Shown here: positions 1-44,321 of the stretch, piece after piece
Layout: each line of letters begins with the position of its first letter
Numbering within the stretch: the stretch's first letter is position 1
Source of the DNA: Hadesarchaea archaeon
GTDB taxonomy: Archaea; Hadarchaeota; Hadarchaeia; Hadarchaeales; Hadarchaeaceae
DNA: 44,321 nt
Direction: 5' to 3'
Assembly: GCA_030601675.1 (NCBI GenBank)
Contig: JAUWBN010000007.1
Span: 1-44,321 of the forward strand
Notes under the pieces: generated by a model
The model's database searches: none
The model's input: only the letters and a program-made list of their open reading frames with translations
Told to the model about the DNA's origin: nothing
Translations under genes and position numbers: made by a program

Positions 1-2462
1 ATGGTGGCTGGTCCTCGAACCGCGTCCCCCCCCGCATAGACCTGCTCATGTCCTGTGCGCCCGGTTTGAGAATCTACAACGATAGTGTCGTTCTTGTGCA
101 GGGAGACGGAGCTTCCGTCGATGAAGGAGACATCTGGGCGCTGGCCGATGCCCACGATTATGGAATCTGCCTCAATCTGGAATTCGCTCCCCTCGATGGA
201 GATTGGCCTTCTCCTCCCGTCCGGGCCAGCTGCGCCCAGTTTGTTCCGAATGCATTCTAGAGCGACGGCCCGGCCCTCCTTAAGGATAATTCGGGTGGGC
301 GAAGCCAGTTCTTCCAGAATGGCGCCTTCCGAGAAGAGTCCCTCAACCTCCTCTTCGGTGGCTGGCATCTCCTGGCGGGTTCGCCGGTAGACTACCTTCA
401 CCGGCTCGCCGGTGAGCCGCTTGGCTGTTCTGGCCGCATCCATGGCCGTGTTCCCTCCGCCGATCACAAGGACCCTTTTGCCCAGGCCAACCCTTTCACC
501 CCGGCTCGCCCGCTCGAGAAAATCGAGGGCTTGGTAGACACCTTTTCTATCTTCGCCTTCGATGCCTAGGCGGGCACCTTTTTGGGCTCCCGAGGCTATG
601 TAAGCGGCATCGAAACCCTGATTAAGAAGCTCCTCCGGAGGAGTCGTGACAGGATGGGAAAGATCGATTTTGACCCCCAGCTTCTCGATTCGCTCAATGT
701 CCTCCCGGACGACTGCCTCGGGCAGCCTGAAGGTTGGAGCTATGGCTAGCATCCCCCCCACCCTGTCTTTGGTCTCATAAATGACCACCTCGATTCCGCA
801 CAGGGCTAGGTAGTAGGCTGCGGCCAGCCCCGAGGGGCCGCTACCGATCACCGCCACCCTGTGGCCGCTCCTTTCGGCCGCCTTCATCGTTACCCTTCCC
901 TTTTCGGCGGCGAACCGCTTCAGCGCCATGATGGCTACTGGCTCGTCGTAGTTGTTCCGCGTGCATCGGGTCTGGCATAGGTGGGTACAAACGTAGCCTG
1001 TCACCTCAGGAAGTGGATTGCGAGCTAGAATGATCTCCAGCGCCCGATCGTATTCTCGCTGAGAAATCAGCCAAGCATACTCGGGCACGTCCTGAAGGAC
1101 TGGACACTGCTCCACGCAGGGAGCATTGATGCAATCAAACAGGTTCAGCTTTGATTTAACCTTGGGAAGGCCGTAAGGATGGTAGTCCTTCTTGTATTGT
1201 GGGTCATCCAAGCTCCGGGCGGCTTCCAGTTCCAGGTTGGCCAGCCTATCCCGAGCGAGTTCCTCCAAGCTCGTCACTCCCCGGTCGCGCATATCCCTTT
1301 CCAGGTTTTCCAGATATTGAGTCAACCTAGAGTAACCGCCTGGTTTAAGAAGGTCGGAGACCGCGGAGACGGACCAGGCACCGGCGGCTAGGATGGACGT
1401 CACGTTGAGCGCGTCGGCTCCCGCAGAGAAAGAGACTTTCAGGTCGCCGGCGAACTCCTTGGAGAACTTATGGAAGAGATTGATGGTGATTGGATAGAGG
1501 GCGCGTCCCGACATGTAGATTTCATCGCCGGAGAGATAGCCCTTGTGATTCGCCACGGCTAGGGTGTTGCTCAACTTGACCCCAAAGATCAGGCCCCGCT
1601 CCGCGGCGACCTTCTTCAGGGGCCTAATCAATTCCACCGCCTGATCGTACTGCAGATCGTGCTCGAACACGGCGTCGGGAATGTGAATCTCCTTGAAACC
1701 GAGATAGTCGTGGAGGATGCGCATCACCGCCTCTTTGCCCAGCAGGGTGGGGTTCAGCTTGACCGTCGTGTGTAGTCCCCTTTCCTCCAGCAGGTACCTA
1801 CAGATCTTTTCGATTTCGCCTGGGGGGCAACCATGCATGGTCGAAAGGGTAACGCTGTTGACGATTCCAGAAGGGATCTCGATGTCAGCGAACTGGGGGA
1901 ACTTTTCTTTCAAAACCGCCCGGATTTTGGAGATTTCCTCAGACGCATCCTGCAGTCTGTCCATGAAACGAGTCATAGGCGGGCTCTGAATTCCCTTCAG
2001 GTCGTAGCCGACGCTCATGTTGAAGACCGTTCCGAAGGGAACTCTGCCTTCAAAGCCGAGGACCCCGTGGAGAATGTGGATCAATACCCAGGCTTTGATG
2101 TACTCCCATGTAGATTGATCTAGCTTGAGTTCTTGGGAAAATTCGACGTTATACCCCTCGTCCTCCATGTCGATGCAGGGCCTGGGGATATTCAGTTCGT
2201 CCATGATCTGTACGGTTTTCAACTCAATGAATCGGGCACCGCAGAGCCACGCGCAGATGATGTTCTGTGCCAGCTGAGTATGGGGACCCGCTCCTGGCCC
2301 AATGGGCGTAGCCAAGCACTGCCCGAAAACGTCCCGGACGGCATAAGGACTGTCTTTCTTAGGGATATGGAAAAGAGAGCGGGGGATCCCAAAGATGGAC
2401 TGGTTCTCTTCAAGCTCTGTCAGAATCCAGTTTAGAAGAACTTCAAAGGGTTGAACCTTCAT
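1..2462 (-). CDS. ygfK: YgfK-like (putative selenate reductase subunit / dihydropyrimidine dehydrogenase-like) FAD and Fe-S oxidoreductase, 3' end beyond the window
   Basis: Reverse-strand reading from ATG at 2462 stays open to the left edge: MKVQPFEVLLNWILTELEENQSIFGIPRSLFHIP..., FDCINAPCVEQCPVLQDVPEYAWLI, VAVIGSGPSGLAAAYYLALCGIEVVIYE, ending ...HEQVYAGGDAVRGPAT. Absent from the ORF track because it has no stop in the window. Confidence 0.85.
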   Translation of the reverse strand, partial: MKVQPFEVLLNWILTELEENQSIFGIPRSLFHIPKKDSPYAVRDVFGQCLATPIGPGAGPHTQLAQNIICAWLCGARFIELKTVQIMDELNIPRPCIDMEDEGYNVEFSQELKLDQSTWEYIKAWVLIHILHGVLGFEGRVPFGTVFNMSVGYDLKGIQSPPMTRFMDRLQDASEEISKIRAVLKEKFPQFADIEIPSGIVNSVTLSTMHGCPPGEIEKICRYLLEERGLHTTVKLNPTLLGKEAVMRILHDYLGFKEIHIPDAVFEHDLQYDQAVELIRPLKKVAAERGLIFGVKLSNTLAVANHKGYLSGDEIYMSGRALYPITINLFHKFSKEFAGDLKVSFSAGADALNVTSILAAGAWSVSAVSDLLKPGGYSRLTQYLENLERDMRDRGVTSLEELARDRLANLELEAARSLDDPQYKKDYHPYGLPKVKSKLNLFDCINAPCVEQCPVLQDVPEYAWLISQREYDRALEIILARNPLPEVTGYVCTHLCQTRCTRNNYDEPVAIMALKRFAAEKGRVTMKAAERSGHRVAVIGSGPSGLAAAYYLALCGIEVVIYETKDRVGGMLAIAPTFRLPEAVVREDIERIEKLGVKIDLSHPVTTPPEELLNQGFDAAYIASGAQKGARLGIEGEDRKGVYQALDFLERASRGERVGLGKRVLVIGGGNTAMDAARTAKRLTGEPVKVVYRRTRQEMPATEEEVEGLFSEGAILEELASPTRIILKEGRAVALECIRNKLGAAGPDGRRRPISIEGSEFQIEADSIIVGIGQRPDVSFIDGSSVSLHKNDTIVVDSQTGRTGHEQVYAGGDAVRGPAT

Positions 2463-2775
2463 TACATCCAACTCATCACACCCAGAAGATTACATTACCG
2501 CATTCTAATTAACCGCCTTGCAATATTTAAAATTTTTATCCAAGGAGATAATCTTTTGCTCCCAGTTCGCTAAGAATAAGTAAGACTGGTAATCAAATAT
2601 CTAGCTCCACGAACATTTTGAACAGGCTTCTAATTCCTCAGGAAAAGAAAGTGGCCCCCGTCAAGTGTTTCACCTGTTGGTTCTGCCGCTCTCGACGTGT
2701 CCGACCAGTGCTATCCGATATTAAGTGGTAAAACAGTTCTTAAGGCCTAGAATCATAAATTTAATCGTGCGTGTT

Positions 2776-3573
2776 ATGCACGAGGAGATACTCCAGAAGG
2801 CGAATGAGCTCCTCGCGAAAGGCGAGACGTTTGCGATAGCCACTATAGTGCGGACTGAGGGCTCCACCCCTCGGAAGCTTGGAGCGAAGATGATCGTCCT
2901 TAAGGATGGAAGCACCTTCGGCACCATTGGGGGCGATTGCGTGGAATCTGGGACGGTGGCGGAGGCGCTCGAGGCGATAAAAGAAGGAAAATCTCGAACT
3001 GTTAGCATGACCCTTGAGGAAGAAGAGCTTGGCGGCGTGGGTATGAGGTGCGGGGGAAAGGTTGAAGTTTACATCGAGGTCATCAATCCTACTCCGAAGT
3101 TGTTGATCCTTGGGAGCGGACACGTTGGCGCCCAAGTTGCCAAACTAGGTCAAGGGGTTGGGTTTTCGGTCACCGTAATTGACCCATCGGCGAAAGAGGA
3201 AAATTTCCCCAAGTTGGTCGAGGTCATCCCAGAATTTGTTGATAAGGGTATCTCAAAAGTCGAAATCACGCCACAAACTTACATTGTGATTGCTACCGGC
3301 CATAAGTATGATGAGGCGGCGCTGAAGGCAGTCATCGACTCTAAGGCGACCTACATAGGAATGGTTGCAAGCAGAAGGAAGGCGGCCACCATCTACAGAA
3401 ATCTGATGGACGAGGGCATTTCTGAGGAGAAGCTTACGCGGATACACGCCCCAATAGGGCTTGATATTGGGGCTGAGACACCCGAGGAGATCGCGGTCAG
3501 CATAATTGCGGAGATTTTAAAGGAGCGCAGGAAGCCTGAAGCCTCCGGCGAGAGCCTCAAGATTTCTCCCTAA
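2776..3573 (+). CDS. xdhC: XdhC/CoxI family protein (Mo hydroxylase maturation factor)
   Basis: IATIVRTEGSTPRKLGAKMIV, GGDCVESGTVAEAL and LLILGSGHVGAQVAKLG motifs. ATG at 2776 preferred over the upstream 2725 start; TATA-like ataaattta just upstream. Confidence 0.88.
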   Translation: MHEEILQKANELLAKGETFAIATIVRTEGSTPRKLGAKMIVLKDGSTFGTIGGDCVESGTVAEALEAIKEGKSRTVSMTLEEEELGGVGMRCGGKVEVYIEVINPTPKLLILGSGHVGAQVAKLGQGVGFSVTVIDPSAKEENFPKLVEVIPEFVDKGISKVEITPQTYIVIATGHKYDEAALKAVIDSKATYIGMVASRRKAATIYRNLMDEGISEEKLTRIHAPIGLDIGAETPEEIAVSIIAEILKERRKPEASGESLKISP

Positions 3574-4129
3574 GGGCTTGAAGACTTTCGGGAGTGTCTA
3601 GGTCTGTGACTGCCCACTCACCAGTTTCGATGACGCGGTGATCTTCTCCGTGCTTGTGGATTACATCGCGGATAAACTCATTTTTTTTGAGGGCCAATAT
3701 TTCGTCAAACAAGCTCCGGTCAAAGAGGACGGGGTGCCCCTTCTTCCCTTTATACGATGGGCTCACGATCTTTGCCCCGCGCTTCCAAGCGTCAATTGCC
3801 TTCACCAAAAAATCTCGATCCACAAACGGCTGATCCCCCAAGGCGAGGAAGACCGCATCATAATTTTTGAGTTGTTCGAGCCCTTTCTTGAAGGAGGAGA
3901 CCATCCCCTCTCGGTAATTCTCATTCACCACCCATCTCGTTCCAAGCTTCTCCAAAGTTGGTATCAGACTTTCTGGATTGTATCCCAAAACCACGACGAG
4001 CTCGTCTACCACGCCCTTGAAAGAATCCACCACCCACTCGATTATCCGCTTGCCCTTGATTCGAAGGAGGAGCTTCGGTGCCCCCATCCGTTGAGATTTT
4101 CCGGCAGCTAAAATCACAGCCCCAACCAT
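3557..4129 (-). CDS. mocA: MocA/MobA-like nucleotidyltransferase (molybdenum cofactor cytidylyl/guanylyltransferase)
   Basis: N-terminus MVGAVILAAGKSQRMGAPKLLLRIKGK; LALGDQPFVDRDFL; VTDLDTPES. Overlaps xdhC tail-to-tail by 17 nt. Confidence 0.85.
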   Translation of the reverse strand: MVGAVILAAGKSQRMGAPKLLLRIKGKRIIEWVVDSFKGVVDELVVVLGYNPESLIPTLEKLGTRWVVNENYREGMVSSFKKGLEQLKNYDAVFLALGDQPFVDRDFLVKAIDAWKRGAKIVSPSYKGKKGHPVLFDRSLFDEILALKKNEFIRDVIHKHGEDHRVIETGEWAVTDLDTPESLQALREKS

Positions 4130-5094
4130 GCGAACCCGCCGTGCCCGAGTTCGGCAATCTCCTCTCGGGTTATTTTTTCTTTTACGAGAATTCTTGGAAG
4201 GATTCGATCGAAACTCGTCCGTTTATCGGGGAGCACGCATGCTGGAAGCCCGAGAATAGGAACTCCATCTAGGTAGGCCAGCATGATCATTGCACCCGGA
4301 AAAATCGGGACACCACGGGAGACAACATCTGCTCCCGTTTTTCTTATCGCTGCGGGCGTCAAGTCTCCAGAGTCCACCGCCATGCCACCTGCGACCAAGA
4401 TGAGTTCATAACCCTTTTCCTTGAACTCGAGAATTTTTTCCTTGATTTTTTCCTCGTCATCAGGCAAAATGGTTGATTCATGAACATCGAGACCATAGTC
4501 CCCTAACTTTTCCTTCAGGACTGGAACAAATGCGTCCTTTATCCTGCCCTCGTAAACTTCAGTTCCTGTAACGATGGCCCCGACTTTTTTGATCTTCGGG
4601 GAAATCACTTGAAGCACCGGTTTGTCTTTTTCCAAAATTTCTTCCACTTTTCTCATCCGACCTTCATCAACGGTTAAGGGAACTATCTTGACAGCGCCCA
4701 CCACCGCTCCTTTTTTCACACCCGTGTTGTTCACCCGAGTGACGAAAGTGAAATCATCGATGAGGTTGATCTGCTTGATAACTTCAACCTTGACCTTCAA
4801 AAGCCCGGGCTTTTCAGCTATCAAGGTTATGCTTCCTTTGTCCGGTCCTTTGTAGGAAAGATTTTCGCCCATCGCGGCGCGAGCCATCCTTATTGCCGCT
4901 TCATCTTCATGAACTCCCTCTTCTTCCCCTCCGACGTAAACGAAGTAGTTCCCAGCATCTTTCAGTTGCTCCACATCCCCCGCCCGGACCACATGCCCTC
5001 TTTTAAAAAGGACGATTTTTATTCCGGGTCCATATCGAACGACATCGTGGGCAAGAGGTTTTCCGATAGCATCTTCTACCTTCACTTTTTTCAC
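4114..5094 (-). CDS. Molybdopterin-binding MoeA/MogA-like domain protein
   Basis: MKKVKVEDAIGKPLAHDVVRY...; VGAIVTGTEVYEGRIKDAFVPVL; ELILVAGGMAVDSGDLTPAAIRKTGA. Overlaps the mocA start. Confidence 0.8.
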   Translation of the reverse strand: MKKVKVEDAIGKPLAHDVVRYGPGIKIVLFKRGHVVRAGDVEQLKDAGNYFVYVGGEEEGVHEDEAAIRMARAAMGENLSYKGPDKGSITLIAEKPGLLKVKVEVIKQINLIDDFTFVTRVNNTGVKKGAVVGAVKIVPLTVDEGRMRKVEEILEKDKPVLQVISPKIKKVGAIVTGTEVYEGRIKDAFVPVLKEKLGDYGLDVHESTILPDDEEKIKEKILEFKEKGYELILVAGGMAVDSGDLTPAAIRKTGADVVSRGVPIFPGAMIMLAYLDGVPILGLPACVLPDKRTSFDRILPRILVKEKITREEIAELGHGGFAWLGL

Positions 5095-5162
5095 GAAATC
5101 CCAAGTGTCAGTGTAGGAGAAACTTTTTAATTCTTTGCAACAACAACGAACGGGAGTTGGGG

Positions 5163-7505
5163 ATGAAATATTCGTACATGGGCAAGGGTGTCCCCCGCAT
5201 CGACGCTTTTGAAAAAGTGACTGGCACGGCGCTGTACACCGGAGACCTCAGGTTCCCCGGGATGCTCTACACAAAATTGCTGAAGAGCCCCCTCGGTCAT
5301 GCCAGAATTGTCAACATCGACACCGGCGAGGCCGAGAAGCTTCCGGGAGTGCGGGCAGTCCTGATCGGCAAAGAGGCCCCCTATAAGTTCGGCATTTACA
5401 TGGGCGATAAGACGGTGCTTGCCTCAGGCAAAGTTCGCCACGTCGGGGAGCCGGTTGCAGCAGTTGCGGCCGACACGGAGGAGATAGCCGAGCGGGCCGT
5501 CGAGCTGATAAAGGTCGAGTACGAGGAGCTCCCCGGCGCTTTTGATGTCCTAAAAGCGATGGAGGACGGGGCGCCGCTAGTGCATGAAAACATGAGCGAG
5601 TACAGGCACGCCCCGTTCATCTACCCCAAGTCGGGCACGAATATAGCGAACCACTTCAAGCTACGAAAGGGCGATGTCGAGCGCGGTTTCAAGGAGGCAG
5701 ATGTCGTCATCGAGAACGAGTTCTACCAGCCCCAGGTCCAAAACGTTCAAATGGAGACCCACACCTCCATAGGGCAGTGGCTCCCAAACGGGCAGATAAA
5801 TATCTGGACGAGCGCGCAGTCCCCCTTTGCGGTCAGGCACCTATTGAGCGTTGGTCTCGGGGTCCCGCTTCACAAGATTAATGTCGTCGTACCCTACCTC
5901 GGCGGCGGCTTCGGCGGGAAGGCGGGGCTTCACTGGGAGCCCCTCGTGGTCCTGCTCTCGAAGAAGGCGGGGGGCAGGCCCGTGAGGCTCGTGATGACCC
6001 GCGAGGAACAGTTCTACACGACGGCCGTCCGGCAGGGCTTCTACGCGCGCATCAAGACGGGGGCGAAGCGGGATGGGAAGATAACCGCTGGGGCGTTCTT
6101 TTACGTTTGGGATGCGGGAGCTTACGCTGACTACGGTGTCAACATCACACGGGCTGCTGGCTACTCTTGTACGGGACCGTATGAAATCCCACACATCAAG
6201 TGCGACAGCCTGACCGTATACACAAACCACCCCTATGGCACAGCCTACCGGGGTTTCGGCCACCCGGAGTTCCACTTCGCGACGGAGCGCCAGATGGACC
6301 TCTTGGCGCGGGCGATCGGGATGGACCCAGTCGAGTTCCGTCTGAAGAACGCAGCGGTGCCAGGGCGCATCACTGCAACGGGGGAGAAGCTCCGCGAGGA
6401 CGCCGGGCGGGTGGACGAGTGCATCAAAGCTGTCGTCGAAGCGATTGGCTGGGGCAAGAAAGCGCCAAAGGAAGTGAATGGAAAATTGCGTGGGAAGGGG
6501 ATAGCGGCACTCTGGAAGGCCCCCGCCATGCCTTCTTCCACTTCATCATCCGCGATTCTGAAGCTAAACGAGGACGGGAGCGTCACCTTATCCATAAGTT
6601 CCACCGAGATGGGCCAAGGAACTCCGACCGGTTTGGCTCAGATGGTGGCGGACGAGCTGCAGATGCCGATTGAGAAGGTGAAGGTGGTCACCAAGCGGGA
6701 GACCGATTTTAGCCCATACACTTGGCAGACGGTCGCGAGCCGCGGTCTCTTCATGGAGGGAAACGCAACGCTCGACGCGGTCCGAAATCTAAAGGAGCAG
6801 GTCAAAACTACCGCGGCGGAGCTACTCGGGGTCCCGAAGAAAGAACTCGAGGTAGCAGAGGAGAGGGTGTTCGCCCTTGGGAGGCCGGACAAAAGCATCC
6901 CCTTGGCGAAGCTCGCGACAGCTGGCATCTTCCCGGACGGAAGGGGGATTGGTGGCCCGGTACTCGGCTATGGATACTACACGGCGGAGGGACTGACAAA
7001 CTTGGATCCCGAGACGGGGCAGGGACTCCCGGCGCTGATGTGGACCTTCGGGGCGCAGGGAGCCGAAGTTGAGGTGGACCCGGAAACTGGCGATGTCCGG
7101 GTGGTTAAAATGGCCTCGGCGTTCGACATCGGGAGGGCCATAAACCCACTCTTGCTGAAAGGCCAAGTTTATGGAGGCATTGTTCAGGGCATCGGGAGCG
7201 CGCTCATGGAGGAGTTCATCTTCGACGAAAGGGGAGCGCTCCTCAACAAGAACCTCACGGATTACAAGATCTGTAGGACACAGGACATACCCGAAGAGAT
7301 GGTGTTTATACCCATCGAGAACCCGCAGCGGAATGCCCCACACGGCGTCCGGGGCATCGGCGAGCACCCGCGCATCTCCATCGAGCCGGCGATCGCGAAC
7401 GCCATCTACGATGCTGCGGGCATCGACCTCTTCGAGATACCGATGAATAGGGAGAGGGTCTGGCGGGCGCTCAGGAAGAAGGGTGAGAAACGTGCCTTTG
7501 CCTGA
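5163..7505 (+). CDS. Xanthine dehydrogenase-family molybdopterin-binding large subunit
   Basis: GGGFGGKAGLHWEP, AYRGFGHPEFHFATERQMD, and C-terminal GVRGIGEHPRISIEPAIANAIYDAAG with the conserved Glu region. Start ATGAAATATTCG after GGGAGTTGGGG. Confidence 0.9.
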   Translation: MKYSYMGKGVPRIDAFEKVTGTALYTGDLRFPGMLYTKLLKSPLGHARIVNIDTGEAEKLPGVRAVLIGKEAPYKFGIYMGDKTVLASGKVRHVGEPVAAVAADTEEIAERAVELIKVEYEELPGAFDVLKAMEDGAPLVHENMSEYRHAPFIYPKSGTNIANHFKLRKGDVERGFKEADVVIENEFYQPQVQNVQMETHTSIGQWLPNGQINIWTSAQSPFAVRHLLSVGLGVPLHKINVVVPYLGGGFGGKAGLHWEPLVVLLSKKAGGRPVRLVMTREEQFYTTAVRQGFYARIKTGAKRDGKITAGAFFYVWDAGAYADYGVNITRAAGYSCTGPYEIPHIKCDSLTVYTNHPYGTAYRGFGHPEFHFATERQMDLLARAIGMDPVEFRLKNAAVPGRITATGEKLREDAGRVDECIKAVVEAIGWGKKAPKEVNGKLRGKGIAALWKAPAMPSSTSSSAILKLNEDGSVTLSISSTEMGQGTPTGLAQMVADELQMPIEKVKVVTKRETDFSPYTWQTVASRGLFMEGNATLDAVRNLKEQVKTTAAELLGVPKKELEVAEERVFALGRPDKSIPLAKLATAGIFPDGRGIGGPVLGYGYYTAEGLTNLDPETGQGLPALMWTFGAQGAEVEVDPETGDVRVVKMASAFDIGRAINPLLLKGQVYGGIVQGIGSALMEEFIFDERGALLNKNLTDYKICRTQDIPEEMVFIPIENPQRNAPHGVRGIGEHPRISIEPAIANAIYDAAGIDLFEIPMNRERVWRALRKKGEKRAFA

Positions 7506-8352
7506 ATTCGACTACATCAGGCCTAAATCGGTCGAGGAGCTGGTATCCATCCTAGCCAAACACGGAAGCGAAGCCAAGCTGATGGCTGGGGGCACGGATC
7601 TTCTGGTGCTCATGCGCGATAGGTTGGTCAGGCCGAGGTACGTCGTCGACATCAAAGGAATCGGGGAGCTGCAGGGGCTATCGTGGGACGAGGGGCGAGG
7701 CCTCACGATTGGTGCCGCGGTAACCTTGAACGAGATAATCGCCTCGGAAGTCATCAGGGAACGATTCGGGGCCCTCTGGAGCGCAGCGAGCGAGCTGGCC
7801 GACCCCACTGTGAGGAACCGCGCCACCTTGGTGGGAAACATCTGCAACGCGTCTCCGGCAGCCGACACCGCCCCCGCGCTCCTCGTACATAATGCCGAGG
7901 TCGAGGCCGTGAGCGCGAAGGGAAGTAGGAAAATCCCCATCGAGGACTTTTTCAAGGGGGTAAAGCGGACCGCGCTGGGGCCGGACGAATTTGTCAAGGC
8001 CGTGCATCTCCCCAACCCACCAGATGGGGCGAAGAGTTGGTACCTGAAATGGAAGCGAACATGGGGCGAGGATCTAGCGCTTGTAGGCGTGGCGGGCCTC
8101 GTAGCGAACTCTGGAAAATGGATCGTCAGGGTTGCCTTGTCGTCTGTGGCGCCGACGCCAGTTCTCGTGGCCGAGATCCAGAATGCATTTGAGGGGGGCG
8201 GGACGCTGGAGGAGAAAATAGAAAAAGCAGCCGCCAGCATCCCGGGAGGAATCTGCCCAATAACGGATGTGAGGTGCAATGCCGAGTACCGCACCCACGT
8301 CGCGGCCATCCTGACGAAGCGCGTATTGAGAAAACTTCTGGGGTTGGGCTGA
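7483..8352 (+). CDS. FAD-binding medium subunit of Mo hydroxylase
   Basis: FDYIRPKSVEELVSILAKHGSEAKLMAGGTDLLVLMR and TVRNRATLVGNICNASPAADTAPALL; GTG start overlaps the large-subunit stop. Confidence 0.9.
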   Translation: MRNVPLPEFDYIRPKSVEELVSILAKHGSEAKLMAGGTDLLVLMRDRLVRPRYVVDIKGIGELQGLSWDEGRGLTIGAAVTLNEIIASEVIRERFGALWSAASELADPTVRNRATLVGNICNASPAADTAPALLVHNAEVEAVSAKGSRKIPIEDFFKGVKRTALGPDEFVKAVHLPNPPDGAKSWYLKWKRTWGEDLALVGVAGLVANSGKWIVRVALSSVAPTPVLVAEIQNAFEGGGTLEEKIEKAAASIPGGICPITDVRCNAEYRTHVAAILTKRVLRKLLGLG

Positions 8353-8825
8353 TGTCGAAGCACAAGATTTCGGTCAGGGCAAATGGGCAGCTTTACGAGC
8401 GAGATGTCGAGCCGAGGCGCACGCTGCTCCAGTTCATCAGGGAGGACCTAGGCCTGACAGGGACGAAGTGCGCGTGCGAGCGCGGGGACTGCGGACTGTG
8501 CACGGTTTTGGTCGACGGGGTGCCCACCAAATCCTGTTTGGTGCTGGCGGTCGAGGTAGACGGAAAGGAGATAACCACCATCGAGGGCTTGATGGAGGGG
8601 GAGGAGCTCAACCCGGTCCAGCGGGCTTTCATCGAGCACGGGGCAGTCCAGTGCGGCTTCTGCACCCCTGCATTCATCGTCGCAGGGGGGGCCTTGCTGA
8701 AGCGCAACCCGAGCCCGACCGAGGAAGAGGTGAAGGAGGCGGTGGGTGGGATTCTCTGCCGATGCACGGGCTACCGGCAGATCATCGATGCTATCTTGGA
8801 CGCTTCTAAGGGCGCGAAGAAGTAA
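8352..8825 (+). CDS. [2Fe-2S] small subunit of Mo hydroxylase
   Basis: LLQFIREDLGLTGTKCACERGDCGLCTVLVDG...VQCGFCTPAFIVAGGALL...GGILCRCTGYRQIIDAI; start overlaps the previous stop (TGATG). Confidence 0.93.
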   Translation: MSKHKISVRANGQLYERDVEPRRTLLQFIREDLGLTGTKCACERGDCGLCTVLVDGVPTKSCLVLAVEVDGKEITTIEGLMEGEELNPVQRAFIEHGAVQCGFCTPAFIVAGGALLKRNPSPTEEEVKEAVGGILCRCTGYRQIIDAILDASKGAKK

Positions 8826-8992
8826 AAACTGTTGAAGAAAATTTTTGAGAACTCTCTTGGCGAAGGGGGCCAGATGGAAGGCTGATAAGCTGGGATTCAA
8901 ATTATCAACTGGCGATCCGATGAGGACAACTACCCCGCTTGTCGCTACATCCGCGGCAAACGTTTTCATGTAATATTTGGGGATCCTTCAAA

Positions 8993-9961
8993 ATGTTGGA
9001 CAAAAATAAAAATTCACTTGAAGTGGGCGAGATCAAAGTCGTGACCTTCGACGTTGGCGGAACTTTGGCAAAGGGTGGGTTTAAAAAAAAGCTATACCGG
9101 TCGAAGGTGACCAGCTACCTCCAACGGCAAGGCTTCGACGTGACTTCGGACGACTACTGGGGGGCGACGGGTAAAGCCCTCGAAGAGCTAAACCGGAGGA
9201 GGGAGGACCAGCTCGAGATGGGGTTCGAGGACTTCTGCTCGACGATCCTTCGGAACCTCGGCATAACCCCCTCCGAGGAACTCTTGGGGGGCATACGATC
9301 GCTTTATTTCAAGTGCTTCCATCAGACCGAGCGCAGGGGCGTGAGGAAGGTTCTAGTTAGGCTTTCAAGGGCGTACGAGCTCGGGGTAATCTCGAACTCG
9401 ATGAGCTTGCTCCCGAAGCGATTCTTGGAGGAATCGGAGCTCGCCCGGTATTTCAAGGCGATCGTGATCTCGGGAGAGGTCGGGTACCGGAAACCCCACC
9501 CCGAAATCTTCAAGCGTACGTTAGAGAAATTCGAGGCCAACCCCGAAGAAGTCGTTCACGTCGGGAACTCGCTCGAGGATGATGTGGTTGGGGCGAAGGG
9601 AGTCGGGATGTACTCGGTGCTCGTTAGCCCTCAGGCGATCGAGGAAGCCCAAGCGGAGCCCGATCTCGCCGTCCCCTCGATCGGAGAGGTACCCGGGGCC
9701 ATCGAGAGCCTGGCGTTTCCAAGGCTTCGGGAATTCAAGGAGCTCTTGGGCAATCGATGCGGGTTTTGCTCCGCGCGCGGGGTTAATCTCTACAAAATAG
9801 ACCCGAAGAGCGGGGAGGAGATCGATAACTACGTGCTCCTTTGCTCGAGCTGTCGAAGGGAAACATTGAAGAAGCGAATCCCGCGTCCACGTAAGCACGG
9901 GAAGTATCGGGCAATCTACAGGCGGGCTTGGCTTGAGCTTCACAAGCCCAAACGGGTGTAG
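8993..9961 (+). CDS. HAD-family hydrolase with C-terminal Cys4 zinc-binding segment
   Basis: KVVTFDVGGTLAKG, VISNSMSLLP, KPHPEIF, VHVGNSLEDDVVGAKGVGM; C-terminal RCGFCSARGVNLY...LCSSCRRETL. Confidence 0.78.
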   Translation: MLDKNKNSLEVGEIKVVTFDVGGTLAKGGFKKKLYRSKVTSYLQRQGFDVTSDDYWGATGKALEELNRRREDQLEMGFEDFCSTILRNLGITPSEELLGGIRSLYFKCFHQTERRGVRKVLVRLSRAYELGVISNSMSLLPKRFLEESELARYFKAIVISGEVGYRKPHPEIFKRTLEKFEANPEEVVHVGNSLEDDVVGAKGVGMYSVLVSPQAIEEAQAEPDLAVPSIGEVPGAIESLAFPRLREFKELLGNRCGFCSARGVNLYKIDPKSGEEIDNYVLLCSSCRRETLKKRIPRPRKHGKYRAIYRRAWLELHKPKRV

Positions 9962-9963
9962 TC

Positions 9964-10599
9964 TTGATAAGAGTGGTATCTTTTGACGTCGATGAAACCC
10001 TAGTCGACCGGAGCTTCGCGGACTCGGTTTGGTTCGAGGAAATCCCCAAATTATACGCGGAGCGCCATGGAGTTTCGTTCGCCAAAGCCCTCGAGCTCCT
10101 GAAGCGGGAATACGATAGGGTTGGGCCGGAGAGGCTCGAGTGGTATGACATCAAGTACTGGTTTGGCCGATTTTCGCTAGGAAAGGGCTGGACCGAATTG
10201 CTCGAGCGTTGTGGCGAAAGGGTTCACCCATACCCAGAGGCCCCACGAGTGCTCGAAGGGCTTTCTAAGGGTTACGAGCTCGTTGTTGCATCTGGCTCGG
10301 CGCGCGAATTCCTCGACGTGAACCTCGCGCGATCGAACCTCCGCCCCTATTTCACCCGAGTTTTCTCCTCCGTTTCGGATTACGGGATGATCAAGAAGAA
10401 ACCTGAGTTTTTCGAGCGGGTTTGTGAGTCGCTCGGGGTAACTCCCGCCCAGCTCCTTCACGTTGGGGACGACCCCTTCTTCGATTTTGAAGCGCCTCGC
10501 AAGCTCGGGGTGAGGTCGGTTCTGCTCGACAGATCGAGGCGTAGATCGGGGAAATGGGTGATTCACGATCTGAGGGGGGTCGAAAAGCTTCTGGTGTAA
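9964..10599 (+). CDS. HAD-family hydrolase
   Basis: RVVSFDVDETLVDRSF, LVVASGSAREFL, LLHVGDDPFFDFEAPRKLGVRSVLLDR. Confidence 0.82.
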   Translation: MIRVVSFDVDETLVDRSFADSVWFEEIPKLYAERHGVSFAKALELLKREYDRVGPERLEWYDIKYWFGRFSLGKGWTELLERCGERVHPYPEAPRVLEGLSKGYELVVASGSAREFLDVNLARSNLRPYFTRVFSSVSDYGMIKKKPEFFERVCESLGVTPAQLLHVGDDPFFDFEAPRKLGVRSVLLDRSRRRSGKWVIHDLRGVEKLLV

Positions 10600-10711
10600 C
10601 CCGCGAGACGAATTCATGGACGAGGAGAAGGAAACGTCGCGATGTTGGTCGAGTGGTTGAGAGCGAACGATCTGACCCAAGACAAAATTTTCGGAGAGCG
10701 CGGTTGGGGCC

Positions 10712-10837
10712 CTAGCCCATCAATTCCATAGGCTGCCCGCAGCAAACCAGCTCTCCGCCGCCGACCTTTGTCACCGTTACCTCGTTTCCGCAGACGTTGC
10801 AGCGGTATCTCTCGCCGACTTTACTCACGTTGACCAT
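10712..10837 (-). CDS. Desulforedoxin-like 41-aa iron protein (stand-alone superoxide reductase N-terminal type domain)
   Basis: Manual reverse-strand translation MVNVSKVGERYRCNVCGNEVTVTKVGGGELVCCGQPMELMG*: CxxC plus adjacent CC as in desulforedoxin; GAGGTG ribosome-binding site upstream. Too short for the ORF track. Confidence 0.85.
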   Translation of the reverse strand: MVNVSKVGERYRCNVCGNEVTVTKVGGGELVCCGQPMELMG

Positions 10838-10856
10838 TTTCACACCTCGTTCAAGC

Positions 10857-11645
10857 TCACTCGACGAAAGCCACCACTCGCGCGAAGGCCGCCTCGCCCC
10901 CTTGGAACTTCCAGGGGAAGCACCCGATCGTGATGCGCTTGTTCTGTATCTCCGGAGCGCTGATCTCCCCGCCCAGGTTTTCCGCGTGGATGCAGTCGTG
11001 AAGGAACAGACGGTTGTGGGTCAGCTGGTAGTCCTCCGATGGAAAGAGCTTGTCCACGGCTTCCTTCCCGCCAAACTTCTTCTCGCATAATGCCCGGACC
11101 TTGTCACAGGTTCCGAATGTACCTTTCCCTAGAAATCTACCTATGGGTAAGTCCATGGGGTGATCGGTGGAAACCGCGTCAACCATCCAGAGTTTTATCT
11201 TCTTCTTTTTCAGCCAATCGACCATGTCAGGGTGGGCCCCTGGATGTCGGTGTATGTAGCGCTCCTCATCTGGCTTGGACCCGCACCACGCGTACTTGTG
11301 CCAACCGGTGTGGAGGACGAGGACGTCTCCATCGTGCACGTCTGCTTTTTTCTCGATCATCTCTGGGGTGTAAACATCTAGGTCGTCGAGCTCGTCGCTG
11401 AGATTTACTATCACCCCTGGGCCGTAGAGGTCCTCGAGGGGTATTTGATCGATAGTTTTACCCCCCGTCACGAAGTGCTGGGGTGCGTCTAGGTGTGTGC
11501 CGATGTGGTTCGAGGTCTTGATGTACTGCGCATTTACTCCGTGCTCGGGCTTTCGCTTGAAGTAATACGCCTCGAAGGGTGGGTACCATGGCCAGAAATG
11601 TGCGTCGGCGCCTAGCGGCTGAGACAAATCGTACAATTTAACCAT
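10857..11645 (-). CDS. Cyclase-family metal-dependent hydrolase (kynurenine formamidase-like)
   Basis: LYDLSQPLGADAHFWPWYPPFEAYYF, TSNHIGTHLDAPQHFV, VLVLHTGWHKYA, NRLFLHDCIHAENLGGEI. Confidence 0.85.
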   Translation of the reverse strand: MVKLYDLSQPLGADAHFWPWYPPFEAYYFKRKPEHGVNAQYIKTSNHIGTHLDAPQHFVTGGKTIDQIPLEDLYGPGVIVNLSDELDDLDVYTPEMIEKKADVHDGDVLVLHTGWHKYAWCGSKPDEERYIHRHPGAHPDMVDWLKKKKIKLWMVDAVSTDHPMDLPIGRFLGKGTFGTCDKVRALCEKKFGGKEAVDKLFPSEDYQLTHNRLFLHDCIHAENLGGEISAPEIQNKRITIGCFPWKFQGGEAAFARVVAFVE

Positions 11646-11718
11646 TTTTCCAACCTCCTTGGTGGAGATGTGCTCGAGAAGTTATAAGGATTGCGGAGAT
11701 GAAAAGAAAGGGGACACG

Positions 11719-12456
11719 ATGAAACTCCTGAGCGATCTCATCCGTGCAGTAGGGAAAAACGAAGCCCCAGTGAGGGATGTCCGGGTCGGAATCACGTGGA
11801 CGGGCGTGTGGGGCAAGCGCTGCGGGCTCGGCAGGACCTATGCCAGCCCGGCCACGGCTCACTGCACCATCAGGGATTTCGGGCAATTGACTGAAAAAAC
11901 GACTCTGGAACTGGCGGAGTACGCGAAATCTTGGCATTTGGTGGAAGCGGGCATAGGGGTAGCCGCGATAAACTCGATGATTAAGCCCAAGGGCAAACGG
12001 AACATCAACGCGCTTGACCTCATTATAGAGGAGGGCAAAAACAAAAAAGTTACGATGGTGGGGGCGTTCCCGAGGACCTCCGAGCTTAGAGCGGTCGCGA
12101 AGGAGTTCTGGCTCTTGGAGCTTGATCCTTACTTAGTTAATCCAGAGGCCGGGATATTACCAGCGACCGCGGCCGAGCACAAAATACCAAAAAGCGATCT
12201 GGTGGTCATCACTGGGTCTGCCCTCGTGAACAAATCCTTGGAGCATCTGCTGGAATTAAGCAGGGATGCTTACACGATCGTCCTGGGCCCGAGCACCCCG
12301 ATGTCTGAGGTCTTGTTTGACTACGGGGCTGACTTGCTCGCTGGCGTCGACGTGATCAAACCGGCGGAGATAATGAAGAAGATCAGCCAGAGCGGGGGAA
12401 TGGTGAGCCCGAAAAATTGCAAGGGTGAGATCGAATTCTTGGTGATGGAGAAGTAA
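11719..12456 (+). CDS. DUF364-type (putative heavy-metal chelation) domain protein
   Basis: MKLLSDLIRAVGKNEAPVRDVRVGITWTGVWGKRCGLGRTY...; VTMVGAFPRTSELRAVAKEFWLLELDP; ITGSALVNKSLEHLLELS; VLGPSTPMSEVLFDYGADLLAGV. Confidence 0.72.
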   Translation: MKLLSDLIRAVGKNEAPVRDVRVGITWTGVWGKRCGLGRTYASPATAHCTIRDFGQLTEKTTLELAEYAKSWHLVEAGIGVAAINSMIKPKGKRNINALDLIIEEGKNKKVTMVGAFPRTSELRAVAKEFWLLELDPYLVNPEAGILPATAAEHKIPKSDLVVITGSALVNKSLEHLLELSRDAYTIVLGPSTPMSEVLFDYGADLLAGVDVIKPAEIMKKISQSGGMVSPKNCKGEIEFLVMEK

Positions 12457-12488
12457 AAACGTTGTTCCTACAATTGATATCGATTTTA

Positions 12489-12923
12489 TCAACGTCGCTG
12501 TCTTTGTGTAGGAATTATCTTAATATCTCCATCTTTGAGTATCAACACCGTTATCGGCTTGACAATTTTGGCCCCTTTCACGCACTCACGAGCCTTAAAC
12601 CTTATCTCATTATAAATTCTCGTGAAATCGGCCCTGAGCTTAACGTTGGCTTTATCCGCCTTATCTATGACCAAGCGGGGGATGTCAACCATGTGGGTAC
12701 CCGGCCTCACTTTTACAGACGCCGCCGTGGTAATTTTTTCGTACACTCGGATCGTTTCTTCAGCTAGTTTTAAGTTCCTCCTCCCCCTCTTTTCGATTAT
12801 TGCTATATTCTGGCGGGTGGTGCCAAACTTCGATGCGATTTCCTCTTGAGTCAGGCCCGTAAGTCTGAGTTTAAGAACCTCCACCTGAGCTTTGGTCAGC
12901 AACCCACGCCGCTTCCTTCTCAT
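12489..12923 (-). CDS. Tfx family DNA-binding protein (copy 1)
   Basis: GLLTKAQVEVLKLRLTGLTQEEIASKFGTTRQNIAIIEKRGRRNLKLAEETI with a conserved C-terminal domain. Confidence 0.85.
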   Translation of the reverse strand: MRRKRRGLLTKAQVEVLKLRLTGLTQEEIASKFGTTRQNIAIIEKRGRRNLKLAEETIRVYEKITTAASVKVRPGTHMVDIPRLVIDKADKANVKLRADFTRIYNEIRFKARECVKGAKIVKPITVLILKDGDIKIIPTQRQRR

Positions 12924-13057
12924 GATCTCAAACCCAATACCACTGATGAAGGAATTAAATTATGCTCCTCGAACTGCGAATAGATCCGTTTATGCAATCA
13001 AGTATGCTTGCTTAACCTCACAAAAACTTAAATATTGAAAACATTATTGGGTTTCAG

Positions 13058-13789
13058 GTGAAGAGTATTCCAAGAAGTCTTGCGAGCTATCCCTTTCCCA
13101 TCGGGATTTTAATTTTCGGTTCCATTTGGGGGTTTCTTGAAAGCACCGTGGGGGGAGCTTTGAGGCTGGGGTTTGGCCCTTTCTTTAAGAGCCAACTGCA
13201 CATCTGCCCCTGTCCCCTCATAGCTGCCGTCGTTGGGTTTCCCGTCATGGCTGCAGCCTTGGCCGTCTACAAAAAGCCCGCGATGTTGGTGGGGATAGGC
13301 TTAGTAGCGGCTTCCTTCAGTTGGCTCGTTATCCCCATCCAGAACGTGCCGGCCTTCACAACGCCCCTCACGACATATCCGATCGTGAATCCCACCGTAG
13401 CAATCATCCTCTCCTCAATTACATTTAGCTTGGTAGCGAGTTTGGTGGGAAGGAAACTGGTTATGAGTACCCCTACCCTCGCGGGGGTTGGGGCGCTATC
13501 CGGCATGTTGAGCTCGATCGCTTTCATCTACATCGTCGTTTATCTGGGAGCCCCCATCTTGGCCGTAACGGGACTGAGCGGACCACTCGCGTACGTTGCC
13601 ACGAACGGAGCGATTTGGGTTGCCCTAAGTACCACAATGGTACCTGTGGGATACATAGCCGGGTTGAGGCTCCAACTGAGTGTTTCTCCTTTGTTCAGGA
13701 TGAGGCCTTGGCTTTATCGCGTGGGTCCACTCGCGGTTCTGGTTTTCTGTTGGGGCGCCAGCATCGCTGCTATCGCTGCTGGGCTCTAG
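13058..13789 (+). CDS. Polytopic membrane protein, candidate transporter
   Basis: Multiple hydrophobic segments (FPIGILIFGSIWGFLESTVGGAL, LIAAVVGFPVMAAALAVY, VAIILSSITFSLVASLVG, GPLAVLVFCWGASIAAIAAGL); TATA-like aaatattgaaaa upstream. Confidence 0.6.
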   Translation: MKSIPRSLASYPFPIGILIFGSIWGFLESTVGGALRLGFGPFFKSQLHICPCPLIAAVVGFPVMAAALAVYKKPAMLVGIGLVAASFSWLVIPIQNVPAFTTPLTTYPIVNPTVAIILSSITFSLVASLVGRKLVMSTPTLAGVGALSGMLSSIAFIYIVVYLGAPILAVTGLSGPLAYVATNGAIWVALSTTMVPVGYIAGLRLQLSVSPLFRMRPWLYRVGPLAVLVFCWGASIAAIAAGL

Positions 13790-13879
13790 AGCATCTGGTA
13801 AGGGTCCCCGCGGCACCGGTCAAGATAAACTTATTAAGTTTTCCCACAATTTTTGACATGGACAACTTGGAGGGCTGAG

Positions 13880-15463
13880 ATGGTTACTCGGAGCTTGGTG
13901 CGCAAAAACGAATATCGAGATTCCATTTTTCTGATGCGCATCTCAAAACAACTTGAGGAGCTGGAGGGAGTGCAGAGGGCATCGGCGATAATGGCGACCG
14001 ATGCCAACAAGGGGTTGCTCGAAGATGCGGGCATGCTTACCGACGAGATCAAAGGCGCGAGCTCTAACGACTTGGTGATAGTAGTCGATGCCGTGAGTTC
14101 CGAGCGCGCGGGCGAGGCGATCTCAAGTGTTGGGGGAATACTGGCGGAAGAAGCAAGGAAGCGAGTGGAAGAAGCTGAAGTGATTTATAAAACACTCGAC
14201 TCGGCGATCGGTGCGGAGCCCGAGTCCAACCTTGTCCTAATTTCGGTGCCCGGTGAGTTCGCCGCTCGGGAGGCCGAACGGGCGCTGCGGGCGGGCAAGC
14301 ACGTCATGATTTTCAGCGACGGCGTACCCCTGGAGGATGAGGTACGGCTGAAGCGTCTCGGAAGGGAGAAAGGCCTGCTGGTGATGGGCCCCGACTGCGG
14401 TACAGCGATCATAAACGGAATCGGTCTCGGATTCGCGAACGTCGTCAAGCGGGGTCCCGTTGGCGTGGTTGCGGCGTCGGGGACGGGAGCGCAGGAAGTT
14501 ACCTCGCTGATAAGCGCTGGCCCCGGGATTTCCCACGTTATCGGCACGGGGGGTCGCGATCTGCACGATGAGGTAGGTGGAATCACTATGCTCATGGGGC
14601 TCCAGAGCTTAGCCGACGACCCGGAGACTAAGACAATCATCCTCATCTCAAAGCCGCCATCTCCGGAAGTAGCGAAACGTATTTTGAAGGCTGCAAGCGA
14701 GGTCGGAAAACCCACGGTAGTCAATTTTCTTGGCGGTGACCCGAAGATCATTGAGGAAATCAATTTGACCCCCGCCGTCACGCTCGAGGACGCCGCGGCG
14801 AAGGCGATTGCGCTCCAGCGGGGGGAGAAGCCCAAAGGTGTGACATTCTCCGCTGATTTGAATGAGGTCAAAAATACGGCCGAGAAGGAACACAAGAGGA
14901 TCGGGCCTAATCAACGCTACATCCGAGGCATTTACTCGGGTGGGACTTTCAGTAGCGAGGCCATGTTAATCGTGCGAGATTTGGTTGGTGATGTGCACTC
15001 GAACGTGCCGCTGAAACCGGAGCTGAAATTAAAGGATTCGAACAAGAGCAAGGAGCACACCTTCGTTGACATGGGGGAGGACGAATTCACGGCTGAAATC
15101 GGCAAACCTCACCCAATGATATATCACGAGCTCAGGCAGAAGAGAATACTTCAGGAGGCTTCTGATCCAGAAACTGCGGTAATCCTCCTCGATGTCGTGC
15201 TAGGATATGGGGCTCATGAAGACCCCGTCGGCGCTTTGGCACCAACCTTGAGGGAGGCTAAGAAAATCGCGGAAAGAGAGAGGAGATATCTCCCGGTAGT
15301 AGCATCGGTCTGTGGTACGCCCCAAGATCCCCAGAACCTAACAGCCCAAGAGAAGTGGCTTAGGGGAGCTGGCGTAATAGTTATGCCGAGCAACGCTCAG
15401 GCGGCGCGGATGGCTGCGCTGATTGTAACCAAGGGCGGGGTTTGGAATAAGATGGTAGGGTGA
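13880..15463 (+). CDS. fdrA: FdrA/AllF-like protein (oxamate carbamoyltransferase subunit homolog, succinyl-CoA ligase-like fold)
   Basis: LVRKNEYRDSIFLMRISKQLEELEGVQRASAIMATDANKGLL (typical FdrA N-terminus); LLVMGPDCGTAIINGIGLGFANVVKRGPVGVVAASGTGAQEV; VILLDVVLGYGAHEDPVG. Confidence 0.88.
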   Translation: MVTRSLVRKNEYRDSIFLMRISKQLEELEGVQRASAIMATDANKGLLEDAGMLTDEIKGASSNDLVIVVDAVSSERAGEAISSVGGILAEEARKRVEEAEVIYKTLDSAIGAEPESNLVLISVPGEFAAREAERALRAGKHVMIFSDGVPLEDEVRLKRLGREKGLLVMGPDCGTAIINGIGLGFANVVKRGPVGVVAASGTGAQEVTSLISAGPGISHVIGTGGRDLHDEVGGITMLMGLQSLADDPETKTIILISKPPSPEVAKRILKAASEVGKPTVVNFLGGDPKIIEEINLTPAVTLEDAAAKAIALQRGEKPKGVTFSADLNEVKNTAEKEHKRIGPNQRYIRGIYSGGTFSSEAMLIVRDLVGDVHSNVPLKPELKLKDSNKSKEHTFVDMGEDEFTAEIGKPHPMIYHELRQKRILQEASDPETAVILLDVVLGYGAHEDPVGALAPTLREAKKIAERERRYLPVVASVCGTPQDPQNLTAQEKWLRGAGVIVMPSNAQAARMAALIVTKGGVWNKMVG

Positions 15464-15630
15464 TGATTGTGGAGCTTCTTCGCAAACCTAAGATCATTAA
15501 CATCGGCGCTAGGAATTTTCACGATAGCCTCATAGCCCAAGGAGCTGATTCGGTTCACGTCGATTGGAAGCCACCAGCAGGGGGAGACCAAGAGATGATG
15601 AAGTTGCTCGATAAATTGGATAAACTTTGA
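15463..15630 (+). CDS. 55-aa protein between FdrA and DUF1116 homologs
   Basis: Start overlaps the fdrA stop (TGATG): MIVELLRKPKIINIGARNFHDSLIAQGADSVHVDWKPPAGGDQEMMKLLDKLDKL*. Not in the ORF track. Confidence 0.8.
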   Translation: MIVELLRKPKIINIGARNFHDSLIAQGADSVHVDWKPPAGGDQEMMKLLDKLDKL

Positions 15631-15654
15631 AATTACAATAAGGAGGTGACATGT

Positions 15655-16896
15655 GTGGGAAAAATAGAGGAAGCAAATGAAAAGGCTGTTAAGAGAATTC
15701 TGGAAGCTAAGCCGGTAGCCACGGGCGTTAAAAAGGCAAAGGATGTAATCCCGGGGATGGCCGAACGCATGCTCTTGCACGCTGGACCTCCTATCGAATG
15801 GGATCGAATGTCCGGCCCGACACGCGGTGCGGTGATGGGCGCAGCGATTTTCGAAGGTTGGGCCGATGATGAAAATAAAGCGGTCAAGCTGGCAGAGGGC
15901 GGAGAAATCACGTTTGCACCCTGTCACGATCACGACGCGGTGGGCCCTATGGCCGGGGTAATCTCGCCTTCGATGTCCGTGTACGTCGTCGAGAATCAAG
16001 AGCACGGCAATAAAGCGTATTGTAACCTCAACGAGGGGCTGGGCAAAGTACTGAGGTACGGAGCCTACTCCGCGGAAGTAATTGAGAAGCTGAAGTGGAT
16101 GGAGAAAGAAATGGCACCGCTCCTCACGGAGGCCTTCAAGCGATCGGGCCCGATTGACCTGAAGGAAATAATCTCCAGGGCGCTTCACATGGGCGACGAG
16201 TGCCACTGCCGGAACGTCGCAACGAGCTTGATATTCCTGAAAACCATGGTCCCCCACATGATCGAAACAGGCTTCGACGGCGAGATTATCAGCAGGGTAA
16301 TAAAATTCATGGGCGACAACGTGTTGACATTCCTCAACCTCTTGATGCCAGCCTGCAAGGCCATGCTCGACGCAGGTCACGGCATCGAGTACAGCACGAT
16401 AGCCACGACGTTAACGAGGAACGGCACCGACTTCGGCATCCGAGTCAGCGGTTTGCCTGGTCAATGGTTCACGGCACCAGCCCCCACGCCCGAAACCCTG
16501 TTCTTCCCGGGCTTCAAGAAGGGGGACGAGGGCCGAGATATAGGGGATAGCGCAATCGCCGAAACCATGGGTCTGGGGGGTTTTGCATCGGCAAATGCAC
16601 CAGCGGTAGTCCAAGTGGTCGGGGGGACGCCACAAGATGCAGCGAATTACTCGCGGGAGATGAGGGAGATAACCGTTACCAAGCATACGAGCTTCACGAT
16701 GCCTTTCATGAACTTCGAGGGCACGCCGCTTGGTATAGATATCCGCAAAGTCGTTGAGACAGGGATTCTGCCCTTCATCAACACCGGTGTGGCACACAAG
16801 GATCCCGGAGTTGGCGGGGTCGGATTCGGACTGGTGCGGGCGCCGATGGACTGCTTCAAAAAAGCACTGAAGGCGTTTGCTGAAAAATATGGGTAG
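15655..16896 (+). CDS. DUF1116 family protein (YlbE/AllG-like oxamate carbamoyltransferase subunit homolog)
   Basis: MLLHAGPPIEWDRMSGPTRGAVMGAAIFEGWA; FAPCHDHDAVGPMAGVISPSM; HMGDECHCRNVATSL; GVGFGLVRAPMDCF. GTG start 8 nt after AGGAGG. Confidence 0.88.
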   Translation: MGKIEEANEKAVKRILEAKPVATGVKKAKDVIPGMAERMLLHAGPPIEWDRMSGPTRGAVMGAAIFEGWADDENKAVKLAEGGEITFAPCHDHDAVGPMAGVISPSMSVYVVENQEHGNKAYCNLNEGLGKVLRYGAYSAEVIEKLKWMEKEMAPLLTEAFKRSGPIDLKEIISRALHMGDECHCRNVATSLIFLKTMVPHMIETGFDGEIISRVIKFMGDNVLTFLNLLMPACKAMLDAGHGIEYSTIATTLTRNGTDFGIRVSGLPGQWFTAPAPTPETLFFPGFKKGDEGRDIGDSAIAETMGLGGFASANAPAVVQVVGGTPQDAANYSREMREITVTKHTSFTMPFMNFEGTPLGIDIRKVVETGILPFINTGVAHKDPGVGGVGFGLVRAPMDCFKKALKAFAEKYG

Positions 16897-16939
16897 TTCT
16901 CAGAACTAGGGTATTTTTGAAGAGAACTACACATAAGCC

Positions 16940-18877
16940 TTGGTGACCGATTTGGGAGAGGGAAAACCGAGGAAGGTACAACTTCCACCGAAGCTTAGGC
17001 AAATGCTGAGCAAGGCGTTAGATGATGTAGAGGGTTTTTGGGGAGAGATCGCCGGAGAGCTCCACTGGTTTGAATCCTGGGATAAGGTCTACAAGGAAGA
17101 GGAGTACCCGTTCTTCAAGTGGTTCGTGGGTGGAAAGACCAACATATCTTACAATTGTCTCGATTACCAAGTTTTGGAGAAAAACAGGGGAGATAAGGCG
17201 GCCATTATCTGGGAGTCGGCTGAAACGGGTGAGTCTAGGGTTTTGACATACGGGCAATTGCTTCACGAGGTGGAAAGATTCGCAGCAGCGCTAAAGGTGC
17301 TCGGGGTGAGGAAGGGAGATCGAGTAACCCTATGTATGCCGATGGTTCCTGAAGCCGCAATAGCGATGTTAGCGACCACCCGGATAGGTGCCATCCATTC
17401 GGTCGTGTTTGCGGGATTCGGATACGGAGCCGTAGCCGGCAGGGTGGTGGATGCAGGTTCAAAGGTGTTGATCACTGCAGATGTGGGATACAGGAGAGGA
17501 AAAGTAGTCAACCTAAAAGAAATAGTCGACAAAGCCCTAGAGACGCCCAACGAGGTTCAGAAGGTCATCGTGCTGAAGAGGGGCGAGGCAGAGCCTCCAA
17601 TGAAGGAAGGGAGGGACATGTACTGGGAGGAGGCACTTGATAAAGGCAAGGGGGTAACCGCCGATGTCGTTCCGATGGAGTCCAACGAGCTATCGTTCAT
17701 ACTTCACACATCAGGGACCACGGCAAAGCCAAAGGGTACGGTTCAGACTCACGGCGGCTATCAGGTCCACATATATGCTATGGGGAAATGGGTCTACGGC
17801 CTGAAAGATACCGACGTGTGGTGGTGCCTCTCCGACATAGGCTGGATAGTCGGCCACAGCTACGTCGTCTATGCACCTCTCCTTTTCGGCTGTTCTACAG
17901 TAATGTACGAGGGGACTCCTGACTACCCAGAGCCGGACATCTTGTGGAAGCTTGTGGAAAAAAACAAGGTAACAAAGATGTGGCTATCCCCAACTTTAGT
18001 CAGGGCGCTGATGAGACACGGCGACGAGTGGCCCGAGAAGCATGACCTGAGTAAAATAAAATTAGTAGTTTGTGCTGGAGAGGTTCTGAATCCCCCGGTA
18101 TGGGAGTGGCTACAGAAGACTGTTCTAAAGGATAGGGTGCCCGTGATAGATCACATGTGGCAGACGGAGAGTTCCGGACCTATGGTCGGGTATCCTTACG
18201 GCATCGCGATGTTCCCCATAAAACCGGGCTCTGCGGGCATACCCCTCCCAGGAATTGAAGGTGACGTGGTCGACGAGAAAGGCAGGTCCCTCCCCCCCGG
18301 AAAGGAAGGCATTTTCGTGTGCAGGAGCCCGTTCCCGGGACTAACCCAGACCCTTTGGGGAGCTGACGAAAGGTATGCTGAGGAATACTGGAATCAGATA
18401 CCGAACTGCTACTACACGGGCGATGCGGCCAAAAAGGATGGGGACGGATACATCTGGTTTATCGCAAGGGCCGATGAGGTGTTGAAGATCGCCGGTCACA
18501 GGATAGGAACCGTGGAGATTGAAAGTGCCTTCATCTCCCACCCAGCCGTTGTCGAAGCAGCAGTAACCGGGGAGCCAGATCCTCTAAGAGGGGAGGTCGC
18601 ATCAGCGTTTGTAGTTTTAAAAAAGGGTTACAAGCCCAGTGACGAGCTGAGAGGAGAGTTAAAAAAGACCATCAGGGATATCCTAGGACCGATCGTGGTA
18701 TTGGGGCGCATCGGTTTCGTCAATAAGATTCCAAAAACAAGGAGTGGCAAAATAATGAGGAGGCTGGTGAAGGCAATAGTCACCGGTCAACCACTCGGGG
18801 ACTACTCCACGATAGAAGACGAGACCGCCATAGATGAGATCAAGAAAGCTCTAGAGGGACGCAAAGAGGGGCCTTGA
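16940..18877 (+). CDS. AMP-forming acetyl/acyl-CoA synthetase
   Basis: LHTSGTTAKPKGTVQTHGGY; VWWCLSDIGWIVGHSYVVYAPLLFG; YYTGDAAKKDGDGYIWFIARADEVLKIAGHRIGTVEIESA; NKIPKTRSGKIMRRL. Confidence 0.93.
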   Translation: MVTDLGEGKPRKVQLPPKLRQMLSKALDDVEGFWGEIAGELHWFESWDKVYKEEEYPFFKWFVGGKTNISYNCLDYQVLEKNRGDKAAIIWESAETGESRVLTYGQLLHEVERFAAALKVLGVRKGDRVTLCMPMVPEAAIAMLATTRIGAIHSVVFAGFGYGAVAGRVVDAGSKVLITADVGYRRGKVVNLKEIVDKALETPNEVQKVIVLKRGEAEPPMKEGRDMYWEEALDKGKGVTADVVPMESNELSFILHTSGTTAKPKGTVQTHGGYQVHIYAMGKWVYGLKDTDVWWCLSDIGWIVGHSYVVYAPLLFGCSTVMYEGTPDYPEPDILWKLVEKNKVTKMWLSPTLVRALMRHGDEWPEKHDLSKIKLVVCAGEVLNPPVWEWLQKTVLKDRVPVIDHMWQTESSGPMVGYPYGIAMFPIKPGSAGIPLPGIEGDVVDEKGRSLPPGKEGIFVCRSPFPGLTQTLWGADERYAEEYWNQIPNCYYTGDAAKKDGDGYIWFIARADEVLKIAGHRIGTVEIESAFISHPAVVEAAVTGEPDPLRGEVASAFVVLKKGYKPSDELRGELKKTIRDILGPIVVLGRIGFVNKIPKTRSGKIMRRLVKAIVTGQPLGDYSTIEDETAIDEIKKALEGRKEGP

Positions 18878-18879
18878 AA

Positions 18880-19884
18880 TCAGTCCGTCTCTAAACCGAT
18901 CTCCAAGCCCAACAGAAGCCCGACCATCATGTCTATCCCCGAGGTCTCGCCGATTTTCAAAACTTCTTCAACCCACTTTTCAATATCTGGAGGAGCGCCC
19001 GCCAAAATCGCCTCGAGCAACTCTCCCACTCGCTCGTTTGTTTCGCCTTTAGCGGCGTGCCTTAGCAGTTGTTGGCTCAGCAGGGTTGTTGTGCCAGAAC
19101 AGCTGATGACTGTTTCGTTGATTTTTTTCACGCGGTCGATGCCCTTACCAATCGAATGGGAAACCCACCAGAGGGCAGCCGTGAAACCAGATAGTGCATC
19201 GTCCGCTGAGGGGGAGAGCCCGGGACCCAGCCCGATGAGTTTTTGAGCTGCCCCTTTTACCCCCTCAACATTTTCAGATTTGGTTGATTTTACCAGATCG
19301 ATTAGCCGCGGTAGCGCCGCTCTAGCCACCGCGTTCAGATTAGATGTTTGAGGCATCTTACCAGCGGCAATCTCATCGATGTGCGTCAGAAGTTGTCCGA
19401 GTCCCTCGCGCCCGCCCTTGTTCACAGCAAGCCGCTTCGCCAGCTCTAGGTTGCGCTCGATGTGCTCAGGGCCGGGGCACCGTTCAGTACTGGTTTTCGG
19501 CCGCCAGAGCTCCGCACCCTCTAACGAAATCTCGAGCGCCTCATCGACGAGCACCCGATTACCCACCTTCTGAACTTGCATTCCCTTGCGGACGCCGAGC
19601 GATGACATGTTTTCTCCGGAGGGGATGTCGGTGATTAAATTAATCGGACTTCGTGAGACGCCGCTCTGAGCGACGCCAACCAGCTCGTCACCGATAATGA
19701 TGTTGAAAGTGCGGTCGAAAACGCTATGGACCTCGCCGGCAGTACTCCGCTTTAGCGCGTCAAATGCGGCGGGGCCGATGAATGCGGCCCTTGCAAATCG
19801 TCTCAAGGGATTCCCAATACATTTTACTTCATCGAAAATTAAACCCGCTCGCCAACGAGCTTGCCGGGCTTTATCCGCTGCCAT
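18880..19884 (-). CDS. DUF2877 family protein (YlbF/AllH-like oxamate carbamoyltransferase subunit homolog)
   Basis: EVHSVFDRTFNIIIGDELVGVAQSG...LIGLGPGLSPSADDALSGFTAALWW, the characteristic G(P)GLSPS.DD signature; start position uncertain. Confidence 0.75.
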   Translation of the reverse strand: MAADKARQARWRAGLIFDEVKCIGNPLRRFARAAFIGPAAFDALKRSTAGEVHSVFDRTFNIIIGDELVGVAQSGVSRSPINLITDIPSGENMSSLGVRKGMQVQKVGNRVLVDEALEISLEGAELWRPKTSTERCPGPEHIERNLELAKRLAVNKGGREGLGQLLTHIDEIAAGKMPQTSNLNAVARAALPRLIDLVKSTKSENVEGVKGAAQKLIGLGPGLSPSADDALSGFTAALWWVSHSIGKGIDRVKKINETVISCSGTTTLLSQQLLRHAAKGETNERVGELLEAILAGAPPDIEKWVEEVLKIGETSGIDMMVGLLLGLEIGLETD

Positions 19885-20432
19885 TGCTCGTTCGTCATTA
19901 CCTCTAGCTTGGTGCCGAAGTGACTTCGCTGTTCCGGAAATGGTTGTGAGCTAAATCCGTACGCGGCGAAGAGCTTCCGCGCCCCGATTGCGCTCTCGGC
20001 GCTCGCCTCGACTCTCTCGACGCCAAGCACGTCGAAATAGTGCTCGAGCTTGCACGGCCAGAGGTAAGCGCCTATCTGCAGCCCACGCTTCATCGTTATG
20101 GTGTGGAGGCTGCACCCTGTTTTAGGGTCCCTGAGTATGCCGTTTGAGCACCCGACAATCTCGTCGCCCACCTTACCGACCAGGTTGAAGTGAGCCTCGG
20201 GTGGACATCCCCAGATGGGTCGGTTCTCCCGCCACAGGTACAATTCCGTGGTGATTTCAGAGGTCACGAGGTCGAAGAGATCCTTGTGGTATTTTACATT
20301 GGGCATTATGGTTTCGGCGACTTCTTCAACTTCATCCTTGGCCTGCGAATAAACGATCATCTCCTCGCCGTTCGGGAGGGTAATTTTTCTCTTCGGGTAG
20401 GGTTTCATTATTTTGCCCCAGTCAACTTCCAT
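19839..20432 (-). CDS. Conserved protein, possibly GNAT-like acetyltransferase
   Basis: VVGKVGDEIVGCSNGILRD...VLGVERVEASAESAIGARKLFAAYGFSSQPFPEQRSHFGTKLEVM; overlaps the DUF2877 start. Confidence 0.45.
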   Translation of the reverse strand: MEVDWGKIMKPYPKRKITLPNGEEMIVYSQAKDEVEEVAETIMPNVKYHKDLFDLVTSEITTELYLWRENRPIWGCPPEAHFNLVGKVGDEIVGCSNGILRDPKTGCSLHTITMKRGLQIGAYLWPCKLEHYFDVLGVERVEASAESAIGARKLFAAYGFSSQPFPEQRSHFGTKLEVMTNEQWQRIKPGKLVGERV

Positions 20433-20472
20433 TTCATCCCCTTCTTCAATAACACACCATACTTTTAATCCA

Positions 20473-20835
20473 TTACTTCACGGGCTCGAACTTGAACCCG
20501 AAGATTTCCCTGTCTTTCATCTTGCGCAGCTTCCCCCAAACCGGGCGGAGCTTCATGCCGATTTTCGGGTCGTCGGTGGTGAGCTGCCCCATAGCCTTGG
20601 CGCCCCCGGGAAACTTGACTATCCCGAGCACCAGCGGTGGCATTTCGATTCCTTCGGGGAGGACGTAGAGTTTGGTGTAGGTGAGCAGCGTTGCCTCCTC
20701 CCCCAGCTCGACCTCCTCGAACTCCGTGCCCTTGCAGCCTAGGCAGCGGTCGTGCTTGGGATACATCACCCGCCCGCAGGACTTACACTTGAATCCGGTG
20801 AATTTTTGTGCCAGCTCACCACGCCCTTTCCAAGA
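20473..20835 (-). CDS. Zn-ribbon/OB-fold protein (DUF35 type) partnered with thiolase; start uncertain
   Basis: FKCKSCGRVMYPKHDRCLGCKGTEFEEVELGEEATLLTYTKLYVLPEGIEMPPLVLGIVKFPGG; abuts or overlaps the thiolase 3' end. Confidence 0.85.
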   Translation of the reverse strand, partial: SWKGRGELAQKFTGFKCKSCGRVMYPKHDRCLGCKGTEFEEVELGEEATLLTYTKLYVLPEGIEMPPLVLGIVKFPGGAKAMGQLTTDDPKIGMKLRPVWGKLRKMKDREIFGFKFEPVK

Positions 20836-21979
20836 TATGAATGACCGTGTTGTTCCCGAAGCCTCCGAAGTTACATGCGAAACCTCGCTTGGGATCCTTG
20901 ACCTGACGCTCGCCAGCTTCACCGCGCAGCTGCCAGACAAGCTCGACTATCTGTGCTACTCCAGTTGCTCCCACAGGATGTCCCTTCGCCTTCAGCCCTC
21001 CTGAGGGGTTAATCGGCAGCCCTCCATCGAGCGCGGTCACTCCCTTTTCAACCGCCAAATGCCCCTTGCCCTTCTCAAAGAATCCAGCATCCTCACTTTG
21101 CACGATTTCCAAAATCTCGAACGCGTCGTGCGTTTCCACGATATCTATGTCCTTGGGCTCGAGCTTGGCCATTTTGAACGCCTGCTGCGAGGCCAGCTGG
21201 ACTGATTTGAGCACCGCTGGGTCTTCCCGTTCTTGGAGGGTCTGGACATCACTTGCGTGTCCAAAGCCGGCGATTCGAACGGGTTTATCCGTGAACTCCT
21301 TCGCTCTCTCCAAGGGGCATAGAACCACTGCGGCAGCACCGTCGCTGATTGGGCAAGCGTAGTAAAGCCGCAACGGGTCGGCGATCATGACCGAGCTCAT
21401 GGCGCCTTCGATGGTGCACGCCCTGTGTAGGTGGGCATAAGGGTTTTTCAGCGCGTTCGCATGATTTTTCACCGCGACCATCGCTAGGTGGCGCTCGGTG
21501 ACGCCGTAGCGCTCCATGTAGAGGCGGGTGAGCATAGCTGCCATCGCGGGCAAGGTCACGCCGTGTACGTACTCCGCGGTGGGATGAGTCATTGTTGACA
21601 CGAGGTCGCCGATGACACCGGTATCGACAGCCGTCATCTTCTCCCCGCCCGCGACGAGTACGAGATCGCTTGCTCCCGAAGCCACGGCCAAAAACCCATT
21701 CTTGACCGCGGACGCCCCAGAGGCCGGGCCATTCTCAACCCGCTCCGCAGCAGCTGGAATCAAGTTAATTCGATCCACGAGGGCGCTCGCGATAGCAGTC
21801 TGGTGGACGAGTTCCCCGGCCATCATGTTCCCCACATAGACCGAGTCGAAGTCGCGCTCGCCAGCTCCCGCGTCGTCGATTGCTCGAAGCGAGGCCTCCG
21901 CGAGCAGGTCCATGAGGTCCTTTCCCTCGAGTCGCCCGAACTTCGTCATCCCGCAACCTATGATTGCGACATCCCTCAA
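20816..21979 (-). CDS. Thiolase-family acetyl-CoA acetyltransferase
   Basis: MRDVAIIGCGMTKFGRLEGKDLMDLLAEASLRAIDDAG; SDGAAAVVLCPLERA; INPSGGLKAKGHPVGATGVAQIVELVWQLRGEAGERQV; CNFGGFGNNTVIHIL. Confidence 0.92.
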   Translation of the reverse strand: MRDVAIIGCGMTKFGRLEGKDLMDLLAEASLRAIDDAGAGERDFDSVYVGNMMAGELVHQTAIASALVDRINLIPAAAERVENGPASGASAVKNGFLAVASGASDLVLVAGGEKMTAVDTGVIGDLVSTMTHPTAEYVHGVTLPAMAAMLTRLYMERYGVTERHLAMVAVKNHANALKNPYAHLHRACTIEGAMSSVMIADPLRLYYACPISDGAAAVVLCPLERAKEFTDKPVRIAGFGHASDVQTLQEREDPAVLKSVQLASQQAFKMAKLEPKDIDIVETHDAFEILEIVQSEDAGFFEKGKGHLAVEKGVTALDGGLPINPSGGLKAKGHPVGATGVAQIVELVWQLRGEAGERQVKDPKRGFACNFGGFGNNTVIHILERAW

Positions 21980-22015
21980 AGGTCCACCTCAAAATTCCCA
22001 ACACACGTTTGAAAT

Positions 22016-22843
22016 TCAACCCATACCAGGGTACCAGTATTTCTTCTTCCGCTTCCGCTTCGCCGCATCTATTCGTGCTAAAATTTTAACGGCTTCAGTG
22101 GCAATTTCAGCGCTTTTCATCTCCCCTTTACCCGCACCGAATTCGCCCGTCACCCGATTGGCATAGACCGCGCACACGCCCCCGGCGCGAAAACCATAAA
22201 CATTTGCGATCGTGAAGAGCGCCGCTGTCTCCATCTCGAAGTTAAGCACGCGCGCGGCCTGAAGGTCTGGCACGATTTTCTTCGCGAACGATTGGGTGTA
22301 CCCCTTCAAACCGGGCCTCCCTTGGCCGAGGTAGAAGGAGTCGGTCGTGGCCGTTATCCCCACGTGATATCGATACCCAAGTTTCTCGGCAGCCTGGATG
22401 AGCGCGAGCAGAACCTCGTAGTTGGCTGCGGCGGGATACTCGACGCGCACGTATTGTTTGCTCGTCCCATCGAGGCGAACGGCAGCGCTCGAGAGTACCA
22501 CATCGCCCACCTTGACATCGCGCTGGATCGAGCCCGAGCTCCCCACGCGGATGAATGTGTCAGCTCCAATTGCAGCGAGTTCCTCGACGCCGATCGCTAG
22601 GCTGGGAGATCCTACGCCCGTAGAAGTGGAGGAGATGGGAACGCCACCAACTTTGCCCGTGTAAGTCCGATATTCCCGGTGATGAGCGACCTCCTTCGCT
22701 TTATCCCAAAGCCTCGCGATCTTCGGTACGCGCTCCGGGTCACCAGGCAAAAGCACGTAGCGCGCAACTTCGCCAGGAGCACATGTGATGTGATACTGGC
22801 GCTTCCCCTTCGTCGCTGGACGCTCGGTCGAGACAATCTTCAC
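22016..22843 (-). CDS. Nucleoside (uridine/purine) phosphorylase
   Basis: YVLLPGDPERVPKIARLWDKAKEVAHHREYRTYTGKVGGVPISSTSTGVGSPSLAIGVEELAAIGADTFIRVGSSGSIQ; NFEMETAALFTIANVYGFRAGGVCAVYANR. Confidence 0.9.
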   Translation of the reverse strand: MKIVSTERPATKGKRQYHITCAPGEVARYVLLPGDPERVPKIARLWDKAKEVAHHREYRTYTGKVGGVPISSTSTGVGSPSLAIGVEELAAIGADTFIRVGSSGSIQRDVKVGDVVLSSAAVRLDGTSKQYVRVEYPAAANYEVLLALIQAAEKLGYRYHVGITATTDSFYLGQGRPGLKGYTQSFAKKIVPDLQAARVLNFEMETAALFTIANVYGFRAGGVCAVYANRVTGEFGAGKGEMKSAEIATEAVKILARIDAAKRKRKKKYWYPGMG

Positions 22844-22943
22844 CCAACCACAGTAAGGGGTTAGGTAGGCGGATTAATAAGCGTCGCGAAAGGGGCAGCC
22901 ACAAGACGTAAAAAATCGCACCTGTAGGTTCTAGCGGGATGAA

Positions 22944-23918
22944 ATGGTTAGGCTCGGTCGGGATTACACGAACTGCCTCGTTTTCAACTACCTAGGTGAA
23001 GGAGAAAAACGAAGCCTCGAGAAGGGCGAGTTCGGCCTAGAATCGGTGAACGCTATTGCTCTCGTCAAGGCGAAACGGGATGTCGAGCGGCAAATCGAGG
23101 TCACGCGCGAGCTGGGGATGAACCACATCGAGCTCGACGCCGACCCGCCAAATCCCTACTTGGATTTTGATCGCGACCGAAGACGGGAAATCAAAGAGGC
23201 GGCCAAAGCGAATGATGTCACACTTTCACTCCACCTGCCATACAGCTATGTCGGCGGGAGCGTCTGCAGCCCGCAGGAGGACGACCGGGGGGTAGCGGTC
23301 GAGCTACACAAGCGTTGCATCCAATTCGCGGCCGATGTCGGGGCGAAATATGTGAACATGCACCCAGGCAGCGCACCGTTTTATCACAGGCTAGGGAGGT
23401 ATCACAGCTTCATTCACGATTCCCTGCTCCGGAGCCTGATCGAGCTGGGGGGATTCGCCGCCGACCGGGCCCTCGCGTTCCACCTCGAGAATAACACGGC
23501 TTTAGACGGCATCTACAGCGAGATTGAGGACTGCTTAGCTATCGTCAAGGAAACTAGAGCTCAAGGCGTCGAGATATACTTCAACTTTGACATAGGGCAC
23601 TGGTTCACCCGAGCCGACTTCGGTAAGCAAATCCCAGATCCCCCTGAGAAGGTGCTTGAGCCCATCCCGCCAGATTATCTCAAATATCTCCACCTCAACG
23701 ATTACGTGCCAGGCGAAAAAATGTTTCATCCACCTCTGCACTTGGGCTGGGGCCTGCTCCAACGGGGCAACCTCGAGCGCTACGCTAGGCTTGTGAAGCG
23801 AAAGGGCGTGGAGACCGTCGTGCTCGAGACGGCGCTCAAGAGCATCGAGCAGGTGTTGGACCGCGAAGAGCTTCTGAAACGAGAGAGCAAGTACGTGCGG
23901 GATATCTTCGAGGAGTGA
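22944..23918 (+). CDS. Sugar phosphate isomerase/epimerase-like TIM-barrel protein
   Basis: NHIELDADPPNPYLDF, LSLHLPYSY, KYVNMHPGSAP, LAFHLENNT, YFNFDIGHWF, KYLHLNDYVPG. Confidence 0.75.
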   Translation: MVRLGRDYTNCLVFNYLGEGEKRSLEKGEFGLESVNAIALVKAKRDVERQIEVTRELGMNHIELDADPPNPYLDFDRDRRREIKEAAKANDVTLSLHLPYSYVGGSVCSPQEDDRGVAVELHKRCIQFAADVGAKYVNMHPGSAPFYHRLGRYHSFIHDSLLRSLIELGGFAADRALAFHLENNTALDGIYSEIEDCLAIVKETRAQGVEIYFNFDIGHWFTRADFGKQIPDPPEKVLEPIPPDYLKYLHLNDYVPGEKMFHPPLHLGWGLLQRGNLERYARLVKRKGVETVVLETALKSIEQVLDREELLKRESKYVRDIFEE

Positions 23919-23964
23919 GTTAATTTTAAAACACGCTTGCGTTAATCACATAGGAGGCTGAAGC

Positions 23965-24438
23965 ATGCCCTACCTGTACTGCGATGTGATGAAGTGCACG
24001 GGATGTAGGATATGCGAGCTCTACTGCGCATTCATCCGTGAGCACGCGTTGAACCCCAAAAAAGCACGCCTCCGGGTCGAGCGAAGGGAGCCAGCGTTTG
24101 ACAAGGCGATTGCATGTAGGCAATGTGCCGACCCACCTTGCGCAAAGGTTTGCCCGACGGATGCGATCGTACGCAATCCGAAGACGGGGATCGTGGTCGT
24201 CTACGAGAAAAAGTGTACAGGGTGTGGCGCGTGCGTTGAGGCCTGCCCATTCGGCGAGATATGGCTTGACCCCGACCGGAAAAAGGCGTTAAAGTGCGAC
24301 CTGTGCGGGCAGTGCATACCGCGATGCCCAACGGGCGCGCTTTGGGTCGAAACGGGTTCCGCCGCCAAAAATCGCTCGGGGTTGGTCGAGTCGCGGAGCC
24401 CGGTCATGCTCGAGCGGATCCAAGTCTCGGGGAAGTAA
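23965..24438 (+). CDS. Poly-[4Fe-4S] ferredoxin-type electron-transfer subunit
   Basis: CDVMKCTGCRICELYC, CRQCADPPCAKVCPTDAI, KKCTGCGACVEACPFGEI, KCDLCGQCIPRCPTGAL cysteine motifs; GGAGG upstream. Confidence 0.92.
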   Translation: MPYLYCDVMKCTGCRICELYCAFIREHALNPKKARLRVERREPAFDKAIACRQCADPPCAKVCPTDAIVRNPKTGIVVVYEKKCTGCGACVEACPFGEIWLDPDRKKALKCDLCGQCIPRCPTGALWVETGSAAKNRSGLVESRSPVMLERIQVSGK

Positions 24439-24470
24439 GAGTTAAGGAAATCGCGGCGCAAGTAAGGGCG

Positions 24471-24608
24471 ATGATCGCCACCCTGCAGCACGTAGAGGCC
24501 CCAAGCGTTGAAAAAATTGAAGCGGTCGGCGATGAAATTCCAGCAAAAAAGTTCAAACCCCACCGAAAATACGAGCTTCAACTCATGTGGAAGGAGCTTT
24601 CACCGTAA
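24471..24608 (+). CDS. Possible small protein (45 aa) or frameshifted continuation after the ferredoxin
   Basis: MIATLQHVEAPSVEKIEAVGDEIPAKKFKPHRKYELQLMWKELSP*; charged, plausible composition; the open frame extends upstream (VRVKEIAAQVRA). Confidence 0.4.
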   Translation: MIATLQHVEAPSVEKIEAVGDEIPAKKFKPHRKYELQLMWKELSP

Positions 24609-24677
24609 GCGGGTGAAGCCGCTTCTAAATACGTTTCGTGATATTTCTTTATTGGAAATATTTCCGTTAAGATAAAC

Positions 24678-24690
24678 AAATTATTTATAG
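24678..24690 (+). promoter_or_regulatory. TATA-like box of the putative ncRNA
   Basis: aaattatttatag in an AT-rich stretch about 25-35 nt upstream of the GC-rich structured region. Confidence 0.5.
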
Positions 24691-24713
24691 AAGTTCGGCT
24701 CTTAGAAGAAAGT

Positions 24714-24943
24714 GGCGGGGATGGAAGCCCGCAGAGGTGGCCAAACCGAAGCCTACGGGCAACGGGGAGCCGCGAAAAAACGTGGACGGAAAATCACGGA
24801 CGGTCGCGGATAAGTGCCTGGAAGCAGGGTACGAGGCAGCGACTGTGGGAGAAAGGCCCCAACGGGAAAAAACGGCGAGTGACGGAAGTGGTCGAAGCTC
24901 CGAAGCTCGGCGAGTGAGTAACGGACGGGCCGAAGTCCCCGCC
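24714..24943 (+). ncRNA. Putative structured non-coding RNA of unknown class (about 230 nt); strand inferred from upstream promoter-like sequence and downstream T-rich tract
   Basis: Terminal helix GGCGGGGA (24714-24721) / TCCCCGCC (24936-24943), symmetric TGGAA/CGAAG loop, then GCCCG (24727-24731) / CGGGC (24926-24930); internal hairpin CCG-AA-GCC-TACG-GGC-AA-CGG; T-rich end ccttttcgctttt. Confidence 0.6.
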
Positions 24944-25002
24944 TTTTCGCTTTTAAGGGTCAACTTTTATCTGAAAAGCAGACGATTGTTTTCACGGTGC
25001 GC

Positions 25003-27432
25003 ATGAAGGGCTTGCTGCTTGATGTGGACTACGCCGAAGAAGAAGCGCAGCCTCGCATAAGGTTGTTCCTGAAGAGCGGGGCCGAAACCGTAGTAGCCAT
25101 CGATCCGACTTTTGAGCAGTACCTCTACGCCACGACCACCAACGCTGGAAAAGCGGCGAAGCTCATCTCCAAACTCGAGCTCAGCGAGCGCGGGCGGACG
25201 ATTAAGCCGAAGTCGGTCGATATCGTCGAGCGGACTTTTCTCGGCCACGAGGTCGAAGCCGTCAAGGTGACATTTCACCACCCAAAGGATATGCCGGCCC
25301 TGAGGCACGCGATGCGCGAGCTGCCTGGGGTGAAAGAAATCTACGAGTTCGACATCCCATCTGCAAGGCGCTACTTGGTGGACCGAGGCCTCGCACCGAT
25401 GTCGGGCGTCAGCGTGAGTGGCAGAGTGGAGGAGGAAAAGGGTGTCAAAACGCTGTTGCTCGACAGCCCGCCCAAGCCAGTCGACGTGCCGGAGCAAAAG
25501 CTCAACGTGATGAGCTTCGACATCGAGGTTTACAACCCGGCAGGTACCCCCCGCCCCGACAAGGATCCGATCATCATGATGAGTTTGGCCGACAACCGAG
25601 GTTTCAAAAAAGTTATCACTTGGAAGGACTTCAAGGTGAAGCTCGATTACGTCGAGGTCGTCGGGAGCGAGCGGGAGATGCTCGAGCGGTTTGTCAAGTT
25701 GGTTGAGGAGCGGGATGTTGATATTTTACTCGGCTACAACACCGACCTCTTCGACTTCCCCTACATCCGGGAGCGGGCGAAGCAGCTGAGGATCAAGCTC
25801 AAGCTCGGGCGGGATGGTTCGGAGATGACAGTTCGCAAGCGGCGGTTCGCTACGGCCACCCGGATTCGAGGGCGGGCGCACATCGACGTTTACACGATGG
25901 TGAGCTTCCTCGCCACGATAGGGACGATAAGGCTAATCCACTACACCCTCGAGGACGTTTACCTGCATATGCTGGGGAAGGAGAAGCCAGATTTCAAGTT
26001 CACCGAGATGGCTGAGACCTGGGAGCGAGGCGGTGAACGGGCGAAGGAGCTGATTGAGTATAGTATGTCCGATTCCCAAGCGACACTCGAGTTAGGGCTC
26101 GAGTTGCTCCCGCTGTTCTTCGAGCTTACGCGGATTATCAGACAGACGCCGTTCGACGTGACACGGATGACCCCCGGGCAACTCGTGGAGTGGCTGCTCA
26201 TCGCAGATGCGCACAAGGCAGGCGAACTCGTTCCCGCCAGGCCGGTCGGCGAGGAGTACGCCGAGCGCCTTGAGGAGACATATGTCGGAGCCTACGTGAT
26301 GGAGCCAGCGAAGGGCTTGCATGAGAATTTGATTGTGTTTGACTTCCGCTCGCTTTACCCATCCATCATAGTCTCCCACAACATCGATCCTTCTGCACTC
26401 AACTGCAAGTGCTGCAAGTCAAGCGAGGCGACGACGGTGCCAGAACTCGACTATAAGTTCTGCGGGCGGCGAAAGGGCTTCATCCCCTCGACGCTCGAGC
26501 GGCTGATCGAGGCAAGGGCTAAGCTGAAGCGCGAACTGAAACAACACAAGCGCGGCACCAAAGAGTACCGCTCGCTCGATGCACAGCAGTGGGCTCTCAA
26601 GATCGTCGCGAACTCCTTCTACGGCATGCTCGGCTACCCCCGGGCGCGGTGGTACTTCAAGGAGTGCGCTGAAAGTGTCACGAGTTTCGGCCGCCACTAC
26701 ATACACAAAACAATCGATATGGCAAGGGACTTTGATTTCGATGTGATTTACTCAGACACCGATAGTTTATACTGCAAGCTCAACGGCAAGAAGCGCGAGG
26801 ACGCGATGAAGTTTCTAAAGCAGGTGAACGAGAGCTTACCCGGCATTATGGAACTCGAGTTCGAGGGCTTTTACCCCCGCGCCATTTTCGTGACGAAGAA
26901 GCGCTACGCGATGCTCGATGAGGAAGGCAGGATGGTGGTCAAGGGCTTGGAGTTTGTACGCCGCGATTGGGCCGCGCTCGCCAAGAAAACTCAAGAGGCG
27001 GTGCTTGAGGCGATCCTACGCGACGGCTCCCCCAAGAAGGCTGCCGAGATAGTGCGCAAGACGACGCAGGAGGTGCTTGAGGGGAAGGTGAGCTTGGACA
27101 ACTTAGTCATTTACACCCGGCTCAAGATGCCAATCGAGAGCTACCGTTCGATAGGTCCCCACGTGGTCGCGGCGAAGAGGCTCCGCGAGCTCGGGCGGGA
27201 GGTGGAGCCGGGGATGGTGATTGCCTACATCGAGGCCAAGGGCGCGGGGAGCATAAGCGAGCGCGCCATACCCGTCGAGGATTTCAAGGGCAGGGAGTAC
27301 GACCCCGACTACTATGTTGAGCACCAAATCCTACCCGCGGTGATGCGGATCATGGAGGTCTTGGGCTATAAACAAGAGGACCTTCGGTACGAGCGGGAGA
27401 AACAGATGGGCTTAGAGAAGTTTATGAAATGA
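25003..27432 (+). CDS. polB: Family B DNA-directed DNA polymerase
   Basis: Exo motifs SFDIEVYNP, GYNTDLFDFPYI, YSMSDSQATLEL; pol motifs DFRSLYPSII, KIVANSFYGMLGYPRARWY, YSDTDS, KKRYA. Confidence 0.95.
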   Translation: MKGLLLDVDYAEEEAQPRIRLFLKSGAETVVAIDPTFEQYLYATTTNAGKAAKLISKLELSERGRTIKPKSVDIVERTFLGHEVEAVKVTFHHPKDMPALRHAMRELPGVKEIYEFDIPSARRYLVDRGLAPMSGVSVSGRVEEEKGVKTLLLDSPPKPVDVPEQKLNVMSFDIEVYNPAGTPRPDKDPIIMMSLADNRGFKKVITWKDFKVKLDYVEVVGSEREMLERFVKLVEERDVDILLGYNTDLFDFPYIRERAKQLRIKLKLGRDGSEMTVRKRRFATATRIRGRAHIDVYTMVSFLATIGTIRLIHYTLEDVYLHMLGKEKPDFKFTEMAETWERGGERAKELIEYSMSDSQATLELGLELLPLFFELTRIIRQTPFDVTRMTPGQLVEWLLIADAHKAGELVPARPVGEEYAERLEETYVGAYVMEPAKGLHENLIVFDFRSLYPSIIVSHNIDPSALNCKCCKSSEATTVPELDYKFCGRRKGFIPSTLERLIEARAKLKRELKQHKRGTKEYRSLDAQQWALKIVANSFYGMLGYPRARWYFKECAESVTSFGRHYIHKTIDMARDFDFDVIYSDTDSLYCKLNGKKREDAMKFLKQVNESLPGIMELEFEGFYPRAIFVTKKRYAMLDEEGRMVVKGLEFVRRDWAALAKKTQEAVLEAILRDGSPKKAAEIVRKTTQEVLEGKVSLDNLVIYTRLKMPIESYRSIGPHVVAAKRLRELGREVEPGMVIAYIEAKGAGSISERAIPVEDFKGREYDPDYYVEHQILPAVMRIMEVLGYKQEDLRYEREKQMGLEKFMK

Positions 27433-27829
27433 GTAATTCACCATCCGATGTTAAAACTACATCAAAACTTTGAGTTGCCGACCGACCGTGCAGTTTATCC
27501 CCCGCCCCCTCACGGATCTTGGCTATGATGTCAGGTGTGCCTAGCTTGACTCGGATCTTTGCCGCATCCGCCGCTTTAAACAACCTCTTGGGCACCTCCA
27601 AAATGTCGTCGCCCTGCCTGACCTCGAGCACAACCGGGGCACGGAGCTTTGCGGCAAGCTTGAGCGTCCGTTCGGCTCGGGCGATGTTATCCCGCCCGCG
27701 GCGTTCGAGGATGCAAACATTCGCACGCGAGGTTTTCAACTTTCGCGCTATCTCAGCTTGGGTCAACCCCTTCACCCGGAGTCCGAGTACCCGAGCCTGC
27801 GCCTCGGTCAGGAAGGTATCCTTGGGCAT
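27422..27829 (-). CDS. Tfx family DNA-binding protein (copy 2)
   Basis: FLTEAQARVLGLRVKGLTQAEIARKLKTSRANVCILERRGRDNIARAERTLKL; same architecture as the 12489-12923 protein. Confidence 0.85.
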   Translation of the reverse strand: MPKDTFLTEAQARVLGLRVKGLTQAEIARKLKTSRANVCILERRGRDNIARAERTLKLAAKLRAPVVLEVRQGDDILEVPKRLFKAADAAKIRVKLGTPDIIAKIREGAGDKLHGRSATQSFDVVLTSDGELLIS

Positions 27830-27884
27830 AACATCAGGTTTAATTTGGACGCGGGATTAAACAACTTTTGTTCGAGGTATTTGG

Positions 27885-28778
27885 ATGTTGACCGAAGAAG
27901 AAATCGAGGCGTATCGAAGGGCGGGCAAGCTCGTGGCCGAGGTGCGCGAGCAAGTGCGCTCCATCGTGAAGCCGGGCACCACGCTGCTCGAGATAGCCGA
28001 GGTGGTCGAGGATCTAATCGCGCAGAAGGGGGGCAAGCCAGCATTCCCGTGCAACGTTTCAGTTAACGAAATCGCCGCCCACTACAGCCCCCCAGCGGAC
28101 GATGACACGAGCATCGGAGAGGGCGACATGGTCAAGGTCGACATAGGTGCCCACGTGGACGGTTACATAGGTGACACCGCGTTCACGATTGCGACGGGTG
28201 AAAAGCAAGAGCTGGTTCAAACGGTCGAGCGAGCACTTGAGGCCGAGATCGCTGCAATCAAGCCAGGAATTGACGTGGGTGAGTTAGGTAGGCTCGTCGA
28301 GGAAACTGTAACTGCGGCTGGCTTCAAGCCCATAAGAAATCTCACGGGTCACAGCCTCGCTCGCTGGAACCTCCACGCGGGGCTGACGGTGCCGAACGTG
28401 AAGGAGGAGACGGGGCAGAAGCTGAGCGTCGGCGATGTGGTGGCCCTTGAGCCCTTCGTGACCGATGGCGCCGGGTACGTCGAGGACCAAAAGAAGGTCT
28501 ACATTTTCAGGTACTTGTACGACCGCCCGGTTCGCCTGCGCATGGCCCGAGAGCTCCTGCGGGATGTCAAGCGGGCCTACGATGCCCTTCCGTTCGCTGA
28601 GCGCTGGTTGGCCAAGAAAATGTCAAAGTTGAGGCTGGAGCTGACCCTTCGTGAATTGGTAGGAGTCGGGGCGCTATGGCCTTACCATGTGCTTGCGGAG
28701 CGGGCGAAGGGCAAGGTGGCGCAGGCTGAGCATACGGTAATCGTGACCGAGCAAGGGTGCGAAGTGACAACGCGTTGA
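27885..28778 (+). CDS. map: Methionine aminopeptidase, type II
   Basis: VSVNEIAAHYSPPADDDTSIGEGDMVKVDIGAHVDGYIGDTAFTI; NLTGHSLARWNLHAG; VALEPFVTDGAGYV; EHTVIVTEQGCEVTT. Confidence 0.93.
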   Translation: MLTEEEIEAYRRAGKLVAEVREQVRSIVKPGTTLLEIAEVVEDLIAQKGGKPAFPCNVSVNEIAAHYSPPADDDTSIGEGDMVKVDIGAHVDGYIGDTAFTIATGEKQELVQTVERALEAEIAAIKPGIDVGELGRLVEETVTAAGFKPIRNLTGHSLARWNLHAGLTVPNVKEETGQKLSVGDVVALEPFVTDGAGYVEDQKKVYIFRYLYDRPVRLRMARELLRDVKRAYDALPFAERWLAKKMSKLRLELTLRELVGVGALWPYHVLAERAKGKVAQAEHTVIVTEQGCEVTTR

Positions 28779-28854
28779 AATATCGGTAGCAGGTATTGCC
28801 TAAATTTTCTGATATCCTCACAAAAAATAGCGGTGACAGGTGCCACCTTTATTT

Positions 28855-29535
28855 TCATTTGCGTAGCACGAGCATCGCGTGGTCCTTCTCGTAGGGTTCG
28901 AGGATCTTCGCATCGATTATTTCCAATTCCTTTTCTAGTTTTTCCATCTCATCCCTGAAGATTTCGCGCGGCTCCTTGGTGACATCGATGCTCCGAGCCT
29001 TGAGCACGAGCACAGCGCACCCGCCCTCGCGAAGGAACGCCTTCACGTTCGCCAGCAGGATATCCGTCTGGTCGGGCTGAGCGACATCCTGGTAGACCAC
29101 GTCCGCCTTCTCGACGAGCGCGCAATAGCTCCCCGGCTGCCGCGCGTCGGCCAGGAGGGGCACCATGTTGGGTCTACGATTGCAGACCACCAGCAGATCG
29201 CGGAGCGGGCGTGAGGAAACTTCAACGCAGTAGATCGAGCCGCTCGGCCCCACGAGATCTGCTACATGTGAAGCGGTCGTTCCACTGGCGGCACCAAGGT
29301 AGAGCACTTTTTTGCCCGAGCTTATCGGGGCCTCCTTGATACCCTTCAGGATGGCAGCCGCGAGCTTGCTTCGGTAGGGGTCCCAGAGGCGGTACTCGAC
29401 GCCCTGAACCTTGAGGAGCCGCTCGCCGTAGACTTGGGTACCCGGAGCCAAGTTTACCGTTGCAAGTTTGCGCGTCCCGTCCTCGAGCTCGACCCAGTAG
29501 ACCCCCGCGAAGCGTTCGTGTTCGGTCGCCTTCAT
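28855..29535 (-). CDS. flpA: Fibrillarin-like rRNA/tRNA 2'-O-methyltransferase
   Basis: KVLYLGAASGTTASHVADLVGPSGSIYCVEVSSRPLRDLL; NMVPLLADARQPGSYCALVEKADVVYQDVAQPDQ; LEPYEKDHAMLV. Confidence 0.95.
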   Translation of the reverse strand: MKATEHERFAGVYWVELEDGTRKLATVNLAPGTQVYGERLLKVQGVEYRLWDPYRSKLAAAILKGIKEAPISSGKKVLYLGAASGTTASHVADLVGPSGSIYCVEVSSRPLRDLLVVCNRRPNMVPLLADARQPGSYCALVEKADVVYQDVAQPDQTDILLANVKAFLREGGCAVLVLKARSIDVTKEPREIFRDEMEKLEKELEIIDAKILEPYEKDHAMLVLRK

Positions 29536-30686
29536 TTTCTCGGCTCCTTGTGTTTCGCCTTGATATCGGCTATGCGTGCCTTAAGGTAGGCGGCGAGCTT
29601 GTCCCCCACGAACTCGCCCGACATCGCGTCGACGCGCGCGGCTATTGAGAGTTTGCCTGCGAGGGCGCGGGCTATCTTCCCCCGCTGCCACCTGGGCGCC
29701 CCACGGACCTCCGGGTACTGGTAGATCACGCCGTGCTTGGGAGGCTTGGCCCGCGTCCGGAGGGATCTGAAGAGCGCCTTCTCAGCGCCCAAGACCTGCA
29801 GCGTGCTGGCTGGTTGGCGGGCGAGCTCCTCCAAACCCCCGGCGAGTGAGATCAGGCGGGCCCCGATCGGCCCACCGACGACCGCACGTAGGTTGGGAGC
29901 CACTTGGGCCATCAGCTTGTCGGTGTGCTCCGCCACCCGCTCCCGGAGCTCGTAGAGGGCGAACGCCTCGCGCGCACAATCTTGGAGCACATTGATATCC
30001 AACTCGTCGAACGGGCCCCCCAGGGAGCTTCCCGCGGCATCGGCAATGCGCGCGACGTCCTCGTCCGGTAATTCCACCGCGCCCTTCACCGCTGCATGGC
30101 TGAACTTCTCTCGTGACCCCAGCTCCGTGACCAGTTTCAGGTAGGTCTGGTGTTCCGGCACGAGTCGGTTCAGCTCTGGGAAGTGGGTGGAGTACCACTC
30201 GCGGATCAGGCCGGAGAGGATGTTTATGAATTTGTCAAGCTCATTGAGCACGCCTATGGATTGAATGACGAGCTTGTCCCGCTCGGCGGCCTCCGCTCGA
30301 AGCTTTTGCCGCGTGAGGGTGAGGTTTACCTCTCGGGCGAGCTTGTCCGCCTCCTCGAACCCCGCCTCCTTCGCTATCTCCCTGAGCTTGGTGCGCAGAA
30401 GCTCTCCGGCCCGGTTCGGTAGCTGCACCTCAAACTCGGCGCGCCGGAATTCCCCGCGCAGCTTTTCGACGAGCAGCTCCGACTCGAGGGTGAACTCTCG
30501 GGAGCCCTTCTCGACCAGTTTGGCGATGAGCTCGCGGTGCTCTTCCGTGGGGGTGCCCATCTGTATGCTCGCCAGCCGCCCGGCGACCTCTACGGCGTCC
30601 CGGGGGAACTGCTTTGAGGCGAGCATCCGCCCATCATCGTCGAACGCGAACACCCCGAGCACACATTCGGCGATATGCACGACCAT
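29532..30686 (-). CDS. Nop5/Nop56-family C/D box sRNP protein
   Basis: Nop domain VAPNLRAVVGGPIGARLISLAGGLEELARQPASTLQVLGAEKALFRSLRTRAKPPKHGVIYQYPEVRGAPRWQRGKIARALAGKLSIAARVDA; overlaps flpA. Confidence 0.95.
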   Translation of the reverse strand: MVVHIAECVLGVFAFDDDGRMLASKQFPRDAVEVAGRLASIQMGTPTEEHRELIAKLVEKGSREFTLESELLVEKLRGEFRRAEFEVQLPNRAGELLRTKLREIAKEAGFEEADKLAREVNLTLTRQKLRAEAAERDKLVIQSIGVLNELDKFINILSGLIREWYSTHFPELNRLVPEHQTYLKLVTELGSREKFSHAAVKGAVELPDEDVARIADAAGSSLGGPFDELDINVLQDCAREAFALYELRERVAEHTDKLMAQVAPNLRAVVGGPIGARLISLAGGLEELARQPASTLQVLGAEKALFRSLRTRAKPPKHGVIYQYPEVRGAPRWQRGKIARALAGKLSIAARVDAMSGEFVGDKLAAYLKARIADIKAKHKEPRK

Positions 30687-30856
30687 ACGGTCACCGAACT
30701 AGACTTTCGTTGAGCTTCTATAAGATATTAACAGGGAGGCCGGTTGATCATAACGATATCGCACTGAGAACGAATTTTGACGCACGGGTCGGTGAATTTG
30801 GGGGAGGTATTGGTCTTTTAAAGTACAAAAACAAAGGCACTCCCAGAGGTAAGTAA

Positions 30857-31909
30857 GTGAAAATTAAACAAAAGGGAGTAACCACGACCGCGATTGCAAT
30901 GATAGTGATTATCGTTGTTGCCGTAGCGGGGATCGGCGCCTATTTCCTCACCCAAGAAGAGAAAAAGCCCGACGAAGCCGCACTCGGAGTTACCACAACG
31001 AGCCTATCAGGTGGTACGGTTGATGCGGTATACAGCGCGACCCTCGTGGCAACCGGTGGGACGTCTCCTTATACTTGGGAGAACATAGGAAGCCTGCCAG
31101 ATGGGCTGAGCCTATCCACGGGAGGGGTGATATCTGGAACCCCGACGGCTGAAGGGGACTTCAGCTTCACCGTGAAGGTAACCGACAGCGTTGAAAATAC
31201 GGACACCAAAGCGCTCAGCATTCACGTGGCAGCGGTAGCCCCACTCGGAGTTACCACAACGAGCCTATCAGGTGGTACGGTTGATGCGGTATACAGCGCG
31301 ACCCTCGTGGCAAGCGGTGGGACATCTCCTTATACGTGGTCCATAGAAAGCGGAAGCCTGCCAGATGGGCTGAGCCTATCCACAGCTGGGGCGATATCTG
31401 GAACCCCGACGGCTGAAGGGGACTTCAGCTTCACCGTGAAGGTAACCGACAGCGTTGAAAATACGGACACCCAAGCGCTCAGCATTCACGTGGAAGCAGC
31501 GGGAGACGGCATCATTGCATCGGCAACGAGCTTGAGCTTCAAGATAGACTATACTCTCGCGGGAGTAGGAGAATACACATTTTGGGGGCGAGCGAGGAAC
31601 ATTGGGACTGCCGACATAGATCTGAGGTGGGACGTGACTTTAGACACAACGATTGTGTCATGGATCTACAGCGGAAGCCAACAGGAAGGATGGTACGGGG
31701 CAGCGGGCTATTGGCTGTCTTTTTCGAGCCTCGGCTACGATTTCAGCGAGTATTGGAGTTCTGCATACGAGGATTACACGACATATACTGGCCAATTAGT
31801 TGACTGGATATCAGGAGAGTGGGAGTACACGGCAGGCGGCATCACTTACCGGATCTACGACATCCAAGTGAACCCAACGCTCGGCGACGAGGTATTCAGT
31901 CCTAGCTAG
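30857..31909 (+). CDS. Secreted/surface protein with pilin-like (class III) signal, two near-identical putative Ig (He_PIG-like) domains and a unique C-terminal domain
   Basis: KIKQKGVTTTAIAMIVIIVVAVAGIGAYFL; two LGVTTTSLSGGTVDAVYSATLVA.GGTSPYTW..GSLPDGLSLST..ISGTPTAEGDFSFTVKVTDSVENTDT units. Confidence 0.8.
   Translation: MKIKQKGVTTTAIAMIVIIVVAVAGIGAYFLTQEEKKPDEAALGVTTTSLSGGTVDAVYSATLVATGGTSPYTWENIGSLPDGLSLSTGGVISGTPTAEGDFSFTVKVTDSVENTDTKALSIHVAAVAPLGVTTTSLSGGTVDAVYSATLVASGGTSPYTWSIESGSLPDGLSLSTAGAISGTPTAEGDFSFTVKVTDSVENTDTQALSIHVEAAGDGIIASATSLSFKIDYTLAGVGEYTFWGRARNIGTADIDLRWDVTLDTTIVSWIYSGSQQEGWYGAAGYWLSFSSLGYDFSEYWSSAYEDYTTYTGQLVDWISGEWEYTAGGITYRIYDIQVNPTLGDEVFSPS
30981..31495 (+). repeat. 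Two tandem about 260-bp coding repeats (period 261 bp)
   Basis: Units begin cactcggagttaccacaacgagcctatcaggtggtacggttgatgcggtatacagcgcgaccctcgtggcaa at 30981 and 31242, nearly identical at nucleotide level. Confidence 0.92.
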
Positions 31910-31938
31910 GCGCGGCCGTTAAAAACGCAAGAGGAAGC

Positions 31939-31972
31939 GGGGACCAAACGCGAAGGTCCCCTATTTTTTATT
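31939..31972 (+). terminator. Hairpin plus T-tract terminator-like element after the Ig-like protein
   Basis: GGGGACC (31939-31945), loop aaacgcgaa, GGTCCCC (31955-31961), followed by tattttttatttt. Confidence 0.6.
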
Positions 31973-32146
31973 TTGTTTTGGAAGAGTGTAATCAAATCTG
32001 TGGGAAAGGCTCGTGCCACGAGGTATGTGTTCGTATGAATTGACGATGCGATTGACAATTAGGTTGACGATTTTGAAAAGTAAAAAATCTAACACAGAAG
32101 CCCCTCCCCGCCAGCAGCCCCCGCAACCGCCTTGCCCTCGACAGAC

Positions 32147-32163
32147 TTATATGTTGTTATATG
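32147..32163 (+). promoter_or_regulatory. Candidate operator/promoter of TA cassette 1
   Basis: TTATATG direct repeats at 32147-32153 and 32157-32163, directly upstream of the antitoxin ATG (32183). Confidence 0.45.
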
Positions 32164-32182
32164 CTAAGTATAACTGATACAG

Positions 32183-32410
32183 ATGCCCAAACTCACCACG
32201 ATTGCCGTGAGACCGAAGACCCGAGAGAAGCTGAAGCGCTTCGGGATGAAGGGGGAGAGCTACGACGAGGTAATCAACCGGCTGATGCGGGAGCGAACGA
32301 TGGAACTCGTCCTGCCGCGGCACCCTGGAACCCTTGAGGAAGCCGAGCGATTGATGGAGGAAGGAGACTACGTCGCCGCCGCGGAGCTCAGAAAGAGACT
32401 TGGGCTATGA
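32183..32410 (+). CDS. Antitoxin, cassette 1 (ribbon-helix-helix/VapB-RelB type)
   Basis: MPKLTTIAVRPKTREKLKRFGMKGESYDEVINRLMRERT..., typical archaeal antitoxin N-terminus; overlaps the toxin start. Confidence 0.8.
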   Translation: MPKLTTIAVRPKTREKLKRFGMKGESYDEVINRLMRERTMELVLPRHPGTLEEAERLMEEGDYVAAAELRKRLGL

Positions 32411-32666
32411 AGTCGTATTCTACCCTCCAGCCCAGCGCTACATCGAACGCTTAAAGGGGATATCCGAGGACGAGGCGAGAGAACTATTCGAGGCAGTGGT
32501 GGAGGCTCTCGAGTGCGACCCGTTCAGGAGCCGACCCGGAGCGGACATCAGCCCTTGGAAGGGGCCTCAGTACGATTACCGCCTCAGGGTGAGAAGGCAC
32601 CGATTCGGCTACAGAGTCGCCAAGCGCGAGAAGACCGTCCACGTGCTCAGAGGATGGTTTAAGTAA
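32400..32666 (+). CDS. RelE/ParE-type toxin, cassette 1
   Basis: YEVVFYPPAQRYIERLKGISEDEARELFEAVVEALECDPFRSRPGADISPWKGPQYDYRLRVRRHRFGYRVAKREKTVHVLRGWFK. Confidence 0.82.
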   Translation: MGYEVVFYPPAQRYIERLKGISEDEARELFEAVVEALECDPFRSRPGADISPWKGPQYDYRLRVRRHRFGYRVAKREKTVHVLRGWFK

Positions 32667-32803
32667 ACTGGTCCTTTCATCAGGAAGTAGGCGCCGATCC
32701 CCGCTACGGCAACGATGACGACTATCACAGCCGCCATCACCGCTGTCGCAATCCCTTTTTCTTTCACCGACTTGCGCCCCAATCTAAATCTGTTAAGCAT
32801 CAA
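32667..32803 (-). pseudogene. Truncated pilin-like signal-peptide gene fragment
   Basis: MMLNRFRLGRKSVKEKGIATAVMAAVIVVIVAVAGIGAYFLMKG then loses similarity at the 3' end of the toxin gene; the DNA of 32682-32713 is the reverse complement of 30917-30948 with one mismatch. Confidence 0.65.
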
Positions 32804-32812
32804 TAAAAAACT

Positions 32813-32881
32813 AACACAGGAGCCATGGGTTATCTATCCTGACTCACTGAAGGCCCTCCTCCTTGCAAATTCGCAGAAATC
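32813..32881 (-). pseudogene. Duplicated 3' fragment of the radical SAM gene (about 69 bp)
   Basis: Gapless match with about 10 mismatches to 33459-33527; reverse-strand translation RFLRICKEEGLQ*VRIDNPWLLC* versus intact RFLRICEEEGLQRVRIGNPWLLC*. Confidence 0.85.
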
Positions 32882-32907
32882 TCAAAACCATAATATTTAT
32901 AAGTATT

Positions 32908-32924
32908 ATATCTGCTATAGATAT
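32908..32924 (+). promoter_or_regulatory. Palindromic candidate operator of TA cassette 2
   Basis: ATATCT-GCTAT-AGATAT ends one nucleotide before the ATG triplet at 32926. Confidence 0.5.
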
Positions 32925-32925
32925 T

Positions 32926-33141
32926 ATGATGATGGGTGTGAGCACGACCGTTTCGATAGATGAGTCTACCCGGGACCTCCTACGGTTTTACGGATTCCAC
33001 GGGGAAAGCTACGACGACATCATCCGCCGCCTTCTTTCGGAGGTTTACCCACTGGAGTTCATCAGGGAACTTGAACGCCGTTATCACGAGGAGGAGCGCG
33101 TCCCGCTCAAGGAAGTCAAGGCAAGACTCAAACTGAAGTGA
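32926..33141 (+). CDS. Antitoxin, cassette 2
   Basis: MMMGVSTTVSIDESTRDLLRFYGFHGESYDDIIRRLLSEVYPLEFI...; same GESYD(D/E)(I/V)I.RL motif as cassette 1. Confidence 0.82.
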   Translation: MMMGVSTTVSIDESTRDLLRFYGFHGESYDDIIRRLLSEVYPLEFIRELERRYHEEERVPLKEVKARLKLK

Positions 33142-33145
33142 TCGG

Positions 33146-33412
33146 TTGTTCAGTGTGGAGTTCGTCAAGTCAGCCTCTAAAGAACTTTCGAAACTAGAGA
33201 GAAAAACCCAACGTAGGATAATCAAGCACATCGAACCCCTGCGCGAGAACCCTTTCGAACATAGACCTAAAGTTGATATCGCGAGATTGAAAGGTGAAAG
33301 GATACAGATGTACAGGCTCCGTGTGGGTGAATACAGGGTGTTTTACACCGTGGAGGAAGAGAAAGTGGTCGTCCTCGGAGTGGCACACAGAGGAGCGGCT
33401 TACAAGCGATAA
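33146..33412 (+). CDS. RelE-type toxin, cassette 2
   Basis: FSVEFVKSASKELSKLERKTQRRIIKHIEPLRENPFEHRPKVDIARLKGERIQMYRLRVGEYRVFYTVEEEKVVVLGVAHRGAAYKR; TTG start. Confidence 0.9.
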   Translation: MFSVEFVKSASKELSKLERKTQRRIIKHIEPLRENPFEHRPKVDIARLKGERIQMYRLRVGEYRVFYTVEEEKVVVLGVAHRGAAYKR

Positions 33413-33456
33413 TGGTACTATCCAACCCCATAAACAGAAATGATTCAGCACTACAT

Positions 33457-34596
33457 TCAACACAGCAGCCAAGGGTTCCCTATCCTGACGCGCTGAAGCC
33501 CTTCCTCCTCACAAATTCGCAGAAATCGCTCGGCATCCTCCCGCTTGGTGTAGGGCATGTCGTCCATGTGGTAGAGCGGGTGGAAGGCGAGCAGGGAGTA
33601 GGGGATCGTCGGGTCTAGGTCGGCGATGAAGGATGCGAGTGCTCGGATTTCCTCGTCATCCACGTAGCCAGGCACCAATAGCGTGCTCGCTCGGGCAAAT
33701 GGAACCTCGGGACGCTCGTGATGACGCTTGCCCAGCCACCTGAAATTATCATATGCTGCGCGGTGCTCTACGCCGGACAACGCGTACAAAATCTCTGAGG
33801 ACCAGCACTTCAGGTCGGCCTTTATCCCACCTCCACTATCCAGCGAGAGCTCGCCGAACTGTTTTAGGCTCGGCAGGTTCATGCTGAGGTTGGTCTCGAG
33901 GCAAACGCGAAAGATGCGTTTTTCCCTCTCAGCGGTCTCGCGCATGATTTTCGCGGAAGCTATCACGAATGGCATCTGGCTTGCAGGGTCGCCTCCGAAG
34001 TAGCAGGCACAGCCCACGCTCTTGTTCGCTTTTTCGGCCAGCTCGGCGGCGGTCAACGTGGGCTTCCCCCCGACCGTGAGCTCACGGAAGCCGAAGTTCT
34101 GGCAGAAGAGGCAGCTGTAGGTACAACTCCCCAAAAAAATTGAGAGGTTGTTGTATCCGATGTCGCCGCGGGGGGTCCGGCACCAGCGTGGGTACCCCGC
34201 ACCGCCCGACCCAGCGCAGAATTCGGCGGGAACGCAGTTCGTGGGGAGGGGGTCGTAGTACCAAGTCAGCAGGCCTCGCTCGGGGGTGCCGAACTTTCGA
34301 ACGAGCTCGCCACCGACGTTCTCGATGATGCCGCAGAATCCCTTTCCACCCTCAGGGATGCGGCAGTCGTTCCCGCAGGCCCCGCAGTGCACGCCATTCG
34401 AATCCTTTGGGGCCTTTGCGGGTAGATTGTATTGTCCCCTCACTTTTGCGTGCGCCGCTTCGAGGTGAGGTCGAGCATCATCGAAGCGCTCCCGGACGCA
34501 AGGCGCGCAGACCTTGAGCGTGGCTGAGATATCCTCCGACTCCCTGCCGCAGACCTCGCATTTTGCCCGCCAGCCCTTCGCGTGCCGCAAGAACAC
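33457..34596 (-). CDS. Radical SAM protein (pyruvate formate-lyase-activating enzyme-like) with N-terminal Cys-rich region
   Basis: LGSCTYSCLFCQNFGFREL (CxxxCxxC); FRVCLETNLSMN; GIKADLKCWSSEILYALSG; VPGYVDDEEIRALASFI; YSLLAFHPLYHMDDMP. Listed ORF is overextended; likely GTG start near 34596. Confidence 0.85.
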   Translation of the reverse strand: MFLRHAKGWRAKCEVCGRESEDISATLKVCAPCVRERFDDARPHLEAAHAKVRGQYNLPAKAPKDSNGVHCGACGNDCRIPEGGKGFCGIIENVGGELVRKFGTPERGLLTWYYDPLPTNCVPAEFCAGSGGAGYPRWCRTPRGDIGYNNLSIFLGSCTYSCLFCQNFGFRELTVGGKPTLTAAELAEKANKSVGCACYFGGDPASQMPFVIASAKIMRETAEREKRIFRVCLETNLSMNLPSLKQFGELSLDSGGGIKADLKCWSSEILYALSGVEHRAAYDNFRWLGKRHHERPEVPFARASTLLVPGYVDDEEIRALASFIADLDPTIPYSLLAFHPLYHMDDMPYTKREDAERFLRICEEEGLQRVRIGNPWLLC

Positions 34597-34650
34597 AGCG
34601 CCACCATTTTCCTTTTTAGGCGGGACGATTAAAGATGGATTGGTGGGAGA

Positions 34651-35559
34651 TTGCAAAGGAGAACCGAGGAAAAAATCGTCGCGTTCGGCACCGAGCGCCT
34701 GAAGCGTGGGTTCGCCAAGATGCAGAAGGGCGGTGTGATTATGGACGTGACGAATCCGGAGCAGGCGATCATAGCGGAGGAGGCTGGAGCGGTAGCGGTG
34801 ATGGCGCTCCAGGCGATACCATCCGACATTCGGGCAGCTGGCGGTGTCGCTCGCATGGCGGACCCGGCGGTTGTCGAGGCAATCATGAACGCTGTCACGA
34901 TTCCCGTCATGGCGAAATGTCGGATAGGCCATTTCGGGGAGGCCCAAGTGCTCGAGGCTTTGGGCGTGGATATGATAGATGAGAGCGAGGTGCTCACGCC
35001 CGCTGACGAGGAGTTCCACGTAGATAAGAGCAAGTTTAAAGTTCCTTTCGTCTGCGGTTCCCGCGATTTGGGTGAAGCTTTGCGAAGGATAAACGAGGGT
35101 GCTGCCATGATCAGGACGAAGGGCGAGGCGGGTACCGGAAACATCGTCGAGGCGATGAAACATATTCGACTGACGGAGCGGCAGATAGCCGAGCTCGCAG
35201 GGCTCAAGCACGATGGGCTCGGGGCAAAGGCGCAAGAGTACCGGGTGTCTGTCGGGCTCGCCGAGGAAACGGCAAAGCTGCAGCGCCTGCCGGTCGTTTG
35301 GTTCTGCGCTGGCGGGATTGCAACGCCGGCCGATTCCGCGATGGTTATGCAGATGGGTGTCGACGGGGTCTTCGTTGGGTCTGGTATATTCAAATCGAGC
35401 GACCCGGCGCGGATGGCTCGGGCGATCGTCGAGGCGACCCGTTATTACGACGACCCGGGAGTTTTGCTCGAGGTCAGCAAGGACCTGCCGCAGGCTATGC
35501 GCGGGATCGACATCAAGACCCTTAAGGCTGAAGAGAAGCTGCAGGCTAGAGGCGTTTAA
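34651..35559 (+). CDS. pdxS: Pyridoxal 5'-phosphate synthase synthase subunit
   Basis: [97 protein letters not shown]; exact start uncertain. Confidence 0.97.
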
Positions 35560-35591
35560 GGACACTCACTTTTAGAAATCGGTTTTGATAG

Positions 35592-36200
35592 GTGGCAATC
35601 GTGAAGATAGGCATCGTCGGACTTCAGGGTGCGGTTAGCGAGCACCTCGAGGCGACGGAGCGGGCGATGCAAAAGCTAGGCATCAAGGGAGAGGCGGTCT
35701 GGGTCGGCAGGCCTGTGCAGCTCGAGGGCGTGGACGGCATCATCATTCCAGGCGGTGAGTCAACAACGATCGGCAAGCTCATGCGGACGACCGGGCTTTT
35801 CGAGCAGGTCAAGCAACTCGCGACCGGTGGTAAGCCGATTTTAGGCACCTGCGCCGGCCTTATCGTATTGGCCAAGCGCGGGGACGAGCAGGTCATGCGG
35901 ACCAGGCAGCCATTGCTCGGGCTGATGGACATATCCGTGATTCGGAACGCTTTCGGCAGGCAGCGCGAGTCGTTCGAGGTGAACTTGGAGATTCCAGCCT
36001 TGGGTGAGGAGCCGTTCAGCGCAGTCTTCATCCGCGCGCCAGCGGTCGAGGAAGTCTGGGGGGATGCCAAAACCCTGGCCGAGTTTCAGGGAAAGATTGT
36101 CGCAGTACAGCAGGGCAGCTTGCTCGCCGTAGCTTTTCACCCGGAGCTCACGCCCGACACACGATTGCACGAGTATTTCCTGCGGATGTGTCAGCGATAG
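35592..36200 (+). CDS. pdxT: Pyridoxal 5'-phosphate synthase glutaminase subunit
   Basis: KIGIVGLQGAVSEHLEATERAM; GIIIPGGESTTIGKLM; ILGTCAGLIVLAK; VAFHPELTPDTRLHEYFL. Confidence 0.96.
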   Translation: MAIVKIGIVGLQGAVSEHLEATERAMQKLGIKGEAVWVGRPVQLEGVDGIIIPGGESTTIGKLMRTTGLFEQVKQLATGGKPILGTCAGLIVLAKRGDEQVMRTRQPLLGLMDISVIRNAFGRQRESFEVNLEIPALGEEPFSAVFIRAPAVEEVWGDAKTLAEFQGKIVAVQQGSLLAVAFHPELTPDTRLHEYFLRMCQR

Positions 36201-36240
36201 GTCGAGCAAAAATGTTAATTAATAGTCACGCTTAAGTAAT

Positions 36241-36675
36241 ATGGGCGAACGGATGAACCCACGTTATCTCAAAAATGTGCGTTTTGAGTGTCAGCGGTGC
36301 GCCAAGTGCTGCGGTGATAGCTCGCACCGCGGGCGAAACATCCTGTTGCTTGAATCCGAGATCAGACAAATATCAAATACAATGGGTTTGAGGCCGCTTT
36401 CATTTGCCTCCCCCTCGCTAAGCACCCAGCCCTACCGCTACCGAATGAAGAAGCGGGGCGGGAAGTGCGTTTTTTTGGACGGGAAAGCCTGCAGGATCTA
36501 CAACATCCGGCCGCTCATCTGCCGCTTTTACCCGTTCTCTCTCAAAAAGGGCAACAACGGCTATAGGTTCGAGGTTTCGGAGGAGTGCCCAGGCATCGGT
36601 CTTGGGAAAACCCTTGTGCCAGAGGAATTTGAAAGGATGTTGGAAGAAGCGCATTCAAAATTAAAAATCGCTTAA
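36241..36675 (+). CDS. YkgJ-type cysteine-cluster protein
   Basis: FECQRCAKCCGDSSHRGRNILLLESEI; KCVFLDGKACRIYNIRPLICRFYPFSL. Confidence 0.85.
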   Translation: MGERMNPRYLKNVRFECQRCAKCCGDSSHRGRNILLLESEIRQISNTMGLRPLSFASPSLSTQPYRYRMKKRGGKCVFLDGKACRIYNIRPLICRFYPFSLKKGNNGYRFEVSEECPGIGLGKTLVPEEFERMLEEAHSKLKIA

Positions 36676-36771
36676 GAGGGAACTTACTCCAGCCTTATCG
36701 CAATTCCTCTCCTTGCTAGATATTAAGAATTCTTGCCAAGCATATAGAGACCACAAAAGCGCAGTCCAAAA

Positions 36772-38400
36772 TTATCCGAGTATCTGTTCAAACATGTCGG
36801 TTTCAACTTCACCCATTGTCGGTATGCCTGTAACTTTGGAAGCATTCTCCGTTAACGCCGTGAGATCGCTTCTATCGAGAAGGTCGAGTCTCCATTTCCG
36901 AGCGCCCGCCATCAACTGCTGAAGCCCCACACCGAGCCTATCGCTGAGATAGGTATAGAGTCCTACGGCAGGCAACGGGATATCCTTGAATCTCTTGCCA
37001 TACTTCTTTTTCAGCTCCGGCACCGTGACGAAGAACTTGGCCGGCTCGGTGCCATATTGTTCCGCGAACTCCCGGGGCAATTTTTTCTCCTTAGCCAGTT
37101 CCGAAAAATATGCGGATTTCATCACGGCGGTAACTGGTGCTCTGGCCATAGTTATCGCCTTGACCAGCGGTCCATCACCGAGATTGCTCATCGCGATGCT
37201 TTTGAATATTTGTCCCTCGTCGATGAACCCACCGGCCATGCTTAAGTCTGGGACATAACGGCCTTTCTTCCTCAGAATTTGAGCGCATTTGAGGATTTGT
37301 GCCTCAAGGTATACCGTGGGGGTACTCATCTCATTCATCATCGTTACTGGACTCATGCCCGTACCGCCGCCAGCGCCATCGAAGGTCATATAATCCACTT
37401 TTGCCTCGGATGCTACTTTCATCGTCCAGGCTACATCGACTGGGCGGTATGCGCCTGTCTTCAAGGTAACTTTCTTTGCGCCTTGCCCTCTGAGCCACTC
37501 CACGTCCTCGATGAAGTCCCTCTCAGCTGGCATGCCGACCCTGCTGTGCCGCTCAAAGGACTTGAAGAATCCTGCTTTGAAGGCCTTTTGGACCTCAGGG
37601 TCTTCGGGGTCGGGCAGCACCACATACCCTCGCTTCTTTAGGCCAAGTGCCTTCTCCAGGGTTGAGACCCTTATCTCCCCCCCGATAGCCTTTGCCCCTT
37701 GTCCCCACTTCCTCTCTATGATGTTTACTTCGAGCTTCGATATTGAGTAAACGTCAACGCCTGCCCGCTGATCTTCAACATTTGTCTGCACCGCGATGTC
37801 ACCGTATTTTCCATCCCAGAACTCCCTGAACTTCTTAACCCTGAATTCAAGGTCTTTAGATGAAGTTACCTTGCCCCGTGTATACTTCGCCTCTGGGTCA
37901 ACTCCGCAAACGTTCTCCCCGATGATGACTATTATGCCTGTGAGGGCTGCTCCGACGGCCAATTCTTTCCAGTTTTCCCTTGCCACCATGGTGGAACCAA
38001 ACGCGCCATTTGCGAGAGGTATTTTGAGGGGGATACCTCCTAGCTCTGATTCAATATTTACGTTTTTAAAAAGGGCAATATCAGAATCAGGCTCGATCCC
38101 CTCCGCGCCACGGAGCCTAGATAAAATATTAAAGTGGGACCAATCAAGACCGTAATTTTTGAGGGATGCCGCAGTACTTGTCCCATAATAAGCTTGCGCC
38201 GGGTAGAGAACCTCGCGACCACGAAATGCCGACAAACCGACTTCGCACAGGAATGGGCATTCTTTGATGCAGATGGGGCACATTCCGCTTGTTGGACTAA
38301 CGTCCCTCACCCTCGTGCGTGTCCCGGAGGTGGACATCGCGTTCAGGTAAGAGGAGTCTTTATGAACTCTCTCAGTCATGTCAATTCCAACTTTTTGCAT
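36772..38400 (-). CDS. FMN-binding glutamate synthase-family protein (archaeal GltB-like)
   Basis: SGMCPICIKECPFLCEVGLSAFRGREVLYP; AKYTRGKVTSSKDLEFRVKKFREFWDGKYGDIAVQTNVED; YMTFDGAGGGTGMSPVTMMNEMSTPTVYLEAQIL. Confidence 0.88.
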   Translation of the reverse strand: MQKVGIDMTERVHKDSSYLNAMSTSGTRTRVRDVSPTSGMCPICIKECPFLCEVGLSAFRGREVLYPAQAYYGTSTAASLKNYGLDWSHFNILSRLRGAEGIEPDSDIALFKNVNIESELGGIPLKIPLANGAFGSTMVARENWKELAVGAALTGIIVIIGENVCGVDPEAKYTRGKVTSSKDLEFRVKKFREFWDGKYGDIAVQTNVEDQRAGVDVYSISKLEVNIIERKWGQGAKAIGGEIRVSTLEKALGLKKRGYVVLPDPEDPEVQKAFKAGFFKSFERHSRVGMPAERDFIEDVEWLRGQGAKKVTLKTGAYRPVDVAWTMKVASEAKVDYMTFDGAGGGTGMSPVTMMNEMSTPTVYLEAQILKCAQILRKKGRYVPDLSMAGGFIDEGQIFKSIAMSNLGDGPLVKAITMARAPVTAVMKSAYFSELAKEKKLPREFAEQYGTEPAKFFVTVPELKKKYGKRFKDIPLPAVGLYTYLSDRLGVGLQQLMAGARKWRLDLLDRSDLTALTENASKVTGIPTMGEVETDMFEQILG

Positions 38401-38554
38401 TTTCTAAATAGAGGGCGCCGTATAAAAATTGATTGCCCGACATCTCCACTATAGATTAGACCTAAATCAGTTCTTCGGGAATCCAAGTTTTTTAATAAAA
38501 CGGGTTTAGCGCAAGTCTTTTAATACAGCCCCCAAACTTCAAATTGGTGCACGC

Positions 38555-38830
38555 ATGCATGAATTCCCCGAGTTCATCGAGGAGGAAGAGGAGGAAGAGG
38601 AGAAAGATTGGCCGAGGATGGTCAGGCTGGATGTAATAGAGTACATCCTCCGCCGCTACGGCATCCTCCGCGCCCCCGACCTAGCGCACGTCTTGGATTG
38701 GAAGGTTCGAGAGGTCAACCGCGTGCTCCACCAGCTCGAGAGCTCCGGCCGCGTGAAGCGCACGAAGCTCGGCAGAAGTTATGCGTGGTCATCGGTTGAA
38801 GAGCCGCACCTAACCTCCATGTATTACTAG
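38555..38830 (+). CDS. Small winged-helix-like regulator with polyglutamate N-terminus
   Basis: MHEFPEFIEEEEEEEEKDWPRMVRLDVIEYILRRYGILRAPDLAHVLDWKVREVNRVLHQLESSGRVKRTKLGRSYAWS. Confidence 0.65.
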   Translation: MHEFPEFIEEEEEEEEKDWPRMVRLDVIEYILRRYGILRAPDLAHVLDWKVREVNRVLHQLESSGRVKRTKLGRSYAWSSVEEPHLTSMYY

Positions 38831-39265
38831 GCGGACCTCGTACCCCCGGGCTACTTTCTTCACACCTTTGATTCTTGCCCGTTCCAGCGACTTGTGGAGC
38901 ACCGCCCACTTCTCCTCACCGGCGGGCATGCGAATGGAGATGATGTCAGGGGTTTCAGCCCGTAGCTCCACGCTCGGGTCGAGGCGAATCCTAACCACGG
39001 CCCGCCTAGCCGCCGCTGCTCCCTCAATGGCTTTGATCACCCGCCCTAGCGCTTCCTTGAGCTCCTTGGGCACGGAGGTTGGTCGCGCGCGCCGTTTGAG
39101 GAGGAGCGAAAATCTCTCGCGGGCTTCCAACTCTCTCGCCGCTCCCCGAGTCCGGAGACGGTACATCAGCACAAAATAGACGAGCCCCACCGAGATGAGG
39201 AAAAGCATGAGCAGGATTATCCAGTCGAGTGGGATTTCGGGCATGATTTGATTTTGACCGAGCAT
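38810..39265 (-). CDS. Single-pass membrane protein, function unknown
   Basis: IPLDWIILLMLFLISVGLVYFVLMYRLR then a charged soluble domain; converges with and overlaps the 38555 gene by 21 nt. Confidence 0.55.
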   Translation of the reverse strand: MLGQNQIMPEIPLDWIILLMLFLISVGLVYFVLMYRLRTRGAARELEARERFSLLLKRRARPTSVPKELKEALGRVIKAIEGAAAARRAVVRIRLDPSVELRAETPDIISIRMPAGEEKWAVLHKSLERARIKGVKKVARGYEVRLVIHGG

Positions 39266-39302
39266 TTAATTAATTCATTCGCTTAGGGTAGTCGGGACCA
39301 AA

Positions 39303-39542
39303 TTGAGGAGAAAGGAAATTCAGATCCTCCTGATCGAACGCGACAAGGTCACCGATGCCCTAGATAAGCTGGAGGAGGACCGTAGGGCGAGCAGGGTCTC
39401 TGAGCTCGATCATGACCTCTTACGCGAGCGCTACGGGAATAAACTCCGCGAGATCGAGCAAAAGCTGGGCAAGCCAAAACCCAAGCCAGGCAAGCTCGAG
39501 AAGTTGCGATTTTGGCGCAAGAAGTCCAAGCGAAAGGCCTAA
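39303..39542 (+). CDS. Small charged coiled-coil-like protein, function unknown
   Basis: MRRKEIQILLIERDKVTDALDKLEEDRRASRVSELDHDLLRERYGNKLREIEQKLGKPKPKPGKLEKLRFWRKKSKRKA; TTG start. Confidence 0.55.
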   Translation: MRRKEIQILLIERDKVTDALDKLEEDRRASRVSELDHDLLRERYGNKLREIEQKLGKPKPKPGKLEKLRFWRKKSKRKA

Positions 39543-39582
39543 ACTTTTATTGCTCGCTGGGCGATGCTTTTAGCGTGGTCCC

Positions 39583-40017
39583 ATGGTCAAGATGGTCGAT
39601 ATTAGCGCGAAACCGAGGGTGCCCCGAACGGCCCAGGCAAGCGGTTTCATTCGCTTGAAGTCCGAAACGCTCCAGAAGATCAAGGCGGGTAAGGTGCCCA
39701 AGGGCGACGTGCTAGCGGTTGCCCAGACCGCCGCCATCCTTGCGGTGAAGCGAACCCCCGAGCTCGTCCCGCTCACCCACCCGATCGCCATCACGGGGAC
39801 CGATGTCGACTTCAAGCTGGAGAAGGAGGGCGTCCGTGTGAGCGTCGAGGTCAAGAGCACGGGCCAGACCGGCGTCGAGATGGAAGCCTTGGTCGGCGTG
39901 GCCAGCGCGCTGCTCACCGTCTGGGACATGGTGAAGGGATTCGAGAAGGACGAGGCCGGGCAATATCCCACGACTTCGATCGAAGATATTCGCGTCTTAA
40001 AGAAGGTGAAAGGTTGA
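39583..40017 (+). CDS. moaC: Cyclic pyranopterin monophosphate synthase
   Basis: MVDISAKPRVPRTAQASGFIRL; KGDVLAVAQTAAILAVKRTPELVPLTHPIAITGTDVDF; TGQTGVEMEALVGVASALLTVWDMVKGFEKD. Confidence 0.96.
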   Translation: MVKMVDISAKPRVPRTAQASGFIRLKSETLQKIKAGKVPKGDVLAVAQTAAILAVKRTPELVPLTHPIAITGTDVDFKLEKEGVRVSVEVKSTGQTGVEMEALVGVASALLTVWDMVKGFEKDEAGQYPTTSIEDIRVLKKVKG

Positions 40018-40529
40018 GCGTGATCGAGCACCGAAAGGAGGCCCCCAAACACGTGGGGATAGCCGTCCTCGTCGTGAGCGATAGCCGGGCCGCGGCGATG
40101 CGCGATGGACGCGATGATGACGTCACCGGTAAGATCATCGAGCAAAGGGCGCGCGAGGCCGGGCACGAGACGACCAGGTTGGTAGTCCCCGACGACGCCC
40201 GTGAGATAAAAAAAGCGATGCGAGGGTTCATCGCGGACAGAAAAATCGATGTCGTGATAACAGCGGGTGGCACCGGCATAGCGAGGCGGGATGTCACGAT
40301 CGAAACGTTGAGCCCGCTCTTCGAGAAGGAGTTACCTGGGTTCGGTGAGATCCTGCGGCGCATAGGCTACGAGAAGGTCGGCACGGCGGCACTTCTGACC
40401 CTAGCTACCGTGGGCCTCATCGAGCGGAAGCCAGTTTTTTGCCTGCCCGGGGCCCCGAACGCAGCAGAGGTCGCGATGGGGCTCATCCTACCCGAGCTCG
40501 GGCACGTCATCAAGCACGCGCGTGAGTGA
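40014..40529 (+). CDS. moaB: MoaB/MogA-family molybdenum cofactor protein
   Basis: GIAVLVVSDSRAAAMRDGRDDDVTGKIIEQ; DVVITAGGTGIARRDVTIETLSPLFEKELPGFGEILRRIGYEKVGTAALLTLATVGLIERKPVFCLPGAPNA. Confidence 0.93.
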   Translation: MSVIEHRKEAPKHVGIAVLVVSDSRAAAMRDGRDDDVTGKIIEQRAREAGHETTRLVVPDDAREIKKAMRGFIADRKIDVVITAGGTGIARRDVTIETLSPLFEKELPGFGEILRRIGYEKVGTAALLTLATVGLIERKPVFCLPGAPNAAEVAMGLILPELGHVIKHARE

Positions 40530-41766
40530 GATGCGAGTTCGAATGCGGGGCTTCGCCCGTTACACAAAGCTCGAGGATGCCCTGAAGCTGATGCTCTCGC
40601 GAGTGAAACGTCTGGGTTCTGAGATGGTGTCGTTCGAGCGAGCGTTTGGGCGCGTGCTGGCCGAGGATGTCGTCACAAAAATCGATGTGCCTCCTTTCGA
40701 TCGCTCGGCAGTCGACGGTTACGCAGTTCGCGCGGCGGATACATTTGGCGCACGTGAAACGAAACCGAAAAGACTACGCGTAATCGGGTCCGCGAAAATA
40801 GGTGCCCCGACCAAACTTCGTGTGCGAAAGGGGGAGGCGGTCAAACTGATGACAGGGGCACCGATGCCTCTAGGCGCGGACGCGGTCGTGATGGTCGAAC
40901 ACACCAAGCTCGAGGGGAAACGCATCGCTGTGCTGATGCCGCTCACACCCGGCAAGAACGTTTCGGCTCGGGGGGAGGACGTTCGGGCAGGTGAGCTTGT
41001 ATTGAGGCGCGGGCAGCAGCTCAGGCCCCCGGATATCGGCATGCTCGCGTCGATAGGCGAGCTCCGAGTGCGGGTTTTCCGAAAGCCCCGAGTCGCGATC
41101 GTTGCTACCGGGCGCGAACTTCGGCGCCCCGGCGCGCGGTTGGGCCAGGGGCAAATCACGGACATCAACAGCTACTCCTTGGCCGCGGGAGTTGTGAGCT
41201 GCGGTGGCGTGGCGAATTCAGTTGGCATCGTTCCCGACAAACCACGAATGCTGCGCCGTGCGTTGCAGAAAGCACTGAAGAGCGACGTGGTTCTCATTTC
41301 GGGTGGAAGTTCGGTGGGGGAGCATGATATCGCCCCCGATGTGGTCGCCGAGTTAGGGAAGCTGATGTTCCACGGTGTCGCCCTGCGCCCAGGAGGTCCA
41401 ACCGCGATCGGCATCGTTCAGGGAAAGCCTGTGTTTTGCCTAGCAGGTTTTCCGGTTGCCTCACTGGTCGCTTTCGACATGCTCGTCAGACCCGCGCTCT
41501 GGGTAATGCAAGGGTTGCCTCCGGATTGGGGATACCTGAGAGCTCGAGCGAAGTTGGCATGCAAAATCACCTCGAGTTTAGGGCGCGTGGACATGGTGCG
41601 GGTGCGGGTCTGGAGCGAGGCGGGAGAACTCTTGGCAGAGCCAATCCGCGTCACCGGTTCTGGCATCCTCAGCTCGATGACCCGCGCCGATGGGTTTGTG
41701 GTCGTTCCCGAGAATTGCGAGGGCTTTGATAAGGGCCGAACCGTTGAGGTTGAACTATATAGCTGA
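40522..41766 (+). CDS. moeA: Molybdopterin molybdotransferase
   Basis: AFGRVLAEDVVTKIDVPPFDRSAVDGYAVRAADT; KLMTGAPMPLGADAVVMVEHT; GQITDINSYSLAAGV; VLISGGSSVGEHDIAPDVV; VFCLAGFPVASLVAFDML. Confidence 0.96.
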   Translation: MSEMRVRMRGFARYTKLEDALKLMLSRVKRLGSEMVSFERAFGRVLAEDVVTKIDVPPFDRSAVDGYAVRAADTFGARETKPKRLRVIGSAKIGAPTKLRVRKGEAVKLMTGAPMPLGADAVVMVEHTKLEGKRIAVLMPLTPGKNVSARGEDVRAGELVLRRGQQLRPPDIGMLASIGELRVRVFRKPRVAIVATGRELRRPGARLGQGQITDINSYSLAAGVVSCGGVANSVGIVPDKPRMLRRALQKALKSDVVLISGGSSVGEHDIAPDVVAELGKLMFHGVALRPGGPTAIGIVQGKPVFCLAGFPVASLVAFDMLVRPALWVMQGLPPDWGYLRARAKLACKITSSLGRVDMVRVRVWSEAGELLAEPIRVTGSGILSSMTRADGFVVVPENCEGFDKGRTVEVELYS

Positions 41767-41854
41767 ATCAACATGTTTTTGGCAGAAGTATGATGTACTA
41801 TACAATCGCCTTAAAGTTTAAATCCAACGCGTGAGGAGGTGGGTGGGGAGCGAG

Positions 41855-43180
41855 ATGGCATCAAAATCGGAGATAATGCAGGCGGTGAAGAAGGAAGACA
41901 TAAAATTCATCCAGATGCAGTTCATGGACATCCTCGGCACGGTCAAGAATGTAACGATCCCCACCACAAAGCTCGGGAGGGCACTTGACGAGGGCGTGTT
42001 TTTCGATGGCTCCTCGATTCTCGGCTACGCCACGATAGAGGAATCGGACATGCGCCTCAAGCCCGACCCCAACACTTTCGTGGTACTCCCATGGCTTCGA
42101 GATAACCTAAAAACTGCACGGATGGTTTGCGATGTCTACGATCACGAGGGCAACCGATTCGATGGCGACCCGCGCGCGGCGCTCGAGAGGCTAATGGAAA
42201 AAGTCCGCAAGAAGGGCTGGATCTTCAACACCGCCCCCGAGTACGAGTTCTTCTTCCTGATGCCCGACGAGCGAGGGGACCCCACGACCAAGCCCTCCGA
42301 CTCCGGGGGGTACTTCGACCTCATGCGCGACCGAGGGGACAACGTACGCAAGGAGATTGTAACCTACCTGAACGCGATGGGCTTCGACGTCGAGGCCTCG
42401 CACCACGAGGTAGCCCCCGGGCAGCACGAGATTGACCTGAAGTATACAGATGCTATAAGCTCGGCCGACCGCGTCGCCATGCTGAAATACGTCACCAAGA
42501 CTATCGCCTACGAGCACGGCCTCTACGCGACTTTCATGCCCAAGCCCATCTTCGGGGTGAACGGGAGCGGGATGCACACCCACCAGTCGTTGATGACCCC
42601 TCAGGGGAAGAGCGCATTCCACGACCCGAAGGGTTCGTACAAGCTGAGCAAGAACGCCCTCTACTTCATGGGGGGACTGATCAAATACGCGCGCGAAACG
42701 TGCGTGATCTTGGCCTCCTCGGTTAACTCCTACAAGCGCTTGGTCCCGGGATACGAGGCGCCCGTTTACATCTCTTGGGCCAACCGCAACCGCAGCGCTT
42801 TCATCCGGGTGCCGGCCGGGAGGGGAACCAGCACGCGCATCGAGCTCCGCAACCCCGACCCCGTTGGAAACCCCTACCTGCAGTTCGCCGTCATGCTCGC
42901 GGCCGGGTTCAAGGGCATCGAGGACAAAATCGAGCCCCCCGACCCCGTCGAGAAAGACATCTTCCGCATGGGCCCAGAGGAGCGGGAGGCCTTGGGCATC
43001 GGGTCGCTTCCGGAGAATTTGGGGGAGGCGCTCGATTGCATGCGGCGGGGCAGCCTGGTGAGGGAGGCGCTGGGGGAGCACCTCTTCAGCCACCTCCTCT
43101 ACATCAAGGGGCAGGAGTGGGACAGCTACAGGGCCCAAGTCAGCGATTGGGAGATAAAGACACTTTTGCCGGCGCTTTAA
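41855..43180 (+). CDS. glnA: Glutamine synthetase, type I
   Basis: VFFDGSSILGYATIEESDMRLKPDPNTF; TAPEYEFFFL; EVAPGQHEIDLKYTDAISSADRVAMLKYV; NGSGMHTHQSL; ATG at 41855 after GTGGGG. Confidence 0.97.
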   Translation: MASKSEIMQAVKKEDIKFIQMQFMDILGTVKNVTIPTTKLGRALDEGVFFDGSSILGYATIEESDMRLKPDPNTFVVLPWLRDNLKTARMVCDVYDHEGNRFDGDPRAALERLMEKVRKKGWIFNTAPEYEFFFLMPDERGDPTTKPSDSGGYFDLMRDRGDNVRKEIVTYLNAMGFDVEASHHEVAPGQHEIDLKYTDAISSADRVAMLKYVTKTIAYEHGLYATFMPKPIFGVNGSGMHTHQSLMTPQGKSAFHDPKGSYKLSKNALYFMGGLIKYARETCVILASSVNSYKRLVPGYEAPVYISWANRNRSAFIRVPAGRGTSTRIELRNPDPVGNPYLQFAVMLAAGFKGIEDKIEPPDPVEKDIFRMGPEEREALGIGSLPENLGEALDCMRRGSLVREALGEHLFSHLLYIKGQEWDSYRAQVSDWEIKTLLPAL

Positions 43181-43230
43181 CAGTTCAGAACCTTTTTAAT
43201 TTCTCAACACCTATTTTTCGAGGTGGTATC

Positions 43231-44321
43231 TTGGTTGGGAAGTCCCCCTTGGGTGGTTACGCCGGCCGATTGCTCCAAGTCGATTTAACCCGCGGGAAGG
43301 CGGTCGCACAGGAGCTGCCGAAGGAGCTCGCGAGGAGTTACATCGGGGGAAATGGTTTTTGCGCCAGGCTGTTGTTCGACCTCATCAAGCCCAAGACGAA
43401 TCCCCTAGGTCCGGCGAATGTGCTCGTGTTCGCGGTGGGCCCCCTCTCGGGCACGATCTGGCCCCAAACCGGTCGATACGAGGTTGCCGCGAAGTCCCCG
43501 CTGACCGGACTCTATGGCGAGGCGAACTCGGGGGGGCACTGGGGGGCCGAGCTCAAGTACGCTGGGTTCGACGCGATCATCGTCCGGGGACGTTCGCCCA
43601 AACCCGCTTACCTTTTCGTCGAGGACGGCAAGGCCGAGCTCAGGGATGCCGAGCAGCTCTGGGGTCGCTCGACTCCGGAAACCGAAACCGCGCTGAAGGA
43701 AAAGCACGGAGGGGATGTTCAGGTCGCCTCCATCGGCCAAGCTGGGGAGAACCTCGTCCGTTTCGCGTGCATAATGACAAACTACCGCGCCGCCGCACGC
43801 ACGGGGTTGGGCGCGGTGATGGGTTCGAAGCGGCTGAAAGCAGTTGCCGTGCGGGGCAGTCTAGATGTAGAGGTCGCTGATCTCGAGCGATTTGAGCGCC
43901 TCGCGACCGCCGCGTACGAGAAGCTGCTCATGCACAAGTTCTCGGCATCGACGATTAAGTACGGCACGACGATTTTGGTGGAGCTCATGAGCGAGATCGG
44001 GCGCTTCCCAACCCGCAACTTCCAGAGTGGGGTCTTCGAGCATGCGGCGCAGATCGGTGGCGAGCGGATAGTCCGCGAGTTCAAGGTCAAGGACCGCGCG
44101 TGCTTCTCCTGCCCGCTGCGCTGCGAGAACTTCGTGCGGACGCCGGGCGGACTTCCCTCTGAGGGTAAAATCGAATACGAGACGCTGTCAAGTCTGGGCG
44201 GCCGCTGCGGGAACGCCGACCTCGAAAAGCTCCTCCGCGCGAACAGGCTCTGCAACCTCTACGGCATCGACACGATATCGTGCGGCGGCGTGATTGCCTT
44301 CGCGATGGAGTGCTACGAGCG
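43231..44321 (+). CDS. aor: Aldehyde:ferredoxin oxidoreductase (tungsten-pterin enzyme), truncated by window end
   Basis: LGGYAGRLLQVDLTRGKAVAQELPKELARSYIGGNGFCARLLFDLIKP; FAVGPLSGTIWPQTGRYEVAAKSPLTGLYGEANSGGHWGAELKYAGFDAIIVRGRS; ACFSCPLRCENFV. TTG start after GAGGTG; frame open to the end. Confidence 0.93.
   Translation, partial: MVGKSPLGGYAGRLLQVDLTRGKAVAQELPKELARSYIGGNGFCARLLFDLIKPKTNPLGPANVLVFAVGPLSGTIWPQTGRYEVAAKSPLTGLYGEANSGGHWGAELKYAGFDAIIVRGRSPKPAYLFVEDGKAELRDAEQLWGRSTPETETALKEKHGGDVQVASIGQAGENLVRFACIMTNYRAAARTGLGAVMGSKRLKAVAVRGSLDVEVADLERFERLATAAYEKLLMHKFSASTIKYGTTILVELMSEIGRFPTRNFQSGVFEHAAQIGGERIVREFKVKDRACFSCPLRCENFVRTPGGLPSEGKIEYETLSSLGGRCGNADLEKLLRANRLCNLYGIDTISCGGVIAFAMECYE

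Follow-up and report, generated by a model that had tools for sequence, protein, structure and literature searches.

Does the GC-rich segment lying upstream of the DNA polymerase gene polB in a Hadarchaeota genome encode an RNA of its own, and if so, of what kind? The window analysed (the whole 44,321-nt stretch of contig JAUWBN010000007.1, forward strand) came from a MAG of 937,688 bases (G000), 86% complete. An earlier note on this DNA had described a segment of about 230 nt there; it was located at 24712-24943, where GC content and pairing matched that description. The predicted minimum free energy of the plus strand was -100.6 kcal/mol, against -80.8 kcal/mol for dinucleotide shuffles (z = -4.1), and none of 200 shuffles was as low; the minus strand folded worse (z = -2.3). 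As set out below, 24712-24943 on the plus strand is a genuine gene encoding a folded noncoding RNA ~232 bases long, and its membership of a structured RNA family is next to certain. The gene and its neighbour are:

24712-24943, plus strand: structured noncoding RNA gene of the long (A) type, 232 nt (covariance model match of 241.5 bits, 27-sequence alignment, covariation)
24997-27432, plus strand: polB, family B DNA polymerase (PF00136, PF03104)

The long-type alignment (27 sequences) gave a consensus of 64 predicted pairs in 9 helices. Standard pairs were found in 97.8% of the cells over these 64 pairs. Compensatory changes occurred in 41 of the 64, and both-side changes in 197 cells as against 59 in shuffles; none of the three values was reached by any of 500 shuffles. 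When one strand was slid by 1-3 columns, pairing fell to 33-44%. In an unbiased scan of all column pairs, the top five covarying pairs all lay inside the nested structure, and no credible additional helix of the pseudoknot kind was detected. The fold was common to the long and short classes of the RNA, which taken together retained 48 pairs (95.2% paired, 37 with compensatory change). P1 closes the molecule and forms a three-way junction with P2 and P3; P2 leads through P2b to hairpins H1, H2 and H3, and P3 into a long 3' arm. The structural elements are:

24714-24722, plus strand: 5' strand of P1, pairing with 24935-24943 (9 pairs, 4 compensatory, 97.1% of cells paired)
24728-24734, plus strand: 5' strand of P2, pairing with 24843-24849, followed by P2b (24740-24742/24835-24837) (11 pairs, 8 compensatory)
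24746-24765, plus strand: hairpin H1, CCG-AA-GCC-UACG-GGC-AA-CGG (6 pairs, 2 compensatory, 100% of cells paired)
24770-24809, plus strand: hairpin H2 (24770-24775/24804-24809; 24781-24785/24794-24798) (11 pairs, 6 compensatory, 99-100% paired)
24814-24832, plus strand: hairpin H3 (24814-24819/24827-24832) (6 of 6 pairs with compensatory change)
24855-24931, plus strand: 3' arm (21 pairs, 15 with compensatory change), made of P3 (24855-24859/24927-24931), a short helix (24863-24864/24922-24923) and a distal helix (24873-24889/24897-24912)
24866-24920, plus strand: internal loop of GAA (24866-24868) and AGUA (24917-24920), conserved in all classes

Part of the pairing proposed in the earlier note was retained in this model. 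Its terminal helix GGCGGGGA/TCCCCGCC is P1 and carried compensatory changes. Its UNCG-type hairpin stood as a helix (H1), but the loop was UACG in only 16 of the 27 long-type sequences and mostly UAAG in the remainder. Two other helices did not survive and were replaced by P2, P3 and H2: GCCCG/CGGGC, drawn with a 5x5 GA loop, had no compensatory change in its 5 pairs and left one pair unpaired in 19 of 27 sequences, and GGTCGC/GCGACT was paired in 75.9% of cells with both-side changes no commoner than in shuffles. The GGAAG/CGAAG motif did occur seven times (at 24723, 24747, 24820, 24884, 24893, 24901 and 24931); GA internal loops as the defining feature of the RNA were not supported.

Loops of other kinds were conserved. 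Both the internal and the apical loop of H2 were A-rich, and the apical region of the 3' arm contained an invariant UGGUCGA (GGUCGA at 24890-24895). In 31 sequences covering all classes, AGUA was invariant and GAAA invariant or almost so. GAA faces AGUA beside the short helix of the 3' arm. Over all classes together this helix showed compensated variation, although within the long class the pair next to the loop covaried no more than in shuffles. We take GAA/AGUA to be the sequence of a bulged-G (loop E or sarcin-ricin type) motif, and on this basis the loop may adopt the corresponding three-dimensional arrangement.

For promoter and terminator composition, 46 copies were aligned where P1 begins. 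From -27 to -23 they were 98-100% A/T, against ~50% just downstream, with a box of TTTAAATA, TTTATTA or similar, and an A-rich BRE lay at -33/-32. An A/T box and BRE so placed are the expected archaeal promoter for a start at the foot of P1. Past the closing helix, 65-91% of copies had T at positions +2 to +10, and nearly all had a T-run. The AT-rich promoter and the 3' T-run named in the earlier note were both confirmed, and the two positions were conserved among copies:

24681-24690, plus strand: TATA box TTATTTATAG with an A-rich BRE just upstream; predicted start at ~24709-24713
24944-24957, plus strand: T-rich 3' end TTTTCGCTTTT, where transcription likely terminates

A promoter and a T-run at fixed positions match an independent transcript. 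The marks of an independent noncoding RNA gene, namely its own promoter, a terminator, compensatory base changes and the lack of a coding frame, were all found at 24712-24943, which very probably is an independent gene whose transcript acts in trans.

Homologs were detected with a covariance model (R1) in 22 of 28 Hadarchaeota genomes, each with between 1 and 6 matches, a number of them partial (fragments at contig ends). By BLASTN the RNA was recovered from 22 of 41 relatives, and the many homologs in related archaeal MAGs showed strong compensatory change, including in the terminal helix. A broader model (R2) was run with stricter large-scale filters on 394 archaeal genomes, ~370 of them outside Hadarchaeota, and gave nothing convincing outside the phylum. 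One match there (G284) was rejected because it was weak (E = 2.5e-4) and missed the whole 5' domain. When a 30-base pattern of the H1 hairpin was searched against one genome per GTDB species (85,462), 35 stretches matched: 33 in records named Hadesarchaea, Hadarchaeum or 'Hodarchaeaceae', and one in an 'uncultured archaeon' record with a full-length model match (L052). A Myxococcales contig (L066) matched the pattern and was discarded, as the model did not recognise it. The same kind of scan of IMG/VR for viral copies gave none, phages contained no match and plasmids chance matches only; a mobile or viral origin was rejected on these scans.

In genus g8 (G015 and G019) no model match was obtained. 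Directly upstream of polB, both genomes had different GC-rich stable folds in the place of the RNA (L139, L140), with a similar closing helix (GGCGGGGAGG/CCTCCCCGCC in G015); the two sequences were not alike, and the model recognised neither. These folds may be remodelled orthologs or replacements. A separate element of ~65 nt (GGGGTGGTGCCAAGCTGGCTGGGAC...ACCAGCCACCCC) was 85-88% identical among G019, G015 and G009 (L139, L140, L150) and lay upstream of polB in G019 and G015; L139 and L140 had no Rfam match. One small contig, G009:C30 (L100), carried two copies of the RNA (positions 1-167 and 2083-2305): one full-length but very divergent, with a long branch, the other partial and truncated where the contig ends.

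Flanking genes and the tree divided the copies into four paralog classes, and G000 accordingly has four copies. A long A copy at polB was found in the window's family; a second family has it too, in three genomes (G023, G024 and G025) where it is the only copy. Another long A copy lay beside a geranylgeranyl reductase gene, with short B in tandem ~85 nt upstream in several genomes (e.g. G000:C14), and short C was found near glutamine synthetase (e.g. G000:C3). Synteny was conserved at three loci. The genomic surroundings of the copies were unrelated and their orientation varied, some being convergent to the following gene; the flanking functions had no theme, and no neighbour gene was common to all loci. 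Differently sized paralogs in constant positions suggest either a dosage effect or versions of one particle with specialised roles. Downstream of polB, the window (27422-30686) also encoded a TFX-type regulator, an M24 peptidase and a fibrillarin and Nop5 pair.

Several other explanations of the segment were weighed. That it is a cis-acting leader of the polB mRNA, riboswitch-like or autoregulatory, is suggested by its place ~55 nt upstream of polB and co-directional with it in two families, even as the upstream neighbours change. The differing orientation of copies to their neighbours and the missing theme in flanking function speak against a leader: paralogs were convergent to or pointed away from other genes and so do not always lie 5' of a regulated gene, and in G003 and G005 a gene on the opposite strand separates the RNA from the next gene running its way, which in G005 is polB. 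Besides, the RNA ends in a T-run, and a separate promoter box precedes polB; this box persists in G021, where the RNA is absent before polB. A leader function is thus very unlikely.

24963-24972, plus strand: promoter-like box ACTTTTATCT for polB, separate from the RNA; also before polB in G021

A protein-coding gene or an inverted repeat at the DNA level is scarcely credible, even though an ORF of 89 codons (24737-25006) overlaps the RNA. This ORF had no Pfam match, its frame was stopped in most homologs, and no frame was open throughout, every one being stopped in some homologs. Changes preserved pairs and not codons, and the plus strand folded better than the minus; stops, missing Pfam match and pair-keeping changes together refuted a coding gene with high confidence. 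It is also most improbable that the RNA is a much diverged copy of a known one (RNase P, SRP, a piece of rRNA or the Hgc RNAs), which its comparable size, its multi-branch fold and short motifs recalling rRNA might suggest. Rfam 15 gave no family at gathering score in the whole window, and no tRNA was found there. Permissive scans of the whole of Rfam with this copy, a second long copy and both short classes yielded chance matches only, with best E-values of 0.69 and, on the minus strand, 0.028, all far below gathering scores. The RNase P and SRP identities were rejected in particular: neither RF00373 nor RF01857 matched at 24712-24943, and the canonical archaeal RNase P RNA (RF00373, 203.7 bits, G000:C1:38640-38926) and SRP RNA (RF01857, 170.8 bits, G000:C35:44386-44696) are encoded elsewhere in the genome. 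A guide RNA of the C/D or H/ACA kind, or a ribozyme, is distinctly unlikely. C/D machinery exists, with fibrillarin and Nop5 encoded in the window, but guide RNAs are expected to carry variable antisense parts, whereas the arms of this RNA were conserved; its complementarity to LSU rRNA had no shared site in three genomes (G003, G017 and G025), and no Rfam intron or ribozyme matched. By analogy with the ornate RNAs ROOL, GOLLD and OLE, the molecule could form an RNA-only homo-oligomer. Such assembly would be compatible with its large conserved fold, with A-rich loops able to make A-minor contacts, with the self-complementary UCGA of an invariant loop and with the lack of a protein neighbour common to the loci. 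It is unlikely nevertheless, the RNA being less than half the size of those three and without Rfam similarity, and the UCGA arm being absent in short classes B and C. The proposal of an independently transcribed, undescribed structured archaeal RNA held, by the want of an Rfam match, the compensatory changes, the absence of a conserved coding frame, and the fixed promoter and T-run.

Apart from this, LSU rRNA matches in five genomes spanned 3.6 to 4.7 kb, against a model of 3.0 kb (G024:C3, G023:C3, G025:C25, G013:C54 and G016:C52), which suggests insertions or introns.

A further element was found upstream of the promoter:

24654-24665, plus strand: palindrome GGAAATATTTCC, a putative operator for a transcription factor, lying 47-58 nt before the RNA

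Most long (A) copies had the consensus TTGGAAATATNTCCAC at about -58 to -43, and in G004 (L131, ~4953-4990) the palindrome was tandemly duplicated upstream of a long copy. The exact form GGAAATATNTCC occurred once in G000, before the RNA at 24712-24943; among 18 genomes there were 15 exact sites, 9 of which immediately preceded an RNA copy. Another exact site lay in a promoter whose gene encodes a regulator of the PadR family (PF03551). Orthologs of this gene in the same family (L180-L201) had the element at the same place, and 11 of 21 ortholog promoters scored within the top 2.6% of AT-rich background, these loci having been picked up through an operator match in the first place. The site before the PadR gene of G000 was weak (top 7.7% of AT-rich background), and in the second family it was absent. 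In G017 the PadR gene (G017:C38:10041-10358) was near phospholipid-synthesis genes (inositol-1-phosphate synthase and CDP-alcohol phosphatidyltransferase). Judged from these sites, a shared regulator of the long RNA copies and the PadR gene is plausible. It may be the PadR protein itself, because regulators of this type habitually control their own genes.

The reading we prefer is a trans-acting, stably folded noncoding RNA, most likely the RNA component of a ribonucleoprotein (probability roughly 0.6). The closing helix, the fixed ends, the invariant A-rich and bulged-G type loops and the paralogs at stable loci fit a trans-acting ribonucleoprotein scaffold best. Transcription would start from the BRE/TATA promoter at the foot of P1 and end at the T-run just after it, giving a closed three-way-junction particle in which P2 and the hairpins H1-H3 beyond it make up the 5' domain, while the 3' arm bears the bulged-G type loop. 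Docking of proteins, or tertiary contacts, would most likely take place at GAA/AGUA and at the conserved A-rich loops, so that the RNA would serve as the scaffold of the particle. A regulator that binds the GGAAATATTTCC palindrome probably switches the long copies; it may be a protein of the PadR family that acts on its own gene as well. More tentatively, and with the odds somewhat against it, the RNA may be a phylum-specific, multi-paralog particle sharing a small regulon with a PadR-type factor, in a process that has no known RNA elsewhere. It is uncommon to find a large, strongly conserved noncoding RNA family without a match to anything known, and where several paralogs have been retained in fixed positions throughout an archaeal order, this points to a core cellular job. 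With a family model, a structure, a promoter and a candidate regulator at hand, the RNA is directly testable.

A literature search that took in a minority of subscription papers found no description of a Hadesarchaea or Hadarchaeum RNA like this one. It is probably a cellular RNA without earlier description and the founding member of a Hadarchaeota family. Like the RNase P and SRP RNAs, it has a structured archaeal RNA gene of the abundant type, of similar size and with its own promoter; it differs from them in matching neither in sequence or structure, in its restriction to one phylum and in its several paralogs. The Hgc RNAs of Rfam (HgcC, HgcE, HgcF and HgcG) are orphan structured RNAs of hyperthermophilic archaea and are likewise lineage-restricted and GC-rich, whereas the Hadarchaeota RNA belongs to another lineage, is multi-paralog and had no Rfam match to any of them. 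GOLLD, ROOL and OLE are ornate large RNAs of bacteria or phages, much longer than the Hadarchaeota RNA (PMC12286853). With them it shares an elaborate conserved fold, the lack of an obvious protein neighbour and possible RNA-RNA contacts, but no homology. The family is new in that it is homologous to none described so far; as a phenomenon, orphan structured RNAs are already known. As with orphan candidates from comparative genomics (e.g. PMC2864571), the evidence is covariation among genome and metagenome homologs; the Hadarchaeota RNA differs in not being among the families of Rfam release 15 and in having its promoter, terminator and paralogs resolved.
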